From: Halorubrum salinarum
Lineage (GTDB): Archaea > Halobacteriota > Halobacteria > Halobacteriales > Haloferacaceae
Direction: 5' to 3'
Length of the DNA: 64,000 nucleotides
NCBI RefSeq assembly: GCF_013267195.1
Contig: NZ_CP053941.1
Location: 992,001-1,056,000 of the forward strand
Part shown: one piece after another, positions 1 to 64,000 of the stretch
Layout: every line of letters starts with the position of its first letter
How positions within the stretch are numbered: the first letter of the stretch is position 1
Program-made: the position numbers and the translations under genes
Notes under the pieces: model-generated
Told to the model about the DNA's origin: nothing
Database searches by the model: none
Seen by the model: the letters and a program-made list of their open reading frames with translations, nothing else

Positions 1-380
1 GGGTGGAAGCGGATCTCGTCGAGGCCCGCCTCCGAGAGGCGACGCATGTTCTCGCGGCCGCCCGTGATCCCGGTGTAGAGGTGGGTGTGGTGGTCCTCGC
101 CGAACTCGTCTTTCAGGAGTTCGAGGTACCGGGTCGTCTTCGCCATCGCCTCCTGCGGCTCGCCGCCGGTGATCGAGGTGCCGAGCGCGCTCATGCGCTT
201 TGCCTCCTCGATCACGTCTTCGTCCGACTCGACTTTCCGCTCGTTGGCGTACACGTCGGTGACGTTCTTCCGGTTCTCTCCGAGGGGGCAGTAGAAGCAG
301 TCCCGCTGGTCGCAGTACCCGTAGACGAAAAGTACCATCTTCCCGCCCTTGGCGCACTGTTCACAGCCCTTGGAGATCAT
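1..380 (-). CDS. radical SAM protein, N-terminal part (runs off the window)
   Basis: The first 126 codons of a minus-strand gene are present; the rest lies before base 1. The start is the ATG at 378-380. Near residue 28 there is a cysteine cluster, CDQRDCFYC, followed by PLGENR, which fits a radical SAM 4Fe-4S site that cleaves S-adenosylmethionine. The spacing is CX4CX2C, not the usual CX3CX2C. An earlier C-x2-C (CEQC) lies at the N-terminus. A later SITGGEPQEAM segment matches the GGEP motif that binds the SAM amino group. The family assignment is firm; the substrate cannot be told from this fragment. Confidence 0.85.
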   Translation of the reverse strand, partial: MISKGCEQCAKGGKMVLFVYGYCDQRDCFYCPLGENRKNVTDVYANERKVESDEDVIEEAKRMSALGTSITGGEPQEAMAKTTRYLELLKDEFGEDHHTHLYTGITGGRENMRRLSEAGLDEIRFH

Positions 381-535
381 CTACCCCCCTCTACCGGCCG
401 CGACGTGAAAAAGCGTGCGAAGCGCGGAGTCGGGCGAGAGCGGTTGTCACGGCGGCGTGACGGGACGACCGAACGGGCGGCCGTCCGACCCGCCCGAACA
501 CAAAGTATGTACCCCCGCCGCCGTCAGTGACGGCC

Positions 536-1258
536 ATGAACCGAGACCCGACCGCCGAGCACGACGCCGAGAACAGCGACGCGAGCGACGCCGTCACCCG
601 TCGCCGGGCGCTCGCGGCGGGCGGGGCGGTCGGTCTCGCGAGCCTCGCCGGCTGTACCGCGTTCGAGGTCGCCACCGGCGAGGGGCCGGCGGAGTTCGCG
701 GCCGGCACGGCCACGGTCGCCGACGCCACGCTCTCGGAGAGCGGGTACGAGCTCAACGAGGTCTCGGAGGAGACCCTCTCCCGGGAGGTCGAGGCGGCCG
801 GGCAGACCCGCGAGGTCCGGGTGACGAACACGGTCGCCGAGTACGACAAGGCCGTCGAGCTGTTCGGCGAGCGCTACCAGGCCGCCGTCTTCGCCGCGGT
901 GACGACGCCGCAGATCGAGGTACTGGGCCGGGCGCTGAACCCGATCGCCGAGTTCAGCACCCGCGAGCGCGCCGAGCTCATCCTGAGCCGCTTCGAGGGC
1001 GTCGGGGACCTCGAACGCGGCTCGGAGTACTCGACCGAGGTCCTCGGCTCGGACGCCGGGGTCGTCGTGTACACGGCCGACGCGGAGATCGAGGGCACCG
1101 GCGTGACCACCGAGCTGGAGCTCCACATCGGCGAGCCGGTCGGCGTCGGGAGCGACTTCGTCCTCCCGCTCGCGGCGTACCCGGCCGCGTTCAGCGACGG
1201 CGAGAACGTCCGCCGGATGATGAACGGGATCGAACACGAGCCGAACGAGGAGAACTGA
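536..1258 (+). CDS. twin-arginine type lipoprotein, possibly the DUF6517 family
   Basis: The protein has 240 residues. An RRR-containing n-region (VTRRRALAAGG) is followed by a short hydrophobic stretch and a lipobox LAGC. This is the usual haloarchaeal Tat lipoprotein signal, so the mature protein should sit outside the cell, lipid-anchored. The rest is a soluble acidic domain with no catalytic motif I recognise; it resembles haloarchaeal DUF6517 proteins, which is recalled and not demonstrated. An in-frame GTG lies at 527, but the ATG at 536 is preferred because a TATA-like AAAGTATG sits about 30 nt before it, which suits a leaderless transcript. Confidence 0.75.
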   Translation: MNRDPTAEHDAENSDASDAVTRRRALAAGGAVGLASLAGCTAFEVATGEGPAEFAAGTATVADATLSESGYELNEVSEETLSREVEAAGQTREVRVTNTVAEYDKAVELFGERYQAAVFAAVTTPQIEVLGRALNPIAEFSTRERAELILSRFEGVGDLERGSEYSTEVLGSDAGVVVYTADAEIEGTGVTTELELHIGEPVGVGSDFVLPLAAYPAAFSDGENVRRMMNGIEHEPNEEN

Positions 1259-1401
1259 CGGACGCGGCGGCGCGGGGCGACGCGCACGAACGCGGCCGCG
1301 CGCGCAAACTCGGCCGCGCGGGCCGACGCGGTCGCCGGGTTCGACGGACCCGAGCGCTCCGAGCCGAAAACATATGCCGTCCCCCCGCGTAGCCTCGACC
1401 G

Positions 1402-2511
1402 ATGCTGCTCGTCCTCTGCGTCGACCTCGACGACGACCTCGGCCGCAAGACGGGGATCCCTACCCCCGTCATCGGCGACGAGGACGTCACGGAGGCCGCG
1501 GTCGCGCTCGCGACCGCCGACCCGGAGGACTCCGACGTGAACGTCCTCTTCCAGGGCGTCAACGTCCACGACGAGCTCGCCGCGGAGGGCGAGGCCGTCG
1601 AGGTCGCGGCCGTCACCGGCGTCGACGGCCCCGACGTGAAGGCGAATCGCGCGGTCGGTCAGGAGGTCGACCGCGTGCTCGCCGAGCTGTCGACCGGCGA
1701 GGAGGTGTCGGCGGTCGTGATCACCGACGGCGCCCAAGACGAGTCCGTCCTCCCCGTGATCCGGTCGCGGATGCCGATCGACGGGATGCGCCGCGTCGTC
1801 GTCCGCCAGGCGCAGGACCTCGAGTCGCTGTACTACACGATCAAGCAGGTCCTCGCGGACCCGGAGACCCGCGGGACGATCCTCATCCCGCTGGGCGTGC
1901 TCCTCCTCATCTACCCGCTCGTCGTCGTCGCGAACCTCTTCGACGTCGCCGGCGCGGCCGTGCTGGGGATCCTCTCGGGCGCCGTCGGCCTCTACTCGCT
2001 GTTCCGCGGGCTGGGGCTCGAAGAGAGCGTCGACGGCGCCGCTGAGAGCGTCCGCAACGTGCTGTACACCGGCCGCGTGACGCTCGTCACCTACGTCGTC
2101 GCGCTCGCGCTGATCGTCGTCGGCGGCGTTCAGGGGGTCGACACCGTCGACACGGTCCGGACCGCGCTGGGGAGCCCGCTCGCCGCCGGCACCGCCCTCG
2201 CGGCGTTCGTCCACGGGTTCGTCCAGTGGCTCGGCGTCGCGGGCGTCACCTCCAGCCTCGGCCAGATCACCGACGAGTACCTCGCCGGTCGGTTCCGGTG
2301 GCGCTACCTCAACGCGCCGTTCTACGTGGCCTCAATCGCCGTCGTGCTGTTCGCGGTCTCCGGGTTCTTCCTCCCGGACGCGCCGGGCGTGACGGCGCTC
2401 GGCCTCTCGGAGCTGGCGTTGGCGCTCGCGGCGGGGACGCTCATCGGCGTGTTGAGCACGCTCGCGTTCGCGGTCGCGGAGTCGCAGCTCCCGTCCGCGG
2501 AACCGGTGTGA
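1402..2511 (+). CDS. DUF373 family integral membrane protein
   Basis: The protein has 369 residues. The N-terminal 150 residues form a soluble alpha/beta region that opens with MLLVLCVDLDDDLGRKTGI and ends around the KQVLADPETRG segment. This layout is typical of the archaeal DUF373 family. The C-terminal 200 residues hold about six hydrophobic helices. Function is unknown in the family. A TATA-like AACATATG lies about 28 nt before the ATG, so the gene is probably leaderless and transcribed alone. It converges on the gene ending at 2539. Confidence 0.85.
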   Translation: MLLVLCVDLDDDLGRKTGIPTPVIGDEDVTEAAVALATADPEDSDVNVLFQGVNVHDELAAEGEAVEVAAVTGVDGPDVKANRAVGQEVDRVLAELSTGEEVSAVVITDGAQDESVLPVIRSRMPIDGMRRVVVRQAQDLESLYYTIKQVLADPETRGTILIPLGVLLLIYPLVVVANLFDVAGAAVLGILSGAVGLYSLFRGLGLEESVDGAAESVRNVLYTGRVTLVTYVVALALIVVGGVQGVDTVDTVRTALGSPLAAGTALAAFVHGFVQWLGVAGVTSSLGQITDEYLAGRFRWRYLNAPFYVASIAVVLFAVSGFFLPDAPGVTALGLSELALALAAGTLIGVLSTLAFAVAESQLPSAEPV

Positions 2512-2538
2512 GGCGGGGAGAAAACGGGCGTCCGTCGT

Positions 2539-3654
2539 CTACCGCGGCGTCCAGGCGTCGCACGCCTCCATGTCGTCCATCAGCTCGTCGTAGTGCGCGC
2601 AGTAGGGGCGCATCCCGTCTTCGGTCCGGACGTAGTCGAACTTCTCGCAGTTGCCGCAGTAGGCGTCGCCGGGGCCGTCGCGCGCGGCGGGGGAGCCGGG
2701 GGAAGGGGTCGACGGCGAGGCCGGTCCCTCCGGCCCCGGGCCGTCGAGCGGGGAGCTGATGTCGGTCTCGGCGCTGCCGCCGTCGCTCACGCCCGCCGAG
2801 CCGGGGCCGGGGGCGCCGCCCGTGCCCGACCGGCCCGACCCGGACGGTCCCGTGCCGTTCGACCGGTCGCCCGCGGCGGAGCGGTCGTTCGACCGACCGC
2901 CCGATCGGTCGGACGCCCCGGAGGCGACCGTCGCTCCCGATCCGTTGGTCGCACCCGATCCGTTCGTCGCTCCGGTGCCGGCCGCCGCGCCGGCGGGGTC
3001 TCGATCGGCCGGCCGGGACGCGCCGGGCGTCGGCCGGTTCGCGTCGTCGGGGCGGTTCGTCTGCGTCTCGACCTCGCCGTCGGGGGTGCCGCCGAGGAGG
3101 CCGACGCCGCCGGGGCCGCTCAGTTGGTCGCGGGGGACCTCGACCACCTTCGTCTCCCCCTTGTGGGTCACCTCCATCGAGACGGTGCCGCCGGGGTCGT
3201 TGCGGGTCTTGAAGTTGGCGACGCCGACGAACACGCTCCACAGCGTCGTCGCGGCGCCGAGGAAGTAGACGCCCGCGGTCGGGAGGGTGAGGTCGGTCAG
3301 CTCCGGGCGCGGCCCGCCGACCCACTGCTGGGGGTACGCGTGAGCGAACAGGGCCACGCCGAGACACATGACGGCCGCGCCGACGGCCGCCGCGGCGTAG
3401 GTGTTGCGGTCGGCCGGGAGGACGGCCATCACGCCGAGCAACACGAGCGGGACGCCGACGCCGCCGAGGATCCCGCCGACCTCCCTGGCGGTCCCGGACG
3501 AGAACCCCGACGGCATCGCCACCTCGGCCGCCACGAGGATCCCCGCGACGACGAGCAGCGCGCCCGCGACGAACGACCCCACACCGAGGTACAGCCGACG
3601 CGGGTCGACCCCGGAGCGCCCCCGTCCACCGTACGCCTCCGAGAGACTGGTCAT
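2539..3654 (-). CDS. haloarchaeal membrane protein with C-terminal Cys motif (DUF7139-like)
   Basis: The protein has 371 residues. Four hydrophobic helices occupy roughly residues 20-140. A VSMEVTHKGETKVVEVPRDQL segment follows. Next comes a long Gly/Ser/Asp/Thr/Pro-rich low-complexity linker (about residues 200-330), and then a C-terminal domain with CGNCEKFDY and YCAHYDELMDDMEAC, a likely metal-binding Cys set. The open frame extends upstream to 3756, but the ATG at 3652-3654 gives a clean N-terminus (MTSLSEAYGG). The DUF7139 label is recalled and tentative; no enzymatic function can be inferred. Confidence 0.7.
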   Translation of the reverse strand: MTSLSEAYGGRGRSGVDPRRLYLGVGSFVAGALLVVAGILVAAEVAMPSGFSSGTAREVGGILGGVGVPLVLLGVMAVLPADRNTYAAAAVGAAVMCLGVALFAHAYPQQWVGGPRPELTDLTLPTAGVYFLGAATTLWSVFVGVANFKTRNDPGGTVSMEVTHKGETKVVEVPRDQLSGPGGVGLLGGTPDGEVETQTNRPDDANRPTPGASRPADRDPAGAAAGTGATNGSGATNGSGATVASGASDRSGGRSNDRSAAGDRSNGTGPSGSGRSGTGGAPGPGSAGVSDGGSAETDISSPLDGPGPEGPASPSTPSPGSPAARDGPGDAYCGNCEKFDYVRTEDGMRPYCAHYDELMDDMEACDAWTPR

Positions 3655-3907
3655 GGGCGGGGTACGTCGTCCACCGTGAAAACAGTACGTCAGACGATCA
3701 CCCGCGGGGCGGGCGAGCGCGCGCCGTCCGACGGCGGCGACCGCTCGTGAACGCACCGCGCTGTCGGGCCAGCGGTCGGGCTCAAGCGTGGGCCGAGACG
3801 CGAAAGCCGGAGAGACGGCCGGCGTCGGCGACCGGAGGCGCGAGATGCGAGCGTCGCCACCGGATTTATGTCTTCCAGATGTGATTATTCGACAATTGGT
3901 AGCACAG

Positions 3908-5704
3908 ATGGAGCCGATAACCGACTCGATCCGCGTCCTGTACGTCGACGACGAGCCGGAGTTCGCAGAGATGGCTGCGACCTTTCTCGGACGCGAAGAC
4001 GACCGGTTCGACGTCGAGATCGTGTCGAGCGGGACCGAGGGGTCGGCCAGGCTGGCCGACGAGTCGTTCGACTGCGTGATCTCCGATTACGACATGCCGG
4101 GACAAAACGGGATCGAGTTCCTCGAGACCGTCCGCGACGACCACCCCGACCTCCCGTTCATCCTCCACACCGGCAAGGGGAGCGAGGAGGTCGCCAGCGA
4201 CGCGATCTCGGCCGGCGTCACCGACTACATTCAGAAGTCCGGAAGCGCCGATCAGTACGCGCTGCTCGCCAACCGGATCCTGAACGCCGTCGAGGCGCAC
4301 CGGTCGCGGCGCATCGCGGCGGAACGGACGCGGCGGTTGGAGACGCTCATCAGCAACCTGCCGGGGATGGTGTACCGGTGTCGGAACGAGCCGGGGTGGC
4401 CGATGGAGACCGTCAGGGGCGAAGTCGAGGACCTCACCGGGCACAGCGCCGGCGCGATCGAGGGCGACGACGGGGTCGTCTGGGGCGAGGACATCCTCCA
4501 CCCCGACGACAGAGAGGAGATGTGGGCGACCGTCCAGGCGGAGCTTTCCGCCGGCGACACCTTCGAGGTCACCTACCGCATCGTCACCGAGGACGGCGAG
4601 ACGAGGTGGATGTGGGAGCGCGGGCGAGGCGTGTACGCGGACGACGGCGAACTGGACGCCCTAAAGGGGTTCATCACCGACATCACCGAACGGAAACAGC
4701 GCGAGCAGGAGCTCGCGGAAAGCGAGTCCCGGTACCGGACGCTCGCGGAGAACTTCCCGAACGGCGGCGTCTTCTACGTCGACCGCGATTTTCGGTACCA
4801 GATCGTCTCCGGGAGCGGCTTCGACCCGCTCGACACCGATCCCGACGACATCGTGGGGCGCAGCGTCTCCGAGGTCGAGCGGTTCCCCGAGGAGCTTATC
4901 GAGACGATCGAGGCGGTCCACGAGGCGACGCTGGCCGGAGCGTCGGAGCGCGTCGAGGTGCCCTACGAGGACCGGGTGTTCGAGATACGGACGGCGCCGG
5001 TCCGCGAGGACGGCGACGTCGTCGCCGGGCTCCACATCGCGCGGGACATCACAGAGCGGCGGGAGCGCGAGGAGGAGCTCCAGCGACAGAACGAGCGCTT
5101 AGAGAAGTTCGCGAGGGTCGTCAGCCACGACCTCCGGAACCCGCTGAACGTGGTCGAGGGGCGGCTCGAACTGGCCCGGGCCGAGTGCGACAGCGACCAG
5201 CTCCTCGAGGCCGAGCAGGCGCTCGAACGCGGGCAGGCGCTCGTCGACGATCTGCTGTCGTTGGCGCGCGAGGGGAAGGTCGTCACCGAGACCGAGCCCG
5301 TCCCCCTGAAGGAGGTGGTCGAGGGGTGCTGGGCGGGCGTCGAGACCGGCGACGCGACGCTGAACGTCGACGCCGACCGAACGGTGGTGGCTGACCGAGG
5401 GCGGCTGAAACAGCTCCTCGAGAACCTGATCCGGAACGCCATCGACCACGTCGGTCCGGAGGTGACCGTCGAGGTCGGGCGCCTCGCGGACGGGTTCTAC
5501 GTCGCGGACGACGGCCCCGGGATCGCCGCGGCCGACCGGGAGGCGGTGTTCGAGTCGGCGTACTCGACGGTGCCGGACAACACCGGATTCGGGCTGGCGA
5601 TCGTCGGCGAGATCGCGGACGCGCACGGCTGGGACGTGACCGTCACCGAAAGCGCGGCCGGCGGCGCGCGGTTCGAGATCACCGGGGTCCGGTTCGCCGC
5701 GTAG
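3908..5704 (+). CDS. hybrid sensor: receiver - PAS - PAS - histidine kinase
   Basis: The protein has 598 residues from the ATG at 3908. Domain order: receiver (about 8-125, VLYVDDEPEF with phospho-acceptor Asp60 in ISDYDMPG and a conserved HTGKGSEE), PAS (about 140-270), PAS (about 280-390), then HisKA and HATPase. The H-box is FARVVSHDLRNPLN, the N-box LLENLIRNAIDH, and the G boxes DDGPGI and GFGLAI. No membrane segment is seen, so the protein is probably cytoplasmic. An open frame runs back to 3788, but the receiver begins only after residue 41 of that reading, and AT-rich TATA candidates at about 3867 and 3884 favour 3908. Input signal and output partner are unknown. Confidence 0.88.
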   Translation: MEPITDSIRVLYVDDEPEFAEMAATFLGREDDRFDVEIVSSGTEGSARLADESFDCVISDYDMPGQNGIEFLETVRDDHPDLPFILHTGKGSEEVASDAISAGVTDYIQKSGSADQYALLANRILNAVEAHRSRRIAAERTRRLETLISNLPGMVYRCRNEPGWPMETVRGEVEDLTGHSAGAIEGDDGVVWGEDILHPDDREEMWATVQAELSAGDTFEVTYRIVTEDGETRWMWERGRGVYADDGELDALKGFITDITERKQREQELAESESRYRTLAENFPNGGVFYVDRDFRYQIVSGSGFDPLDTDPDDIVGRSVSEVERFPEELIETIEAVHEATLAGASERVEVPYEDRVFEIRTAPVREDGDVVAGLHIARDITERREREEELQRQNERLEKFARVVSHDLRNPLNVVEGRLELARAECDSDQLLEAEQALERGQALVDDLLSLAREGKVVTETEPVPLKEVVEGCWAGVETGDATLNVDADRTVVADRGRLKQLLENLIRNAIDHVGPEVTVEVGRLADGFYVADDGPGIAAADREAVFESAYSTVPDNTGFGLAIVGEIADAHGWDVTVTESAAGGARFEITGVRFAA

Positions 5705-5720
5705 GCGCGGCGCGCGCCGC

Positions 5721-6782
5721 TCAGACCAGCGCGTCGACGTCGACGTAGTCGGCGAGTAGCTCCGCCATCCGGTCGACGGTACGGACGTCGCGCGTCCGGC
5801 CGCCGCGGACGACTTCCTCGGCGCGGTCGATGGCGGTGACCGTGTCGGTGTTCACGGCGAGGACGGGCCTGCCGGCGTCCGCGGCCTTGCCCAGCACCGC
5901 GCCCGAGGGGCGGTGACCGCCGGTCAAGACGAGACAGGCGACGCCGGAGGCGTCGAGCGCCGCGGTCTGGACGTCGGCGCGGTCGCCGCCGGTGATGACC
6001 GCGGCGTCGCGGGCGCGCCGGAAGTAGCGCAGCGCCTCGTCGCCGCCCATCGCGCCGACGAGGAAGCGCTCGACGAACGCGTCGGTGGGCGCGTCCGTGA
6101 GCAGTTCGGCGCCCAGCTCGTCGGCCAGCTCGCCGACGGTGACGCCGGCGAGCTCCTTCTCGTACGGCAGCGCGCCGAAGACGGTGATGCCCTTCGATTC
6201 GAGGAACGGGATCCCGTCCTGGTCGAGCGACTCGAAGGCGTCGTCGGACACCTTGTTGAACACGACGCCGGCGAGGCGGTCGCCGAACGCGTCGGCGGCC
6301 GCCAGCACCTCGTCGAGGTCGTTCGGCGAGTCGTAGTCGGCGACGAGCACCACCCGCGCGTCGAGCAGCTCCGCGACGTCGACGTCGGTGAGGTCGACGA
6401 CGCCGCCGGTCGTCCAGCTGCCGCCGCCCTCGACGAACACCTGGTCGTTGTCGGCGGCGATCCCGTCGTACTCCTCGCGGATCCGGTCGCGCAGGGCGTC
6501 GGGGTCCTCGGTGCCGCGGACCGCGCCCTCGACGAACGTCGGCGAGTAGACGACGGGCTCCATCTGGTGCATCTCGGCGTCCAAGCCGAGCACCTCGCGG
6601 GCGAGCATGGGGTCCTGATCGAGCGTCTTGCCGACGTTCGACTGGAGCCGCGTGCCCTTCGGTTTCATGTAGCCGACGCTGCGGTCGCGGTCGGCCGCGA
6701 GCCGCGCGAGGGCGACGGTGATCGCTGTCTTTCCGGCGCTGTCTCCGGTCGCGGTGACGAGTGTGGTGGGTGTGTCAGTCAT
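5721..6782 (-). CDS. phosphotransacetylase-family protein (BioD-like P-loop plus DRTGG domain)
   Basis: The protein has 353 residues. The N-terminal half resembles dethiobiotin synthetase/CobB-type P-loop NTPases (TATGDSAGKTAITVAL near residue 10, VFVEGGGSW near 115). The C-terminal half is a DRTGG-type domain (AVITGGDRADVQTAAL, CLVLTGGHRPSGAVL). This two-domain layout matches the N-terminal part of bacterial Pta; the acetyl-transferring domain itself is absent. The start codon overlaps the end of the ADP-forming acetyl-CoA synthetase gene by 8 nt, so the two are co-transcribed. A regulatory or accessory role in acetyl-CoA/acetate conversion is inferred from this pairing. Confidence 0.8.
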   Translation of the reverse strand: MTDTPTTLVTATGDSAGKTAITVALARLAADRDRSVGYMKPKGTRLQSNVGKTLDQDPMLAREVLGLDAEMHQMEPVVYSPTFVEGAVRGTEDPDALRDRIREEYDGIAADNDQVFVEGGGSWTTGGVVDLTDVDVAELLDARVVLVADYDSPNDLDEVLAAADAFGDRLAGVVFNKVSDDAFESLDQDGIPFLESKGITVFGALPYEKELAGVTVGELADELGAELLTDAPTDAFVERFLVGAMGGDEALRYFRRARDAAVITGGDRADVQTAALDASGVACLVLTGGHRPSGAVLGKAADAGRPVLAVNTDTVTAIDRAEEVVRGGRTRDVRTVDRMAELLADYVDVDALV

Positions 6783-8922
6783 CGGTGGGTGCCTCCGGGT
6801 CGGTGGCTTCGGGGTCGAGTGCCTCCGGGTCGACGGTGAGTCTCACGTCGACGGCGGCGGCGTTCGTGCCGCCGTCGTCGTCGGGCAGTGCGACGAGTGG
6901 GTTGATGTCGAGTTCGAGGATGGCCGGGAAGTCGGTGACCAGCTGCGAGAGCCGGCCGATCGTCTCGATCACGGCGTCGACGTCGACCGGGTCGCGGCCG
7001 CGGGCGCCCCGCAGCAGCGGCGCCGACTGGATCTCCTCGGTCATCTCGCGGGCCTCGGGCTCGGAGACGGGCGCGACGCGGAAGGTGGTGTCCTCCATCA
7101 CCTCCACGAAGATGCCGCCGAGCCCGAACATCAGCAGCGGGCCGAACTGCGGGTCGCGGTTCATGCCGACGATGGTCTCGACGCCGTCGTCTAAGTCGAC
7201 CATCTCCTGTACTTGGACGCCGAGGACGGTCGCGTCCGGCTGGTAGTTGCGGGCGCGGGTGACGAGGTCCTCGTAGGTGTCGGCCACGTCCGCGTCGGCG
7301 ACGCCGACGGCGACGCCGCCGATGTCGGACTTATGCAGGATGTCCGGCGAGACGATCTTCATCACCACGTCGCCGTCGACGCGCTCGGCGACCTCGCGGG
7401 CGCGCTCCGGCGAGTCGACGATCTCGCCGTCGGGCGTGGGGATGCCGTACGCGTCGAGGAGGTCCATCGCCTCGACGCCCAGGCGGTTGTCGTCGCGGTG
7501 GCGCACCGTGGCGAGGATCTCGCGGGCGCGCTCGCGGTCGACGTCGAACTCCATGGGCGGCGCGTACTCGCGGGCCTTGATGTCGCGGTAGCGCGCGAGC
7601 GTCGCGAGGCTGTCGATGGCGCGCGCGGGGTCGAAGTAGCAGGGGATCCCCTTCGCCTGGAGCTGCTGTTTGGGCTCGCGGGTCCGGTCGCCGCCCATCA
7701 GGCAGGCCGCGACGGGCGCGTCCATCTCCTCGCTGACGGCCTCGATCGCGTCCGCGAGGTCGCCGAAGTCGATCGTCGCCGTCGGCGCGGCCAACACGAG
7801 GGCGGCGCCGACGTTGTCGTCCTCGACGGTGATCTCCAGCGCCTCGCGGAACCGCTCGACGTCCGCGTCGCCGATCACGTCGACCGGGTTGTGGATGTTC
7901 GCCTCCTCGGGCATCGACGCCGCGAGCGCGTCGCTGGTCTCGCGGGTGAACGACGCCATGTCGAGGTCGGCGTCGCCCACCGCGTCGGTCGCCATCACGC
8001 CCGGGCCGCCGGCGTTGGTGACGACCGCGACGCTGTCGGTGTCGGGCAGCGGCTGGCTCCCGAGGATGCCCGCCGAGTCGAACAGCTCGTCGACCGACTC
8101 GGCGCGGATGACGCCCGCCTGGTCGAGGCCGGCCTCGTACGCCTTGTCGGAGCCGGCGAGGGTGCCGGTGTGCGAGGAGGCCGCCTGCGCGCCCGCGCTC
8201 GTCCGGCCGGACTTCACGGCGACGATGGGGGTGTCTTGGGTGGTCTCGCGGGCGGTCTCGATGAACTCGCGCCCGTCCTCGATCCCCTCCAGGTAGCCGA
8301 TGATCACGTCGGTCTCCTCGTCGTCTCCCCAGTGGTCGACGAAGTCCGTCTCGTCTAAGACCGCCTTGTTGCCGAGCGAGACCACGTCCTTGAACCCGAT
8401 CCCGTTGTCGTTGGCCCAGTCGAGGACCGCGGTGACGAACGCGCCGGACTGGCTCATGAAGGAGAGCCCGCCGGGGAGTGCGTTCTCGGGACCGAACGTC
8501 GCGTTCATCCCCGAGGGCGTCGACATGATCCCCAGGCTGTTGGGGCCGACGAGGTTCAGGTCGTACTCGTCGGCTAGCTCCGCGAGGCGACGCTCCCTCG
8601 CCGCTCCGTCCTCTCCCGTCTCGCCGAACCCGGCGGTGATCACGACGACGTTGCGGACCCCCGCCTCGCCGCACGCCTCGATGGCGTCCAAGACGATCGA
8701 GGGGGGCACGACGATCACGGCGACGTCGGCGTCCGCGTCGGCGACGTCGTCGACGCAGGGCGTGCCGAGCACCTCGTCGTAGTTCGGGTTGACGGGGACC
8801 GTGTCGCCGTCGAAGTCGTCGAGGAGATTCGACGTGACGGCGCGGCCGACGGCCCCCTCGCGGGTGGTGGCGCCGACGACGGCGACCCGGTCCGGGTCGA
8901 ACAGCTCGTTGAGCGTACCCAT
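6775..8922 (-). CDS. acetate--CoA ligase (ADP-forming), fused alpha-beta
   Basis: The protein has 715 residues. It converts acetyl-CoA + ADP + phosphate to acetate + ATP (energy-conserving direction in haloarchaea). The N-terminal CoA-binding domain starts MGTLNELFDPDRVAVVGAT. The succinyl-CoA-synthetase-like region holds SSHTGTLAGSDKAYE, the likely phospho-histidine loop. A C-terminal ATP-grasp domain contains VMKIVSPDILHKSDIGGV. A TTG three bases earlier (8925) is in frame, but the ATG at 8920-8922 with a CTTAAG box about 30 nt upstream is preferred. It is the first gene of a two-gene operon with the DRTGG protein. Confidence 0.93.
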   Translation of the reverse strand: MGTLNELFDPDRVAVVGATTREGAVGRAVTSNLLDDFDGDTVPVNPNYDEVLGTPCVDDVADADADVAVIVVPPSIVLDAIEACGEAGVRNVVVITAGFGETGEDGAARERRLAELADEYDLNLVGPNSLGIMSTPSGMNATFGPENALPGGLSFMSQSGAFVTAVLDWANDNGIGFKDVVSLGNKAVLDETDFVDHWGDDEETDVIIGYLEGIEDGREFIETARETTQDTPIVAVKSGRTSAGAQAASSHTGTLAGSDKAYEAGLDQAGVIRAESVDELFDSAGILGSQPLPDTDSVAVVTNAGGPGVMATDAVGDADLDMASFTRETSDALAASMPEEANIHNPVDVIGDADVERFREALEITVEDDNVGAALVLAAPTATIDFGDLADAIEAVSEEMDAPVAACLMGGDRTREPKQQLQAKGIPCYFDPARAIDSLATLARYRDIKAREYAPPMEFDVDRERAREILATVRHRDDNRLGVEAMDLLDAYGIPTPDGEIVDSPERAREVAERVDGDVVMKIVSPDILHKSDIGGVAVGVADADVADTYEDLVTRARNYQPDATVLGVQVQEMVDLDDGVETIVGMNRDPQFGPLLMFGLGGIFVEVMEDTTFRVAPVSEPEAREMTEEIQSAPLLRGARGRDPVDVDAVIETIGRLSQLVTDFPAILELDINPLVALPDDDGGTNAAAVDVRLTVDPEALDPEATDPEAPTDD

Positions 8923-9011
8923 CAACGCGGGAGTACGCGAAGCGCCGGCTTAAGATCGGTGGGAGGTTCTTCGAAATCGAATCCAACGGTGAACGATCGA
9001 TCGGGTTTCGG

Positions 9012-10664
9012 TCAGCCGTCGGTCGATCCCGTCGACGCCTCGGGAGACGCGTCGGACCCGTCCACCCCGCCGTCCGCGGCGGACGCGGCAACGGCTCCCC
9101 CGTCGGCGTCGGACTCGGAGACCGTCTCGGAGCCGGAGACCGGCGCCGTCGACCCGCGGTCGATCCCGGCCGCCGACGGGCTGACCGGCGCGGCCGCCGG
9201 GTGCCCCCGCTCCGCCACCGAGAAGGAGGGCTCGCAGTCGGCGTCGGGGACGCTGATCGTCACCTCGTTCCCGTCGGGGCCGGGGTCGAACGCGAGGTCC
9301 CCGCCGGAGCGGTCCGCGATCCAGTAGACGAGCCACAGCCCCATCCCGCCGGTGTGTCTGAGGTCGTCCATCTTCCACCGGTCGGTGATAGGGTCCCGCT
9401 CGGCCGCCGGGATCGGCGGCGCGTCGTCCCGGACCGCGATCTCGACGCGGTCGCCGGGCGCCGTGACCTCGATCTCGACCGTCGCCGTCCCCTCCGCGTG
9501 TTCGATCGCGTTCTCGATCAGCTCGGCGATCGCGTAGTCGAGTTCGGGGTGCGTGAACGCCCGCGCGTCCTCGGGACAGGTGACGGAGACGTCGGCGGGC
9601 GAGTCGCTCGGGTCCCCCACGGCGTCCGCCACCGCGCGCTCGACGAGGGGGGCGACCCGGAGCCGCTGCGGCGGCTCGTGTTGCCGCAGGAGGTCGATCA
9701 CGCCGCGCTGCTTCTCCGCGGTCGTCAGCAGGTCGTCCGCGACGCGGCGGACCGTCTCGGCGTGGTCGATCAGGTCGGCGGCGAGGCCGGCGAGGTCGAC
9801 ATTGGCCGCCTCCCCGTCGCCGGACGGGACGGCGTCGGCGACCCGCTCGGCGATCCGCTCCGCAGTGCCGTCGACGATGTTCATGTCGTTGCGGATCGTG
9901 TGCCGGAGCAGGTTGTCCATCACCGTGAGCTGTCGCTCGCGGCGGTACTCGTTGGTCACGTCGCGCGCGAACCCCGTGACCGCGACCACCTCGCCGTCCT
10001 CGATCACGGGACGGGCGGGCACCCTGACCCAACTGGTCGGTCCGTCGCGCGACCCGATCCGGTAGTCGAGGTTCGTCGGCTCGCCGGCGGAGAGCCGCTC
10101 CATCGAGTCCTCGACGGCCTCCCGGTCGTCGGGGTGGACGGCCTCCAGGAACGCTCGCGGCCGCGTTTCGAGCGTGTCCGGGTCGATCCCGAACACCGAC
10201 TCGGCCGCGCCGTTGACGAACAGCAGCTCCGACCAGTCGGCGGTGAACATCCACAGCACGTCCGGCGAGGTCGAGGCGATGGTCTCCAGGCGGCGCCTGG
10301 ACTCGACTTCGAGGGTGATATCGCGAGAGCTCAGCGCGTAGCCGTCGAGTCCGGTGTCGGCGGGCGGGAACACGCGGGTGCGGAACCACACCCAGTCGCC
10401 GTCGGCGGTCGCGTAGCGGTACTCCAGCGGGGCGTCCGGGCGTTCGCCGTCGACGACGAGGCGCTCGAACGCCGCCAGGACCCGGTCGGCGTCGTCGGGG
10501 TGAATCAGGTCGAAGGCGTTCGTCCCGACGAGTTCGTCGGGCGTGTACCCGAGCAGGTCGTGAGTGGCAGCGTTGAGGTACCGGAACCGACCCGTCTCGT
10601 CGATCACCGCGATTTTGTCCTGCGCGAGATCGATGAGGGTCTCTGGTTCCGGCGGCCGAGACAT
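9012..10664 (-). CDS. PAS-PAS histidine kinase (haloarchaeal type)
   Basis: The protein has 550 residues and no membrane helices. Two PAS domains (about 10-125 and 130-250; NAATHDLLGYTPDELVG and a PAC-like YRIGSRDGPTSWVRV) precede a haloarchaeal H-box, MDNLLRHTIRNDMNIVDGTA. The HATPase domain has IAELIENAIEHAEG, VRDDAPPI and TGGMGLWLVYWI. The last 90 residues are Ser/Asp/Ala-rich, low-complexity and probably disordered. A TTTTAGG box about 28 nt upstream of the ATG on this strand supports leaderless transcription. No response regulator is adjacent. Confidence 0.88.
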   Translation of the reverse strand: MSRPPEPETLIDLAQDKIAVIDETGRFRYLNAATHDLLGYTPDELVGTNAFDLIHPDDADRVLAAFERLVVDGERPDAPLEYRYATADGDWVWFRTRVFPPADTGLDGYALSSRDITLEVESRRRLETIASTSPDVLWMFTADWSELLFVNGAAESVFGIDPDTLETRPRAFLEAVHPDDREAVEDSMERLSAGEPTNLDYRIGSRDGPTSWVRVPARPVIEDGEVVAVTGFARDVTNEYRRERQLTVMDNLLRHTIRNDMNIVDGTAERIAERVADAVPSGDGEAANVDLAGLAADLIDHAETVRRVADDLLTTAEKQRGVIDLLRQHEPPQRLRVAPLVERAVADAVGDPSDSPADVSVTCPEDARAFTHPELDYAIAELIENAIEHAEGTATVEIEVTAPGDRVEIAVRDDAPPIPAAERDPITDRWKMDDLRHTGGMGLWLVYWIADRSGGDLAFDPGPDGNEVTISVPDADCEPSFSVAERGHPAAAPVSPSAAGIDRGSTAPVSGSETVSESDADGGAVAASAADGGVDGSDASPEASTGSTDG

Positions 10665-10765
10665 ACGAAACCCGTCTGCGAACTGGCCTAAAACGTTGAC
10701 CGTTCGATTATCAGCGACGAGAACAATCGGCGCAGATCGAGGGACCTCCTCGCCGTGCGCGGCTG

Positions 10766-11152
10766 TCAGTCGGCCGACACGCCGGGTGAATCGAGCGCGG
10801 CGGTCAGCGGGTCGCGCCCGGCGTCGTCGACCGTGAGCGCGACGCCGTCGTCGCCGAGTTCGATCGCGGCGTCGGCGGCGTCGCGGACGTACTCCGCGGC
10901 GTGGTCGCCGTCCGGGTCGAACCGGACCCCCTCGGCGAGCAGCGGCGTCTCGCTCAGCAGTTCGACCTTCCGGTAGGCGGTCGAGAGCGCGATGTCGCAG
11001 TCCTCGGCGAGTTCGCTCGTCGTCTTCGGCGTCGTCGCGGCCGCGAGGATCGCCCGGCAGTCGGCGTCGGCGAGCGCCTCGAACGTCGCGTCGAGCGCCG
11101 CGTCTCCCTTGGTCGTCGTGGTGCCGTCCGTCGTGCGCGGGGGGCGTTTCAT
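10766..11152 (-). CDS. winged-helix (ArsR-like) transcription regulator
   Basis: The protein has 128 residues. Residues about 20-85 form a wHTH (ATFEALADADCRAILAAATTPKTTSELAEDC, then STAYRKVELL as recognition helix), close to haloarchaeal HTH proteins that read out sensor or stress signals. The remaining part is an acidic beta-rich tail. An open frame runs back to 11413, but the ATG at 11150-11152 gives a normal N-terminus. The gene is divergent from an HTH-10 regulator; they share the 115-bp promoter region. Confidence 0.8.
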   Translation of the reverse strand: MKRPPRTTDGTTTTKGDAALDATFEALADADCRAILAAATTPKTTSELAEDCDIALSTAYRKVELLSETPLLAEGVRFDPDGDHAAEYVRDAADAAIELGDDGVALTVDDAGRDPLTAALDSPGVSAD

Positions 11153-11202
11153 ATCTGTACGTACCCGCTCCAGCCCCCCGAACGGTGGCCCATCATATGC
11201 GG

Positions 11203-11214
11203 GGAGTTTTATAC
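11203..11214. promoter_or_regulatory. TATA-like element between two divergent regulators
   Basis: GTTTTATACC reads as a TATA element on both strands, lying between the HTH gene starting at 11152 (minus) and the HTH-10 gene starting at 11268 (plus). A second box, CGTTTTTGCC at about 11235-11243, is 29 nt before the plus-strand ATG and is the likelier promoter of that gene. Autoregulation or mutual regulation is possible but not shown. Confidence 0.4.
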
Positions 11215-11267
11215 CGCGGCCGCGCGCCCGCCAACGTTTTTGCCCGGGACGGGTACGGACGAACGAG

Positions 11268-11903
11268 ATGGGTTCGGGAATCCGGGCGGAGGTCTCGCTG
11301 CCGACCGCGTCGCCGTCGCCCTTCGACGGCGTCGTCGACGGGGCGACGCCGGTCTCCGAGGTGGCGCGCTGTACGCCCGCGGCCGACCGCGAGCGCGTCG
11401 TCGTGGAGTTCATCGCGGACGCCGACCTCGCGGTCCCCGACGACGTCGAGGTCGTCTTCGACTACGGCGGCCGCGCGGCGTACCGCTTTGACGCCGCGGT
11501 CGACCCCGACTCGCCGTTCGCGGTCCTCGACCGCCACGAGACGCCCGTCTCGGAGGCGACGATCCGCGACGGCCGGCTCCGGATAACCTTCCACGCGACG
11601 GATCTGCCGACCCTGCGGTCGGTCCTGGAGGCGTTCCGCGACGCGTGTCCGGACATGGAAGTGAAGCGCCTGCTCCAGTCGACGACGACGCCGACGGAGT
11701 CGGACCTCGTCACCGTCGACCGGAGCGAGCTGACCGAGCGGCAGCGCGAGGTGCTGGCGGCCGCCTACGAGGCGGGCTACTTCGACCACCCGAAGGGCGC
11801 CAACGCCGGCGAAGTGGCCGAGTCGCTGGGGATCGGTCGGTCGACGTTCACGGAGCACGTCGCGGCCGCCCAGCGGAAGCTGTTCGGGTCGCTGTTGGAG
11901 TAA
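11268..11903 (+). CDS. HTH-10 (bacterioopsin-activator type) transcription regulator
   Basis: The protein has 211 residues. An N-terminal Bat-like beta-rich sensor region (about 1-140) includes an LRITFHATDLPTLRSVLEAF segment. It is followed by the C-terminal HTH-10 domain: LTERQREVLAAAYEAGYFDHPKGANAGEVAESLGI and STFTEHVAAAQRKLF. That combination is diagnostic of the haloarchaeal family, whose members regulate diverse genes. The open frame begins at 10992, but the ATG at 11268 fits the homologues. The target is unknown; being divergent from another HTH gene suggests a local circuit. Confidence 0.9.
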   Translation: MGSGIRAEVSLPTASPSPFDGVVDGATPVSEVARCTPAADRERVVVEFIADADLAVPDDVEVVFDYGGRAAYRFDAAVDPDSPFAVLDRHETPVSEATIRDGRLRITFHATDLPTLRSVLEAFRDACPDMEVKRLLQSTTTPTESDLVTVDRSELTERQREVLAAAYEAGYFDHPKGANAGEVAESLGIGRSTFTEHVAAAQRKLFGSLLE

Positions 11904-11977
11904 GGATCGTTCATCACATTTCGAACTCCCGAGAATCCGAGGCCCGTTTGATGGGCGTGGGGACCGTACGCACAGGT

Positions 11978-12136
11978 ATGACGGGGCGATCCACCCACAC
12001 CTTCGTCTGCCCGGAGTGTCGGCGCTCGATCGAGGTGGACGACGCGATGCGGGCGACGCTGCTCGAGACGGGCTGCGTCGTCTGCGGGGCGCCGGTCACC
12101 GAGGAGGACATCGGCGGGGCGCCGGCGATCAGCTAG
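11978..12136 (+). CDS. small zinc-ribbon protein (DUF7560-like)
   Basis: The protein has 52 residues. Two CxxC pairs (FVCPECRRS and GCVVCGAP) form a zinc ribbon. The remainder is an acidic tail. It is a clear paralogue of the 47-residue protein at 53619-53762: both share the pattern F-C-P-x-C-x-x-x-I-E-V-x-D-A-M-R-x-T-x-L-x-T-G-C-x-V-C. The start ATG follows an AGGT. Function is unknown. The DUF number is recalled, not verified. Confidence 0.75.
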   Translation: MTGRSTHTFVCPECRRSIEVDDAMRATLLETGCVVCGAPVTEEDIGGAPAIS

Positions 12137-12269
12137 CGGCGCCGACGACGAGCCGCCCGTCGCTTACGCCCGGCGTCGACGCCGCACAACGGCGCCACAC
12201 CTCCCGGAGACCCCGCCCCGTCGCGCGTCGTCTCGTGTCCTTTATCACCTCGTGCGAAGAAATTCGGGT

Positions 12270-12725
12270 ATGCCGACGAACAGCGAGGTCGAGATGTCGC
12301 CGGCCGAGGTGGACGCGCACCTGTCCCGCCACGAGACGGGGGTCCTCGCGCTGGCGCGCGACGACGCGCCGTACGCCATCCCGATCTCTTACGGGTACGA
12401 CGCCGACGACCGCGCGCTGTACCTCCGGCTCGTGTCGACGCCCGACAGCGAGAAGCGCGAGTTCCTCGCGTCGACGCCGCAGGCCCGCGTGGTCGTCTAC
12501 GACGACGCGCACGACGAGTACGCGAGCGTCGTCGGCGTCGGCGCCTTAGAACGGGTCGACCTCGACGAGCTCACCCCCGAGACGATCGCGCAGTACGGCG
12601 AGGCGCGGCGGCCGCTCTTCGAGATCTGGGCCGACGACAAGCCGGACCTGGACATCGAACTCTACCGCTTTGAGCCCGAGACGCTGACCGGGCGAACGGT
12701 CGTCATTGAGCGCGACGAGGCGTAG
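12270..12725 (+). CDS. pyridoxamine 5'-phosphate oxidase family (FMN-binding split-barrel) protein
   Basis: The protein has 151 residues. The N-terminal EMSPAEVDAHLSRHETGVLAL and PYAIPISYGYD motifs, followed by a hydrophobic VVVYDD strand, are typical of the small haloarchaeal PNPOx-like family that binds FMN or a related cofactor. Substrate unknown; real pyridoxamine oxidase activity is not implied. A CTTTATCAC box lies 26 nt upstream of the ATG, consistent with a leaderless transcript. Confidence 0.85.
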   Translation: MPTNSEVEMSPAEVDAHLSRHETGVLALARDDAPYAIPISYGYDADDRALYLRLVSTPDSEKREFLASTPQARVVVYDDAHDEYASVVGVGALERVDLDELTPETIAQYGEARRPLFEIWADDKPDLDIELYRFEPETLTGRTVVIERDEA

Positions 12726-13031
12726 CGGACTCCAAGTAGTCGATTGCGGTATTGCGTTCTCAGTAGGCAACGGCGATTACTCGTTTCACCGTTTCTCTCT
12801 GAGTTCCGGTCCGGCAAGCGCCGATAACGGTTCTTCTCGTCAGTTAGACGGAGTCTTGGCGGCTGTCCATCGCGACGCCGTCGGTGAGTCTACCGTGTGG
12901 CGAGCCACGATGCTGACGAGCGCGAGTGCCGTCGCTGGTCAACGTGAGCGCGATAAAGAAAGACCGCGTGTGGGTCGGCCCGCGAGGGCCGATGGTTCGA
13001 AGCTACGAGTCGCGACCGTCAGGCAACGATG
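12726..13031. other. non-coding spacer downstream of the S-layer gene
   Basis: These 306 bp hold no credible gene. GC is visibly lower than in neighbouring coding DNA, as in the S-layer gene. The only clear structure is the hairpin at 12975-12992, described separately. No tRNA fold was found. Confidence 0.6.
12951..12992 (-). terminator. candidate terminator hairpin of the S-layer gene
   Basis: TCGGCCC (12975-12981) pairs perfectly with GGGCCGA (12986-12992) around a GCGA loop, a GNRA tetraloop in the plus-strand sense. Read on the minus strand, the stem is followed after about 10 nt by TCTTTCTTTA (complement of 12953-12963). It lies 40 nt beyond the S-layer stop codon. A hairpin plus a T-rich tract suits 3'-end formation of a highly expressed archaeal gene; this is an inference. 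Confidence 0.5.
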
Positions 13032-16000
13032 TTACTCGTTGCGGCGGGTCGCGAGCAGCGCAGCGGCGATGAGCGCGACGAGCGCGACGATGGCACCGAA
13101 GCCGGGCGTCTCGCTGTCGGAGGAGCCGTCGGACCCGTCACTACCGTCGGAGCCGTCGGAGCCATCCGAACCGTCGCTGCCGTCGGAGCCGTCGGACCCG
13201 TCGGACCCGTCACTACCGTCGGAGCCGTCGGACCCGTCGCTACCGTCGGAGCCGTCGCCACCCTCTTCGAGGGTGAGCGTGGCGGTCTGCTCATCGTCGT
13301 CCGTGAAGACGCCGTGCTCGTACTCACCAGCGTCGAGGCCGGACGTGTCGACGTCCGCGAACTCGACCGTGGTGGACTCGCCACCCGCGAGGGTGACTTC
13401 CTGACTGGCGACCGCGTCACCGCCGACGCGGAACTCGACAGTCTGGGTGACCTCCTGGCCACCAGTGTTCTCGACGGTGGCCGTCACGGTCAGCGCGTCG
13501 CCGACCGTCGCGGTCACGTCCTGCGGGTTCAGCTCGGAGACTTCGAGGAAGGCGGCCTCGCCGACCGTCTCGACGACCGTGCCGTCTTCCTCAGCGCTGA
13601 AGGTCGCCTGCTGCGCGGTCACGGTGAACGTGTCGTTCACCGAGGCCTCGCTCAGGTCGAGACCCGACGCCTCGAACGTGCCGTCGGCCTGGACGGTCAC
13701 GCCCTCGGCGGTCTGGACGAAGCCGGGCGAGACACCCGAGTCGGAGCGCACGCGCACGTTGAACTCCTGCCCGGGCGCGACGTTCGTCGTGCCCGTGATG
13801 GACTGGTTCTCGGCGGCCTGCACTTCGACCGGCGTGTCGAATTCGCCCGTCGCGTCCTCGTACGTGAACGTCGCCGTGGCGGTCTCGTAGAACTCCTCGA
13901 GACCGTCGGCGTCGTCAAGCGCGTCCTCGTCGGGGTCGAGCAGGCGCTCGTCCCGGACCTGGACGCGGACCTCGAAGGCGTCCTCGTCAGCGATGTCGCT
14001 GCTGAGGTCGAGGTTGTTCTCGTTGAAGGCGATGAAGTAGTTGCCCTCAGTCGAGATGACCGTGATGTCGCCGTCGTCGAACATCGACGTGACGTCGGCG
14101 GTCTTGCGCGGCGAGTTCGGCGCGGTCGTGTCGGCCGTCTGCCGGATGCGGATGTCGATGGCACCACTGTCGACCAGCGTCTCGAGGTCACCGTTCAGCT
14201 CGAGGGGACCCTCGAGGCCGGTCGCGGTGAGCTCGTGGACGAGAACGTCGCTCTCGGTGAGCGTGTCGGTCTCGACGACCGTGCCGTTCTCGACACCGTT
14301 CGTGATGTCGGTAACGGTCTCAACGTCCTCGAAGACGTCAGCCGAGGAGGTCCACAGCTGGAAGCCCTCGACGGAGCGCTCGTTGAGCTCGAGGTCACCG
14401 ACCGCGTCGGAGTTACCGTTGGCGGTCGCGACGAAGCTCGTGTCACTCATCTCGATCGGGTACGTACCCGCCGCGAGCATGTTGTTGAGGTCCGTCTCGG
14501 ACTCGTTTTCGAAGGTGACCGTCGCGTCGCTGTCCGAGTCAGCGAGGAACGCGACATCACTGCCGGAGACACCGGAGGCGCTGGTGTTGCCAGCGATGTA
14601 GGTGTTGAAGCCGACCGTGACGCTGTCCTCGCCGCCGGATTCGACGGTGACGTTGGTCTCGTAACCAACCTCATCGTCGTCACCGATGGTGAGGTACGCG
14701 GTCTCCAGGTCGCCCTGGAAGTTGATCGTGATGTTCGCAACGTCACCGCGCTCTTCGGTCACGAAGCTCTCCTCGAAGGTGATGTCACCCTCGGGCGCTT
14801 CGACGACGGTGAACTCACCAGACTCGGCGGTGACCGCCGAGTTGTCATCGGTGACTTCAACCGTGTAGGTACCCGTCTCGCTCTGGGTACCGAAGTCGAC
14901 GACGACCTCGCCGTCACTGTCGATCGTGGTCTCGACCGTGTCGACGACATCTCCGTCGGAGTCGAGCAGGTCAGCCGTGATGTCACGGTTGATCGCGTCG
15001 GACGTGACCGTCGCGGTCACGGCGTCGCTCGTCGTGAATTCCTCTTCGTCGGACTCAACGTTGAGACCGAGGTTCCGGATTTCGAGGGTGGACACAGTGC
15101 CCGCATCGTTGGTGATGTTGTAGTCACCGGTCTCGAAATCATCGGTGTCGAGGACGTAGACAAGACTGTTTGTACCGGTACCACGGGTCCGACTGACACC
15201 CGGGCCGTCGATGTCGAAGGAAGCGCCGATGGTGCCGTTCTCGAGCGCAACGTTCTCACCGCTGAAGGCTTCGAACGTCGTGCTGGAGTCCGTTGTGTCA
15301 ACGGTGGTCGGCGCGAAGGTAACATCAACAGCGTCGCTGCTGAGATCGTTACCAGATGTGTCCGTAACACCGGTCACGGAGACGTTTTGGACATTATTGT
15401 AGACTGAAGTTGTGCTGATCTGAACCAGTCCAGGTGCGACCTCATCACCGGAGATGTCGATGGAACTTCCACCGACGATGGTTCCGTTGCTGAGACCGAT
15501 TTCCGCATCACCGTTGGAGACATCGACATCCTCCGAGAAGGCGATCTCAAGAACGGGCGTCGAGGTCCCGTTCTCGTAATGGGTCGCCTTACGGATAGTG
15601 GGCGCCTCAATATCAGAGGTGACCGTACCAACGGTCTGATCTGTCAGCTCAAAGGTTCCGTCCGCGTTGGCGTCAACGTCGGCAGTGACGTCAAAGCTAC
15701 CGGATTCCGTGAGAGAGACCTGGTCAGCGGTGAACGAGACGTTAAGCTCGTCACCGGCAAGGCCGTTGTTGTCATCCCACTCGATGGTAATCTCGTTCGC
15801 TGAGTCATCGAGGTTGCTGCCGACGTTTGTGGTGTTGGTGCCAGCGCCGGTGCTCTCAACGGCCTGGTTGGTCAGACTCGCCGAGGACAAGTCGAATGCG
15901 TCCGGGAACTTGAACGTTACATTCGCGTCAGTGTCCCCATTGCTGGTATCCACACCATCCAAGTGTATCTGGATGTCATAAGACTGTTCGCCTGCATCCG

Positions 16001-16151
16001 CTGTGGTGGGCGAAATGCTCCCTTCATTCGTGCCACTGGCTTGCGCAGCAGCGGGAGCGGCCGCAAATCCGACAGCGACCATGGAAACTACCATGACCGC
16101 CGCGAAGAAGACCGAACTGGCCTTCTTGCGTGTGGTTGTGTCGTTTGTCAT
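13032..16151 (-). CDS. csg: S-layer glycoprotein
   Basis: The protein has 1039 residues. A Sec signal peptide covers about residues 1-36 (charged MTNDTTTRKK start, hydrophobic core, APAAAQA). The body is beta-rich and strongly acidic, with many N-x-S/T sequons for N-glycosylation. Near the C-terminus is a low-complexity GSD linker of about 12 repeats. The last 24 residues form a PGF-CTERM signal (PGF at 1016-1018, hydrophobic helix, RRNE), which archaeosortase ArtA removes before lipid anchoring. This order matches known haloarchaeal S-layer glycoproteins. The 5' half has lower GC than the flanking genes. Confidence 0.95.
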   Translation of the reverse strand: MTNDTTTRKKASSVFFAAVMVVSMVAVGFAAAPAAAQASGTNEGSISPTTADAGEQSYDIQIHLDGVDTSNGDTDANVTFKFPDAFDLSSASLTNQAVESTGAGTNTTNVGSNLDDSANEITIEWDDNNGLAGDELNVSFTADQVSLTESGSFDVTADVDANADGTFELTDQTVGTVTSDIEAPTIRKATHYENGTSTPVLEIAFSEDVDVSNGDAEIGLSNGTIVGGSSIDISGDEVAPGLVQISTTSVYNNVQNVSVTGVTDTSGNDLSSDAVDVTFAPTTVDTTDSSTTFEAFSGENVALENGTIGASFDIDGPGVSRTRGTGTNSLVYVLDTDDFETGDYNITNDAGTVSTLEIRNLGLNVESDEEEFTTSDAVTATVTSDAINRDITADLLDSDGDVVDTVETTIDSDGEVVVDFGTQSETGTYTVEVTDDNSAVTAESGEFTVVEAPEGDITFEESFVTEERGDVANITINFQGDLETAYLTIGDDDEVGYETNVTVESGGEDSVTVGFNTYIAGNTSASGVSGSDVAFLADSDSDATVTFENESETDLNNMLAAGTYPIEMSDTSFVATANGNSDAVGDLELNERSVEGFQLWTSSADVFEDVETVTDITNGVENGTVVETDTLTESDVLVHELTATGLEGPLELNGDLETLVDSGAIDIRIRQTADTTAPNSPRKTADVTSMFDDGDITVISTEGNYFIAFNENNLDLSSDIADEDAFEVRVQVRDERLLDPDEDALDDADGLEEFYETATATFTYEDATGEFDTPVEVQAAENQSITGTTNVAPGQEFNVRVRSDSGVSPGFVQTAEGVTVQADGTFEASGLDLSEASVNDTFTVTAQQATFSAEEDGTVVETVGEAAFLEVSELNPQDVTATVGDALTVTATVENTGGQEVTQTVEFRVGGDAVASQEVTLAGGESTTVEFADVDTSGLDAGEYEHGVFTDDDEQTATLTLEEGGDGSDGSDGSDGSDGSDGSDGSDGSDGSDGSDGSDGSDGSDGSDGSSDSETPGFGAIVALVALIAAALLATRRNE
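13125..13262 (-). repeat. 9-bp tandem repeat coding for the Gly-Ser-Asp linker
   Basis: About a dozen imperfect copies of a 9-bp unit encode GSD tripeptides just before the PGF-CTERM anchor. Codons vary (GAC/GAT, TCC/GGC/AGC), so the protein repeat is better kept than the DNA. In other S-layer proteins the equivalent Thr- or Asp-rich stalk spaces the glycoprotein from the membrane. Confidence 0.85.
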
Positions 16152-16272
16152 TGTTGTGTTGTGTTCTGCGTCGCGACAGCCTGCTTTGTCCGCGTCTGGG
16201 TCGCCCGTTCGTCGTCGCCAACTATCTCGTCGGAGGGCAACCGGACTCGACTCGGATTACTTGCGTTCTGTC

Positions 16273-16324
16273 GCATTATAGGGTAGGGGCTGCGTTCGCT
16301 TGTTGAAGCGTTCAGTATAAATGC
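16273..16324 (-). promoter_or_regulatory. candidate S-layer gene promoters
   Basis: Two TATA-like boxes read on the minus strand: GCATTTATACTG (complement of 16313-16324) and CTATAATGC (complement of 16273-16281). Transcripts would start near 16290 and near 16250, giving untranslated leaders of about 100-140 nt. Long leaders are known for haloarchaeal S-layer genes, in contrast to the leaderless genes around it. Confidence 0.5.
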
Positions 16325-16562
16325 TTTGTGTGGTCCATCGAAGTGTGTGAACGTGTATCACAGAGGTTTGAGGCGGGTGAGACGCCCGTTTTCGGATTCG
16401 GACCTGAACTCGGATGTCTGCCAAATCTCGGGGGGTAAGGAGCGTGGGACCTTCCGAACGAATCACTTCGCGCGCAGCGAACAGAGAGCCGGAGCAGATC
16501 GCCACCGAACGGCATAAACTGTTCGCGCACCTATCTGACGACGGAGCTTTTCGCTCCCGTAA

Positions 16563-16597
16563 GCGACCGGGCACGGTAGGGGATTTCGCCCGGTCGC
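16563..16597. repeat. 10-bp perfect inverted repeat
   Basis: GCGACCGGGC and its exact complement are separated by 15 nt. The spot is 116 nt beyond the end of the opsin-like gene and about 240 nt upstream of the S-layer promoter. It could be a terminator stem or an operator; the sequence does not decide. Confidence 0.55.
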
Positions 16598-16712
16598 GTG
16601 CGGTCGATACTACTCACCGGTAGCGGGTACGCCCTGCCCGGCTCCGAGGCGAAGTCGCGGGAGGGAAGTCAGTCGTCTCGCGTGTGTGCGCGAAGAGTAA
16701 TCAACCAGTATC

Positions 16713-17447
16713 TCAGTCGGCACCCGCCGCCGCTCCGCTCTGCTCTCGTCCAGGCGACCCGGCGGTGTCGCTCGCGTCCTCGTCTACCTCCGCCGCCAGC
16801 GTCTCCACGTTCGCGAACACGAAGCCGGCGAAGCCGACGCGGAGCAGGAGGTCGAGGTACTCCAGCGTGACCGCCGCGGTGAACGTGTCGAACAGGCCGG
16901 CGATCTGGAGCATCGCCCACGCGATCAGCACGCCGAACGCGAACAGCACGAGATTTCGCGTCTTCTTGTAGAACAGCTCGCGGGCGGGCGGCTGCCGGGC
17001 GGCCGCATTCGCGATCGGCCCGAAGTACAGCCCGACGAGCGCGACGTAGCCGACGAGGATGCTCGCCGTGCCCGCGGTCGCGAGCGCGCCGTCGAACACC
17101 GCCGCGACGTCGTAGCCGAGCCGCATCGCGACGATCAGCGCGACCACGCCCGCGACGTACCGCCGGCTCGCCCCCGAGACGAACGCCGCGAATCCGAACA
17201 GGAACGGGTACGCCACGTAGTCGGAGAGCAGCTGGCCGGCCTCCAGCGTCCCGTTCGCGACCGCAAACGTGCCGATCCCGGCGGCCCACGTGCCGATCCC
17301 GACGCCCGCGAGCGCCACGACCGCGACGAACGGGTAGCAGTACCGCCGCAACTTGGCGGGCTTGCGCCGCGCCAGCGCGAGCAGCACCACGGCCGAGACC
17401 GCGTACACGCCCGCGGACGCGAACCGCACCGTCGACGGCTCAATCAT
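16713..17447 (-). CDS. microbial-rhodopsin homologue lacking the retinal lysine
   Basis: The protein has 244 residues, seven hydrophobic helices and an acidic tail. It aligns from memory with sensory rhodopsin I/bacteriorhodopsin: SGASRR after helix C, an IGT-x-x-V-x-NG segment before it, YKKTRN at the start of helix F, and YLDLLLRVGFAGF in helix G. At the Schiff-base lysine position (helix G, D-x-x-x-K) the residue is Arg203; the preceding Asp199 is kept. Aligned ungapped on Pro81, the counter-ion Asp becomes Ser75 and the helix-C Arg becomes Gln72. It therefore cannot bind retinal in the normal covalent way. The start overlaps the transducer gene by 8 nt, as in htr-sop operons. Lysine-less type 1 opsins have been reported in haloarchaea; their signal is unknown. 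Confidence 0.85.
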   Translation of the reverse strand: MIEPSTVRFASAGVYAVSAVVLLALARRKPAKLRRYCYPFVAVVALAGVGIGTWAAGIGTFAVANGTLEAGQLLSDYVAYPFLFGFAAFVSGASRRYVAGVVALIVAMRLGYDVAAVFDGALATAGTASILVGYVALVGLYFGPIANAAARQPPARELFYKKTRNLVLFAFGVLIAWAMLQIAGLFDTFTAAVTLEYLDLLLRVGFAGFVFANVETLAAEVDEDASDTAGSPGREQSGAAAGAD

Positions 17448-19023
17448 CGGCGCTCACCTCCGCGTCGCCGGCGGTCGGACTCGCGGCGGCCCTCGCCGCG
17501 CCCCCGGCCTCTCCCGCGTCCGCTCGCGTCTCGAACTGCGCGAGCCGCTCCGTGAGCGACGCGGTGCGCTCGGAGAGCGCGGTCGCCGTCTCCGCGAGGT
17601 CGCCCACCGTCTCCGCGGTCTGGTCGGCGGTCTCGGCGAGCGTCCGGGCGCGGTCGGCGGCGTCGGTCGCCGAGCCGTGGACGGCCTCGACGCGGGCCGC
17701 GACCGACTCGATCCCCTCGGCGCCCTCGTCGGTCGCCCGCGCGATGTCGCCCATCGCGACGTCGACGTCCTCGACGGTGCCGGTGAGCTCCTCGATCGCC
17801 TCGCCCGCGGCCTCGACCGCCGCGGTCGTCTCGTCGAGCTCCGTCATCGTGCGGTCCATCTCGCCGGCGACCGCCGACACGTCCTCCGTCACGTCGCCGA
17901 TCGTCGCCTCGATCTCCGTGGTGGACGCGCGGGTCTCCTCGGCGAGCCCCTTCACCTCGTCGGCGACGACCGCGAAGCCGTCGCCGTCGCCGCCCGCCCG
18001 CGACGCCTCGATCGAGGCGTTTAACGCGAGGATGTTGGTCTGCTCCGCGATGTCGGCGATCACGTCGGTCGTCTCCGCGACACCGTCCATCCGGTCGTCG
18101 AGGCCGGCGACCAGCTCGTCGAGCTCCTCGAGGAGGTCGGCGATCGCGGTGATCGCCTCGACCGCCTCGGTCGCCCGCCGCTCGCCCTCCGCGCCGAGCT
18201 CCGCCGCGGCGGTGGCGTCGCCGGCCACCTCGTCGGTGGTGGAGGCGATCTCCTCGACGGTCGCGGAGAAGTCGTCGGTGTCGTTGGCCGTCTCCCGTAA
18301 CCGCTCGGTCTGTGCGTCCAACTCGTCGGCCAGCTCGCGCATCTCGGCGGCCACCTCCTGGTTCATCGCGGCCACGTCGTCGGCCTCCGCGGCCATCTCC
18401 TCGCTCGTGGCCTCCACGTCGCCTGCGAACGCCTGGATGTCCTCGACCGTCGTCGAGAGCCCGCCGGTCATCTCGTTGTACGCGGCCGTGATGCGCTCGA
18501 TCGCGTCGACCTCGCTGTCGGCGTCGAGCCGGCGGGTGAGGTCGCCCTCGGCGGCGTCCTCCATGGCGCCGCCGATCTCCTCGGCGCGGTCTAAGAGGGT
18601 GTCGGACAGCTCCTCGGCCTCCTCGCGGGCCGCCTCCGCCTCGGACTGCGCCCGCTCGGACTCGGCGACCGCGTCCCGGAGCGACCGCCGCGTCTCGTCG
18701 AAGGCCTCGAAGAGCCGCCCGATCTCGTCGCCGCGGTCGGAGGTCGCGCTCGCGTCGAACTCGCCGCGCCCGACCGCCTCCGCGGTCTCCGTCAGCCGCC
18801 GCAGTTCGACCGCGACGTTCCCGATAAGGACGATACCCAGCAGGCCGAGGTTCAGCGTGACGACGACGCCGACCGACGCCAGCGCGGCCGTCGCCGCCGC
18901 CGCGGTGCCGACCGTCGCCACGTGCCCCGCGAAGAGGGCGATGAAGCCGAGGGTCACGGCGAGCGTCGCGAGGACCGCCGCCCCGACGCGCCGCCCGTAC
19001 CGTGCGGTGATCGCGTTCAACAT
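17440..19023 (-). CDS. Htr-type methyl-accepting transducer paired with the lysine-less opsin
   Basis: The protein has 527 residues. Two transmembrane helices (about 13-35 and 42-68) are joined by a very short external loop with no ligand domain, as in transducers that sense through a rhodopsin partner. HAMP-like segments follow (about 70-120 and 160-210), then a long coiled-coil methylation and signalling domain with the hairpin tip IADIAEQTNILALNASIEA and EVKGLAEETR. It should signal to CheA/CheW and flagellar (archaellar) motion. It is first in the operon, with CCTAAATAGG about 29 nt before the ATG, so it is probably leaderless. The input presumably comes from the opsin-like protein. Confidence 0.9.
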   Translation of the reverse strand: MLNAITARYGRRVGAAVLATLAVTLGFIALFAGHVATVGTAAAATAALASVGVVVTLNLGLLGIVLIGNVAVELRRLTETAEAVGRGEFDASATSDRGDEIGRLFEAFDETRRSLRDAVAESERAQSEAEAAREEAEELSDTLLDRAEEIGGAMEDAAEGDLTRRLDADSEVDAIERITAAYNEMTGGLSTTVEDIQAFAGDVEATSEEMAAEADDVAAMNQEVAAEMRELADELDAQTERLRETANDTDDFSATVEEIASTTDEVAGDATAAAELGAEGERRATEAVEAITAIADLLEELDELVAGLDDRMDGVAETTDVIADIAEQTNILALNASIEASRAGGDGDGFAVVADEVKGLAEETRASTTEIEATIGDVTEDVSAVAGEMDRTMTELDETTAAVEAAGEAIEELTGTVEDVDVAMGDIARATDEGAEGIESVAARVEAVHGSATDAADRARTLAETADQTAETVGDLAETATALSERTASLTERLAQFETRADAGEAGGAARAAASPTAGDAEVSADD

Positions 19024-19203
19024 CTGTTGTCCGTCCGAAGGAAGCTACCCTATTTAGGAGTAAAGGCCAAATTATACGAGCCGATAATTCGGTATGCTCG
19101 CGGACGCGCCCGAGCGGTACCGCTGCGACGCCTCGGAACGCCGGGGTCGAACGCCTCTCAGGCCGGGGGCGGTGTTTTTCCCGCGGCCGCGCGACGGGGG
19201 CCC

Positions 19204-19653
19204 ATGCCCAGCGTCAGCGAGACGTACATCGAGAACCGCCAGCGCGTCCAGCCCACTCACACGAACAACTACGCCTCCGCGCACGGGGGCAACGTCGTCA
19301 AGTGGATGGACGAGATCGGCGCGATGTCCGCGATGCGCGCCGCGGGCGAGACCTGCGTCACGGCCAAGATCAACGCGCTCGACTTCAAGCGGCCCGTCCC
19401 GCAGGGCGACACCTGCGTCATCGAGTCATATGTGTACGCGGTCGGGCGCACGAGCCTCCGCACGCGGATTCGCGCGTACCGCGAGTCCCCGCGGACGGGC
19501 GAGCGCGAGCTCACGACGGAGTCGTACTTCGTGTTCGTCGCCGTCGACGCCGACGGCAGCCCGACGCCCGTCCCGGAGCTGGAGGTCGCGGGCGAGCGCT
19601 GCCGCGAGCTCCGCGAGGAGGCGCTGGCCGGAGAGCCGGACGAGGACCGGTAG
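19204..19653 (+). CDS. acyl-CoA thioesterase, hotdog fold
   Basis: The protein has 149 residues. The N-terminal THTNNYASAHGGNVVKWMDEIGAM segment is the conserved hotdog helix and active-site region of YciA/BFIT-type acyl-CoA thioesterases. Later motifs (FKRPVPQGDTCVIESYV, LTTESYFVFVAVD) fit the same family. Expected reaction: hydrolysis of acyl-CoA to free acid and CoA in the cytoplasm. The ATG lies 29 nt after GTGTTTTTCCC, so it is likely leaderless. It is divergent from the transducer gene. Confidence 0.88.
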   Translation: MPSVSETYIENRQRVQPTHTNNYASAHGGNVVKWMDEIGAMSAMRAAGETCVTAKINALDFKRPVPQGDTCVIESYVYAVGRTSLRTRIRAYRESPRTGERELTTESYFVFVAVDADGSPTPVPELEVAGERCRELREEALAGEPDEDR

Positions 19654-19718
19654 GCGAAGCGCGGTCTCGCGGGTCCCGCAGCGACACGTCCATGTGAGTC
19701 CGGAGTCACCGATCCGGT

Positions 19719-19898
19719 ATGCGGAGAGCCGCAGCGGTGCTCCTCGCCGGCCTCGCGGCGGCGGGCGTCGCCGTCGGACTGTTGACACTCGTCGGCGCGT
19801 CGACGGCGCTGATCCCGACCGGCGCGCTCGGCGCGGCGATCCCGGTGGCGCTGATCTACGCCGTGATGACGGCGGCCGAAGGCGACGCGTCCGGGTGA
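19719..19898 (+). CDS. small two-helix membrane protein
   Basis: A 59-residue ORF starts at ATG 19719 and ends at TGA 19896-19898. It starts MRRAAAVLLAGLAAAGVAVG and has a second hydrophobic stretch (ALGAAIPVALIYAVMTAA) with an acidic tail. Codon third positions are G/C as in real genes here. No homologue is recognised; its reality rests on frame composition and placement between two genes. Confidence 0.5.
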   Translation: MRRAAAVLLAGLAAAGVAVGLLTLVGASTALIPTGALGAAIPVALIYAVMTAAEGDASG

Positions 19899-19946
19899 AG
19901 TCCTCGGCGCCCCGAGCCCCGCCCGCCGCGTCACCTGACGATCCGG

Positions 19947-20816
19947 TCAGTAGTCACCGAGCACGCCGAGCCGCCGCGCGCGCCCCGTCGCCAGCTGGAA
20001 GACGAGGTACCCGCCGACCAAGTAGCCGACCGCGACCGCGGCGAGGAGCGCGAGGTCCGCGATCGGGAACTCCCACAGCCGCACGCCGTCGACCATCACG
20101 CGCTGGAGCATGGCGCTGCCGTGCGCTAACGGGAGCACGCGCGTCCACGGCAGGTCGAAGACGGGCGCGGAGATCAGCGCGACGAACCCGAACTGGAGGA
20201 GGTTGAGCCAGTTGCCGATCCGCTTGTAGAGGACGGTCACCCCGCCCGCGGCGAAGCCGAGGCCGAGCACCGAGACGATCGACAGCCCCGCGACGACGAC
20301 CACGGTCACGGGCGCGAGGCTGAGGCGCGTCCCGGTCGCGAGGAGCATCACGGCGAGGATCACGGCGCTCGTGAGGAACGTCCGCACCACCTTCGCGACC
20401 CCCTTCAGCAGCGCGACGGGCGCGAAGCCGAACGGCGTGGTGATGTGTCGTTCGAGGGTGCCCCACTGCACCTCGCTGCCGATGTCGTTCGACACCGACG
20501 AGTACGCGCCCACCGACAGCGTCCACAGGAAGTAGCCGACGACGATCCCCTCGATCGAGTCCGCGAGCGCCTGCCCGGCGAGCAGTTGGCCGCCGAGGAA
20601 CAGCGCGGCGAAGAAGAACAGCGACACCACGATCCCCCCGATCGCGTTGGCCGGGTAGCGCACGAAGATGAGGAACTCCCGGTAGAGGACCGCCCGCGCG
20701 AGGTGGTAGTAGGTGGCCGGGCGCGGCTCGTCGGTCGCCCGCGCGCCGTCGGCGGCGTCGGCGTCGCCGGTCGGCTCCGCCGTCGACGCCGGTCCCGCGG
20801 AGGCGTCCCCGCTCAC
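19947..20816 (-). CDS. ABC-2 type exporter, membrane subunit
   Basis: The protein has 289 residues from a GTG at 20814-20816, which overlaps the stop of the ATPase gene by 4 nt (GTGA). An acidic N-terminal tail precedes six hydrophobic helices, including IFVRYPANAIGGIVVSLFFF and the SVSNDIGSEVQWGTLERHITTPF loop typical of ABC-2 permeases (drug/polysaccharide/lipid export). It forms a heteromeric exporter with the upstream ATPase. Cargo unknown. Confidence 0.88.
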   Translation of the reverse strand: MSGDASAGPASTAEPTGDADAADGARATDEPRPATYYHLARAVLYREFLIFVRYPANAIGGIVVSLFFFAALFLGGQLLAGQALADSIEGIVVGYFLWTLSVGAYSSVSNDIGSEVQWGTLERHITTPFGFAPVALLKGVAKVVRTFLTSAVILAVMLLATGTRLSLAPVTVVVVAGLSIVSVLGLGFAAGGVTVLYKRIGNWLNLLQFGFVALISAPVFDLPWTRVLPLAHGSAMLQRVMVDGVRLWEFPIADLALLAAVAVGYLVGGYLVFQLATGRARRLGVLGDY

Positions 20817-21868
20817 GGGGACCCGCCTCCGAGCACCGACCCCGTGCGTTCGAGGAACACCTCTTCGAGGTCGGGCTGGACCGTTCGGATGTCCGAGACG
20901 GTGACGCCGGCCGCCCGCAGCGCGTCGGTCAGGTCGTACAGCCGGTCGCCCCCGGCCGCGACCGTCACCGCGGGCGGCTGCGCGTCGCGGTCGACGCCGA
21001 CGACCTCGAACCGCTCGCGCAGGCCCTCGACGGTCTCGGGCGTGAGGTCCGGGCTCGCCACGCGCACCGCGTCGCTCGCGGCGGCGCCCAAAAGCGCCTC
21101 GACGGTGTCGTCGGCGACGATCCGCCCGTTCGACAGCATGACGACGCGGTCGCACACCGCCTCGATCGTCGTCATGTCGTGGCTGCTGACGACGATGGTG
21201 AGCCCCTCCTCGGCCGCGAGCCGGCGCAGCTCCGCCCGGAGCGTCCGCGCGCTCTCGACGTCGAGCCCGAGCGTCGGCTCGTCCAGGAACACGAGTTCGG
21301 CGCCGCCCGCCAGCACGCTCGCGAGCGACACCTTCTGTTTCATGCCTCGAGAGAGATCTCGAACCGGCGTGTCCGCCTTGTCCGCCAGGTCGAGGCGGTC
21401 GAGCAGCCGGTCGTGGCGCGCCGCCACGGAGTCGGGGTCGACCCCGCTGATCGTCGCGAAGTAGCGGAGGTTCTCCCGGACCGTGAGCCGCCAGTAGTCG
21501 TTGCGCGCGCCCTCCAGCATCGCGTCCACGTCGGCGTAGGCCGCCCGGCGCCCGTCGCGCACGTCGGCGCCGAACACCCGGACCGAGCCCGCGTCGGGGA
21601 TGACGATGCCGAGGGCGCACTTGATCAGCGTCGTCTTGCCCGCGCCGTTCGGGCCGAGCAGGCCGACCACCGACCCGCGCTCGACGGTGAGGCTCACGTC
21701 GTCGACCGCGACGACCGCGTCGTCGCCGTCGCCGAACCGCTTCGTGAGCCCCTCGACCGCGAGGGCCGGCGGGCCGGGCTGGTCGTCTGGCGGTTCCGCG
21801 CCGCCGTCCGCGTCCGTCTCGTCGCGCTCGCGGGGACCACCGCGCGCGCTCGTCGCGCTCCGTGCCAT
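20813..21868 (-). CDS. ABC transporter ATP-binding protein (ABC-2 exporter)
   Basis: The protein has 351 residues. Walker A is GPNGAGKTTL, the signature is LSRGMKQKV (degenerate LSGGQ), Walker B is LVFLDEPTLGLD and the switch histidine is SSHD. A C-terminal extension of about 100 residues (VRVASPDLTPETVEGL... LEEVFLERTG) is typical of drug-resistance type exporter ATPases. It energises the permease encoded next. The first 30 residues are a variable acidic/Pro-rich leader. Confidence 0.92.
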   Translation of the reverse strand: MARSATSARGGPRERDETDADGGAEPPDDQPGPPALAVEGLTKRFGDGDDAVVAVDDVSLTVERGSVVGLLGPNGAGKTTLIKCALGIVIPDAGSVRVFGADVRDGRRAAYADVDAMLEGARNDYWRLTVRENLRYFATISGVDPDSVAARHDRLLDRLDLADKADTPVRDLSRGMKQKVSLASVLAGGAELVFLDEPTLGLDVESARTLRAELRRLAAEEGLTIVVSSHDMTTIEAVCDRVVMLSNGRIVADDTVEALLGAAASDAVRVASPDLTPETVEGLRERFEVVGVDRDAQPPAVTVAAGGDRLYDLTDALRAAGVTVSDIRTVQPDLEEVFLERTGSVLGGGSP

Positions 21869-21893
21869 CGCCCTCTGGTACGGGCCGGCGGCG

Positions 21894-21900
21894 GATATAT
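21894..21900 (+). promoter_or_regulatory. TATA box of the gene starting at 21925
   Basis: GATATATCC lies about 28 nt before a GTG codon and on the promoter side of the divergent ABC ATPase gene. The spacing matches leaderless initiation at the GTG and decides that start over the upstream GTG at 21862. Confidence 0.55.
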
Positions 21901-21924
21901 CCGCGCTCGCCGGCGACCCCTGGT

Positions 21925-22383
21925 GTGGACCTCGACCGCTTCGCCGCGGACGCTCCGGACGACGACGCGCCCGGCGACGCCCGCGTCTGCGTCGTCGCGA
22001 CCCGGCCGGACACGTTCGAGCGCTGCCGCGACGGCTTCTACCCCGCGCCGCGCTCGTACGACCGCACCCGCGCCGACTTCGACTACATGGCCTTCTACCG
22101 TACTGCCCCGGTCTCTGCGGTCACCCACTACGCCCGCGTCGTCGACCGCACCGAACAGGCGCGCGGCGACCCCGGACCGATGGACGAGGGCGACTGGGCG
22201 GCGCTCATCGACCCCTTCTCCGAGGAGCGCGTGGTCGTCGTCTTCGCGTTCGACGATCTCGTGCCGCTCGATAGCCCCGTCGAGAACGACCTGAACGGCG
22301 TGCGCGGCGCGTGGTACTGTTCAGTCGACGACCTCCGGCGCGCCGAGACCCTCTCCACACTCCGCGAGGCGGCCGAGGAGTAG
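21925..22383 (+). CDS. conserved haloarchaeal protein, function unknown
   Basis: The protein has 152 residues from GTG 21925. It is soluble and acidic, with RVCVVATRPDTFERCRDGFYPAPRSYDRTRADFDYMAFYRTAPVS near the N-terminus (residue range 20-65) and a repeated VVVVFAFDDLVPL strand. No catalytic motif is recognised. It converges on the cobalamin-binding gene; the stops are 6 nt apart. Confidence 0.75.
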   Translation: MDLDRFAADAPDDDAPGDARVCVVATRPDTFERCRDGFYPAPRSYDRTRADFDYMAFYRTAPVSAVTHYARVVDRTEQARGDPGPMDEGDWAALIDPFSEERVVVVFAFDDLVPLDSPVENDLNGVRGAWYCSVDDLRRAETLSTLREAAEE

Positions 22384-22389
22384 CCCGAG

Positions 22390-23331
22390 TCACCCGCCGT
22401 CGGCGCGGACGGAAGGCGTCGGGGGATCGACGCGCACGGTCCGATCGCGGTCGGCGGGCGCCGTGGCGGCGTGCTCGGGGTGAAGACACGCGAACAGCGC
22501 CTCCAGCGAGTCGACGAGCCGGTGGCTCGGCCGGTTGAACAGGGCGTTGCCGTCGACGGCGTAGACCCGACCGTCCGCGACCGCTCGGAGGTCGTCGAAC
22601 TCCGGCCGGTCGGCGAGGTCCCCGACTGCGTCGACGGCGCGGTCGCGGGCGAAGCCGCAGGGCGCGACGACGAGCACCTCGGGGTCGAACTCGCGCACGT
22701 CCGCCCACGCGACCGGCTCGGAGGGGCCGTCGGGCTGGAACGCGGGGTCGCCGCCCGCGATCTCGACCATGTCGCGCACCCAGTGACCGGCGCGGATCGG
22801 CGGGTCGGTCCAGTCGAGGACGGCGACGCGGGGGCGTCCCTCCTCGGCGACCGCGCGCTCGGCCCGCTCGCGGACCGCGTCGACGCGCTCGCGGAGGTCG
22901 GCCCGGAGGTCGCTCGCGGCCGCCGCCTCGCCGACCGCGGTGCCAACCCGCTCCACGTCGTCGAGCGCGTCGCGGAAGGAGTGCGGGTCCAGAGCCAGCA
23001 CCTCGGGCGCGGGGTCGAGGCGCGCGGCGGCCGCGCGGACCTCGCTCGCGTCGACGGCGCAGACGTCGCAGGTCGCCTGCGTGACGAGGAGGTCGGGGTC
23101 GAGGGCGGCGAGGCGGTCCTCGTCGAGATCGTAGACCGCGCCGTCGACCTCGCGCATCTGTTCGTCGATGTCGGCCGCCGAGCGGTCCGCGTGGTCGACG
23201 ACCGTGCTCGTCAGCGTCAGCAGGTCCCGGGCGGCAGGCGGGTGGTCGCAGCTGTGCGAGACGCCGACCGGCTCGACGCCGAGGGCGAACAGCGTCTCCG
23301 TGGCGGAGGGGAGCAGCGAGGCGACGCGCAT
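22390..23331 (-). CDS. cobalamin-binding (BtuF-like) protein without a signal peptide
   Basis: The protein has 313 residues. It opens MRVASLLPSATETLFALG, the conserved start of the BtuF/helical-backbone metal receptor fold, and has DPDLLVTQATCDVCAVD plus a second lobe after about residue 165. BtuF-like receptors normally carry a signal peptide or lipobox; here the fold starts at residue 1. It may therefore be cytoplasmic, or misnamed. The ORF extends to 23358, but the ATG at 23329-23331 fits the fold. Confidence 0.85.
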   Translation of the reverse strand: MRVASLLPSATETLFALGVEPVGVSHSCDHPPAARDLLTLTSTVVDHADRSAADIDEQMREVDGAVYDLDEDRLAALDPDLLVTQATCDVCAVDASEVRAAAARLDPAPEVLALDPHSFRDALDDVERVGTAVGEAAAASDLRADLRERVDAVRERAERAVAEEGRPRVAVLDWTDPPIRAGHWVRDMVEIAGGDPAFQPDGPSEPVAWADVREFDPEVLVVAPCGFARDRAVDAVGDLADRPEFDDLRAVADGRVYAVDGNALFNRPSHRLVDSLEALFACLHPEHAATAPADRDRTVRVDPPTPSVRADGG

Positions 23332-23379
23332 GGCCGTACGGACGCGCTCGACGGGCAAAAACGAGGGGACCGGCCGCGG

Positions 23380-23568
23380 CTACCTGGCGGGGAGCCACGC
23401 GAGAACGGGCTGAACGACGACGTACGCGGCGTACAGCAGGGCGCCGAACGCCAGCAGGAACGACGCCGAGCGGAACCACTCCGCGGTCTGGGTCGGAGCG
23501 AGCGTGTTGATGAGCGTGACTGCGAGCAGCGTGCTCAGGAGGACGAACCGCGCGTCGCGTCGGTCCAT
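23380..23568 (-). CDS. small two-helix membrane protein
   Basis: The protein has 62 residues. Two hydrophobic segments (about 8-27 and 34-58) are separated by PTQTAEWFR, with positively charged MDRRDAR at the N-terminus. No family recognised. Frame composition and clean start support it. Confidence 0.6.
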   Translation of the reverse strand: MDRRDARFVLLSTLLAVTLINTLAPTQTAEWFRSASFLLAFGALLYAAYVVVQPVLAWLPAR

Positions 23569-23625
23569 GGACGAGCGTGGAACGGGACGGGTGAAATCGG
23601 CGGCGGTTCGGGGCGAGGACGAGGC

Positions 23626-23892
23626 CTACCCCGTGACGGCGTCCGCGGTCGCCGTTGCGTACGCGGCCGCGAGGTCGCCGTTCGGCAGCGCGTCGAGCGC
23701 CGCCGCGCAGCCCCACCGGATCCGGTCGCGCCGCTCGCCGGCCGGGAGCTTGTTCGTCGCCACCGTCTCGGCCGTGTCGAGGGTCGCCCGCGCGGTCGTC
23801 GCGTCGCCCTCGGCCGCCGCGTCCGCGGCCGCCGCCAACAGCTGTTCGAGGCTGGCGCGCACGTCGTGGGGAACCTCGTCGGGGTCGGTCAC
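23626..23892 (-). CDS. small helical haloarchaeal protein
   Basis: The protein has 88 residues from a GTG that overlaps the stop of the upstream methyltransferase by 4 nt. It is Ala-rich and helical (VRASLEQLLAAAADAA, ATTARATLDTAETVATNKLP), resembling small regulatory or scaffold proteins of haloarchaea. Function unknown. Translational coupling to the methyltransferase suggests a linked role. Confidence 0.65.
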   Translation of the reverse strand: MTDPDEVPHDVRASLEQLLAAAADAAAEGDATTARATLDTAETVATNKLPAGERRDRIRWGCAAALDALPNGDLAAAYATATADAVTG

Positions 23893-24539
23893 GGCTCCGG
23901 TCGCGTTCCGTCTGGGTCGGCCGCCAGCCTCGCGAGGACGAACTCGGTGCTGCTCCCCAGCGGGTCGGTCGCGGTCCGCGTCTCGAGGTCGGCGAACCCG
24001 GCCGCGCGGAGCTGGTCGAGCGTGCGCTCGCGGCCGGGCGCGGAAAAGAACATCTCCCCGCCCATCCAGCCGCGCCGGACCGTCTCGAAGCGCCCGCTCG
24101 GCAAGGTCATCAAGAGCCGGCCGCCCGGCCGGAGGACGCGGGCAAACTCGTCGTACACCGTCGGGTGGCGCTCGCGCTCGACGTGAAACACCGCGTGGTA
24201 GGCCGTGATTGCGTCGAAGCGGTCGGCCGCGAACGGGAGCGCGGACATCTCGCCGTGGACGAGCCGCGCGTCGGGGACGGTCTCGCGGGCGAGGTCGAGC
24301 CCGCGGCGCGAGACGTCGAGCCCGACGCTGCCCGGCGGGAGGTTCGCCAGGGTGCGGGCGCCGTCGCCGCAGCCGACATCGAGGACGAGCGGGTCGCCGT
24401 CGGTCGCGACCCGCGGGTCGCTCGCCAGCGCGTCGAGCAGGTCGTCGATCAGCGCCGCGTCCGAGCCGTCCGGGTCGCGGCGCTCTGCGTACGTCTCGGC
24501 GACCGTGTCCCACGCGCGGCGCACCGCGTTGCGGTCCAT
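23889..24539 (-). CDS. class I SAM-dependent methyltransferase
   Basis: The protein has 216 residues. Motif I is LVLDVGCGDGART, the acidic residue after strand 2 is in VGLDVS, and the post-motif FDAITAYHAVFHV and RVLRPGGRLLMTLPSG complete a methyltransferase-11 type fold. The substrate cannot be told. It forms a two-gene operon with the 88-residue protein. Confidence 0.88.
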   Translation of the reverse strand: MDRNAVRRAWDTVAETYAERRDPDGSDAALIDDLLDALASDPRVATDGDPLVLDVGCGDGARTLANLPPGSVGLDVSRRGLDLARETVPDARLVHGEMSALPFAADRFDAITAYHAVFHVERERHPTVYDEFARVLRPGGRLLMTLPSGRFETVRRGWMGGEMFFSAPGRERTLDQLRAAGFADLETRTATDPLGSSTEFVLARLAADPDGTRPEP

Positions 24540-24690
24540 ACGGACGCGACGGGCGCGAGCGACATGATTGCTCGGGCGGATTGGCGACGCGCCGCCCGCG
24601 CCGGCCGACCGGCCACGACAGCCGCGACGGCCGCGCCGAGCGGGGAGCCGGCGGTCGGGAATTTATGCCGGCGGGCCGCGAGGGCGACGC

Positions 24691-25059
24691 ATGGAGATTC
24701 TCCACACCTGCCTGAACGTGGCGGGCGCGGACCGGACCGCCGACTGGTACGTCGACGCGCTCGGCTTCGAGCGCTCGTGGGAGTTCACGGTCGCCGACGG
24801 CGACACTCGCAACGTGTACGTCGCCGACGGGAACGGCGTCGAGTTCCAGCTGTCGGACACGCCGGGCGAGGAGCCGAGCGCGGACGGCGACCGCTACGAC
24901 CACGTCGCCGTCGGCGTCGACGACGTGGACGCGGCGTTCGCCGATATCGACCACCACGGCGTCGTAGAGGCGCCGACCGACCACCCGGAGGCCGGCGCGC
25001 GCGTCGCCTTCGTGAAGGACCCCGACGGCCACGTCGTCGAGCTGATCGAGCCGCTCTGA
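24691..25059 (+). CDS. VOC-family protein (lactoylglutathione lyase-like)
   Basis: The protein has 122 residues. Two beta-alpha-beta-beta-beta units are visible: MEILHTCLNVAGADRTADWY with NGVEFQLSD, and YDHVAVGVDDVDAAF with KDPDGHVVELIEPL. Conserved His6 and the C-terminal Glu are candidate metal ligands. Haloarchaea lack glutathione, so the true substrate may differ from methylglyoxal-glutathione. A GAATTTATGCC box lies 29 nt upstream: leaderless. Confidence 0.85.
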   Translation: MEILHTCLNVAGADRTADWYVDALGFERSWEFTVADGDTRNVYVADGNGVEFQLSDTPGEEPSADGDRYDHVAVGVDDVDAAFADIDHHGVVEAPTDHPEAGARVAFVKDPDGHVVELIEPL

Positions 25060-25099
25060 ACGGCCGTCTCGGGGGGTTCGAAAGAAGAGTGAGAGCGCG

Positions 25100-25220
25100 T
25101 TAGCCGTCGGCGCGGCGGACTGCGACGACGACGAGCAGCGCGACGGCGACCGCGAGCGCGACCGCGCCGAGCGTCGGGATCGAGAACAGCCCCGGCTCTT
25201 CGACCGGCGACGCCGCTCAC
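25100..25220 (-). pseudogene. frameshifted small membrane protein with C-terminal sorting-like tail
   Basis: In one frame the stretch reads EEPGLFSIPTLGAVALAV, then AVALLVVVAVRRADG and stop TAA: one hydrophobic helix ending in basic residues, much like PGF/IPTL-type C-terminal signals. That frame is closed upstream by TGA at 25217-25219 and has no start. A GTG at 25218-25220, 24 nt after a TTTCTATC box, opens another frame. Removing one base near 25205 would join GTG to the good frame, giving a 40-residue protein. A frameshift or sequencing error is likely. Confidence 0.4.
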
Positions 25221-25277
25221 GGGACGGCGACGCGCGATAGAAAGTCGGGGTTCGAGGCGGGGTCGTGCCCGACCGCG

Positions 25278-25451
25278 TCAGTCGTCGGCCGGGACGCGCG
25301 GCTCCGCCGGGGGCTCGGACTCCTCCGTCTCGCCCGCCGGCTCGTCGACCGCGTCGACGTCGGGGGTGTCGTCGAGTTCGTCCGCCTCCTCGGACCGGTG
25401 ACGCGCCTGGACCTCCTCCCAGGTCATCGCCTCGTCGTAATGATGGCACAT
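25278..25451 (-). CDS. small acidic haloarchaeal protein
   Basis: The protein has 57 residues. It begins MCHHYDEAMTWEEVQARH; Cys2, His3 and His4 could bind a metal. The rest is very acidic and probably disordered. Short proteins with an MCHH start and TWEE motif recur in haloarchaea (recalled). Role unknown. Confidence 0.65.
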   Translation of the reverse strand: MCHHYDEAMTWEEVQARHRSEEADELDDTPDVDAVDEPAGETEESEPPAEPRVPADD

Positions 25452-25523
25452 GACAACTACCAACACGGACTGGGCGCTTCTAAAAGTTACGCCGAATCTG
25501 TCGAAAGAGGGCCTCTGAGCCGC

Positions 25524-26576
25524 CTACGCGTCGGCGTGGGGTTTGACGAGCACCTTGATCGCCTCCCGCTCGTCCATCATGCGGTAGCCCTCGGCGACGT
25601 CGTCGAGACCGACCGTCTCGGTGAAGATCGGCGCGGGGTCGAGCGTCCCCTGGAGCACGTCCGCCATCAGCTCCTCGGCGTAGGCGCGGACGGGAGCGAC
25701 CCCGCCCGCGAGCGTCACGTTCTGCCCGAACATGCCGAACACGTCGAGGCCCTCGTCTTCGACGCCGTAGGGGACGCCGACGTACCCGATCGTGCCGCCG
25801 GGACGGACCGCGTCGATGGCGGTGTTCATCGCGCTCGCGGCGCCGACGCACTCCATCACGTGGTTCGGCCCGCCGTGGGTGAGCTCGCGGATCCGCTCGA
25901 CGGCGGCCTCGCCGCGCTCGGAGACGGTCTCGGTGGCGCCGAACTCCTCGGCGAGTTCGAGGCGGTCCTCGTGGTGCCCGACGGCGACGATCCGCTCCGC
26001 GCCGAGCCGGCGCGCGGCGAGGACGCCGCAGAGCCCGACCGCGCCGTCGCCGATGACGGCCACGGTCGACCCCGCCTCGACGCCCGCGCTGACGGCCGCG
26101 TGGTGGCCGGTGCCCATCACGTCGGTGAGCGGGAGCAGCGACCGGAGGGTGTCCTCGTCGTCGGCGTACCGATCGGGCACGCGGACGAGCGTGCCGTCGG
26201 CGTGGGTCGAGCGGACGTACTCGCCCTGGCCGCCGCCGTTGTCGCCGCCCCACGAGTCGCCGTTCTCGCAGGAGGTATGGAGCCCCTTCCGGCAGAACTC
26301 GCACTCGCCGCAGGAGATCGCGAAGGGGGCGAGCACGCGGTCGCCGGGCGCGACCGAGGTCACGTCGTCGCCCACTTCCTCGACGATCCCCATCGGCTCG
26401 TGGCCGACCGGGGAGCCCGCGTCGCGGTCGCTGTCCCCGCGGTAGAACCAGAGGTCCGAGCCGCAGATCGCGGTGTGGGTGACGCGGACGATCGCGTCCG
26501 TGGGCGCCTCGATCTCGGGGCGCGGTCGCTCTTCGACGCCGATGTCGCCGGGTCCGTTGAAGACGGCTGCGCGCAT
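25524..26576 (-). CDS. zinc-dependent medium-chain alcohol dehydrogenase
   Basis: The protein has 350 residues. Catalytic zinc ligands: Cys in HTAICGSDLWFY, His-Glu in GHEPMGIV; structural zinc: CGECEFCRKGLHTSC. The Rossmann loop is VIGDGAVGLCG. Expected reaction: NAD(P)-dependent oxidation of an alcohol or polyol, possibly threonine or sorbitol dehydrogenase-like. ATG at 26574-26576 is preferred over the upstream codon at 26603; CATTTTTGCC lies 28 nt before it. Confidence 0.9.
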   Translation of the reverse strand: MRAAVFNGPGDIGVEERPRPEIEAPTDAIVRVTHTAICGSDLWFYRGDSDRDAGSPVGHEPMGIVEEVGDDVTSVAPGDRVLAPFAISCGECEFCRKGLHTSCENGDSWGGDNGGGQGEYVRSTHADGTLVRVPDRYADDEDTLRSLLPLTDVMGTGHHAAVSAGVEAGSTVAVIGDGAVGLCGVLAARRLGAERIVAVGHHEDRLELAEEFGATETVSERGEAAVERIRELTHGGPNHVMECVGAASAMNTAIDAVRPGGTIGYVGVPYGVEDEGLDVFGMFGQNVTLAGGVAPVRAYAEELMADVLQGTLDPAPIFTETVGLDDVAEGYRMMDEREAIKVLVKPHADA

Positions 26577-26682
26577 GGCGTCCGCTACCGTCGCGCGCGG
26601 CAAAAATGAGCGGGTGTCGGAAGCCGAGGCGGACGGGACCCGATCGACCGATCGCCGGGCCCGTCCGGGGTCGGGCGACCGC

Positions 26683-27711
26683 TCAGGCGGCGGTGCCGTT
26701 CGTCGGCGGCTGCTGGCCGCCCGGCGGCGTCGGGCCGGTCGAGCCGCCCGCGCCGGGCGGCGTCCGGTCGTTCGTCACGAGGAAGTCGGCCAGATTCCCG
26801 ATCAGCGCGTCGTTGTCCGCGCGTCGGGCGTTCTCCGGCGACAGGAAGTCGCCGTCGCCGATCATCACGACCTCGTCGTTGCGCACGAGGAGCGGCGCCT
26901 CGGTCGCCTCGCGGGTCGTGGAGAGCTCGCTGCCCTCGATCGGGCGCAGCACGTCGCTGCCGCCGACGGCCGTGCCGACCGGGGTCGCCGACGGGAACAC
27001 CGCGCGGTCGACGCCCTCGGTCAGCGCCGAGTCGCCGGTCGCCTCGGCGTACACGCGCTGGTAGTTCAGGTCGTTCTCCGCCATGTTGTACACGTAGCCG
27101 GGCCGGGTCGTGACGTCGAGCGTCGCATCGAGCGACGCGGCGCCGGGCTGGGAGTACGCCGCGTCGGGCTCGGTGGCGAGCACGACGTGGCCGCCGGACT
27201 CGACGAACGACTCGATCTCGTCGAGCTGCTCCGGCTCGTAGTCCGTCCGGAACGTCACGAACGCGTCGGCCTCGGCGAGCCGCTCGCCGAGCTGCGTCGG
27301 CCGATCGGCGCCGGGCCGCGCGGGCGGTCGGCGCTGGTCCGGGTCGGGCACGTACACGTCCACGTCGTGGCCGTTCTCGATGAGCGCGTTCGCGAGCGGT
27401 CTGATGTCCCGGTCGTCGACGCCGCCGCCGCCGAGCCCGAGGAGGCTGATGGGGAAGGCCGGACCGGGACCGCTCGCCTCGACGCCGGGGTCGACGAGGA
27501 CGGTCTGGGACGCCGCCGAGGCGTCCATCTCGACGGTCGCCTGGCCGGGGTCGTCGTCGACGACGACGTCGTCGTCGAGGTAGTGGTCGTTCTGTATCTC
27601 CGGGGCGGGCGCCGCGCCGTCGGCGGTCGCGAAGCCGACGGCCGCGGCGCCGCCGAGGACGGCCGCGAGGGTCACGACGAACGCGACCGCGAGCGTGGCG
27701 ACGCGGGTCAC
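26683..27711 (-). CDS. DUF4350-like extracytoplasmic protein
   Basis: The protein has 342 residues from a GTG overlapping the SppA stop by 4 nt. A single N-terminal helix (ATLAVAFVVTLAAVLGGAA) anchors or exports it. The body shows FPISLLGLGGGGVDDRDIRPLANALIENGHDV and VFVESGGHVVLATEP-type segments, the glutamine-amidotransferase-like core of DUF4350, with a Pro/Gly-rich C-terminal tail. Coupled to the S49 peptidase. Function unknown. Confidence 0.75.
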   Translation of the reverse strand: MTRVATLAVAFVVTLAAVLGGAAAVGFATADGAAPAPEIQNDHYLDDDVVVDDDPGQATVEMDASAASQTVLVDPGVEASGPGPAFPISLLGLGGGGVDDRDIRPLANALIENGHDVDVYVPDPDQRRPPARPGADRPTQLGERLAEADAFVTFRTDYEPEQLDEIESFVESGGHVVLATEPDAAYSQPGAASLDATLDVTTRPGYVYNMAENDLNYQRVYAEATGDSALTEGVDRAVFPSATPVGTAVGGSDVLRPIEGSELSTTREATEAPLLVRNDEVVMIGDGDFLSPENARRADNDALIGNLADFLVTNDRTPPGAGGSTGPTPPGGQQPPTNGTAA

Positions 27712-28694
27712 GCGCCGACACCCCCGCTGAGCCGCGCCGTCTCGTTGCCGGTCGCCGTCCACTCCGTCGACGCCGCGCCGGCGTCACGGAGGTCGGGCTC
27801 GGAGAAGCGCTCGATCGTGTCCACGTGCGGCACGGCGGGCGTGTAGACGTACGTCGAGGGCATCGGCTTCACCTCGGCGTACCCGGGGTCGTTCGCGTGG
27901 ATCGCGACGAGCCCGGAGTCGGTGCGGACGAGGAAGGGGATGCCGAACTCCTGTCCGGTCTCGCGGGTGTCGACCGTGTACTCGCCGAGGTTCTCCTCGG
28001 TGGCCGCCGCGTGGATCGCCTCGTTGAGCGAGCCGATCTCGTCGGCGAAGCCGTTGTTGACGGCCTCGGTGCCGAGGTACGTGTCGGCCTTCGCGACCTC
28101 TTCGCGGGGCATCTGGAACTCCTCGCCCCGTTCCGCCATCATCGCGTCGATGAACGTGTCCGCGAGCGTCTCCTGTTCGGCCCACGCCTGGGTCGGGTTG
28201 CTGCCGGCCTTGTCGGGGCCGCTCGGACCGAAGGGCGTCGAGCGGGCCGACGGCGCGGGGGCGTTCAGTCCGATGCTGCCGACCGTCGAGGTCGGCATCA
28301 CGTAGATCTCGTCGGCGGGCGCCATCGCGTAGTAGCCGCCGGAAGCGCTGATCGATTGGACGCTCGCGATGACGGTCATGTCCTGGCTCGTCCGCTGGAC
28401 CGCCTTGTACATCCGCTCGGAGGCGACGGGCGCGCCGCCCGGCGTGTCCAGTTTGAGGACGACCGCGCCCACCGAGTCGTTGGCGCGGATGTCCGCCAGT
28501 TCGCTCTCGACGTCGTCGGCGAGGGCCGTGTTGATCGGTCCCTCGATCTCGACGACGGCGACTGTGTCGTTCGGGTCGTTGGTCGCCGCGTACACGCTCG
28601 GAGCGAGCACGGCGCCGACCAGAGCCGCGGCCAACACGACGACAGCCACCTGCTGTCGCGACGTGAGGGCCGTGGAGGGCTTGTCTGCTGACAT
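27708..28694 (-). CDS. sppA: signal peptide peptidase SppA-like S49 serine protease
   Basis: The protein has 328 residues. One N-terminal membrane helix (about 14-35) precedes a ClpP/crotonase-type fold: VAVVEIEGPIN, VVLKLDTPGG, and the nucleophile region SISASGGYYAMAPAD. A lysine following the VGSIGLNAP segment may be the general base; which one is uncertain. It should degrade membrane-embedded peptides such as cleaved signal peptides. The start is the ATG at 28692-28694, shorter than the longest frame (28733). Confidence 0.85.
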   Translation of the reverse strand: MSADKPSTALTSRQQVAVVVLAAALVGAVLAPSVYAATNDPNDTVAVVEIEGPINTALADDVESELADIRANDSVGAVVLKLDTPGGAPVASERMYKAVQRTSQDMTVIASVQSISASGGYYAMAPADEIYVMPTSTVGSIGLNAPAPSARSTPFGPSGPDKAGSNPTQAWAEQETLADTFIDAMMAERGEEFQMPREEVAKADTYLGTEAVNNGFADEIGSLNEAIHAAATEENLGEYTVDTRETGQEFGIPFLVRTDSGLVAIHANDPGYAEVKPMPSTYVYTPAVPHVDTIERFSEPDLRDAGAASTEWTATGNETARLSGGVGA

Positions 28695-28813
28695 CGCCGT
28701 GTAACAACTGCGGCAAATGTGTGAAAAAAACAACGATGGAGCGCCGGCGCCGAGCGCGGTACGTCGCCGACGAATCGAGAAGCGCTACGGGCCGCGCCGC
28801 CGCGGGACGCGGC

Positions 28814-29899
28814 TCAGATCCCGCCGCCCGCCATCGCGAACAGCGCGACGGCGATGATCGCGAACAGCCCGCCGACGCCGGCCTTGATCGTCCCCGTGTC
28901 GAGCGCCGTCGAGACGTACGGCGCGATCTGGCCGCCGAGCGTCGTCGCCGGGACCGTCCAGACGACCATGTTCCACGGCGTCGTCGCCAGGTCCATCGTG
29001 TGGCCGCCGACCAGCCCGCCGCCGAACACGTGGACCACCGAGGCCAGCACGGCCGTCGTCGCGACGACGATGTGGTTCGTGCCGATGGCGACCCGGACCG
29101 GGACCTGCGTGCGGAGCATCGAGATGATCCCGAGCTCGCCGATCCCGAAGCCGGCGAGCCCCTGGAACACGCCGCCGACGCTGTAGTTGAGGAACCGTTC
29201 GAGGTAGCCCCCGCGGGAGTAGGTGTAGTCGTCGCCGTCGCGGTCGACGCGCGTGACGGTGCCGGAGTCGTCGGTGTCGACGCCCGCCGGGCCCAGCTTG
29301 TTGTCGTCGTCCGGGAGGTCGGGCGAGGGGCCGCCGTCGGTCGCGACCTCCTCGTCGTCCGCGCCCCCGGTCGGGTCGCCGTGACCCAGGTTGGCCTTGA
29401 ACAGGAGGTACGACGCCGCCAGCAGCGCGATCCCGAGCAGGGCGTGGAACAGCGGCTCGGGGATGACGAACGAGAGGAGCGCCCCGCCGACGACGAAGGG
29501 GACGCCGCCCAGCACGAGAGACAGCGAGAGCCGCCGGTCGACGAGCCCGTACTGGATGAACGCGAGCGACGAGCTCGACAGCCCGAACGACTCGCTGATG
29601 AGTCCGATCTTCACCAGCGTCGTCGGCTCCAGGGGGTACGCGACCAGCGGGAAGACGAAGATGAGGAACGGCACGAACAGCGCCGACCCGCTGATCCCGA
29701 CGGTGTTGACGATGGTGGCGCCGGTGACGAACGCCAGGAACAGCCACCAGTACTCGGTCCAGTAGTCGACGCCGGCGTCGGCCGGCGTCGGCGCGAAGGC
29801 GTACACCCCCGCGACGAACAGGAGCGGGGCGAGGAACACGAAGACGTGTTGGTAGCGCAGAAAGGCGCGCTGAAGGTCGCTCGACAGTGACGTGCTCAT
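28814..29899 (-). CDS. TauE/SafE family sulfite/anion exporter-like permease
   Basis: The protein has 361 residues with about eight hydrophobic helices in two halves: VTGATIVNTVGISGSALFVPFL (first half signature) and FQGLAGFGIGELGIISMLRT (second half). They are split by an unusually long, acidic cytoplasmic or external loop (about residues 170-235, GGADDEEVATDGG onward). The family moves sulfite, sulfoacetate or related anions. TATA element CATTTATAATATCC lies about 30 nt upstream on this strand. Confidence 0.85.
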   Translation of the reverse strand: MSTSLSSDLQRAFLRYQHVFVFLAPLLFVAGVYAFAPTPADAGVDYWTEYWWLFLAFVTGATIVNTVGISGSALFVPFLIFVFPLVAYPLEPTTLVKIGLISESFGLSSSSLAFIQYGLVDRRLSLSLVLGGVPFVVGGALLSFVIPEPLFHALLGIALLAASYLLFKANLGHGDPTGGADDEEVATDGGPSPDLPDDDNKLGPAGVDTDDSGTVTRVDRDGDDYTYSRGGYLERFLNYSVGGVFQGLAGFGIGELGIISMLRTQVPVRVAIGTNHIVVATTAVLASVVHVFGGGLVGGHTMDLATTPWNMVVWTVPATTLGGQIAPYVSTALDTGTIKAGVGGLFAIIAVALFAMAGGGI

Positions 29900-30237
29900 T
29901 GAGGCGTGGAGCGCGAATTACGTGGGATATTATAAATGCGTTTCCACACGTCACGATAGTGATGAACGATCGTCAACGTCGCGGAGGTCGCCACAGCGGC
30001 CGCGAGGCCGGCGAAATACGGATCGCCGTCCGAACGTTTCCGCAACCGTAAATGAATACTCTGTGACAGAAAGAAACCGTTAAACGGAGCCGTCGGTCAA
30101 CCCGCGGATCGAACGATGACGCGGGAGCTCGGGACCGCGGCGCGCGGCGGCTCGGGAACGACGCCGCGCTCGACGCGCGCGACGACCGCACGGCAGCGAG
30201 CGACGACGGCGGATCGAGGAACGCGGGGGACGGCGCG
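29900..30237. other. intergenic region with promoters for both flanking genes
   Basis: On the minus strand CATTTATAATATCC (complement of 29926-29939) serves the TauE-like gene. On the plus strand ACCGTTAAAC (about 30075-30084) is a TATA candidate for the secretion ATPase. From about 30112 to 30237 a frame continuous with the ATPase reads as acidic haloarchaeal protein but has no start codon; an ATG at 30116 is in another frame. No separate gene is credible. Confidence 0.5.
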
Positions 30238-32643
30238 GTGAACGACGGCGCGACCCTCCGGATCGTCGACGAGCCCGACGACGAGCCCGACGGCGCGGTC
30301 CCCGCGCCGGTGCCGCCGGCCGACCCGGAGGCGTGGTACGCGCCGGACGTCCGGGCGCAGTACGAGGCGGCGCCCGGCGTGGTCGCGACCGTCCGCGAGC
30401 GCGACGGCGGCCGGTTCGGCTACGACGTCCGCGAGCCGCCGCTGTCGCCGGCCGACGAGCGCGCGCTCGACCGCGTCCGCGACCGCTTCTCCGCCGTGCG
30501 TCACCGCCGCCCGCTCACGCGGGTCGGGGTCGTCGAGCGCGCCGAGCGGGGGTTCGAGCCGAAGTACGCGACCGCGATCGACCGGTTGGTCGACGCGACC
30601 GCGGCCGCGCGGCGCCGGATCGACTACCACGCGCTGCGGGAGTTCCGGCTGCTCGGCGAGCTCACCCCGGTCGCGCTCGACGACCGGATCGAGGTCGCGG
30701 ACGTGGGCGACGACCGCGAGCTGGTCGTCCACACCGAGACGTTCGCGCCGCTGGAGACCGGGATCGACGCCGACGCCGACTACGTCGAGCGGGTGGCCGC
30801 CGAGCGGCTCGCGCAGTACGCCGTCGAGTTCGCCGGGCTCTCGGTCGAGGTGGTCGTCTACCGCGAGCGGCTGCTCGGCTCCGACGCGTTCGAGACGAAG
30901 TACGCCGTGCTGGAGCCGGACCTGCTCCCGGGCGACGAGGCGCTCATCGAGGAGTGTAAGTCGCGGATCTGGGAGACGACCGTGAGCGACGTGATCGAGG
31001 ACCGCGAGTCGTTCGTCGCCGCCCGAGCCCGACGGTTCCTCTCGCGGCGGCTCACCGCGCGCAACACCCGGGCGTGGCTCGACGCCGCGGTTCACCGGGC
31101 GCGGGCCGCGCTCGCGGACCGGGGGCTCGCCGCGCCGCCGGTCGACTCGCGGTACGCCCGGGACCGGCTCGACGACCTCGCGTACTACGTCCTCCGGGAC
31201 TTCGTCGGCGAGGGAATCCTGACGGTCCCGATCCGCGACCCCCACCTGGAGGACGTGGAGGCGAACCGCGTCGGCGAGCGCGTGAAGGTCGTCCCCCGCG
31301 CCTCGGTCCTGTCGGGGGCGGCCGACGACGGCTTCGGTTCCGGGGACGGCGGCGCCGAGGCCGGCGCCCGCGTCCCGACGAACCTCGCGTTCGAGGACGA
31401 GTCGACGTTCGTCGACGTGGTCACGGGGATCGCCGCCCGCGACGGCACGGAGCTCAACGCCTCGACGCCCTCGGCGAAGGTGAACCTCGAACTCGACGGG
31501 GTGCCGCAGACGATCCGGTGTGCGGTCGCGCTGCCGGTCATCTCCGAGGGCGGGCCGCACGTCTCGATCCGGAAGCAGCGCGCGGACGCGCTCACCCCGG
31601 TCGACCTGATCGAGCGCGACACCCTGTCGGTCGACCTGGTGACGCTTCTGTGGCTGCTGTACGAGCACCGGGGCGTCGTCCTCTTCGCGGGCCCGACCGG
31701 CGTCGGCAAGACGACGCTGCTCAACGCCCACGCGCCGTTCATCCCCTTCGACGCCCGCCCGGTCTCCGTCGACGAGGGCTCCCGCGAGGTCCGCTTACCC
31801 CACGAGACCGGCGTCTCGCTCACCACCCGCGACCACGAGGACGCCTACAAGTCGGTGGGGATGGCGGAGCTGATGACCGAGGCGAACTACCTCAACCCCG
31901 ACGTGGAGGTGATCGCCGAGATCAACACCCCGGAGAGCTTCGAGACCTTCGCCGAGAGCCTGAACACCGGCCACGGCGTGATCGGGACGACGCACGCCGA
32001 AGACGCCGAGGCGCTCGCCAACCGCCTGCGCGAGCGGGACCTGCCAGCCCGCCTGCTCCGCGAGGTCGACCTCGTCGTCTTCCCCCGACAGGTCGACGGC
32101 GAGCGGTACGTCTCCCGGGCGATCGAACCGCTCTCCGAGGCCGCGTACGACGACCTCGACCCGGCGGCGAAACGGAGTCCGAGCGGCGACCCGAAGCGGG
32201 GCGGCGCGGGCGTCGTCGAGGCCGGCGGCGAGTCCGTGCGCTACAACACGGTCGCGTGGCGCGACGGCGACGGGGCGTTCCGGTTCCCCGGCGCGCCGGG
32301 CGGCGACGCGGAGGGGTCGAGCGCGGGCGCGACCGTGGCGGGCGACGCTCCGAGCGACGGCCGCGGCGGCCCGCGGTTCCGCGTCTTCGACCGGATCGCG
32401 ACCCGGACCGACCGCGACCGCGAGGCGGTCGCCGCCGAGTTCGCGTCGAAGCGCCGCTACGTGGAGTACCTCGTGCGCGACGGCGTCGACGACCCCGAAG
32501 AGCTGTTCGAGTTCCTCGCCGACCTCCGCACCGACGAGGCGGCGACCGTCGAGCGCGCCGCGCGGACGATGGATCGGGACGGCGACGGGGACCGCGACGG
32601 CGACGGGACCCGTGACGGCTCAGCGGAGCGGGGGCGACCGTGA
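30238..32643 (+). CDS. type II/IV secretion system ATPase (TadA/VirB11-like)
   Basis: The protein has 801 residues. Walker A is AGPTGVGKTTLLNA. The Asp box (PVSVDEGSREV), Walker B-like DVEVIAEINTPE and His box (GVIGTTHAEDAEAL) identify an assembly ATPase. About 430 residues precede the core and about 180 acidic residues follow. It should power a type IV pilus-like or secretion machine with the membrane partner encoded next (4-nt overlap). The GTG at 30238 is the only usable start in frame, yet coding-like sequence continues upstream, so the true N-terminus is doubtful. No pilin gene is nearby. Confidence 0.9.
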   Translation: MNDGATLRIVDEPDDEPDGAVPAPVPPADPEAWYAPDVRAQYEAAPGVVATVRERDGGRFGYDVREPPLSPADERALDRVRDRFSAVRHRRPLTRVGVVERAERGFEPKYATAIDRLVDATAAARRRIDYHALREFRLLGELTPVALDDRIEVADVGDDRELVVHTETFAPLETGIDADADYVERVAAERLAQYAVEFAGLSVEVVVYRERLLGSDAFETKYAVLEPDLLPGDEALIEECKSRIWETTVSDVIEDRESFVAARARRFLSRRLTARNTRAWLDAAVHRARAALADRGLAAPPVDSRYARDRLDDLAYYVLRDFVGEGILTVPIRDPHLEDVEANRVGERVKVVPRASVLSGAADDGFGSGDGGAEAGARVPTNLAFEDESTFVDVVTGIAARDGTELNASTPSAKVNLELDGVPQTIRCAVALPVISEGGPHVSIRKQRADALTPVDLIERDTLSVDLVTLLWLLYEHRGVVLFAGPTGVGKTTLLNAHAPFIPFDARPVSVDEGSREVRLPHETGVSLTTRDHEDAYKSVGMAELMTEANYLNPDVEVIAEINTPESFETFAESLNTGHGVIGTTHAEDAEALANRLRERDLPARLLREVDLVVFPRQVDGERYVSRAIEPLSEAAYDDLDPAAKRSPSGDPKRGGAGVVEAGGESVRYNTVAWRDGDGAFRFPGAPGGDAEGSSAGATVAGDAPSDGRGGPRFRVFDRIATRTDRDREAVAAEFASKRRYVEYLVRDGVDDPEELFEFLADLRTDEAATVERAARTMDRDGDGDRDGDGTRDGSAERGRP

Positions 32644-34700
32644 GTCGACGGCGCGCGACCGGGACGGTCGGAGCGAACGCGGGCGAGGGGAGAACCGCAG
32701 AGTCGGGCGCGGGCGAGGAGAGGACTGTCGAGGCCGGCGCAAGCGACGCCGACGCGGCCGACGCACTCGCGGCGGGCGGCCGCCTGGCGGTCGTCGACCG
32801 CGTCTGCTACGCGCTGTTCGCGCGCCACGCGAGCGACCGCCGACACGACGCCGACCGGAAGCGGTACCGCGGGACCGCGCTCGGGACCGGCTTCGAGACG
32901 TACCTCGCGCGGGCGTACGGCCTCTCGTGGGTCGTCGCGGCCGCCGTCTTCTTCCCCGCCCTGGTCGTCGCGGCGGGCGCGGCGCCCGCGGTCGCGGCCG
33001 CGGTCGAGGCGCGGTTCGGCGCGGCGCTGCTCTCGGCGGGATCGACGGCCGTCCCCGCGCCCACGCCGGACTCAGTGGGGCCGCTCCGGACGGACCACGC
33101 CGCGCTGCTCGTCGCGGTCGCGGTCGCGCTCTGCGCGAAGCGCGCGACGGTGGCGGCGGCCGGGGTCGGCCTCCGGTGGGCGGTCGCGACGCGGCGGACG
33201 GACATCGAGCGCACGCTCCCGGGGGCGGTGCGGTACCTCGAACTGCTCTCGTCCGGGAGCGACGCGCCGCGGGCGATGCTCCGGAAGGCGGCCGACGGCG
33301 AGGCGTACGGCGCCACCGCCACCTCGCTGCGGAAGGCGCTCAACGCCGCCCGGCTCGCGGGCAGCCTCGACGAGGGGCTCCGCCGCGTGGCGCGGGACAC
33401 GCCCTCGCGGGAGCTGCTCGCGCCGTTCCTGCTGAAGTTCCGGAAGCACGCCGCGACCGGGGACGAGGCGCTCTCCGAGTTCCTCGCCACCGAGCGCCGG
33501 ATGCTGTCCCACCGGCAGGACCGCGCCCGGAAGCGGGCCCGGCGGTTCCTCGAACTGCTGACGGAGCTGTTCGTCGCCGTCCTGGTGTTGCCGGCGCTCC
33601 TCGTCATCGGCGCGACCGCGCTGTCGGTCGTGATCCCCGAGCTGCTCCCGCCCGTCGAGACGCCCGTCGGCGTGGTGCCGACGCGGGCGGTGGTGCTGTA
33701 CGGCGCCGTCGCGTTCCTCGTCGCGTTCGGCCTCGCGGCCGCGGTCGCGGTCGGCACGCTCCGCCCGCCGAGCCAGCGCGCGAGCTACGAGGCGCCCGCG
33801 GACCCGCGGGCGGTCGTCGCGACCGCCGGCCGCAACCCCGCGAGCACGGCGGTCGTCGCCGCGGGGCCGGCGGTCGCGCTCGCGATCTGGCTCGCCGTCG
33901 CGGGCTACACGCTCGTCAACGTCGTCCTCGTCGGGTACGCCGCCTTCGCGGTGCCGGTCGGGCTCGTCGCGGCGCGCCGCACCCGGATCGACGACGCGAA
34001 GGACCGCGAGCTGGCCGACTTCGTCCACGCCGTCTCGGGCCACGTCGCGCAGGGGCGCCCGCTCGAAGCCGCGGTCGCGGCGGTCGCGCGCGACGCCGAC
34101 CTCGGCGTCCTCGACGACGACGTGGCCGACCTCGCGTTCGCGCTGCGCTCGACGATCGCCCCCGACGGGGCGACCCGAGCGAGCGCCGGCACCGGGGCGG
34201 GCGGGGTCGACGTTCGGGCGGCCGCCATCGACCGGTTCGTCGACCGCGTCGACACCCCGCTCGCGGCGCGGACGCTCGGGCTCGTCACGGGCGCGCTCGA
34301 CGCGGGCAGCGACGCCGACGCGGTGTTCGAGACGCTCCGGATCGAGGTCGGGCGGCTGTACAGCGAGCAGCGCGCGCTCCGCTCGGCGATGCAGCCGTAC
34401 ATCGCGGTGGGGTGGGCCGCGGCGGTCCTCGTCGCCGGCGTCGTCGCGGTCGTGAACACGCAGGTGGTCGACGCCGCGCGCCTAGCGGAGATCGCCGCCA
34501 CCTCGGAGGCGGTGACGGAGCCGGAGGGCGTGTATCCGGAGTTGGAGCGCTTCCGGCTGTACGTCGTGACGCAGGCGACCGTGCTGGCGTCGGGGTGGTT
34601 CGCCGGGACCGCGGCGCGGGGGCGGTACGCCGCGCTGCTCCACTCGGGCGCGCTGGTGGCGTGCTGTTACGTGGTGTTCACGGTCGGCGGGCTGGTGTGA
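32640..34700 (+). CDS. TadC-like type II/IV secretion membrane protein
   Basis: The protein has 686 residues and starts at a GTG that overlaps the ATPase stop. Two T2SSF-type domains are visible: RYLELLSSGSDAPRAMLRKA with RRVARDTPSREL, and FVHAVSGHVAQGRPLEAAV with LYSEQRALRSAMQPYIAVG. At least eight hydrophobic helices are interspersed. It is the platform protein that the ATPase rotates or pumps in archaeal pilus-like systems. An acidic, disordered N-terminal tail of about 50 residues precedes the first domain. Confidence 0.88.
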   Translation: MSRRRATGTVGANAGEGRTAESGAGEERTVEAGASDADAADALAAGGRLAVVDRVCYALFARHASDRRHDADRKRYRGTALGTGFETYLARAYGLSWVVAAAVFFPALVVAAGAAPAVAAAVEARFGAALLSAGSTAVPAPTPDSVGPLRTDHAALLVAVAVALCAKRATVAAAGVGLRWAVATRRTDIERTLPGAVRYLELLSSGSDAPRAMLRKAADGEAYGATATSLRKALNAARLAGSLDEGLRRVARDTPSRELLAPFLLKFRKHAATGDEALSEFLATERRMLSHRQDRARKRARRFLELLTELFVAVLVLPALLVIGATALSVVIPELLPPVETPVGVVPTRAVVLYGAVAFLVAFGLAAAVAVGTLRPPSQRASYEAPADPRAVVATAGRNPASTAVVAAGPAVALAIWLAVAGYTLVNVVLVGYAAFAVPVGLVAARRTRIDDAKDRELADFVHAVSGHVAQGRPLEAAVAAVARDADLGVLDDDVADLAFALRSTIAPDGATRASAGTGAGGVDVRAAAIDRFVDRVDTPLAARTLGLVTGALDAGSDADAVFETLRIEVGRLYSEQRALRSAMQPYIAVGWAAAVLVAGVVAVVNTQVVDAARLAEIAATSEAVTEPEGVYPELERFRLYVVTQATVLASGWFAGTAARGRYAALLHSGALVACCYVVFTVGGLV

Positions 34701-34778
34701 CGCGCTCGCGGCGACGGCGTCGCGTCCCCCGGTTTCGCGGCGCGTGGTTTTATCCGGACGCGGTCTGACAGGGCGACC

Positions 34779-35234
34779 ATGTTCGGGAGTTCGAGCGACG
34801 ACCTGACCGACGAGGGCGGCTACTACCACGCCGCGACCTCCGACCTGTACGTCGTCGACGAGGGCGAGTACTACGTCGTCGCGACGGACCGGAAGGGGCG
34901 CGACGACGTGGCGTACATCGTCGAGCAGGACGGGAAACACGTCGTCTCCGAGGGGTACAGCGGCTGGGGCGGCGTTCTCGACGGCGACACGCTGTGTTAC
35001 GTCGTCGAGCAGGACGGGAAACACGTCGTCGCCGAGGAGTACAGCAGTTGGGGCGACGTTCCCGACGGGGACACGCTGTGTTACGTCGTCGAGCAGGACG
35101 GGAAACACGTCGTCTCCGAGGGGTACAGCGGCTGGGGCGACGGTCCAGACGGGGAGCGCTTCGGCGAGTTCGACGCCGATCTGCCCCCGGTCCTCGGCGT
35201 GGCGGTGCCGCCGCGTTCGGTGACGGGGATCTGA
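34779..35234 (+). CDS. 28-residue tandem-repeat protein, function unknown
   Basis: The protein has 151 residues. From residue 48 a unit VEQDGKHVVSEGYSGWGG (18 of 28 residues) is repeated almost three times with period 28, including a Trp-Gly pair and DGDTLCYV. The N-terminal 47 residues look like a diverged copy (SDLYVVDEGEYYVVATDRK). There is no signal peptide or membrane helix. The pattern suggests a short beta-repeat fold. GTTTTATCC lies 30 nt before the ATG. It follows the secretion genes but has its own promoter. Confidence 0.8.
   Translation: MFGSSSDDLTDEGGYYHAATSDLYVVDEGEYYVVATDRKGRDDVAYIVEQDGKHVVSEGYSGWGGVLDGDTLCYVVEQDGKHVVAEEYSSWGDVPDGDTLCYVVEQDGKHVVSEGYSGWGDGPDGERFGEFDADLPPVLGVAVPPRSVTGI
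34920..35159 (+). repeat. 84-bp tandem repeat inside the 28-residue-repeat gene
   Basis: GTCGAGCAGGACGGGAAACA begins at 34920, 35004 and 35088, an exact 84-nt period. Copies differ by a handful of bases (for example TCC-GAG-GGG against GCC-GAG-GAG), so the duplication is recent or kept by gene conversion. The last copy is truncated. Confidence 0.9.
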
Positions 35235-35293
35235 CCTCGCCGACGCCGCGCCGACACGAGCCTTTTCTGCCGCGCCCGCGTAGGTCGACCCCC

Positions 35294-35968
35294 ATGGACG
35301 AGAAGACCGCCGAACTCCGCGACCTGTTCGTCGAGGCGACCGGCTCGGAGACGGTCACTGAACGCCAGGAGGCGGAGCGCGGGACCCTCGTCGACCGCGA
35401 CGATGAGTCTGTCGGCGAGGCGGTCCGCAATCTCGTCGCCGCGATGCGCGAGCGGTACGGCTTCTCGACGCCGCTCGGCGACGCCGCCTACGCGCTCGTC
35501 GCCCGCGCCCGGTTCGCGGACGAGGGCGACGAGTCGATCGCCGCAGCCCTGCGTGACGAACTGGACGACGGCGACGGCGACGTCGATCCCGACGAAATCG
35601 ACGCCGAGACCGTCCGAAAGGCCCGCCTCGACCTCCACCTCGTGCGCGAGTCGGACCGCGAGGTCGACGCGGGCGGGGACAGGGGGGGCGATCCCCCGTT
35701 CGCGTACGCCGACCTGAAGCGCCTGACTGCGGCCGGGAACTCGATCGTCGAGTGCGCCGAGGAGCTGGACGCGCAGCCGGACGCGGTCGCCCGGTACGCC
35801 GCGGTCGCGCGCACCGACATCGCCTCCACGCGGGCGAACGACCGGTTCCGCGACGCGTTCCGCGACCTGCTCACCGACGCCGACATCCAGGGGTCGCTCG
35901 CGAGCGACGCCCGCGAGGACGGCCTGCGCGAGGCGACAGAGGACATCGAGACGGACGTTTCCTTATAA
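35294..35968 (+). CDS. conditioned medium-induced protein 4 family
   Basis: The protein has 224 residues. The N-terminus MDEKTAELRDLFVEATGSE with TVTERQEAERGTL is the pattern of the haloarchaeal 'conditioned medium-induced protein 4' family (recalled). The protein is acidic, soluble and mostly helical; a later CAEELDAQPDAVARYAAVART segment could be a helix-turn-helix-like unit. Molecular function is not established. CCTTTTCTG lies 28 nt upstream: probably leaderless. Confidence 0.75.
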   Translation: MDEKTAELRDLFVEATGSETVTERQEAERGTLVDRDDESVGEAVRNLVAAMRERYGFSTPLGDAAYALVARARFADEGDESIAAALRDELDDGDGDVDPDEIDAETVRKARLDLHLVRESDREVDAGGDRGGDPPFAYADLKRLTAAGNSIVECAEELDAQPDAVARYAAVARTDIASTRANDRFRDAFRDLLTDADIQGSLASDAREDGLREATEDIETDVSL

Positions 35969-35987
35969 GTAGTCGGCCGCGGAGCGG

Positions 35988-36320
35988 TGACCGACACCGC
36001 CAACGCCCCAGCCGCTCGGTGATACGCAGTTGACGGTAGAACAACAGCGAACACCGTCAAAGCCCCAGCCGGGAGGACTCGCGCGGCTCGATGCGGTCCT
36101 CGTCGCTCGTTCCACTCGCTCCTGCGGTCCTTACATCGCCGTGCTTCGCCCTCCCGGCTGCCCTTTTGAATCCCGCCCCGCCCCGCACAGCGACCGCACC
36201 TCACGCCTCCCCAGCCTCGTCGGCCGGCCTCCGCTTCGCTCCGGCCGCCCGACTCCCTCGCGCGTGCGACTCGCGGCCTTCGGCCGCTCGCCGGCACGCG
36301 CCGTCGTTCATTTATAAGCG
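35988..36320 (-). repeat. structured dispersed repeat, copy 1 (candidate RNA or MITE-like element)
   Basis: This spacer shares long blocks with 44958-45335 in opposite orientation. CAA(A/C)GCCCCAGCCG occurs twice, 57 nt apart, at 36001-36014 and 36058-36071, exactly as in copy 2. Stems: 36067-36078 with 36148-36159 (12 bp, one wobble on the minus strand), outer TCAAAG 36057-36062 with 36164-36169, GCGCGTGC 36260-36267 with 36294-36301, and GCGGCC/GGCCGC inside it. A TATA-like TTATAAATG (minus strand, 36308-36317) sits at its 5' end if read on the minus strand. The strand given is the one favoured by wobble pairs. Confidence 0.75.
36306..36318 (+). promoter_or_regulatory. TATA box at the end of repeat copy 1
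   Basis: TTCATTTATAAGC ends the repeat and lies about 28 nt before the GTG of the Cas4-like gene, so it probably drives that gene as a leaderless transcript. The near-palindromic core also reads as TTATAAATG on the minus strand, facing into the repeat. Confidence 0.55.
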
Positions 36321-36340
36321 ATGACGCGACGAAACGCGGC

Positions 36341-37033
36341 GTGACCCTCGTCCCGTTCAGCGACCTGGCGCGCGCGGCGTACTGCCCCCGACAGCTCTAC
36401 TACGTGCGGCGCGACGACGAGCGCAGCGTGCCCTCGAAGGCGCGCGAGCGGATCGACCTCGCGTTCCGCTACGAGGAGTTGGCCGACGCGCCCGACCGAA
36501 CGCTCCAACAACTCCCGCTTCACCGATCAGCGGGCGCGTACCGCCGAAATCTGCGTCGGCTGCGCGAGCGCGACGAGTACGAGGCCCTCGTCGACCCCGC
36601 GACCGAGCGCGGCTTCCTCTCGGGCAAGGACTGTCACGGTACCGTTCACAAGGTGCTGGAGTTGGGCGAGGAGGGGAGCGATCCGGACGGCGCGGACTCC
36701 GCAACCGCGATTCCAACGCTCGTCTCGTCGGGGGAGCCCCCGGAGAACGGCGTCTGGGAGCCGCAGGCGGTCCGCGCCGTCGGGCTCGCGAAGGCGCTGG
36801 CGTGGGAGCGGGAACACGAGGTCGACCGCGCGCTGGTCGAGTACCCCGCGGTCGGGGTCGTCCGCGAGGTGCGGCTGACGACCCGGAAGAAGGCCGCGTA
36901 TCGCACGGCCCTCCGCGCGGCGCGGTCGATCGACGGCCCGCCGCCGCGCGTCGACGACGACCGCTGCGACGCCTGCGACTACGCCGCCGAGTGCGGCACG
37001 CGGCGACGGAGCCTGCGGTCGCTACTGGGGTGA
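36341..37033 (+). CDS. stand-alone Cas4-like / PD-(D/E)XK family protein
   Basis: The protein has 230 residues. FSDLARAAYCPRQLYYVRR at the N-terminus, the GVWEPQAVRAVGLAKALAWE helix, VEYPAVGVVREVRLT, and a C-terminal CDACDYAAEC give the Cas4/Dna2 layout with four cysteines for an iron-sulfur cluster. The nuclease triad is not obvious: where Cas4 has D and E-x-K the protein reads GKDCHGTVHKVLEL and TLVSSGEPPE. It may be inactive or use other residues. No cas genes or CRISPR array are in the window. GTG start, leaderless. Confidence 0.75.
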   Translation: MTLVPFSDLARAAYCPRQLYYVRRDDERSVPSKARERIDLAFRYEELADAPDRTLQQLPLHRSAGAYRRNLRRLRERDEYEALVDPATERGFLSGKDCHGTVHKVLELGEEGSDPDGADSATAIPTLVSSGEPPENGVWEPQAVRAVGLAKALAWEREHEVDRALVEYPAVGVVREVRLTTRKKAAYRTALRAARSIDGPPPRVDDDRCDACDYAAECGTRRRSLRSLLG

Positions 37034-37099
37034 GGCGCGTCGGGCGGCCGTGCCGGGCGGTCGAGCCGTGCGGTCGGCACCGCGCTCCGCGAGGCGCGC

Positions 37100-37588
37100 T
37101 CAGGGCGAAAAGGAAGTGCCGCAGTCGGTACAGGTGAACCGGAACCGCGCCTCGTCGGTGAGCTCCGTGTCGTGGACGCGCTCGCCGCCGCACTCGCGGC
37201 ACTCGACCACGGACCGGATCTGGTCCCAGTCGTGGCGCGCGCCCGGCGCGCCGATCGCCCAGGCGACCACCTCCTCGTCGGCGTCCTCGGGCACGAACCC
37301 GGACTGGAACTCGCCGGGGGCGAAGCGGATCGCCTCGTCGGGCCCGACCGTCACGCGCTCGCGGTCGCGGCCGACCTCGAACGTCGCGGTGCCCGAGCGG
37401 ACGTAGAATACCTCCTCTTGGTCGTCGTGCGTGTGGAGGCCGCCGGAGAAGGCGTCGCCGGGCGCGAGTTCGAAGTAGTTCATCGCGACGTGGTCGGTCC
37501 CGAGCGCGCGCGAGACCGGCTTCCGGATGTCGTGGACGCCCATGGGGTTCGTGACGACGTCGACGTCGTCGACCGCGACTCGCTCCAT
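37100..37588 (-). CDS. cupin protein with C-terminal zinc ribbon
   Basis: The protein has 162 residues. The cupin core (about 30-115) has GGLHTHDDQEEVFYV and FAPGEFQSGF, giving two His and a Glu as likely metal ligands. Residues about 128-160 form a zinc ribbon (CRECGG, CTDCGTSF). The fusion is compact and haloarchaeal in style; a sensing or dioxygenase role is possible but undetermined. GCGTTAGG lies 28 nt upstream on this strand. Confidence 0.82.
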   Translation of the reverse strand: MERVAVDDVDVVTNPMGVHDIRKPVSRALGTDHVAMNYFELAPGDAFSGGLHTHDDQEEVFYVRSGTATFEVGRDRERVTVGPDEAIRFAPGEFQSGFVPEDADEEVVAWAIGAPGARHDWDQIRSVVECRECGGERVHDTELTDEARFRFTCTDCGTSFSP

Positions 37589-37702
37589 GCGGGCCGGTCG
37601 CGAGGGACGCCCCTAACGCTGTCGGCGGTCGCGTCGAGGATCCGTCGGCGAAGCGCGCCTCGCAGTAACGATCGCTCGGTCAAACCTGACGCGACCCGGC
37701 AG

Positions 37703-37708
37703 TTTATA
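37703..37708 (+). promoter_or_regulatory. TATA box upstream of the LeuA/CimA-like gene
   Basis: AGTTTATACG predicts a transcription start near 37730. That is about 160 nt before the earliest usable start (TTG 37888) of the enzyme. Two short ORFs begin near the predicted start: ATG 37727 (14 codons) and ATG 37737 (26 codons). A GGAGG lies at 37762-37766. Confidence 0.5.
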
Positions 37709-37887
37709 CGTGTGTGTGTCGTCCGCATGGGCACGAATGACGCGAGACACTCGCGATCGTTCGGAGGATAGAGGAAGTCGCCTCGCGGCGGCTGGCCGCG
37801 AAATTCTCCGGCGATAACGACGACGGGGCACGACCGCCCCGCGGCGGCACCGACCCCGAGACCACCGCAGAGCCGACGGACTCCCTT

Positions 37888-39450
37888 TTGACCCGAACAC
37901 CGCTCACAGACCTCGACGAGGTACAGCTGTTAGACACCACCCTGCGCGACGGCGAACAGATGCCGGGCGTCTCGCTGACGCCCGGTGAGAAGGTCCGCGT
38001 CGCCCGCGAGCTCGACGCCGCGGGCGTCCACCTGATCGAGGCCGGCTCGGCGTGTACCTCGGAAGGCGAGCGCGAGGCGATCCGGCGCGTCGCCGACGAG
38101 GGGCTGGACGCGACGGTGACGAGCTTCGCCCGCGGGGTGAAACGCGACGTGGACCACGCGCTCGGCTGCGGCGTCGACGGCGTGAACCTCGTCGTCCCCG
38201 CCTCCGACAAGCACGTCGAGACGAAGGTGGGCTCGACCCGCGACGAGGTCGTCGAGACGACCGTCGAGCTCGTCGAGCACGCGAAGGACCACGGGCTGTG
38301 GGTCGAGGTGCTCGGCGAGGACGGCTCGCGGGCCGACCTCGACTACCTCGAACGCCTGCTCGGCGCCGGCCTCGACGCCGGCGCCGACCGGATCTGCTAC
38401 TGCGACACGGTCGGGGCGGCCGACCCCGAGCGCACCGCCCGGGTCGTCTCGCGGCTCGCCGACCTCGGCCCGACGAGCCTCCACACCCACGACGACCTCG
38501 GGTTCGGGCTGGCGAACGTCCACGCGGGGCTGAAGGCGGGCGCCGACACCGTCCACGGCACCGTCCTCGGCGTGGGCGAGCGCGCCGGCAACGTCGCCCT
38601 CGAAGAGGTCGCGATCGCGCTCGGCGAGTCGTACGGCGTCGACACCGTCGACCTCTCGCGGCTCTACCGGCTCTGCCGGACCGTCTCCGAGGCGACCGGT
38701 GTCGCGCTCCCGCCGAACAAGGCCGTCTGCGGCGCCAACGCCTTCGCCCACGAGTCCGGGATCCACACCGACGGGACGCTGAAGGACGGGACGATGTACG
38801 AGCCGTACCCGCCGGAGACGGTCGGGCGCGAGCGCCGGCTCGTCCTCGGCAAGCACGCGGGCCGCGCCGGGGTGAAGGCCGCGCTCGCCGAGCACGACGT
38901 GGCGGTCGACGACGACGAGCTGCGCGAGGTCGTCGCCCGCGTCAAGGAGCTGGGCGAGCGCGGCAAGCGCGTCACCGACGCCGACCTGCTCGCGATCGCC
39001 GACGACGTGCGGGGGCGCGAGCGCGAGCGCCACGTCGAGCTCGTCGACCTCTCGGCGACCTCCGGCGGCAACCTCCCGACCGCCTCGGTGCGGCTCCGCG
39101 TCGGCGACGAGGAGCGCGTCGCCTCGGGCACCGGCGCCGGTCCCGTCGACGCCGGGTTGGAGGCGGTCCGCGCGGCGCTTTCGGGCGACGGGAGCGGCGA
39201 GGAGGGGACGGACGGCGGCGTCGCCTTCGACCTCGACTCCTACCACGTCGACGCGATCACGGGCGGCACGGACGCGGTCGTCACCGTCGAGGTCGACCTC
39301 TCGCGGGGCGACCGCTCGGTGAGCGTCTCGGCGTCGGACGCGGACATCACCCGCGCGAGCGTCGTCGGGATGGTCGACGGGCTCGACCGCCTGCTCGCGG
39401 CCGAGGCCGACGTCGCGGACGCCGAGCCGGGCGCGGTCGCCGACGACTGA
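37888..39450 (+). CDS. 2-isopropylmalate synthase / (R)-citramalate synthase family enzyme
   Basis: The protein has 520 residues from TTG 37888. The HMGL-like TIM barrel has LLDTTLRDGEQMPGVSL, CYCDTVGAADP, SLHTHDDLGFG and GERAGNVALEE. A C-terminal LeuA regulatory dimer domain (about 390-500) follows. It condenses acetyl-CoA with 2-oxoisovalerate or pyruvate in leucine or isoleucine synthesis; the substrate is not fixed by what I can see. The threonine deaminase gene lies 4.3 kb downstream. The frame stays open upstream to 37741 without a start codon, so the N-terminus may be longer through a frameshift. Confidence 0.88.
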   Translation: MTRTPLTDLDEVQLLDTTLRDGEQMPGVSLTPGEKVRVARELDAAGVHLIEAGSACTSEGEREAIRRVADEGLDATVTSFARGVKRDVDHALGCGVDGVNLVVPASDKHVETKVGSTRDEVVETTVELVEHAKDHGLWVEVLGEDGSRADLDYLERLLGAGLDAGADRICYCDTVGAADPERTARVVSRLADLGPTSLHTHDDLGFGLANVHAGLKAGADTVHGTVLGVGERAGNVALEEVAIALGESYGVDTVDLSRLYRLCRTVSEATGVALPPNKAVCGANAFAHESGIHTDGTLKDGTMYEPYPPETVGRERRLVLGKHAGRAGVKAALAEHDVAVDDDELREVVARVKELGERGKRVTDADLLAIADDVRGRERERHVELVDLSATSGGNLPTASVRLRVGDEERVASGTGAGPVDAGLEAVRAALSGDGSGEEGTDGGVAFDLDSYHVDAITGGTDAVVTVEVDLSRGDRSVSVSASDADITRASVVGMVDGLDRLLAAEADVADAEPGAVADD

Positions 39451-39498
39451 CGCCGGCGTCTGACGAGGTTTTTACCCGATGGCGTCCGATCTCGGGGT

Positions 39499-39810
39499 GT
39501 GAGCGTCGTCGTCGCGATCAAGCCGTCCGCGCGCAAGCGGAACGCGAAGGTGGGCCGGCTCGTCTTCGAGGACGGGCCGCGCCACGCCTTCGAGAGCCGC
39601 GCGGCCGCCGAGCGGTGGGCGGACGACCTCTCGGCGGGCGACGGCCACGTCTGGGTCGCGAGCGCGCACCCCCGAGACGACGGCGACGCGGACTGTTACC
39701 TCGTCTCCCGGGCCACGAACGCGAAGCTGGAGGCGGCGTACGACAAGCGCCGCCGGCGGCTCAGGGGCGACCCGGGCTCCGAACAGGAGTCGCTCGGCGG
39801 CGAGCCCTGA
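39499..39810 (+). CDS. conserved haloarchaeal protein, DUF7508-like small basic/acidic protein
   Basis: The protein has 103 residues from GTG 39499. MSVVVAIKPSARKRNAKVGR is followed by a RHAFESRAAAERWADDLS segment and a YLVSRATNAKLEAAYDKRRR helix. The mixed basic helix could touch nucleic acid, but no known domain is recognised (the DUF label is a guess). GGTTTTTACCC lies 27 nt upstream: leaderless. Confidence 0.65.
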   Translation: MSVVVAIKPSARKRNAKVGRLVFEDGPRHAFESRAAAERWADDLSAGDGHVWVASAHPRDDGDADCYLVSRATNAKLEAAYDKRRRRLRGDPGSEQESLGGEP

Positions 39811-39861
39811 CCCGCGGTCCCTCGCCCGCGGGCGGGTCGGCGCTAGCCCCTTCGCTCGCCG

Positions 39862-40239
39862 CTACTCGTCTCCGCCCGGGTCGCCGACCACGTCGTCCTC
39901 GAACCCGGCGACCGCCTCCATCACCGCCTCGCGGTCGGCGTCGTCGACGTCGAAGGCCCGCAGCGCCTCGTCGAGGTGCGTCGCGACGACCTCGAACTCC
40001 GCGTCGGTTATCGCCAGCTCCTCGTGCGCGGTCGCCATCTCCTCGCCCTCGTACTGCATCGGCCCGCCGGTGACGGCGCTCAGGAACTTGGTCTGGTGCG
40101 AGCGCTGGTCGGCCATGTCCACGTCGTCGAAGTAGTGGTTCACCCGGTCGTCGTCGAGCACCCGGTCGTAGAACTCGTTGACGACCGCGCCGATGGCCGG
40201 TTCGCCGCCGAGGCGTTCGTACAGCGTCTCGTTCGACAT
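39862..40239 (-). CDS. group 1 truncated haemoglobin
   Basis: The protein has 125 residues. LYERLGGEPAIGAVVNEFYDRVL begins the fold; HEELAITDAEFEVVATHL contains the proximal histidine region (H-E-E-L) and FL near GGPMQYEG fits the group I pattern. It should bind haem and O2 or NO in the cytoplasm. Encoded alone between two convergent or same-strand neighbours. Confidence 0.9.
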   Translation of the reverse strand: MSNETLYERLGGEPAIGAVVNEFYDRVLDDDRVNHYFDDVDMADQRSHQTKFLSAVTGGPMQYEGEEMATAHEELAITDAEFEVVATHLDEALRAFDVDDADREAVMEAVAGFEDDVVGDPGGDE

Positions 40240-40308
40240 ACGTCGGCGACGGCCGCCGGCCGTATCACTGTTCCCCTGCGGGACGGGCGTCTCTCCCGCG
40301 GCACCGTC

Positions 40309-41745
40309 TCACGGCGAGTCGTCCGTGGGCGCGCCGTCGCCGGCGGGTGCGTCGGGGTCGGTGCCCGGTCCGGACCCGCGGGCGTCCATCATGTCCGCGG
40401 CGCGGGTCGCCCAGTCCGTGTAACGGAAGCCCGCGGCGACGACGAGCGCCATCCAGGCGTACGCGGCGGACACCCCGACGTACGCGCCGGTCGGGCCGAG
40501 GCCGGCGGTGCGGCCGAGAACCCACGAGAGGCCCAAGAACAGTCCGAACATGGCCGAGACGCGCGCGACGAGGGGGATCCGCGTCTCGCTGGCGCCCTGG
40601 AGCGAGCCGGAGAGCGCGGAGAAGCAGGCGAGGGCGGCGCCGGCGACGCCGTACACCCGCGCGAAGTCGACCGCGGACGCGACCGTCGCCGCGTCGTCGG
40701 TGAATATCGGCACGATCCGCGGCGCGGCGACGACGAGCCCGAGCCCGATCGAACCGACCGTGAGCACGCCGAGGCCCGCGACGGCCCACCCGTTGAACCG
40801 CGCGGCCTCCGGGTCGCCCTCGCCGAGCGCCTGGCCGACGAGCACCGACGCCGCCACGTTGTAGCCGCGCGAGAGCGGGCCGGTCACCTGCTGGTAGACG
40901 CGGCGGCCGATCTGGAAGCCGGCGTTGACCGTCTCGCCGAAGCCTAAGAGGAGCGCGTTGAACGGAAACTCCGCGATCTCGGAGCCGAACCCCTCCAGGA
41001 CGCGGGGCGCGCTCACGACGAGGAGCTGTTTCGCGATCGTGAGGTCGCGCGGCCACGCGAACTCCGCGTCGGTCCACGAGCCCCAGATGGCGAAACAGAG
41101 CAGTCCGGCGGTGAGGACGTTCGCGCCCGCGGTCGCGAGGCCGACGCCGAGGACGTCGAGCCGCGGGAGCCCGAACAGCCCGAGCCCGAGCGTCACCGAC
41201 CCCGCGATGTTGACGGAGTTGGCGGCGATGTTGACGTACATCGGGGTCCGGGTATCGCCGGTCCCCTGGAGCGCGCGGGCGCCGACGAGGGCGACGTGCC
41301 GCGCCGGCGCGGTGGCGAACACGATCGCGAGGTACGTCGAGCCGAGGTCGACGACCGCGGGCGAGGTGCGCTCGCCGACGAGCCGGCCGAACACGCCGAT
41401 CGCGAACTCGCCGAAAAGAAAGCCGAAGAGGACGAACGGGATCCCGGCGAGCGCGCCGAGCAGGATCGCCTGCGTCACCGCCTCGTCGCGGTTCTCCGCC
41501 GCGCCCGCGCCGGTGTCCTGCGAGGAGAGCGCGATGGCGCCGCCGCCGAGGCCGAGGCCGATCCGCAGCGGGAACCGGGCGTACAGGTCGGCGAGCCCGA
41601 TGGCGACGACGGCGGCCGGCGAGAACAGCGCGGTGACGAGGACGTCCGTCGTCCGCATCGCGGTGCGGAACGTCTGTTCGGCCATGACGGGCCACGCGAG
41701 CGAGAACACGCGCCTCCAGACGCGCCGCAGCCGCGGGAAGTCCAT
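40309..41745 (-). CDS. MATE family efflux transporter
   Basis: The protein has 478 residues with about twelve hydrophobic helices. WPVMAEQTFRTAMRTTDVLVTAL and the mirror-image VLEGFGSEIAEFPFNALLLGFG segment show the two MATE halves; GYNVAASVLVGQALGEGDPE is characteristic. It exports cationic compounds using Na+ or H+. GTTTTTACG lies 28 nt before the ATG on this strand, at the tail of the neighbouring kinase gene. Confidence 0.92.
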   Translation of the reverse strand: MDFPRLRRVWRRVFSLAWPVMAEQTFRTAMRTTDVLVTALFSPAAVVAIGLADLYARFPLRIGLGLGGGAIALSSQDTGAGAAENRDEAVTQAILLGALAGIPFVLFGFLFGEFAIGVFGRLVGERTSPAVVDLGSTYLAIVFATAPARHVALVGARALQGTGDTRTPMYVNIAANSVNIAGSVTLGLGLFGLPRLDVLGVGLATAGANVLTAGLLCFAIWGSWTDAEFAWPRDLTIAKQLLVVSAPRVLEGFGSEIAEFPFNALLLGFGETVNAGFQIGRRVYQQVTGPLSRGYNVAASVLVGQALGEGDPEAARFNGWAVAGLGVLTVGSIGLGLVVAAPRIVPIFTDDAATVASAVDFARVYGVAGAALACFSALSGSLQGASETRIPLVARVSAMFGLFLGLSWVLGRTAGLGPTGAYVGVSAAYAWMALVVAAGFRYTDWATRAADMMDARGSGPGTDPDAPAGDGAPTDDSP

Positions 41746-41774
41746 CTGTCGTCCGGGACGGTCGCCCGCGGTTT

Positions 41775-42893
41775 TTACGTGTCGGAGCCGGTCGAGCCGG
41801 CCGGTGCGTGCGGGAGCGTCACCACGAAGCGCGCGCCACCGAGGGGCGACTCGCCGGGGGCGAGGGACCCGCCGTACGCCTCGGCGAGCGTGGCGACCAG
41901 CCGCAGGCCGCTGACGCCGCCGTCCGGGTCCGCAGCCGACCGATCGTCGGCGAAGAACGACCCGTCTCGAATCTCCGGCGGGAGTCCCGAGCCGTCGTCC
42001 TCGACGACGAGCGCGACCTCGTCGTCTGCGACGGCGACGCCGTCCGCGAGCGCGTCGCCGTCGGCGCCGACCCGGACCGCGACGCGGACGGTGACGTCCC
42101 GGCCGCCGTGTTCGATCGCGTTCTCGACGAGGTTGTGGACGACCGAGCGCACGCCGTCGTTGGCCGCGACGGGCGCCGCCTCCGGCAGGTCGGCCTCAAC
42201 CGTCGTGGACTCGCCGTCCGCGACGCTCGCCAGCACGCCCCGCGTCGTCTCCGCGAGGTCGACGCGGCTGGAGTCCGCGTCGCCGAGGATCGCGTCCGCG
42301 ACCGCGCTCGTCGCCTCGATGCGGTCGAGCCCCTCGTCGGCCTTCGCGGCCACCACCGCGGCGTGGTCGTCGCCGTCGGACTCGGCCGCGAGCAGGTCCG
42401 CGTAGCCGTGGATCGTCGAGAGGTCGTTGCGGAGGTCGTGACGGAGGAGGTGGTTCACGAACGAGACGGCCCGGACGGCGTCGCGCGCACGGCGGGCCTC
42501 GGCCGCCTGCCGGACCGCGTAGTACCCGGCCGTCGCGCCGCCGAGGCTCCCGGCGCCGGCGGCGACGAGCATCGGGAACAGCGGCTCGACGAGCGGCCGC
42601 CCCTCGGCGACGCGGACCGCGAGCGTGGCGGCGAAGGCGCCGACGGCGAGGACGGTGCCGGCGGCGGCCCACCGCGCCACCCGCCACTCCTCGGTCGGGG
42701 AGAGGTCACGCGCGGCGATCCGGCGGCCCGTGACGATCACGGCGACAGCGATCCCGCCGTCGAGCGCCAGCGCCAGCAGCGGCCCCGCGGCCCCCGACAC
42801 GGCGCCGATTTCGGTGCCGTGGTGGATGACGGCGGCGACGAGGGTCCCGACGCCGAGCGCGGAGACGGCGTGGGACCCTCGAAAGGTCGACAT
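41775..42893 (-). CDS. membrane-bound histidine kinase
   Basis: The protein has 372 residues. About four hydrophobic helices (residues 8-125) form the N-terminal membrane domain. The kinase part has the haloarchaeal H-box NHLLRHDLRNDLSTIHGY, N-box VVHNLVENAIEHGG and G box VEDDGSGLPPEI, ending near GARFVVTLPHA. The sensed signal is unknown. The open frame continues to 43496 but the ATG at 42891-42893 gives the membrane start MSTFRGSHAV. Confidence 0.85.
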   Translation of the reverse strand: MSTFRGSHAVSALGVGTLVAAVIHHGTEIGAVSGAAGPLLALALDGGIAVAVIVTGRRIAARDLSPTEEWRVARWAAAGTVLAVGAFAATLAVRVAEGRPLVEPLFPMLVAAGAGSLGGATAGYYAVRQAAEARRARDAVRAVSFVNHLLRHDLRNDLSTIHGYADLLAAESDGDDHAAVVAAKADEGLDRIEATSAVADAILGDADSSRVDLAETTRGVLASVADGESTTVEADLPEAAPVAANDGVRSVVHNLVENAIEHGGRDVTVRVAVRVGADGDALADGVAVADDEVALVVEDDGSGLPPEIRDGSFFADDRSAADPDGGVSGLRLVATLAEAYGGSLAPGESPLGGARFVVTLPHAPAGSTGSDT

Positions 42894-43052
42894 TGTGGGA
42901 AACAGCGAGGTGACGAGCAAAGTCGTTCCGGATCGGCGAGCGCCCGGCGGCGACGCGGTCCGCGCGGTGGGCGAATCTGGAGGGGTCGGCGAGGCGGACG
43001 CCGACAGCGGGCGCGGCCGAACGTTGAAACCCGCGAGCGACCCATCGATCCC

Positions 43053-43460
43053 ATGGACGTCTTCGTGTACGGGACGCTGACCGAACCGGAGCGGGTCGCC
43101 GAGGTCGTCGACTCGTTCGTCTTCGTCGGGCCGGCGACCCTCGACGGCCTCCGGCTCGTGGAGGGGCGGTACCCGACGCTCGCGCCGGGCGGCGAGACCG
43201 CCGGACGGCTCCTCCGGACGGAGGCGGTCGACGCGCTCGACGCGTACGAGGACGTGGACGGCGGCCTGTACGTCCGCGAGGCCGTGCCGCTCGACGCGCC
43301 GGACGACTACCCGGACACCGCCGCGGTGTACGTCGGCGACCCCGACCGCCTCGACGCGGACGCGGCGTGGCCCGGGACCGGACCGTTTCCGGACCGGGTG
43401 CGGACGGTGCTCGACGACCGCGACGTGCGGGTGCGGCTGACCCCCCGAGATCCCGTCTGA
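43053..43460 (+). CDS. gamma-glutamylcyclotransferase-like (AIG2/GGCT) protein
   Basis: The protein has 135 residues. It begins MDVFVYGTLTEPERV, the conserved GGCT/AIG2 YGTL loop that binds the gamma-glutamyl group, and has LDAYEDVDGGLYVRE with the catalytic-type Glu. It should cleave or form a gamma-glutamyl derivative; haloarchaea use gamma-glutamylcysteine as their thiol, which makes that a plausible substrate. Divergent from the kinase gene. Confidence 0.85.
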   Translation: MDVFVYGTLTEPERVAEVVDSFVFVGPATLDGLRLVEGRYPTLAPGGETAGRLLRTEAVDALDAYEDVDGGLYVREAVPLDAPDDYPDTAAVYVGDPDRLDADAAWPGTGPFPDRVRTVLDDRDVRVRLTPRDPV

Positions 43461-43729
43461 CGGGCGGATGACGACGCCGCAGTCGTGCGGTTTCACTTTC
43501 GCTCTGGTAGCCTCACCTTTTTGTATTCCCGTCGCCTCGTTTCACTCGCACGTCACACGCGTGCATTCCCCCCCCTTTACCACCGCGAGCGACCGCGCCG
43601 TCGACCCGCATCCGCGGCCCGGATCGGCGGCGTCGGCCCTCGCGGCGACCGCGACGCGGCGGTCGCGCGCCGCGTTCCCCCTGGCGTCCGACCGGAACCG
43701 ATTAGCGGTCGGCGCGGCGACGAGGTGGC

Positions 43730-44941
43730 ATGCTCAGTCTCGCCGACATCCGGGAGGCGCGCGAGCGCGTCTCGGGCGTCGCCCGGCACACGCCCCTCGA
43801 ACGGTCGCGCTCCTTCTCGGAGATGAGCGGCGCCGACCTCCACCTCAAACTGGAGAACTTCCAGCGGACCGGCGCGTTCAAGATCCGCGGCGCGATGAAC
43901 CGGATCCGGACCCTTTCCGAGGCGGAGCGGGAGGCCGGCGTCGTCACCGCGAGCGCCGGCAACCACGCGCAGGGCGTAGCGCTGGCGGCCAACCGCGCGG
44001 GCGTCGACGCCACCGTCGTGATGCCGAAGTTCGCGCCCGTCTCGAAGGTGAAGGCGACCCGCGGGTACGGCGCGAGCGTCCGCCTGGAGGGCGTCGACTA
44101 CGACGAGGCGCAGGCGTACGCCCACCAGTTGGAGCGCGAGGAGGGGCGCACCTACGTCCACGCGTTCGACGACCCCGTCGTGATGGCCGGCCAGGGGACG
44201 CTCGGCCTGGAGATCGTCGACGACTGCCCCGACCTGGACACCGTCGTCGTCCCGATCGGGGGCGGCGGCCTGATCTCCGGGGTGGCGGTCGCGATCAAAG
44301 AGCAGATTCCGGACGTGCGCGTCGTCGGCGTTCAGGCGGAGGGCGCCGCCTCGGCCGCGAAGTCGCTCGAAGCGGGCGAGGTCGCGGAGATCGACAGCGT
44401 CGACACGATCGCCGACGGGATCGCGACGCGGTCGATCGGCGAGGAGACCCTGGCGGTCATGGAGGAGTACGTCGACGAGGTCGTCACCGTCGACGACCGC
44501 GAGATCGCCTTGGCCCTCACGCTGCTCTTGGAGCGCGCGAAGACGCTCGTCGAGGGCGCGGGCGCGGTCGCGCTCGCCGCCGTCCTCTCGGACACCTTCG
44601 AGTACGACGACGGGGAGACGATCGTCGCCGCGCTCTGCGGGGGCAACATCGACCTCAACCGCCTCGGCACCGTGGTCCGGCGCGGCCTCGTCCAGATGGG
44701 TCGGTACCTCAAGATCACGATCGACCTGAAGGACCGGCCCGGCGAACTGGAGCGGGTCTCCAGCATCGTCGCGCGCACCGGCGCGAACGTGTACGCGGTC
44801 CACCACGACCGCACCTCCCGCGACGTGGCCGTCAACGCCGCCGAGCTCGAACTCGAATTAGAGACCGACGACGCCGAACACGCCGCCGACATCGTCGACG
44901 CGCTCGAAGCCGAGGGATACGACGTGGAGATCCTGTCGTAG
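43730..44941 (+). CDS. ilvA: threonine ammonia-lyase (threonine deaminase)
   Basis: The protein has 403 residues. The PLP site lysine is in NFQRTGAFKIRGAMN; ASAGNHAQGVALAA and PIGGGGLISGVAVA bind phosphate. A C-terminal ACT-like domain (from KITIDLKDRPGELERV, about 325-403) suggests feedback control, shorter than the two-domain E. coli enzyme. It makes 2-oxobutyrate for isoleucine; serine use is also possible. GATTAGC lies 27 nt upstream: leaderless. Confidence 0.93.
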   Translation: MLSLADIREARERVSGVARHTPLERSRSFSEMSGADLHLKLENFQRTGAFKIRGAMNRIRTLSEAEREAGVVTASAGNHAQGVALAANRAGVDATVVMPKFAPVSKVKATRGYGASVRLEGVDYDEAQAYAHQLEREEGRTYVHAFDDPVVMAGQGTLGLEIVDDCPDLDTVVVPIGGGGLISGVAVAIKEQIPDVRVVGVQAEGAASAAKSLEAGEVAEIDSVDTIADGIATRSIGEETLAVMEEYVDEVVTVDDREIALALTLLLERAKTLVEGAGAVALAAVLSDTFEYDDGETIVAALCGGNIDLNRLGTVVRRGLVQMGRYLKITIDLKDRPGELERVSSIVARTGANVYAVHHDRTSRDVAVNAAELELELETDDAEHAADIVDALEAEGYDVEILS

Positions 44942-44957
44942 ATCGGGCGAGCACTGC

Positions 44958-45335
44958 GAGTATTTATAAATAGGACTGCGGTGGCGCGTGCCGGTGAGCG
45001 GCCGACAGGCCGCGAACCGCACGCGCGAGGGACGCGGTGAGTGAGGGGCGACCGCAGGGAGCCCCGAACGAGCCGCGAGGCTGGGGAGGCGTGAGGTGCT
45101 GTGCGGTCGCTGTCGGGTGGGACTCAAAGGGGCAGCCGTGAGGACGAAGCCCGGCGCAGTAAGCACCGCAGCGAAGGAGCAAAGCGACTGAGCGAGGAGC
45201 ACAGCAAGCCGCGCGAGTCCTCGCGGCTGGGGCTTTGAAGCCGTTCGCCGTCGATCTACGGTCAGCGATGTATAAGCGAGCGGCTGGGACTTTGAAATCG
45301 TTCGCCGCCGATTCACAGCCGGTTATTTATAAATG
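44958..45335 (+). repeat. structured dispersed repeat, copy 2 (candidate RNA or MITE-like element)
   Basis: This is the inverted counterpart of 35988-36320. Plus-strand stems: GCGCGTGCC 44985-44993 with its partner near 45020-45027, GCGACCGCA 45048-45056 with TGCGGTCGC 45102-45110 (perfect), AGCCGTGAGGAC 45134-45145 with 45216-45227 (12 bp with one U-G), and TCAAAG 45124-45129 with CTTTGA 45233-45238. CGGCTGGGGCTTTGA recurs 57 nt later as CGGCTGGGACTTTGA (45281-45295). Both ends carry TATTTATAAAT (44960-44972 and 45324-45334). It lies between convergent ilvA and trxB, an untranslated site. Confidence 0.75.
44960..44972 (+). promoter_or_regulatory. palindromic TATA-like element at the start of repeat copy 2
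   Basis: GTATTTATAAATA precedes the GCGCGTGCC hairpin of the repeat by about 15 nt. The same kind of element bounds the other end (45324-45334). Either could be a promoter or part of a terminal inverted motif of a mobile element. Confidence 0.4.
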
Positions 45336-45422
45336 AACGGTCGACCCGCGGTCTATCAGTCGTCGGACCCCGAAAGCGAGACCGAGCGGAGATACGTAAG
45401 AAACCGCGGAACTACGCGATTA

Positions 45423-46493
45423 TCAGTCGTCCGCGGCCGCGGCGTCGACCTCGCCCTCGTACAGCTCGCCGGCGCGCTCGCGGTCGGAGAGGTACTCGTC
45501 GGCGTCGAGCGCGGCCTTCACGCCCATACCGCTCGCGGTGGCCGCCTGCTGGTAGTGGAAGTCGACCACGTCGCCGGCGCCGAACAACCCCTCGACGCCG
45601 GTCCGGGTCTGCCCGCCGCCGCGGCCGCCCTTGGTGATCAGGTAGCCGTCGTCGTCGGTCTCGATACCGGTTCCCTCCAGGAAGTCCGTGTTCGGCGTGT
45701 GGCCGATGGCGTAGAAGACGGCGCCCACGTCGAAGTCGTACTCGTCGACCTCGTCGGCGGTCGCGGGGTCGTCGAGCTTCTCTTTCGGGTGGCCGTCGGG
45801 GTGCTCGACGAGCGTCACGCGGTCGATGCCGTCCTCGGGGGTGCCGTGGATCTCGGTGAGCTCGGTGTTGAGGAGCAGTTCGATGTCGCCCTCCTCGACG
45901 GCGTCCATCGTGCGCTCGATCCACACGTCCTCGGCGCGGAACTCCTCACGGCGGTGGGCGACGTACACCGTGTCCGCGAACTTCGTCAGGAAGTTCGCCT
46001 CCTCCATCGCGGCGTCGCCGCCGCCGACGACGAGCATGTCCTCGTCGCGGAAGAACGCGCCGTCGCAGGTCGCGCACGTCGAGAGCCCGTACCCCATCAG
46101 CTCGTCCTCGCCGGGGACGCCGAGCGTCCGCGCGCTGGCGCCCGACGCGGCGATGACGGCGTCGGCGGTGTAGGCGTCGCCGTCGGTGAGAGCGACGCGG
46201 AAGTGGCCCGCGGGCTCCTTCGAGACGTCCTCGATGACGCCGTTGCGGGCCTCGGCGCCGAACTTCTCGGCCTGCTCTTTCATGTCGTTGATCAGGCCCG
46301 GCCCGGAGACGCCCTCGGGGAAGCCGGGGTAGTTCTCCACGTCGGTCGTCAGCGTGAGCTGGCCGCCCGGCTCGTCGCCCTCGATGAGCAGCGGGTCGTT
46401 GTTCGAGCGGGCGGCGTAGATCGCCGCCGAGAGCCCCGAGATACCGGTGCCGGCGATGATGAGTCGACGGTGTTCGACGATGTCGTCGGTCAT
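45423..46493 (-). CDS. trxB: thioredoxin reductase (NAD(P)H, FAD)
   Basis: The protein has 356 residues. FAD-binding GTGISGLSAAIYAAR, the redox pair CATC in GLSTCATCDGAFF, NAD(P)-binding VVGGGDAAMEEA and the FAD C-terminal GLFGAGDVVD are all present. It reduces thioredoxin in the cytoplasm; a thioredoxin gene lies at 61338-61607. An extra insertion near residue 245 (EKLDDPATADEVDEYDF) is acidic. Confidence 0.93.
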   Translation of the reverse strand: MTDDIVEHRRLIIAGTGISGLSAAIYAARSNNDPLLIEGDEPGGQLTLTTDVENYPGFPEGVSGPGLINDMKEQAEKFGAEARNGVIEDVSKEPAGHFRVALTDGDAYTADAVIAASGASARTLGVPGEDELMGYGLSTCATCDGAFFRDEDMLVVGGGDAAMEEANFLTKFADTVYVAHRREEFRAEDVWIERTMDAVEEGDIELLLNTELTEIHGTPEDGIDRVTLVEHPDGHPKEKLDDPATADEVDEYDFDVGAVFYAIGHTPNTDFLEGTGIETDDDGYLITKGGRGGGQTRTGVEGLFGAGDVVDFHYQQAATASGMGVKAALDADEYLSDRERAGELYEGEVDAAAADD

Positions 46494-46565
46494 GTGATCC
46501 GGTTCGCCGGCGCGCCGTATGTACGTTGCGACCGTTGCGCGATTCCCGCACGACCGTCCTCACGA

Positions 46566-46631
46566 ACCGCGACGACCGCCCTACTGTACCGCGACGACCG
46601 CCCCCTCGAACCGCGACGACCGCACCACCGT
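46566..46631 (+). repeat. three 22-bp tandem repeats
   Basis: ACCGCGACGACCGC starts at 46566, 46588 and 46610, each unit 22 bp with variable last 8 bases; a degenerate fourth copy follows. It lies between the 3' end of the methyltransferase gene and the start of trxB. A period of 22 (not a multiple of 3) argues against a coding origin. Confidence 0.8.
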
Positions 46632-46645
46632 ACCCCGACCCGCAC

Positions 46646-47431
46646 CTACCGCACCGCGACGAACACGCTCCGGTCGTCGGCCGGGCCGTAGCCGTCGACG
46701 GTGTCGATCTCGTCGAACCCGGCCGCCGCGAGCGCGTCGGCGATCTGCTCGTCGGCGAACGGCGTCATCCGGCGGGCGTCGACGAAGGGGTCGCCGTCGG
46801 GCGTGAACGTCACCGCCCGCCAGTCGAGGCGGCCGTCGCCGGTCGCGACGTGGTGCGCGACGCGGACGTACTCGACCGCGCCGTCCGCGTCGCGGCCAAC
46901 GTCGAGTCCGGGTCGGTTCCCCTCCGGCGGCAGCGGGGAGTTGTCGAAGACGAGGGCGCCGCCCGGCCGCAGGCGGTCGCGGAGCGCGGCCAGCGCGGGG
47001 CCGAGGTCCGCGGGCGCGAGGTGGTTCACGACGCCGCGGATCGCGACGGCCGCGTCGAACGGGCCGGCGTCGCCCAGATCCGGGTCGGGCAGCCCCGTCC
47101 GGCGGAACTCGGCGCCGCCGTCGCCGTCGAGGTCGGCGCACTTCTCGCGCGCGACGCCGAGCATCCCCTCGTGGACGTCTATCGCGGTCACGTCGAGCCC
47201 GCCGGCGGCGAGCCGGTGCGTGTGCTCGCCGGTGCCGCAGCCGACCTCCAGCAAGCGCTCGGGGTCCACCCCGCGGTCGGCGAGCGCGTCGCGGACGAAG
47301 GCGACGTCGCGGTCGTAGTCCCACTCGGACTGGATCGCGTCGTACAGCCGCGGGCGCTCGTCGTAGAGACCGTCGGGCATGTCGGGCGCGTCGCGGGCCG
47401 GCGCCGAATGCGTTACGGCGCCGTGCGACAT
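46646..47431 (-). CDS. class I SAM-dependent methyltransferase
   Basis: The protein has 261 residues. Motif I is LLEVGCGTGEHTH, followed by DVTAIDVHEGML, FDAAVAIRGVVNHL and LRPGGALVFDNSP. The start may be Met18 (MPDGLYDERPRLYDAIQ, 47378-47380), because that is where family homology should begin; the first 17 residues are low-complexity. Substrate unknown. Confidence 0.85.
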   Translation of the reverse strand: MSHGAVTHSAPARDAPDMPDGLYDERPRLYDAIQSEWDYDRDVAFVRDALADRGVDPERLLEVGCGTGEHTHRLAAGGLDVTAIDVHEGMLGVAREKCADLDGDGGAEFRRTGLPDPDLGDAGPFDAAVAIRGVVNHLAPADLGPALAALRDRLRPGGALVFDNSPLPPEGNRPGLDVGRDADGAVEYVRVAHHVATGDGRLDWRAVTFTPDGDPFVDARRMTPFADEQIADALAAAGFDEIDTVDGYGPADDRSVFVAVR

Positions 47432-47456
47432 CGTGCCATCCGTCGGTCCCGTGCGG

Positions 47457-48947
47457 TCAGTCCGTCGGGAACTCGGGCGGGAGCCCGGTGGGCTGCGTCG
47501 GCGCGTCGTCGAGCGCCTCGAAGAACCGCCCGGCGACGAACGCCTCGACGACGTCCGCCAGCGACTCGGACTCCGAGACCTCGCTCAGGATGCCGAGCGG
47601 GACCTGCGCGCCGGCCATCGCCGCGTGGCCCCCGGCGGAGCCGACGGGGTCGAGCGCGTCGCGCAGCAGCTCGCCCGCGTCGAGGTCCGCGCCGCGGGCG
47701 CGGGCGGAGCCGTAGATGACTCCCTCCATGTACCCGTAGACGAACGTCACCGTCACGCCCTCCAGGTCGAGGAGCCGCTCGGCGGCCTGCGCGAGCGCGT
47801 CGCGGTCGGCGATCTCGCCGACGCAGGAGGCCGCCACCGACCCCCGCACGTCCCGGTTCTCGATGGCAGCCGCGAGGACGCGCAGCGTCTCCGGGCTCAC
47901 GCTCGGGCTCTCGACGCGTTCGAGCGTCGACTCGTCGGCGTGTGCGAGCAGCGCGGCCGCCGCCTCGAAGTCGTCGATGGCGGTCGCGCGCGTGAAGTCC
48001 TTCGTGTCGATCCGGATCCCGTACAGGAGCGCCGTGGCGAGGTCCCGCTCCGGCGCGATCCCGTACCGCGAGAGGTACTCCGAGATGAGCGTGCTCGTCG
48101 CGCCGACCGCGGGGCGGATGTCGACGAACGACCCCGCGACCGGCCCCCGCGGCGGGTGGTGGTCGACGACGACGTCCACCGGGTGGCCCTCGGGGAGACT
48201 GTCGTTGATCCCCGAGCGGGAGTGGTCGACCAGGGCGACCCCCCCGTAGGCGTCGAGGTCGATCTCGTCGAACGAGCGGAGCCGGATGTCGAGGAGGTTC
48301 ACCATCGCGCGGTTCTCCTGGTGCGCGATCTCGCCGCCGTAACAGGCGTCGGCCTCGACGCCGATCGAGGCCGCGATCCGCGCCAGGCCCAGCGCGCTCG
48401 CGATGGCGTCCGGGTCGGGGTTGTCGTGGGCGACGACGAGCAGCGGCCCCGGGAGCCGCCGGAGCGTCGCGAGCAGTCGGGCGGGCTTCTCGCCGCCGTC
48501 GGCGGGGGCGAACTCCGCGTTCGGGTCGGGGTCGGTGGCGTCGTCGAGGCCGACCGCCGCGAAGACGCGGTCGGCGACCGCCTCGACCGGGTCGACCACG
48601 CGGTCGGCGACCGCCTCGACCGCCGCGCGCTGCTCGTCCGTCGGCGCCGTCCCGAGGTGCGCGACGATCAGCGCCTCCGGGTACCGCTCGCGGGCCGCGC
48701 GAGCGGCGACGACGTTGCGCTCGGCGTCGTCGCTCGCGATCAGCACGACGCCGGCGCTGTCGGGGTAGGTCCCGGGGTCGGTCGGGTCGGCCTCGACGGT
48801 GGCGACGTTGCGGTCGCGCAGCGTCGACACCCAGCCGGTGTCGTCGGTGATCGCCACCAGGTCGTCGCGCTCGCCGCGCCCGTCGCGGGCGTGTTCGACG
48901 AGCGCGTTCCCGACCGCGCTACAGCCGAGCAGCAGGCGCCGGGTCAT
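47457..48947 (-). CDS. DHH-family phosphoesterase with N-terminal TrkA-N domain
   Basis: The protein has 496 residues. An N-terminal Rossmann TrkA-N domain (LLLGCSAVGNALVEHA, about 1-120) binds a nucleotide. The DHH domain has VVAHDNPDPDAIASALGL, VALVDHSRSG and VVDHHPPRG as metal-binding motifs; a DHHA1 domain ends with GSAGGHAAMAGAQVP. It probably hydrolyses a cyclic dinucleotide or oligonucleotide. Gating by the TrkA-N domain is inferred. Confidence 0.88.
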   Translation of the reverse strand: MTRRLLLGCSAVGNALVEHARDGRGERDDLVAITDDTGWVSTLRDRNVATVEADPTDPGTYPDSAGVVLIASDDAERNVVAARAARERYPEALIVAHLGTAPTDEQRAAVEAVADRVVDPVEAVADRVFAAVGLDDATDPDPNAEFAPADGGEKPARLLATLRRLPGPLLVVAHDNPDPDAIASALGLARIAASIGVEADACYGGEIAHQENRAMVNLLDIRLRSFDEIDLDAYGGVALVDHSRSGINDSLPEGHPVDVVVDHHPPRGPVAGSFVDIRPAVGATSTLISEYLSRYGIAPERDLATALLYGIRIDTKDFTRATAIDDFEAAAALLAHADESTLERVESPSVSPETLRVLAAAIENRDVRGSVAASCVGEIADRDALAQAAERLLDLEGVTVTFVYGYMEGVIYGSARARGADLDAGELLRDALDPVGSAGGHAAMAGAQVPLGILSEVSESESLADVVEAFVAGRFFEALDDAPTQPTGLPPEFPTD

Positions 48948-49038
48948 AGGGACGCGACGGGACCGCGAGGCAAAACGCTGCCGTCGCCGCGGCGGGAGCG
49001 GCCGTCGGCGTCGCGCCCGACCGCGCGTCGGTCCCGAG

Positions 49039-51648
49039 TCACTCCCCGTCCCCCGCGGGGTCGCCCCCGCCGCGGAGCGCCCCGTTCACCGCGGCGGCGA
49101 CGTCGACCGCGGCGCGGTTCTCGGCCACGTCGTGGACCCGGACGATGTCGGCGCCGCGGTCGGCCGCGAGCGCGGTGCCGGCGACCGTCGCGTGCTCGCG
49201 GTCGTCGGCGTCGCGCCCGACCGCGCCGTACAGCGACTTGTGCGAGTGGCCGACGAGGACGGGGCAGCCGAGCGCCGCGAACTCGCCGCAGCGGGCGAGC
49301 AGTTCGAAGTCCTCCGCCGGCGACTTCCCGAAGCCCAGCCCGGGGTCGACGATGACACGGTCGCGGTCGATGCCGGCCGTGTCCGCCAGCGCGAGCCGCT
49401 CGCGCAGGGCGTCGACGACCTCGCCGACCACGTCGTCGTACTCGGGGTCGGCGTCCGGGTCGACCGGCGCGTCAAGGCTGTGCATCACGATCACCGGGCA
49501 GTCGGCGTCGGCGACGACCGAGCGCATCTCGGGGTCCTCCAGCCCGGTCACGTCGTTGATGACGTCCGCGCCAGCGTCGAGCGCCGCCTCGGCGACCGCG
49601 GGCTTGCGCGTGTCGACCGAGACCAGCACCTCGCCGGAGCCGACCGCGGGCACCGACTGGATCGCCTCGATCGTCGGGACGACCCGCTCGATCTCCTCCT
49701 CGACGGGGACCGGCTCCGCGCCCGGGCGGGTCGACTCCCCGCCGACGTCGACGACATCGACCCCGGCGTCGACCATCCGCTCGACGCCCGCGACCGCGTC
49801 GTCGAGGTCGGCGTGGCGCCCGCCGTCGTGGAACGAGTCCGGCGTGACGTTGAGCACGCCCATCACCGCGGTGCGGTCGGTCCACGGGTATCCGGGGGCG
49901 TCTGGATCGGCCGCGTCGCCCTCCCCCTCCGTTCCGCCGGTTCCGTCAGCGTCGATCCCGGCCGCCGCGGCGAGGTCGGCCGCCACGCCGCCGAGCCCGT
50001 CGCCGTCGGCCGCGTCGAGGCGGGCGACGAGCGCGCGCAGCTCCGCGACCGTGCCCGCGACGGTGACCGGGACCTGCTCGCCGGCGGCCCCGCGGTCCTC
50101 GTCCGCCCCGAGCCCCCCGAGCGCGGCGTCGCCGCCGACCGCTCGGGCCTCGCTCGCGACGCGCTCGGCCCGGTCGCCGCGCAGCCGGAGCGTGAGGACG
50201 CGGTGGTCGACGCCGTTCCGGTGGGCCGCGACGCCCTCGGGCGGGACGCCGGCCGTGTCGAGGGCGTGCGCCGCGTCGTCGGGCCCCCGGACCGTCCGCT
50301 CGCGGACCGTCCGGACGGTCGCCGCCCGGGCCTCGGCGACCGCGAACAGCGAGCCGACGAGCAGCACGCAGTCGCCGTCGGCGGCGCGGTCGGTCGCGGT
50401 CGCGAGCGCGTCCGCCACGTCGTCGCCGGCCGTCACCTCGTCGACGCCCGCCGACCGGAGCGCGGCCGCGAGGACCGCGGGGTCCTCGGCGCGGTCGATG
50501 GCGGGGCGACAGGTGACCGCCGTCGCCGCGTCCGGGAGCCCGGCCGCCGTCTCGGCGTGGTCCTTGTCGTGCATCGCGGCGTACACGAGGTGGAGGTCGT
50601 CGTAGTCGTACTCGTCGAGCGTCGCGGCGAGCGTGCGGGCGGCCGCGGGGTTGTGCGCGCCGTCGAGGACGGTCAGCGGCGCCGTGTCGACCACCTCGAA
50701 CCGCCCCGGCCACGTCGCCCGCGCGAGGCCGTCGCGCACGGCGCGGTCGGGGAGGTCGGTCCCCAGCGCCGCCGCGGTCCGGTCCGCGAGCGCGACGGCG
50801 ACCGCCGCGTTCGCGGCCTGATGGCGCCCGACGAGCGGGATCCGGTAGGTCCCCTCGCGCTCGCCGGCGAGCGAGACCGCGGCGTCGGTGGCGCTGACGC
50901 GGCCCTCGTAGGTCGCGGCGAGCGCGGGCGAGTCGTCGGTCTCGTCGCCCTCCTGAGTCGACCCCCCCTCGTTGCCGTCGCCGTCGCCGGTCACTCGCGT
51001 CACCGGCGCGCCGGCCTCGACGGCGACCTCGCGGACCACGTCCAGCGCCTCGCCCTCGCAGGCGGTGACGAACGGCGCGTCGGGGCGGGCGATCCGGGCC
51101 TTCGTGCGAGCGATCTCCCCGATCGTGTCGCCGAGGACCGCGGTGTGTTCGAGGGAGACGTTCGTGACGGCGGTCGCGACGGGGTCGACCGCGCTCGTCG
51201 CGTCGTACTCGCCGCCGAGGCCGACCTCCAGGACCGCCACGTCGACCTCGCGGCGCGCGAACTCCCGGACCGCCATCGCCGTCACGACCTCGAAGAAGGT
51301 GAGCGGCTCGCCGGCGGCGGCGCGGTCGATCAGCCACGGGCGCACCTCCGCGACAAAGTCGGCGATCGCCGACTCGGTCGTCTGCCGGCCGTCGACGCGG
51401 ACGCGCTCGGCGAGCGACGAGAGGTGCGGCGAGGTGTAGAGGCCGACCGACAGCCCCGCCTCGCGGAGGACCGACTCCGTCAGCCGCGCCGCGCTGCCCT
51501 TCCCGTTCGAGCCGGCGATCTGGACGAACGGGACCTCCTCGTGCGGGTCCCCGAGGTGCGCGAGCAGCGCCTCCACCCGCTCCGTCCCGGGCTTGACCGA
51601 GAAGCGGCGGAGGTCGAAGAGGAACGCCGCCGCCTCGTGGTAGTGCAT
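49039..51648 (-). CDS. folCP: bifunctional dihydrofolate/folylpolyglutamate synthase - dihydropteroate synthase
   Basis: The protein has 869 residues. The FolC part (about 1-420) has FVQIAGSNGKGSAARL, VLDGAHNPAA and LLVGSLFAVAEA. A linker of about 170 residues holds a small domain (VLTLRLRGDRAERVA). The FolP part (about 595-869) has TAVMGVLNVTPDSFHDGG, VDVGGESTRPGA and VDPGLGFGKS. The fusion is known in haloarchaea. The ATG at 51646-51648 marks the true start; the upstream open frame (to 52089) is a shadow of the ABC gene. A possible PABA-type pathway to tetrahydrofolate is implied. Confidence 0.92.
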   Translation of the reverse strand: MHYHEAAAFLFDLRRFSVKPGTERVEALLAHLGDPHEEVPFVQIAGSNGKGSAARLTESVLREAGLSVGLYTSPHLSSLAERVRVDGRQTTESAIADFVAEVRPWLIDRAAAGEPLTFFEVVTAMAVREFARREVDVAVLEVGLGGEYDATSAVDPVATAVTNVSLEHTAVLGDTIGEIARTKARIARPDAPFVTACEGEALDVVREVAVEAGAPVTRVTGDGDGNEGGSTQEGDETDDSPALAATYEGRVSATDAAVSLAGEREGTYRIPLVGRHQAANAAVAVALADRTAAALGTDLPDRAVRDGLARATWPGRFEVVDTAPLTVLDGAHNPAAARTLAATLDEYDYDDLHLVYAAMHDKDHAETAAGLPDAATAVTCRPAIDRAEDPAVLAAALRSAGVDEVTAGDDVADALATATDRAADGDCVLLVGSLFAVAEARAATVRTVRERTVRGPDDAAHALDTAGVPPEGVAAHRNGVDHRVLTLRLRGDRAERVASEARAVGGDAALGGLGADEDRGAAGEQVPVTVAGTVAELRALVARLDAADGDGLGGVAADLAAAAGIDADGTGGTEGEGDAADPDAPGYPWTDRTAVMGVLNVTPDSFHDGGRHADLDDAVAGVERMVDAGVDVVDVGGESTRPGAEPVPVEEEIERVVPTIEAIQSVPAVGSGEVLVSVDTRKPAVAEAALDAGADVINDVTGLEDPEMRSVVADADCPVIVMHSLDAPVDPDADPEYDDVVGEVVDALRERLALADTAGIDRDRVIVDPGLGFGKSPAEDFELLARCGEFAALGCPVLVGHSHKSLYGAVGRDADDREHATVAGTALAADRGADIVRVHDVAENRAAVDVAAAVNGALRGGGDPAGDGE

Positions 51649-51745
51649 GTCCCGTGGGTCGGCGGCGCGTCGCTTAGGCGTAACGGACCGGGACGCGCGG
51701 CGGCGAGAGGCAACCCTTACGCGCGCGGCGACCGGACTCGGTCGC

Positions 51746-52804
51746 ATGGACGAGACAGCGACCGCCGACGCGGGCGGGAGCGGGACCGCCGGGGCGGACG
51801 CGGGGGGCTCGGACGCGCCCGCGGGCGACCCCGTCGTCGTCGGCGAGGGGGTCCGGAAGGCGTACGGCGACGTCGACGCGCTCGACGGGGTCGACCTCGA
51901 CGTGGCCGCCGGCGAGGTGTTCGGGCTCATCGGCCCCAACGGCGCCGGGAAGACGACGCTGGTGCGCGCGCTCACCGGGACGACCGAGGCCGAGGGCGAC
52001 CTGCGCGTCTTCGGCGCGCCGCCCCGCGAGGTCGACCCGAGCCGGATCGGGCTGCTCCCGCAGTCGTTCGACCCGCCCGCGCGGCTCACGGCCCGCGAGC
52101 TGGTCGACTACTACGGCGGCCTCTACGACGCGGCCCGCGACACCGAGGCGGTCCTCGACGACGTGGGGATGGCCGACGACGCCGACGCCTGGTACGAGAC
52201 GCTCTCGGGCGGACAGAAGCGCCGCACCTGCGTCGCGACCGCGGTCGTCAACGACCCCGACCTCCTCTTCCTCGACGAGCCGACGACGGGGATCGACCCC
52301 GCCGGCCGGCGGGCGATCCACCGCCTGATCGAGCGGCTCGCGGCCGACGGCACCACCGTCTTCCTCACGAGCCACGCGATGGACGAGGTCGAGCGGCTCG
52401 CCGACCGCGTGGCCATGCTCCGCGACGGGCGGGTCGTCGCGAGCGGGGCGCCGGACCGGCTGGTCGCCGAGCACGGCGGCGCGCCGCGGCTCGACGCCGC
52501 GACCGCGGGGCCGGCGACGGAGGAGACCGCCGCGGCGGTCGCGGCCGGCGTCCGCGAGCGACTCGGCGATGACCCCTCCGTCGAGGCGACCGACGGGGGG
52601 CTCCGGGTGCGCGGCGTGCGGCCCGAGGCGATCGGCGCCGCCGTCGACGCGCTCGACGGCGCCGGGGTCGCCTTCGACTCGCTGTCGTGGTCGGAGCCGT
52701 CGCTGGAGGACGTGTACCTGCGGCTGACCGGCGAGGAGTACGCGCGGCGGGGAGGGGATACAGAGGAGACGCCGGCCGCGGCAGTGGACGGAGGCGAGCG
52801 ATGA
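51746..52804 (+). CDS. ABC transporter ATP-binding protein (ABC-2 exporter)
   Basis: The protein has 352 residues. Walker A is GPNGAGKTTLVRAL, signature LSGGQKRRTCV, Walker B LLFLDEPTTGID and switch His SHAMDEV. The first 30 residues are a low-complexity Gly/Ala/Asp tail; the C-terminal 90 residues carry the substrate-class extension. It overlaps the permease start by 4 nt (ATGA). Cargo unknown; unlike the 20-kb exporter its ATPase comes first on the plus strand. Confidence 0.92.
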   Translation: MDETATADAGGSGTAGADAGGSDAPAGDPVVVGEGVRKAYGDVDALDGVDLDVAAGEVFGLIGPNGAGKTTLVRALTGTTEAEGDLRVFGAPPREVDPSRIGLLPQSFDPPARLTARELVDYYGGLYDAARDTEAVLDDVGMADDADAWYETLSGGQKRRTCVATAVVNDPDLLFLDEPTTGIDPAGRRAIHRLIERLAADGTTVFLTSHAMDEVERLADRVAMLRDGRVVASGAPDRLVAEHGGAPRLDAATAGPATEETAAAVAAGVRERLGDDPSVEATDGGLRVRGVRPEAIGAAVDALDGAGVAFDSLSWSEPSLEDVYLRLTGEEYARRGGDTEETPAAAVDGGER

Positions 52805-53556
52805 CCCGGCTCGGGCGGATCGGGACCGAGGCGGTCGCGGCGGCGCGGTCGTTCACCCGGCGCCGGACCGCGGTGTTCTTCACGTTCTTCTTCCCGGTCA
52901 TCCTCGTCGTCATCTTCGGCGCGCTGGTGCGGACGCAGCCGACCGGCGGCGGCCTCTTCGCCGAGCCGGCGGGCTACTACATTCCCGGCTACCTCGCGGT
53001 CGTCGTCCTGTTCACGCCGCTGTCGCGGGTCGGCTCCGAGATCGCGCGCCACCGCGACGGCGGGCGGTTCGAGAAGCTGGCGACCACGCCCCTCTCCCGC
53101 GCCGAGTGGCTCGTCGCGCACACGCTCGTCAACGTCGGCATCATCGGCGCCGCGAGCCTGCTCATCCTCGGCCTCGTGGTGGGGGTGACCGACGCGACGC
53201 TCGTCGTCTCGCCGGCGCTGGCCGCCCTGCCGGTCTTCGTCGCGGTCGCGGTCGCGCTCTTCTGCGGGCTCGGCGCCGTCCTCGGCGCGCTCGCCGACTC
53301 GCAGGACGGCGTGATCGCCGCGAGCAACACGGTCGCGCTCCCCCTGCTCTTCCTCTCCGAGACGTTCGTCACCCCGGCGCTCCTGCCGGAGTGGTTCCTG
53401 CCCGCGGTCGCCGCCTCGCCGCTGACGTACTTCGCGCGCGGGACCCGGGCGATCACCTTCACCGGCGGGCAGTGGGCCGGCGACCTCCTCGTGTTGACCG
53501 CGCTCGCGGCCGGCTTCCTCGCGGTCGGCGCGTACGCGGTGCCGCGGACGGAGTGA
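52801..53556 (+). CDS. ABC-2 type exporter, membrane subunit
   Basis: The protein has 251 residues with six hydrophobic helices. FFTFFFPVILVVIFGAL is helix 1, and GSEIARHRDGGRFEKLATTPLSRAEWLVAHT is the conserved ABC-2 coupling region. ATG start in the ATGA overlap with the ATPase. It probably exports a drug, lipid or glycan. Confidence 0.9.
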   Translation: MTRLGRIGTEAVAAARSFTRRRTAVFFTFFFPVILVVIFGALVRTQPTGGGLFAEPAGYYIPGYLAVVVLFTPLSRVGSEIARHRDGGRFEKLATTPLSRAEWLVAHTLVNVGIIGAASLLILGLVVGVTDATLVVSPALAALPVFVAVAVALFCGLGAVLGALADSQDGVIAASNTVALPLLFLSETFVTPALLPEWFLPAVAASPLTYFARGTRAITFTGGQWAGDLLVLTALAAGFLAVGAYAVPRTE

Positions 53557-53618
53557 CCCGGTCGGAACCGTCCATTTATGTCCGCAGACCGCGTCCGGAG
53601 GGAACGAGAGGGTAAGCG

Positions 53619-53762
53619 TTGACCACCGTTCACTTCACCTGTCCGGACTGCGAGCAGACCATCGAGGTCAACGACGCGATGCGGGAGACCATCCTCGACA
53701 CCGGCTGCCCGGTGTGCACCGCGGCCGCGGCGGAGGAGGACTTCGCCGTGACGTGCGAGTGA
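53619..53762 (+). CDS. small zinc-ribbon protein, TTG start (paralogue of 11978-12136)
   Basis: The protein has 47 residues and starts at TTG 53619; the preceding in-frame codon pair is closed by TAA at 53613-53615, and no ATG or GTG fits. Cys pairs: FTCPDCEQT and GCPVCTAA. It keeps the same spacing as the 52-residue paralogue, including DAMRETILDTGC. This ORF is too short for usual gene calling. Function unknown. Confidence 0.75.
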   Translation: MTTVHFTCPDCEQTIEVNDAMRETILDTGCPVCTAAAAEEDFAVTCE

Positions 53763-53915
53763 CCGTCGCGACCCGATGGCGTCGGTTCGACGCCGGACCC
53801 CGTCGGAAACCGGAGCGACGCGCTCGCCGCCGCTCCGTCCCCGCGATCGCCACGCGTTCGCACATCGCATCCGGTTGCTGAGCCTTTTTGCGTCGACCGC
53901 GACAACCGTTCGGCG

Positions 53916-54929
53916 ATGACGCCCGAACTCGACGAGATCGATCTGGGAACCGTGCCGCTGGGTCGGACCGGCCTGCGGACGAGCGAGCTCCAGTTCGGCA
54001 CGTGGCGGTTCGGCCGCGTGACCGAGGCGGGGAACGTTGAGATCGACGAGGAGCGCGCCCACGAGCTGCTCGACGCCTACGAGACCGCCGGCGGGCGGTA
54101 CATCGACACCGCCGACGTGTACGGCGGCGGCGACTGCGAGCGCTGGATCGGCGACTGGCTCGCCGAGCGCGACCGCGAGCGCTACACCGTCGCCTCGAAG
54201 GTGTACTGGCAGATCCGCGACGGCGACCCGAACAGCCGCGGGACGAACCGCAAGAACGTGCGCCACCGCGTCGACGCCCTGCTCGACCGGCTCGACACCG
54301 ACTACGTCGACGTCCTCTACATCCACCGCTGGGACGACGAGACCCCCGCCCGCGAGCTGATGAAGACGCTGAACGGGCTCGTCGAGTCCGGGAAGGTCCA
54401 CTACCTCGGCGCCTCGACGCTCCGCCCGAACGCCTGGAAGGTCGCCCGCGCCAACGAGATCGCCCGCAGCGAGGGCTGGGAGCCGTTCACGGTGCTCCAG
54501 CCGCGCTACAACCTCGTCGACCGCGAGATCGAGGGGGAGTACTTGGAGTTCGCGCGCCAGCGGAACCTCGCCGTCTCCCCGTGGAGCCCGCTCGGACAGG
54601 GCTTCCTGACCGGGAAGTACGACCGCGACGCCGACCTGCCCGGCGACTCGAAGGCGGCGGAGTCGAGTCGGTTCCAGGAGGCGTACCTCACCGAGGAGAA
54701 CTTCGACGTCCACGACGAGCTGGACGCGGTCGCCGACGAGGTCGGCGCCTCGCCCGCCCAGACCGCGCTCGCGTGGCTCTCGCACCGCGACGGCGTCACG
54801 GCGCCGATCGTCGGCGCCCGGACCGTCGACCAGCTGCGAGAGAACCTCGCGGCCGCGGCGATCGACCTCTCGGACGAGCAGGTCGACCGCCTGACGGCGG
54901 CCAAGCCGGGCCCGTACGACGAGCTCTGA
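53916..54929 (+). CDS. aldo/keto reductase
   Basis: The protein has 337 residues. The catalytic tetrad is visible: Asp (YIDTADVYGGG), Tyr (DVYGGGD), Lys (YTVASKVYW) and His (VLYIHRWDD). The NADP-binding end has LAWLSHRDGVTAPIVGARTVDQL. It reduces aldehydes or ketones. GCCTTTTTGCG lies 30 nt upstream: leaderless. Confidence 0.9.
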   Translation: MTPELDEIDLGTVPLGRTGLRTSELQFGTWRFGRVTEAGNVEIDEERAHELLDAYETAGGRYIDTADVYGGGDCERWIGDWLAERDRERYTVASKVYWQIRDGDPNSRGTNRKNVRHRVDALLDRLDTDYVDVLYIHRWDDETPARELMKTLNGLVESGKVHYLGASTLRPNAWKVARANEIARSEGWEPFTVLQPRYNLVDREIEGEYLEFARQRNLAVSPWSPLGQGFLTGKYDRDADLPGDSKAAESSRFQEAYLTEENFDVHDELDAVADEVGASPAQTALAWLSHRDGVTAPIVGARTVDQLRENLAAAAIDLSDEQVDRLTAAKPGPYDEL

Positions 54930-54951
54930 AGCGAGTGGGCGCGGTCGCCGG

Positions 54952-55653
54952 CTACCGCTCCGCGCAGTAGTCGACGAAGTTCCGCAGGATCTTCAGCCCC
55001 GTCTCGCCGCTCTTCTCGGGGTGGAACTGCGTGCCGAACACGTTGCCCGCCTCGTTGGCGACGACCGCCGGGAAGTCGACCCCGTAGTCGGCGGTGGCGA
55101 CGACCGCGTCGGCGTCGTCCGGCGCGGCGTAGTAGGAGTGGACGAAGTAGGCGTGCTCGCCGTCGACGGACCCGCCGGCGGACGCGGCCGCCCCCGACTC
55201 CCCCGCCCCGTCGACCCCGTCGACGATCGGGTGGTCGCGCTCGACTTCGAGCTCGTTCCAGCCCATGTGCGGCACCTTCCGGTCGACCTCGAAGCGGACG
55301 TTGGTGCCGGGGATCAGGTCGAGCCCCGTCACCTCGCCTTCGCCCGCGTGGTCGGCCTCCTCGCTCGTCGTGAGGAGCATCTGCATCCCGAGGCAGATCC
55401 CGAAGAGGGGGCGCCCCGCCTCGGCGTGGTCGGTCAGCGCCTCGCGCAGCGGGCCGGCGTTCTCCATCCCTTCACGGAACGCGCCGACGCCGGGGAGGAC
55501 GACGCCGTCGGCGGCCGCGAACGCCTCGGGGTCGTCGGTGATCTCGACGGACGCGCCCGCGCGCTCCAGCCCGCGGGTCGCGGACCGGAGGTTCCCGAGC
55601 CCGTAGTCCACGAGCGCGACGGACACCTCGGCGTCCGTTGGTGATTCGTCCAT
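54952..55653 (-). CDS. hisH: imidazole glycerol phosphate synthase subunit HisH
   Basis: The protein has 233 residues. It is a class I glutamine amidotransferase: VALVDYGLGNLRS, the nucleophile in FGICLGMQML, and the His-Glu pair in GTQFHPEKSG. It supplies ammonia to HisF in histidine synthesis; hisE lies 7 kb away, and hisF is not in the window. The VPHMGWNELE segment is typical of HisH. Confidence 0.94.
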   Translation of the reverse strand: MDESPTDAEVSVALVDYGLGNLRSATRGLERAGASVEITDDPEAFAAADGVVLPGVGAFREGMENAGPLREALTDHAEAGRPLFGICLGMQMLLTTSEEADHAGEGEVTGLDLIPGTNVRFEVDRKVPHMGWNELEVERDHPIVDGVDGAGESGAAASAGGSVDGEHAYFVHSYYAAPDDADAVVATADYGVDFPAVVANEAGNVFGTQFHPEKSGETGLKILRNFVDYCAER

Positions 55654-55726
55654 GGTTCCGGTTCGCGACCGCGGTGGAAGTCAGTTTCCATCCGGGAACT
55701 GTTACATAGCGGTATAGAGTCGTGTG

Positions 55727-55736
55727 TATATATTAA
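55727..55736 (+). promoter_or_regulatory. TATA element of the phosphonate importer operon
   Basis: TATATATTAA lies 47-56 nt before the PhnD ATG. A start near 55757 would leave a short leader of about 26 nt. The preceding 40 bp are AT-rich for this genome and could hold a phosphate-response site, but none is identified. Confidence 0.45.
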
Positions 55737-55782
55737 CAGCAACACTTTTGAAACGCCAGTAAAAGCATCAAATGGACACCTC

Positions 55783-56853
55783 ATGGCGCAACGACGCAAA
55801 TTCCTCAAGATCGCGGGTGCGGCAAGTATCGTTGGACTCGCAGGCTGTAGCGGCGGCGGCGACGGGTCCGACGGCGGCGACGGCTCCGACGGCGGCGACG
55901 GGATGGACGGGTCCGACGGATCCGACGGGTCTGACGGGTCTGACGGCTCCGACGGCGGCGACTCGCAGATGTCGTTCGGCGGCGACGGGAAAGTCGACTT
56001 CGGCATCTCGCCGTCGGTCCCGCAGGAGGACCTCGAGGTGCAGTACTCCCCGCTGCTCGACCACGTGGGGAGCTATCTGAAGGAGAACTACGAGGTCCCC
56101 GACGGCCTCTCGGTCGAGGGGAACGTCGGCAGTAACTACAGCGCGATCATCCAGTCGCTCGGCCAGGGCACGACCGACGTCGCGGAGACGGGGCCGTTCG
56201 CGGCCGCCCTCGGCGTGAAGACCGGGAACGCGGAGATCATCCTCCAGCGGTTCGGCTACGGCGGCTGGACGTACAAGAGCATCATCGCGACGCCGAACGA
56301 CAGCGACATCACGGAGCTGTCGGACCTGTCCGGCAAGACCGTCGCCTTCTCCGACCGCCTGTCGACCAGCGGTGCGCTGTACCCGCTGTACAGCATGTCG
56401 AGCGAGGGCGGCCTCGACATCGGCAGTCTGCCCGAGGGCGACGGCTCGCAGGCCGAGTTCGACGCCCGCTTCGCCGGCGGTCACGTCGGCTCGTACACCC
56501 TCCTCGAGCAGGGGCAGGTCGACGCGGCGGCGATGGGCGGCTTCGTCCGCGACACCGGCACCGGCCCCGCGCCGGACGCCTGGCAGGAGGTCGCCACCAC
56601 GCTCCACGAGGACGAGGGGCTGCCGCGCGCGCCGATGGTGGTGTCGCCCGAACTGAGCGACGACGTGAAGTCCGCCATTCAGGAGTCGTTCCTCGAGGCG
56701 CCGGACAGCATCTACTACGGCGCCGACGGCGAGTCCGACACCGACGACGACCTCTGGTTCAGCAAGGTCCGCGAGGCGAGCCAGGAGGACTACCAGTCCG
56801 TCATCGACGTCGCCAACGAGCTCGGCGTCGGCACGGACATCTTCGACCAGTAA
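55783..56853 (+). CDS. phnD: phosphonate/phosphate ABC transporter substrate-binding lipoprotein
   Basis: The protein has 356 residues. MAQRRKFLKIAGAASIVGLAGC is an RR-containing signal with an LAGC lipobox. A GSD-rich linker of about 40 residues follows, then the PhnD binding domain (FGISPSVPQEDLEVQY, LGQGTTDVAETGPFAA, KTVAFSDRLSTSG). It captures phosphonates or phosphite outside the cell. The linker recalls the S-layer GSD stalk. Confidence 0.92.
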   Translation: MAQRRKFLKIAGAASIVGLAGCSGGGDGSDGGDGSDGGDGMDGSDGSDGSDGSDGSDGGDSQMSFGGDGKVDFGISPSVPQEDLEVQYSPLLDHVGSYLKENYEVPDGLSVEGNVGSNYSAIIQSLGQGTTDVAETGPFAAALGVKTGNAEIILQRFGYGGWTYKSIIATPNDSDITELSDLSGKTVAFSDRLSTSGALYPLYSMSSEGGLDIGSLPEGDGSQAEFDARFAGGHVGSYTLLEQGQVDAAAMGGFVRDTGTGPAPDAWQEVATTLHEDEGLPRAPMVVSPELSDDVKSAIQESFLEAPDSIYYGADGESDTDDDLWFSKVREASQEDYQSVIDVANELGVGTDIFDQ

Positions 56854-56919
56854 GGCCTCGTCTCCAACTTCGGATCACTTTTCACCCGATCCCTCCCCTT
56901 TCGGACAACGTCACACGCT

Positions 56920-57738
56920 ATGCCAACGATCGAATTCGAAAACGTCACCAAGAGATACGGCGAGGACACCGTCGCCCTCGACGACGTATCGTTCACCATC
57001 TCCGAGGGCGAATTCGTCATCCTCCTCGGTCCCTCCGGCGCCGGCAAGTCGACGATGCTCCGCGTGTTGAACGGACTCACGCAGCCCACCGAGGGGTCCG
57101 TCCGCATCGGCGACGAGGAGATTCAGGGTAACCGCAGCAGCGTCGGCATGGTGTTCCAGGAACACTACCTCATTGAGAGCAAGACCGCGTTCGGCAACGC
57201 GCTGTCGGGCGCGCTCTCCCGGAACGGCCTCCTCCGGAGCGCCCTCGGGATGCACGACGACGACGACAAGCGGACCGCCCTGGAAGCCCTCCAGACGGTC
57301 GGCCTCCTCGACGAGGCGGGACAGCGCGCCGAGTCGATGAGCGGCGGGCAGAAACAGCGCGTCGGGATCGCCCGCGCGCTGGTTCAGAACCCCGAGATCG
57401 TCCTCGCCGACGAGCCGGTGGCCAGCCTCGACCCGAAGGCCGCCCGCGACGTGATGCGCTACCTCAAGAAGGCCGCGACCGAGCAGGACCTCACGACGAT
57501 CACCAGCCTCCACCAGGTGAACATCGCGCGCGAGTTCGGGGATCGGTTCCTCGGGATCCGCGACGGCGAGGTGATCTTCGACGGCGACGCCGACGACCTC
57601 ACGATGGACGAGATGGACCGGATCTACTACGGCAGCGCACAGGACGGCAAGACGGTCCCGACCGGGACGACGAGCGAGGAACTGGGCGAGACCGACGCCG
57701 AGGCCGACGCGGCCGCAGACGGGGGGCGAGAGGCGTGA
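56920..57738 (+). CDS. phnC: phosphonate ABC transporter ATP-binding protein
   Basis: The protein has 272 residues. Walker A GPSGAGKSTMLRVL, signature MSGGQKQRVGIARAL, Walker B ILADEPVASLDP and switch His SLHQVN. The insert with SALGMHDDDDK is a PhnC-type feature. It energises the importer with phnD and phnE. Confidence 0.93.
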   Translation: MPTIEFENVTKRYGEDTVALDDVSFTISEGEFVILLGPSGAGKSTMLRVLNGLTQPTEGSVRIGDEEIQGNRSSVGMVFQEHYLIESKTAFGNALSGALSRNGLLRSALGMHDDDDKRTALEALQTVGLLDEAGQRAESMSGGQKQRVGIARALVQNPEIVLADEPVASLDPKAARDVMRYLKKAATEQDLTTITSLHQVNIAREFGDRFLGIRDGEVIFDGDADDLTMDEMDRIYYGSAQDGKTVPTGTTSEELGETDAEADAAADGGREA

Positions 57739-58751
57739 GTTCCCCGTCCGACTCCGCGATCGCCGACCAGTTCCGCTCGCTCGAACGGCTCCGGCGCCTC
57801 AAGTACCTGCTGTGGAGCGCGCTGCTCGCCGCCGTCCTCGGCGTCACCTACTGGGGGCTCGGCTTCATCGGGTTCCAGCCGAACGTCGTCGCCGGACGGC
57901 TCCCGGCGATGTACGAGTTCATCGCGACCGGCTTCTTCCCCCCCGACTTCCAGAACTTCACGATCTACACCAAAGACCAGGGGATCACGGGGCTTCAGGC
58001 GATCCCGGCGAGCTTCGGCGAGGGCGGCGCCCGCATCGTCGAGAGCTTCCAGTCGCCGCGGCAGACGCTGGTGAAGGCGAGCCTCGTGACGCTCCTCCTC
58101 GGCTTCATGGGCACCGTGTTCGCCTTCCCGTTCGCGCTGATCCTCGGCGTGCTCGGCAGCGAGCGCGTCACGCCGTTCCCGTTCAACTTCATCTTCCGCG
58201 GGACCCTCAGCGGCATCCGCGCCATCCCCGCGATCGTCTGGATCTTCCTGTACATCCCCGTCGGGCCGCCGGGACAGGTGACGGCGGTGCTCGCGATCGC
58301 GACCGACAGCATCGGGAACCTCGGCCGCCTGTTCACCGACGACCTCGAAGAGATCGAGGAGGGGCCGATCGAGGCGATCCGGTCGACGGGCGCCTCGGGC
58401 ACCCAGACCGTGAGCTTCGGGATGCTGAGTCAGGTGTCGCGCTCCTTCATCGCGTGGACGCTGTACATCTTGGAGATCAACACCCGGATCGCCATCTCGC
58501 TCGGGGTCGTCGGCGCCGGCGGCCTCGGGCTGATGATCCGGAACAGTCAGGACCTCTTCGAGTTCCAGCAGACCGCCGCGGGGCTGGTGATGGTGTTCAT
58601 CGTCGTCCTCGGCATCGAGCTCATCTCCTCGCGGATCCGCGCCCGGCTCCGCCCCGGCGAGCACGAGGGGAAGGGACTGATCGAAGCGATCCGCGGCCTG
58701 TTCGACGCGAAGAAGTGGCTCGGTATCGGCGACGGTCCCAAGCGGGACTGA
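57735..58751 (+). CDS. phnE: phosphonate ABC transporter permease
   Basis: The protein has 338 residues from a GTG overlapping the phnC stop by 4 nt. About six hydrophobic helices. The EAA-type loop is EIEEGPIEAIRSTGASGTQ, and LSGIRAIPAIVWIFLYIPV is typical of PhnE. With phnC and phnD it imports phosphonates or related anions. Its gene converges on the uracil-DNA glycosylase gene. Confidence 0.92.
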   Translation: MSSPSDSAIADQFRSLERLRRLKYLLWSALLAAVLGVTYWGLGFIGFQPNVVAGRLPAMYEFIATGFFPPDFQNFTIYTKDQGITGLQAIPASFGEGGARIVESFQSPRQTLVKASLVTLLLGFMGTVFAFPFALILGVLGSERVTPFPFNFIFRGTLSGIRAIPAIVWIFLYIPVGPPGQVTAVLAIATDSIGNLGRLFTDDLEEIEEGPIEAIRSTGASGTQTVSFGMLSQVSRSFIAWTLYILEINTRIAISLGVVGAGGLGLMIRNSQDLFEFQQTAAGLVMVFIVVLGIELISSRIRARLRPGEHEGKGLIEAIRGLFDAKKWLGIGDGPKRD

Positions 58752-58755
58752 GCGC

Positions 58756-59379
58756 CTAAAACTCGCCGAGCCGCGACTGGCCGTCGCCGTTTTCGCCGCG
58801 CTCTCCGACGCCGCTCAGCTCCGCCGCACGAGCGATCGTCTCGAAGAAGCCGTCGCGTTGACTCCGGTCGTACAGCGTCGCCGCCGGGTGGACCGACAGG
58901 AGGACGCGCCGCGACGCGCCGGCGAGCCGCGCGTCAACCACGTCGCCGGACGCCGAGGTGATCGCCACCGACCGGTCGAGGAGGTGCTCGCTCGGCACCT
59001 TCCCGAGCGTCACGATCAGCGCCGGGTCGAGGCGGTCGATCTCCGCTTCGAGGTGGCCCCGGCAGTTCGACAGCTCCTCGGTCGTCGGGTCCCGGTTGTC
59101 GGGCGGGCGGCACCGGACGCAGTTCGTGATCCGCACGTCGGCGCGGGCGAGCCCCGCGTCGCGTAGCGCCTCGTCGAGCACGTCGCCCGACCGCCCGACG
59201 AACGGCTCGCCCTCCTCGTCCTCGGTGGCGCCCGGCCCCTCGCCGACGAACAGCAGGTCCGCGTCCGTCGGGCCGACGCCGTCGACGATCCGGCTCCGCG
59301 AGGCGACCAGTTCCGGGCACCGCTCGCAGGCGGGCACGCGGAGGTCCTCGTCGAGCCCGTCGCCGCCGTGTTCGCTCAT
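58756..59379 (-). CDS. uracil-DNA glycosylase (family 4-like, iron-sulfur)
   Basis: The protein has 207 residues. Four cysteines (CERC, NCVRC, LSNC) match the 4Fe-4S ligands of thermophile-type UDG. Motif A is GEGPGATEDEEGEPFVGR and motif B is HPAATL. It removes uracil from DNA. ATG 59377-59379 is preferred over a GTG six bases earlier; TCTAAGG lies 27 nt upstream. Confidence 0.9.
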   Translation of the reverse strand: MSEHGGDGLDEDLRVPACERCPELVASRSRIVDGVGPTDADLLFVGEGPGATEDEEGEPFVGRSGDVLDEALRDAGLARADVRITNCVRCRPPDNRDPTTEELSNCRGHLEAEIDRLDPALIVTLGKVPSEHLLDRSVAITSASGDVVDARLAGASRRVLLSVHPAATLYDRSQRDGFFETIARAAELSGVGERGENGDGQSRLGEF

Positions 59380-59403
59380 ACCCACGGATCCGGGCGCGGC
59401 CGT

Positions 59404-60009
59404 CTAAGGTGCGTCGGTCGCTCCGGGCGATCGCTCGCCCGCCGTCGCCTCGCGGTGCGCGCTCGCCGCGAGCGCGGCGATCCGGAGCGGCTCGCAGCGA
59501 CGGAACCCATCACGGGTGAGCCCCTTGACCGCCGCCGCGGCGCGCTCGGGGTCGAGGCCGACCGCGCGGACGAACCGGGGCTCGTCGGCCTCGCCGTCCG
59601 CGTCCGCGGAGCCGACCGGAACGCGGGCCGGCAGCGAGCGGTACGTCGCGAGGCGGTCGGCGAGCGCGTCGCCGTCGAACGCGTCGCGCAGGGCCGGTTC
59701 GAGCCCGGGGCTCGCCTCGTAGCTCACGGCGTACACCGGCCGGTCGAGCGTCTCGCGGAGTCGGTCGAGGTCGAGGAGGTTGAACCACGCCGGCGCGACC
59801 CCCGCGCAAGCGACGTGCCGGACGTCCTCGCGACCGAGCGCGCGCCAGCAGTCGATCACGGCGTCGGTCGCGTCGGTCCCCCCGACGGTACACCGCGCGA
59901 ACGCGACGCCGTCGGGCGTCCCGTCGGCGCGGACGACGACGCCGGCCGCGTAGCTAACGTCGCGGGCGTCGGAGAACGCGACGCCGAGCGTGCGGCTCGG
60001 CGCGGTCAC
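59404..60009 (-). CDS. DUF99 family protein (UPF0215)
   Basis: The protein has 201 residues from GTG 60007-60009. VGGTDATDAVIDC, HVACAGVAPAWFNLLDLDRL and RPVYAVSYEASPG follow the archaeal DUF99 pattern. The family has been linked to an endonuclease acting on deoxyuridine or other damaged bases; that role is suggested here by its neighbour, uracil-DNA glycosylase. It begins immediately after the DUF5786 stop. Confidence 0.85.
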   Translation of the reverse strand: MTAPSRTLGVAFSDARDVSYAAGVVVRADGTPDGVAFARCTVGGTDATDAVIDCWRALGREDVRHVACAGVAPAWFNLLDLDRLRETLDRPVYAVSYEASPGLEPALRDAFDGDALADRLATYRSLPARVPVGSADADGEADEPRFVRAVGLDPERAAAAVKGLTRDGFRRCEPLRIAALAASAHREATAGERSPGATDAP

Positions 60010-60192
60010 TCACGCGTCCTCGGACTTGATCTCCTGGAGCCGATCGAGAAGCTCGTCGTTCGAGGCGCCGGGCTCGTAGTCGACGGACCCCTGGTGGGTC
60101 TCCTGGGCAGCCCGGACACCGTCGTCGTCGTCGAAGTCCGCGTCCAGGTCCTGATTCTCCTGTTCGGACTCGTCGTAGCTGCCGAAGCCCAT
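60010..60192 (-). CDS. DUF5786 small acidic protein
   Basis: The protein has 60 residues: MGFGSYDESEQENQDLDADF, a DDD run, then LLDRLQEIKSEDA helix. This is the DUF5786 haloarchaeal family. Its stop abuts the DUF99 start with no spacer, so they are likely one transcript. GATTTATTTG lies about 31 nt upstream on this strand. Function unknown. Confidence 0.82.
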   Translation of the reverse strand: MGFGSYDESEQENQDLDADFDDDDGVRAAQETHQGSVDYEPGASNDELLDRLQEIKSEDA

Positions 60193-60303
60193 CTGTGTGT
60201 AAAGTTAACGGCGGGTGTCAAATAAATCCACGGCCGCCCGCGGGGGAGAGACGCCGCGCGGCCGCGGCTGTACCCTTTTGTCGCTCCGCGAGCGAGTACG
60301 GAC

Positions 60304-60945
60304 ATGGAGCCGATCACCGTCACCGCGGACGCGGAGGAGTTCACCTGTAACGCGTACCTCGCCGTCGGGGACGCGACGACGCTCGTCGACGCGGGAACGA
60401 TGCCGGGCGTCGACGACGTGATCGCCGACGCGCTCGACGACGCCGGCGTCGACGGGCTCGACCGCGTCGTGATCACCCACCAGCACCACGACCACGTGGG
60501 CGAGCTCGACGCGGTGGTCGACCGCTTCGACCCCCGGGTGTTCGCGTACGCGGACCACCCGCGCCGCGACGTGGCGCTCGAAGACGGTGACGAGGTGCTC
60601 GTCGGGAGCGAGGCGTGCGAGGTCGTCCACACGCCCGGCCACGCCGACGACCACGTCTCGCTCGTCGGCGAGGAGCGGCTCTACTCCGGCGACGTGGTCG
60701 TCTACAACGACGGCGCCTTCGACGACGGCTCGTTCGGCCGCACCGACATGGCCGGCCAGTCCCGCGAGCGCCTGATCGAGAGCCTCCGCGAGATCCTCGA
60801 CCGCCTGCCCGACACGACCGCGGCGATGTTCCCCGGCCACGGCGACGTCTACCGCGCCGCCGACGGGCCGGACACCGTCCGCGAGGTGATCGAGCGCGCG
60901 ACGGAGCGCGCCGAGCGACGCGAGCCGAAGTACCCCGACGAGTGA
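60304..60945 (+). CDS. MBL-fold metallo-hydrolase
   Basis: The protein has 213 residues. THQHHDHVGELD is the HxHxDH metal motif; HTPGHADDHVSL and MFPGHGDVY supply further His ligands; SGDVVVYND gives the bridging Asp. Likely a hydroxyacylglutathione-hydrolase or persulfide dioxygenase-like enzyme; the substrate is uncertain. CCCTTTTG lies 28 nt upstream. Confidence 0.9.
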   Translation: MEPITVTADAEEFTCNAYLAVGDATTLVDAGTMPGVDDVIADALDDAGVDGLDRVVITHQHHDHVGELDAVVDRFDPRVFAYADHPRRDVALEDGDEVLVGSEACEVVHTPGHADDHVSLVGEERLYSGDVVVYNDGAFDDGSFGRTDMAGQSRERLIESLREILDRLPDTTAAMFPGHGDVYRAADGPDTVREVIERATERAERREPKYPDE

Positions 60946-61050
60946 GCGCGGGGCGCGACCGAGACCGGGGTCGTGAGGGAGACGCGCGGCTGGCCGTCGA
61001 GAGGGAATAGCTCGGAGGAAGGGCCGGGAGCGGCCCGGCGGCAGACCGGA

Positions 61051-61200
61051 TTACGCGGCGCGGCGCTCGGTCGCCTTCGGGCGGAGCTTGGTGTAGCCGC
61101 ACTTGCGGCAGCGCTCGGCCTCGGAGGCGTTCCGGGCGTTACAGCGCATACAGATCTGTCGGTCGAGCATGCGGCGTTCGGCGGCGTCGAATTTGGCCAT
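61051..61200 (-). CDS. rpl40e: 50S ribosomal protein L40e
   Basis: The protein has 49 residues: [20 protein letters not shown], with a zinc ribbon C-x2-C-x9-C-x2-C (CMRC, CRKCGY) and a basic [10 protein letters not shown] tail. This is the archaeal L40e. CTTTTACAG lies 28 nt upstream on this strand. Confidence 0.95.
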
Positions 61201-61337
61201 ACCGTCACTGCGCGTGCGGTGCTGTAAAAGGTTGCGAGACGCCGCGGCGGCGGGTCGCGTCCCCGAAGCGGCTGTCTGAGAGCGTTCGGGTGCGGCCATC
61301 GGCCGCGAGAAGAACGGTTACCGAACGGGACCGACGG

Positions 61338-61607
61338 TCAGGCGCCCGCTTCCGTGAGGGCGGCCTCGATGTCCTCGCGCTGCGTGACGCCGACGAAGCG
61401 GTCGACGACGCCGTCGTCGTTCTCGACGATGAGCGTCGGGAGCGAGCGGACCTGGTACTGGTTCGCGACGTCCTGCTCCTCGTCGACATCGACCTTCTGG
61501 AGCTCGAACGCGTCGCCGAGGTCCTCCTGAATCTCCTCCAGGATGGGGTCTTGGGTCTTACACGGGCCGCACCACTCGGCGTGGAAATCCAGCAGTCGAA
61601 CGGTCAT
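61338..61607 (-). CDS. thioredoxin
   Basis: The protein has 89 residues, slightly short. The active site is [12 protein letters not shown]; the cis-Pro is in [12 protein letters not shown]. It is the likely electron acceptor of the reductase at 45423-46493. The ATG at 61605-61607 is preferred over the upstream codon at 61619 ([12 protein letters not shown] is the normal start). Confidence 0.93.
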
Positions 61608-61776
61608 AGTCGGCGTCAACTATCGCCGGCCCGCGCATAAGGGTTTCCCACTCGTGTACTCCGGCGGTCCACGCGGCGCGATCGGCGGCCGCGACCCGGC
61701 CCGAGGACGCGGCCGCGACCCGTCGGCTCGGGCGGCGAACGAAACGTTTACGCCGCGTCGCCGTCCAGCAACGGAC

Positions 61777-61938
61777 ATGAGTGGTTCCAACTCCGGCGGG
61801 CTGATGTCCAGCGCGGGACTGGTCCGCTACTTCGAGAACGAGGACCGGAACGCCATCTCGATCGACCCCAAGACGGTCGTCGCGTTCTGCGTCCTCTTCG
61901 GCGTGTTCGTCCAGATCCTCTCGCTGACGGTCGCGTAG
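61777..61938 (+). CDS. Sec61 beta (SecG-like) preprotein translocase subunit
   Basis: The protein has 53 residues: [20 protein letters not shown], then one C-terminal helix ([17 protein letters not shown]). This is the archaeal Sec61beta layout, a small partner of SecYE. CGTTTACG lies 29 nt upstream: leaderless. Confidence 0.92.
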
Positions 61939-62029
61939 GCTCCCCCTTCTCCTCGCACCGACGGACCGAGCGCGAACCGTTCGCCCGCGTAGCGCGCCCT
62001 TTTTCCACGCGCCCGCCCCATCTGTGCGT

Positions 62030-62623
62030 ATGAAAGCAGGCGTCATCGCCGTTCAGGGCGACGTGGCCGAACACGCCGCCGCGGTCCGCAACGCCGCGGC
62101 CGCCCACGACGAGTCCGCGGAGGTCGTCGAGGTCCGGGACGCGGGGATCGTGCCCGACTGCGACGTCCTCCTGATGCCGGGCGGGGAGTCGACCACCATC
62201 TCCCGGCTGATCCACCGCGAGGGGATCGCCGCCGAGATCGAGGAACACGTCGCGAGCGGGAAGCCCGTCCTCGCGACCTGCGCCGGGCTCATCGTCTGCT
62301 CGAACGACGCGAAGGACGACCGGGTCGACCCGCTGGGGCTGGTCGACGTCTCCGTCGACCGCAACGCGTTCGGCCGACAGAAGGACTCCTTCGAGGCGAA
62401 GGTGCCGGTCGCCGGCCTCGACGACCCCTTCCACGCCGTGTTCATCCGCGCGCCCGCCATCGACGACGTGGGCGACGGCGTCGAGGTGCTCGCGACCGTC
62501 GACGACCGCCCGGTCGCGGTGCGCGACGGCCCGGTCGTCGCCACCGCGTTCCACCCGGAGCTCACCGACGACCCGCGGATCCACGACCTCGCCTTCTTCC
62601 CCGAGCGGGAGGTGGTCGCGTGA
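62030..62623 (+). CDS. pdxT: pyridoxal 5'-phosphate synthase glutaminase subunit PdxT
   Basis: The protein has 197 residues. GVIAVQGDVAEH, LLMPGGESTTISRL, the nucleophile Cys in LATCAGLIV, and TAFHPELTDD complete the amidotransferase. It supplies ammonia to PdxS for vitamin B6 synthesis; pdxS is not in the window. ATG 62030 is preferred over GTG 62024; CCTTTTTCC lies 29 nt before it. Confidence 0.94.
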   Translation: MKAGVIAVQGDVAEHAAAVRNAAAAHDESAEVVEVRDAGIVPDCDVLLMPGGESTTISRLIHREGIAAEIEEHVASGKPVLATCAGLIVCSNDAKDDRVDPLGLVDVSVDRNAFGRQKDSFEAKVPVAGLDDPFHAVFIRAPAIDDVGDGVEVLATVDDRPVAVRDGPVVATAFHPELTDDPRIHDLAFFPEREVVA

Positions 62624-62949
62624 GCGATCAGGGTCCGGAATCCGGCGAGGAGTCGGCGGCGCCGCCCGACGCGGTCCTCGACGAGCTGTTCGCCACCATC
62701 GAGTCGCGGAAGGAGGAGCTGCCGGAGGGGTCGTACACGACTTCCCTGTTCACCCACGAGAAGGGCGAGAACGCCGTCTTAGAGAAGATCGGCGAGGAGA
62801 CGACGGAGGCGATCCTCGCGGCGAAGGACGACGACCGCGACGAGCTCACCGCGGAGAGCGCCGACCTCGTCTACCACCTGCTCGTGCTGTTCGCGATGAA
62901 GGACCTCGACGTCGACGACCTCCGCGGAGAGCTCCGCGACCGTTTCTGA
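62620..62949 (+). CDS. hisE: phosphoribosyl-ATP diphosphatase
   Basis: The protein has 109 residues from a GTG that overlaps the pdxT stop by 4 nt. LDELFATIESRKEELP and EKIGEETTEAILAAKD, ESADLVYHLLVL give the MazG-like HisE fold. It hydrolyses phosphoribosyl-ATP in histidine synthesis (second step). A pdxT-hisE operon is an odd pairing of pathways. Confidence 0.93.
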   Translation: MSDQGPESGEESAAPPDAVLDELFATIESRKEELPEGSYTTSLFTHEKGENAVLEKIGEETTEAILAAKDDDRDELTAESADLVYHLLVLFAMKDLDVDDLRGELRDRF

Positions 62950-62952
62950 TCC

Positions 62953-63378
62953 TCAGCGCTCGCGTTCGAGCTCGCGGTCGATGTCGTCGACCTCCTCGGT
63001 CTCTAACTCCTCGCCGATGCGGCGCTCGAACTCGGCCTCGCTGATCTGTCCCTCGACGTACTGCTGGCGGAGGCGGTCCTGCCGGCTCGTCGCGGCGTCG
63101 GCGGAGGCGGACGACGAGGACCCGATCGAGTCGAGGGCTTCGCCGCCGACCGCGTCGCCGTCGCCGAGCAGCCACGAACCGGCCTTGTACGCGGCGTACG
63201 CGAGCCCCGCCAGCACCGCGAGCGTGACGATTCCGGAGATGATAGCCGACACGAGGCCCAAAAGGGCCGAGACCACGCTGACGACGACGCTGACTCCGAC
63301 GAGCACCGCGATCGCGATCGCCGCGTAGTAGAGGGCCTGCTTCCCGTCTATGCCCCGGAATCGGGGTGCCGGCCGCAA
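62953..63378 (-). CDS. SHOCT-domain membrane protein, start uncertain
   Basis: The protein has up to 141 residues from TTG 63378. About three hydrophobic stretches (ALYYAAIAIAVLVGVSVVVS, ISGIVTLAVLAGLAYAAY) precede a C-terminal SHOCT motif (RLRQQYVEGQISEAEFERRI). The natural start may be the ATA codon at 63349-63351, which begins IDGKQALYYAA; a TATA-like GTATTT at about 63378-63383 on this strand lies 29 nt before it. Function unknown. Confidence 0.75.
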   Translation of the reverse strand: MRPAPRFRGIDGKQALYYAAIAIAVLVGVSVVVSVVSALLGLVSAIISGIVTLAVLAGLAYAAYKAGSWLLGDGDAVGGEALDSIGSSSSASADAATSRQDRLRQQYVEGQISEAEFERRIGEELETEEVDDIDRELERER

Positions 63379-63471
63379 ATACCTTCTCCCGGGCGAGCGC
63401 GGTCGCCGGCCGAGCCTCGCCGACCGCGAACTTTTGTCCGCGGGGCCGAACTGCCCCACGAGGACGGCCCC

Positions 63472-64000
63472 GTGACCGACCCCAGCGCCCCCGACGCGGC
63501 GACCGCCCCGTCCCGCAGAGCGGTGCTTCGGCGGTGGGGGTCGCTCGCGGTCGGCGGGGCGGCGACCGCGGGGTCCGCCGCCCTCGCGGGCTGCGCCGGG
63601 CGCGACGGCGACGAGACGACCGGGGCCGACGGCGACCGCGGCGCCCCCGACCCGCCCCTGATCGCGCACCGCGGCTTCGCGGCCGAGAACCCGGAGAACA
63701 CCGTCGCGGCGGTCGAGGCGGCCGCGGCGACGACCGACCGGATCGAGCTCGACGTGCGCCGCTGCGGGACGGGCGAGCTCGTCGCCTTCCACGACGCGAC
63801 GCTCGGCCGGGTGACGGACGCGACCGGGCGCGTGAGCGAGACGCCGTACGAGCGGCTCGCGGCCCTCTCGGTCGAGGGGTCCGGCGAGCCGGTGCCGACG
63901 CTCGCGGACGCGCTCGACGCCGCCCCGGCGGACGCGTGGGTCATGCTCGACCTGAAGGAGCGGGGCGTCGCGGCGGACGCGGTCGCGGCCGGCGCGGACC
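63472..64000 (+). CDS. glycerophosphodiester phosphodiesterase (truncated by window end)
   Basis: The first 176 codons are present; the gene continues past 64000. GTG start 63472. An RR-containing signal (SRRAVLRRWGSLAVGG) ends in an LAGC lipobox, so the enzyme is an external lipoprotein. IAHRGFAAENPENTV has the catalytic His, RIELDVRRCGTGELVAFHD the Glu-Asp and second His, and WVMLDLKE a strand of the GDPD barrel. It releases glycerol 3-phosphate. Confidence 0.88.
   Translation, partial: MTDPSAPDAATAPSRRAVLRRWGSLAVGGAATAGSAALAGCAGRDGDETTGADGDRGAPDPPLIAHRGFAAENPENTVAAVEAAAATTDRIELDVRRCGTGELVAFHDATLGRVTDATGRVSETPYERLAALSVEGSGEPVPTLADALDAAPADAWVMLDLKERGVAADAVAAGAD

Follow-up and report, generated by a model that had tools for sequence, protein, structure and literature searches.

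The locus analysed here raises the question of what an opsin can sense when the lysine for retinal is missing and a taxis transducer is encoded right beside it. It lies in a window of 64,000 nucleotides from Halorubrum salinarum (the window is the whole stretch of DNA that was analysed, and all positions refer to it). The initial annotation had described two overlapping reading frames, and both, together with their 8-nt overlap, were found in the sequence. The parts of the locus that are needed below are as follows.

16713..17447, minus strand: open reading frame of the opsin without the lysine, 244 aa, a group A opsin-related protein with seven helices and a B-C hairpin
16839..16841, minus strand: codon CGC of Arg203 at the position of the retinal Schiff-base lysine, aligned to SRII K205
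16851..16859, minus strand: codons from Tyr197 (SRII Y199, the transducer dock) to Asp199 (BR D212 position), from the alignment
17220..17225, minus strand: codons of Ser75, at the site of the counter-ion, and of Asp76, at that of BR W86, from the alignment
17232..17234, minus strand: codon of Gln72, at the position of the helix-C Arg in SRII and BR, from the alignment
17440..17447, minus strand: 8-nt overlap ATGATTGA of transducer stop and opsin start, read from the sequence
17440..19023, minus strand: transducer of 527 aa with two TM helices, a HAMP domain and an MCP signalling domain, and with no extracellular domain
17677..18201, minus strand: MCP signalling domain (Pfam PF00015)
18673..18828, minus strand: HAMP domain (Pfam PF00672)
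18817..18891, minus strand: transducer TM2, about residues 45-69, from hydropathy and HtrII alignment
18850..18852, minus strand: codon AAC of transducer Asn58, equal to HtrII Asn74, which docks SRII Tyr199 (HMMER alignment to 5jjn_B/2f95_B)
18922..18990, minus strand: transducer TM1, about residues 12-34, from hydropathy and HtrII alignment

Downstream of the opsin (13032-16151, minus strand) there is a gene for a 1039-aa surface-type protein with a DUF7827 domain, a long Gly-Ser-Asp repeat and a PGF-CTERM signal. On the other side, a 4HBT thioesterase gene (19210-19653, plus strand) adjoins the transducer and is divergent from it.

It has been reported that some haloarchaeal opsins lack the lysine. 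In Becker et al. 2016 (PMC4915679) they were named opsin-related proteins (ORPs) and sorted into group A, which has arginine, occurs mostly in Halorubrum and stands beside a HAMP/MCP gene in 15 of 16 cases, and group B, which has a hydrophobic residue at the lysine position. The same paper describes ORP transcripts, eight species that have ORPs but neither canonical opsins nor genes for retinal, and the ORPs of Hrr. distributum and Natrialba magadii, for which no retinal-type absorbance was seen; the former, expressed with retinal, gave no absorbance at 480-580 nm. Non-light taxis sensing was proposed for the class. The residues quoted there for the Hrr. distributum ORP (Q175-I176 and A185) fit the window protein at an offset of six, which suggests that the two are orthologs. 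The initial annotation had already stated that lysine-less haloarchaeal opsins are known and their stimulus is not established; no post-2016 literature on what ORPs sense was found in an open-access search. The identity of the opsin as a group A ORP with a cognate Htr-type transducer is near certain, which adds one more locus to this known, functionally unsolved class described in 2016. What is new here is the wider range over which group A occurs, the retention of the docking pair, and an association of the arginine with an acidic residue.

Fold of the opsin and loss of the retinal site

In a phmmer search against PDB sequences the opsin matched SRII (E 2e-7) and an SRI-like fusion (E 7e-8). 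The initial annotation had noticed a likeness to sensory rhodopsin I; among solved structures, SRII/HtrII is at least as close to the opsin as SRI. An AlphaFold2 model, built from 25 sequences (the window protein and its relatives), had a mean pLDDT of 87.7 and comprised seven helices and the B-C hairpin. Its top PDB fold matches in Foldseek were SRII/HtrII complexes, the best being 1h2s (TM 0.80/0.86, 23% identity). Searches of Pfam, NCBIfam and PHROGs gave the opsin no significant match, and the significant hits in the PDB that were examined, by sequence or by fold, were all rhodopsins; membership of a non-rhodopsin family was rejected.

The phmmer alignment placed Arg203 on SRII Lys205, in agreement with the proposal that arginine occupies the site of the retinal Schiff-base lysine, and Ser75 at the counter-ion, Gln72 at the helix-C Arg and Asp199 were also as described. 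Schiff-base lysine, Asp75 counter-ion and Arg72, the hallmarks of a sensory rhodopsin, are thus all absent. Asp76 stands at the position of BR Trp86, so an acid is present one position beyond the counter-ion site. Where aromatic residues once walled the pocket there are now D76, F171, L174 and A178, of which D76, L174 and A178 are the group A changes W76D, Y174L and W178A. A lysine elsewhere in helix G was looked for in the opsin sequence and there is none. A sequence error at codon 203 was also rejected, since CGC is three substitutions from AAG and arginine is encoded by the synonymous codons CGG, CGC and CGT in 24/24 same-genus sequences.

The transducer and its docking interface

The neighbouring gene product has the parts of an Htr transducer, namely two TM helices, a HAMP domain (Pfam, 8e-11), an MCP domain (MCPsignal, 1e-38) and an HtrII-like TM region. 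An alignment to NpHtrII (E 3e-13) covers its N-terminal 130 residues and puts Asn58 on HtrII Asn74, with the HtrII residue numbering anchored by the G83F mutant chain. Hydropathy and the HtrII alignment agree on a two-helix protein with almost no external domain, as first described. Only about 10 residues lie outside the membrane between TM1 and TM2; the transducer therefore has no extracellular sensing domain, which leaves the opsin as the only obvious sensor.

In the solved system, SRII Tyr199 hydrogen-bonds HtrII Asn74, and BR or HR given the interface Tyr and Thr bind HtrII (PMC6798134, PMC3274258). The opsin of the window combines the seven-helix SR fold with these interface residues: Tyr197, which corresponds to SRII Y199, is invariant in 40/40 group-A opsins, and the Asn74-equivalent position of group-A transducers is Asn in 41/50 and His in 9/50. 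The htr-sop gene layout proposed for the locus was found throughout most of the group, with overlapping genes in 51/54 group-A pairs; 37 pairs share 8 nt and another 14 share 4 nt.

Conservation within the genus

Orthologs were found when the opsin-transducer pair was searched for in other Halorubrum genomes, as the initial annotation had suggested. The opsin gene is present in 25/52 same-genus genomes at 58% identity or more, with one copy frameshifted; the named relatives are Halorubrum species with 59-85% identity over full-length matches. Among close orthologs dN/dS was about 0.2-0.35 and the opsin is under purifying selection. These two results set it far from a chance open reading frame. 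Gln72, like Arg203, is present in 24/24 same-genus sequences.

Some variants were also observed. The frameshifted opsin (L029/L145 in genome G037) has an adjacent transducer in which no break was detected. In a genome additional to the 25 (G024, L032/L144) a deletion remnant fuses the transducer start to the opsin end. Another genome (G047:C13) has, together with the ortholog, a second opsin-transducer pair (L035) that is 46% identical. The divergent thioesterase adjoins the transducer in the same-genus loci tested, except at this second paralog. Across genera, no neighbour gene was common to all group-A loci and none pointed to a ligand; the recurring cross-genus clusters besides opsin and transducer were antisense-like reading frames or were confined to one genus group.

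Distribution of group A across the class

With a cut-off of E below 1e-50, group-A-like opsins were found in 53 of 391 class-wide genomes, covering five families and at least 14 genera (Halorubrum and 13 further). Among 40 divergent representatives, 39 have arginine at the lysine position. Clade support was 100 for these 40 rows and 96 for group A with group B; the Arg-bearing ORPs, including the window protein, form one clade next to group B. The invariant core of the group consists of Y80, K162, R164, N165 and Y197, with R203 in 39/40, while the pocket sites 72, 75, 113, 127, 134, 171 and 199 differ between subclades and Asp199 is missing in several of them. Ala-Asp is a very frequent ending (residues 243-244) of the otherwise variable tails, in canonical sensory opsins as well as in ORPs.

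CheW was found in 52/53 group-A genomes versus 269/338 others, as raw counts that ignore relatedness. The exception (G376) has an opsin-transducer pair and no CheW at E up to 1. According to the genome survey, the host of the window makes retinal, as do most group-A hosts; among its four canonical opsin genes are at least two with adjacent transducers. Four group-A genomes (G105, G194, G202 and G376) contain neither an enzyme of the retinal-forming family PF15461 nor an opsin besides ORPs. That the family persists where both retinal synthesis and canonical opsins are missing agrees with the claimed loss of canonical retinal chemistry, and the central claim, a sensory-rhodopsin fold and transducer kept while that chemistry was lost, held in all tests run.

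Association of the arginine with an acidic residue

In a comparison of 94 opsins, D or E was present at position 75 or 76 in 37/38 rows with arginine at the lysine position and in 0/36 rows with a non-basic residue there. Four rows have His, two with the acid and two without. The only group-A row without Arg203 (L109) also lacks the acid, and one Arg row (L105) is without it. A separate lysine-less clade with arginine (L040, L116, L117 and L183, family f7) keeps Arg72 and D/E75 and has transducers beside its opsins; its lysine seems to have been exchanged for arginine independently. The independent Arg-acid changes number only two or three, too few for significance. Statistical proof of co-evolution was thus not reached, and the association should be taken as a lead, not as proof.

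Other lysine-less opsins were seen in the comparison. L150 and L187 have His at the lysine position, keep Asp75 and have a transducer-like gene in the locus. L033 and L036 (G064) and L052 (G072), in which the lysine is replaced by Val, Thr or His, belong to neither the group A nor the group B clade.

Proposed mechanism and alternative explanations

The explanation that we prefer, which in our judgement has about an even chance of being right, is a receptor that works without retinal and docks to the transducer encoded beside it. An Arg-acid pair would take the place of Schiff base and counter-ion, and a small extracellular ligand would probably act as the gate. By analogy with SRII/HtrII, opsin and transducer would assemble as a 2:2 membrane complex with the opsin as its sensor. 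Judging from the aligned residues, the guanidinium of Arg203 may occupy the site of the protonated Schiff base and pair with the acid at 75/76 (Asp76 here), and this salt bridge could stand in for the light-sensitive pair. The stimulus would then be chemical, not light. In the least certain steps, a small, probably polar molecule would enter the former retinal pocket from outside the cell and disturb the Arg-acid pair, upon which helices F and G and TM2 might move and CheA/CheW bias swimming. That the bridge truly mimics the Schiff base switch, so that a rhodopsin was turned into a chemoreceptor whose ligand breaks the bridge and drives the same transducer, is a tentative idea to which we give clearly less than even confidence.

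The preferred explanation is supported by the fold, the Tyr/Asn pairing, the gene overlap, the transducer's short outer loop, the selection, the retention of Arg203, the Arg-acid association, the retinal-less genomes, CheW and the missing absorbance of the Hrr. distributum protein. Against it count the lack of a conserved neighbour pointing to a ligand, the small number of independent Arg-acid changes, the Arg row without acid, the genome without CheW, and the fact that most hosts make retinal. The pocket variation between subclades resembles that of receptor families with different ligands and hence supports a ligand. An invariant core with variable pocket sites speaks for diverse ligands more than for one physical stimulus, though voltage or pH might be sensed instead. 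Buried charges may sense a physical state such as membrane potential, pH or salt, if the cluster of Arg203, Asp76 and Asp199 shifted with field or protonation and drove the transducer. A charged cluster where retinal would be and a transducer without a sensing domain are consistent with such a role, and Halobacterium is known to have a transducer for membrane potential, MpcT. However, MpcT to our knowledge works without an opsin partner, Asp199 is missing in several subclades, and the strong differences among pocket residues look more like ligand diversity; we therefore consider physical-state sensing rather unlikely.

The pair might also not sense at all, and instead provide a scaffold or set the signalling bias, perhaps within arrays that it shares with canonical SR/Htr complexes. 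This would suit the better conservation of interface than of pocket residues, and the host has canonical opsins and transducers with which to mix. It is nevertheless improbable, because pairs exist in genomes without any canonical opsin and every pair has its own full-length transducer. Haloarchaea make carotenoids, and an opsin descended from light sensors, mostly in hosts that make retinal, might still detect light by holding retinal or another chromophore such as a carotenoid non-covalently. This is quite improbable given the replaced aromatic walls of the pocket, the intact group A in genomes without retinal synthesis and the absence of a 480-580 nm peak from the apparent ortholog (PMC4915679). 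The frameshifted copy and the deletion remnant in relatives are what a decaying sensory rhodopsin locus would leave, but most relatives have an unbroken gene on which purifying selection acts, Arg203 stays invariant through synonymous codon change, and the opsin group is conserved across five families. The remnant reading is accordingly extremely improbable for this locus, and for the family a pseudogene is refuted by conservation.

If the preferred explanation is true, type 1 rhodopsins are not light-only, and the same fold and transducer are used for chemical sensing, in a microbial parallel to the GPCRs, where opsins are one branch. The genus of the locus has sequenced and cultured relatives, and the Arg-acid pair offers a specific mutational handle on retinal-free opsin signalling.

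Comparison with known systems

Nothing separates the opsin gene of the window from the group A ORPs (PMC4915679): the protein likewise has arginine for the lysine and the pocket changes W76D, Y174L and W178A, and an adjacent HAMP/MCP transducer and a Halorubrum host are shared. More genera were found here than that paper reported, and the Arg-acid association is absent from its available portions. Group B ORPs are also a clade of lysine-less haloarchaeal opsins, many of them beside transducers. However, they keep Arg72, have Gly75-Tyr76 with no acid at 75/76, and many are without an adjacent transducer. SRII/HtrII of Natronomonas pharaonis has the same fold, two-helix transducer and Tyr199-Asn74 docking pair as the pair in the window, whereas the window opsin lacks the Schiff-base lysine and the Asp75 counter-ion, has Gln for Arg72 and has lost the aromatic pocket. 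Bacterial Rh-noK and FArhodopsins are likewise microbial rhodopsins without the lysine, some of them with arginine, and Rh-noK regained pumping when the lysine was restored (PMC10308929). Unlike the window opsin, these proteins are kin of proteorhodopsin and xanthorhodopsin and have no transducer (PMC10308929).

Follow-up and report, generated by a model that had tools for sequence, protein, structure and literature searches.

The REP/REPIN, ERIC and BOX sequences of bacteria are structured intergenic repeats that are dispersed and at times occur in inverted pairs. The repeat that is analysed here can be likened to them by description, but differs in its large core, whose invariant internal loops are kept order-wide. 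The palindrome-associated transposable elements (PATEs) of Haloquadratum walsbyi carry near-terminal palindromes that are related to IS605-type transposons (PMC3119063). Like the PATEs, our repeat is haloarchaeal, multi-copy and transposase-free, has hairpins and heterogeneous copies, occurs in short terminal-only versions and is invaded by smaller repeats (PMC3119063). However, its conserved part is the internal core, and no resemblance to the IS605-type 3' ends of its own genome was found. IS6-family elements are recognised by GG tips, cTGTt and 8-bp repeats (PMC7986276), and one form of our repeat, found in a genome of another genus (G137, genus g46), resembles the MITEs of that family in its GG..CTGTT tips, inverted repeats and 8-bp duplications (PMC7986276), whereas the Halorubrum copies lack such ends and the core also exists without them. 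With multi-copy structured Rfam RNAs, the repeat has covarying stems, conserved loops and a strand bias in common.

Repeats of this dispersed, structured kind are commonly dismissed as relics. Whether they function as RNA or as single-stranded DNA, or are inert, is an old question, which can be tested directly here in genetically tractable haloarchaea. In this study, we consider the repeat to be best explained, with a probability of about one half for the explanation as a whole, as a mobile, non-autonomous element with a conserved single-strand fold that probably acts as RNA.

Two copies in the window and anatomy of the element

The window, i.e., the whole stretch of 64,000 nucleotides of Halorubrum salinarum that was analysed, holds only two copies, while two further copies lie just beyond its left edge. 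The features of the two copies in the window were as follows.

35963-36320, minus strand: copy 1, whole element, with the 5' end at the right and the 3' tail at the left
36311-36317, no strand: 5'-terminal TTTATAA of copy 1; the GTG of the flanking gene, at 36341, follows it at the distance of a TATA box
36260-36302, minus strand: hairpin H1 of copy 1, GGCGCGUGCC..GCACGCGC, with an internal tandem G-A/A-G
36219-36253, minus strand: hairpin H2 of copy 1, stem hypervariable
36200-36218, minus strand: conserved box GAGGCTGGGGAGGCGTGAG of copy 1; the 15-mer of the box has 54 places in the own genome, control 0
36058-36168, minus strand: core hairpin H3 of copy 1, with an outer CAAAA/CTTTG stem, a G-rich symmetrical loop, a 13-bp stem and tandem G-A loops
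36001-36014, minus strand: second, degenerate CTGGGGCTTTGG box of copy 1, part of a 57-nt 3' tail unit
35963-35968, no strand: 3'-terminal TTATAA of copy 1, whose TAA also serves as stop codon to the ORF 34994-35968
44963-45333, plus strand: copy 2, whole element, bounded by TTTATAAA at 44963-44970 and at 45326-45333
44983-45026, plus strand: hairpin H1 of copy 2
45033-45077, plus strand: hairpin H2 of copy 2, CGCGG class
45081-45095, plus strand: conserved box CTGGGGAGGCGTGAG of copy 2, the 15-nt search pattern
45125-45237, plus strand: core hairpin H3 of copy 2
45281-45294, plus strand: tail of copy 2, second box, 57 nt past the first

The initial annotation had described the two copies as an inverted match with boxes 57 nt apart. 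Both statements were confirmed: the arms are 35942-36102 and 45193-45353, and the boxes lie at 36001-36014 and 36058-36071 in copy 1 and at 45224-45237 and 45281-45294 in copy 2. Aligned over the whole element, the copies have a mean column identity of 79%. The covariance model R1, which represents the core hairpin H3 and was built on 47 own-genome copies, matched copy 1 at 36033-36178 (141.8 bits) and copy 2 at 45115-45262 (149.1 bits).

Read on the strand that the initial annotation had named, the element begins with TTTATAAATGAACTGCGGT, H1 (GGCGCGUGCC, tandem G-A/A-G loop, GCACGCGC), GAGGGA and H2, continues with GAGGCTGGGGAGG(C/T)GTGAGG, a G-rich spacer, GGGACTCAAAGGGGCAG and the long stem of H3, and ends with CTGGGGCTTTGGCGGTGTTCG and a tail that carries TATTTATAA. 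The stem of H2 has many unrelated sequences, yet it is paired in nearly all of the copies, and the long stem of H3 contains conserved internal mismatches. The second, degenerate tail box was present in 21 of 53 own-genome copies and lay exactly 57 nt off in 14 of these (control 3/53). An H3 tip inverted in place was seen in three cases, two on G000:C1 (501087, L061; 1064022, L043) and one in an ortholog (L087); it puts the conserved loop bases on the opposite strand. A kink-turn in H1 or H3 was also considered and rejected by hand; the tandem G-A is present, but the position of the bulge does not fit.

Copy number and distribution

In its own genome, R1 had 60 matches at 58 places, 57 of which are on the main chromosome (C1, 2.94 Mb), and the single match on C2 is weak and truncated. 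A BLASTN search with copy 2 gave 42 matches in this genome, and the 54 places of the 15-mer, with at most one mismatch, were all on C1 (reversed control 0). Across 35 Halorubrum genomes, GAGGCTGGGGAGG was counted 12 to 164 times per genome, compared to 0-4 for the controls. Within the family, R1 matched 87 of 119 genomes, representing 21 of 28 genera; within the order, it matched 131 of 195 genomes from 48 of 66 genera. Counts per genome were capped in these large searches, and where no low cap applied, R1 gave 1 to ~90 copies per genome. The model thus annotates the core in most of the haloarchaeal genera tried. When named genomes were scanned with the core pattern, there were solely haloarchaea (Halobacteria) among the matches listed. 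Outside of Halorubrum, the core is often solitary; in several genera, two cores sometimes stand head to head, separated by a few tens of nt.

The plasmid matches to copy 2 were all weak and came from Halobaculum, Natrinema and Haloarcula. The exact core pattern was absent from 2.9 million viral contigs and there was no match among 50,697 phage records, and a viral or phage origin was rejected on these grounds. No Rfam 15 family was reached at its gathering score, the permissive matches being far under the threshold of each family, and assignment to a known RNA family was likewise rejected. A description of the repeat was found neither by sequence nor by words in the open-access literature searched. 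The repeat family is new both to Rfam and to this literature.

Covariation and fold of the core

The initial annotation had proposed a structured repeat family with selection-like covariation on the named strand, which was strongly supported by a many-copy alignment that exceeded both the shuffled and the slid controls. Among the 47 own-genome copies of H3, 98.2% of the cells were paired compared to 83.3% after shuffling (0/500 shuffles), 22 of 34 pairs showed double-sided change, and 234 cells were doubly changed compared to 68 in the shuffled alignments; sliding the partner by 1-3 columns lowered the pairing to 28-44%. The structure as fixed on Halorubrum paired 98.3% of the cells in 84 non-Halorubrum matches, an alignment that was fitted to R1, compared to 71.7% in the shuffled control. 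In these cores, 29 of 34 pairs were doubly changed (654 cells vs 169 shuffled). Relatedness among rows can by itself lift an alignment above its shuffles, as the tool cautions; it is preserved in the slid controls, in which 33-46% was paired, and solo folds are independent of the alignment. The stems that had been drawn for copies 1 and 2 were also returned as the consensus structure by free RNA folding of each. The named strand folded better than its complement in copy 1 (-59.3 vs -54.9 kcal/mol; z -3.5) as well as in copy 2 (-58.2 vs -50.3 kcal/mol; z -3.8), and solo folds gave the same structure with the plus strand (element sense) better in 3/3.

The asymmetry of wobble pairs, first read from a few stem positions, held on a larger scale, with 40 G-U against 9 A-C cells in the 47 own copies and 76 against 12 in the 84 cores of other genera. 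This excess, in total 116 G-U against 21 A-C for H3 on the strand of the initial annotation, argues against a cruciform of two strands. The outer pairs of H2 had 4 G-U and 10 A-C and hence no bias to this strand, in a count that used a fixed register and understates the pairing in the CGC class; the strand bias therefore rests on H3. The unpaired loop bases are invariant order-wide, and the GGG/GGG, A-A and tandem G-A mismatches are unchanged across the order inside hypervariable stems. It is the fold, rather than the ends, that the whole order of archaea keeps. G-runs (GGGYGGG, GGGG, GGGG) are also conserved around H3 (cores L196-L222), and in a KCl-rich cell they could possibly form a hairpin-closed G-quadruplex.

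Ends and mobility

In G137, near-identical copies revealed a ~377-bp element with GGTACTGTTTAGAT.. inverted repeats. Its target duplications were exact and 8 bp long at two copies and 8-9 bp long at a 62-bp terminal-only copy; they were found in 3 of 6 copies, the other three showing none. As it has both terminal inverted repeats and target duplications, the element takes the form of a MITE in this genome. No full IS6 element with these ends was found in that genome. The MITE form implies that the element can be the cargo of a MITE; the core is nevertheless conserved where such ends are absent.

In Halorubrum, only the palindromic TTTATAA recurs at both ends, and no target duplication was recognised by inspection. 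The copy at 1413501 alone has a 14-nt direct repeat, ATTTATAAACGAAC, which was rejected as a target duplication because the consensus ends account for its letters. Terminal repeats with target duplications, which the initial annotation had named as the mark of a plain transposon relic, were seen in one other genus and not in Halorubrum, where the element is not a plain relic. The 3' flanks of 13 TnpB (IS605-type) genes in the own genome had no box or end in common with the element, and an IS605/TnpB origin was rejected for this reason.

Long residence at fixed sites

At the site of copy 1, upstream of the 36341 gene, the element occurs at the same place and in the same orientation in 11 species, the own species included; in the related species, the flanking gene is 82-86% identical to the own gene. 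Most of the more distant species lack it at this site, and the elements that do occur there are probably independent, two of them (L095 and L097) being in the opposite orientation. The stems of the orthologs differ widely, but each full main match retains all or all but two of the 33-34 scored pairs; 97.9% were paired compared to 83.0% in the shuffled control, and 17 pairs were doubly changed at this site alone (13 rows, two of which are overlapping second matches). Some likeness is kept between the orthologs in the end sequences and none in the interior, which suggests that interior parts may have been exchanged between copies.

Near the site of copy 2, there was a match at 15 loci. In four of these, H3 was mostly deleted, which indicates that a given copy is dispensable, and one further match, with 28/34 pairs, has started to lose its pairing. 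No clean empty site was found near copies 1 and 2, the insertions being too old. The old copies at the site of copy 1 retain the fold, which contradicts the decay of pairing that is predicted for a plain relic.

Transcription signals and gene context

The TATA-like box noted in the initial annotation is present at 36311-36317, but does not define a strand because TTTATAA is palindromic and also found at the other end (35963-35968). Its use as a promoter of the element was rejected. Such a box was within 45 nt of H1 in only 22 of 53 copies, mostly at 18-21 nt, so that a transcript starting ~25-27 nt after the box would begin inside H1, and TATA-like boxes were all but absent from the 200 nt upstream of solitary cores in other genera (1 match for 104 cores). 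Around the solitary cores, there was neither a conserved promoter nor a T-run terminator. In copy 1, the box lies at promoter distance from the 36341 gene, which reads away from the element and has a weak Cas4-like match below the cut-off.

All 53 Halorubrum copies were intergenic according to a simple codon-usage gene caller, with 16 between convergent, 7 between divergent and 29 between co-directional genes and no strong orientation rule. In a small, score-drawn sample of solitary cores from other genera, the downstream gene, ~70-150 nt away, had the same direction in 25 cases vs 10.

Interpretation

The initial annotation's proposal of a transcribed structured RNA family was supported in part, with its structure well backed and its transcription a conjecture. 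RNA is the likeliest folding molecule, a view that is based solely on the wobble bias, the tandem G-A loops and the invariant loops, which are usual for RNA. The element would be a dispersed non-coding haloarchaeal repeat that is built around a core of ~110 nt folding on one strand. This core may act in a folded, single-stranded form, most likely as RNA from read-through or from a weak start of its own, and a protein or other partner would recognise its invariant internal loops (GGG/GGG, GAC/GA, AA/GCA, tandem G-A) and, as a further part, the outer GAAAG/CUUUC stem. The copies would multiply non-autonomously on differing transposon-like ends, i.e., as an IS6-like MITE in one genus and as TTTATAA-flanked units with H1 and H2 in Halorubrum. 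After insertion, the copies would persist for a long time; compensatory mutation and putative exchange between copies would rewrite their stems in place without loss of the fold. It is tentative, and we would sooner doubt than assert it, that the repeat is a new functional, order-wide class of haloarchaeal structured RNA that is selected at its sites while the stems are rewritten and that has spread via borrowed transposon ends.

The folded strand could instead be single-stranded DNA of a purely selfish element, in which a trans-acting HUH nuclease of the IS200/IS605 or REP type uses the hairpins as its substrate and pairing is kept for movement only. The strand asymmetry fits one DNA strand equally, no promoter was found, and both tandem G-A and C(GAA)G tips have a very high stability in DNA too. 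The tandem 3' tail units and head-to-head pairs also resemble REP and PATE layouts (PMC3119063). This reading is unlikely, though it deserves attention, as the 3' ends of the 13 TnpB genes share neither box nor end with the element, the ends vary between genera but the core does not, and the fold is retained in copies resident across 11 species. It is more doubtful still that there is no selection on the fold and that the arms are matched by template switching in quasi-palindromes together with gene conversion between copies. The three in-place inversions of the H3 tip are the trace that switching within a hairpin leaves, and unlinked copies have identical H2 arms, but such a process would erase mismatches, yet those in the hypervariable stems persist order-wide, and it would not yield G-U over A-C at 116:21.

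The preference for the main chromosome (57 of 58 places, although 12% of the DNA lies on other replicons), the intergenic position of all sites and the lack of strand bias in H2 taken alone (4 G-U, 10 A-C) would suit a site in double-stranded DNA, such as a cruciform or a chromosome-organising or insulating element. Since a cruciform folds both strands, A-C should equal G-U, which is not the case in H3, and we regard this reading as improbable. A plain, functionless MITE relic is very improbable; the true MITE form in G137 and its 62-bp terminal-only version speak for it, whereas nearly all of the pairs are kept in old copies, above the neutral rate at fixed sites, and the core is conserved order-wide with unlike ends.

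Minor observations

Small double-hairpin inserts, for example GTTCACGAGAGC..GCTCTCGTGAGCCAATCAGAACGC..GCGTTCTGATGG and TCGCCGGCG..CGCCGGCTGCCAGAG..CTCGCTGG, were observed within H1, H2 or H3 of several copies, both on G000:C1 at 450244 (L035), 924653 (L038), 1105685 (L045), 1281058 (L046) and 1432160 (L066) and in relatives (L080, L113, L185); they recall the SMR elements in the PATEs of Haloquadratum. In two relatives (L126 and L129), the loop of H2 is TTTATAA/TTATAA, the same motif as at the boundary of the element. The 3' tail of one copy in genus g36 (L163) consists of tandem ~73-nt units whose sequence is unrelated to the 57-nt unit of Halorubrum, and both units begin with GCCGGCTGGGGCTTTC. 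Elsewhere in the window, a leuA-Halobacteria cis-regulatory RNA (RF03001, 73.4 bits) was found at 37757-37809, and three 84-nt tandem repeats, which are 83-90% alike, at 34914-35165.
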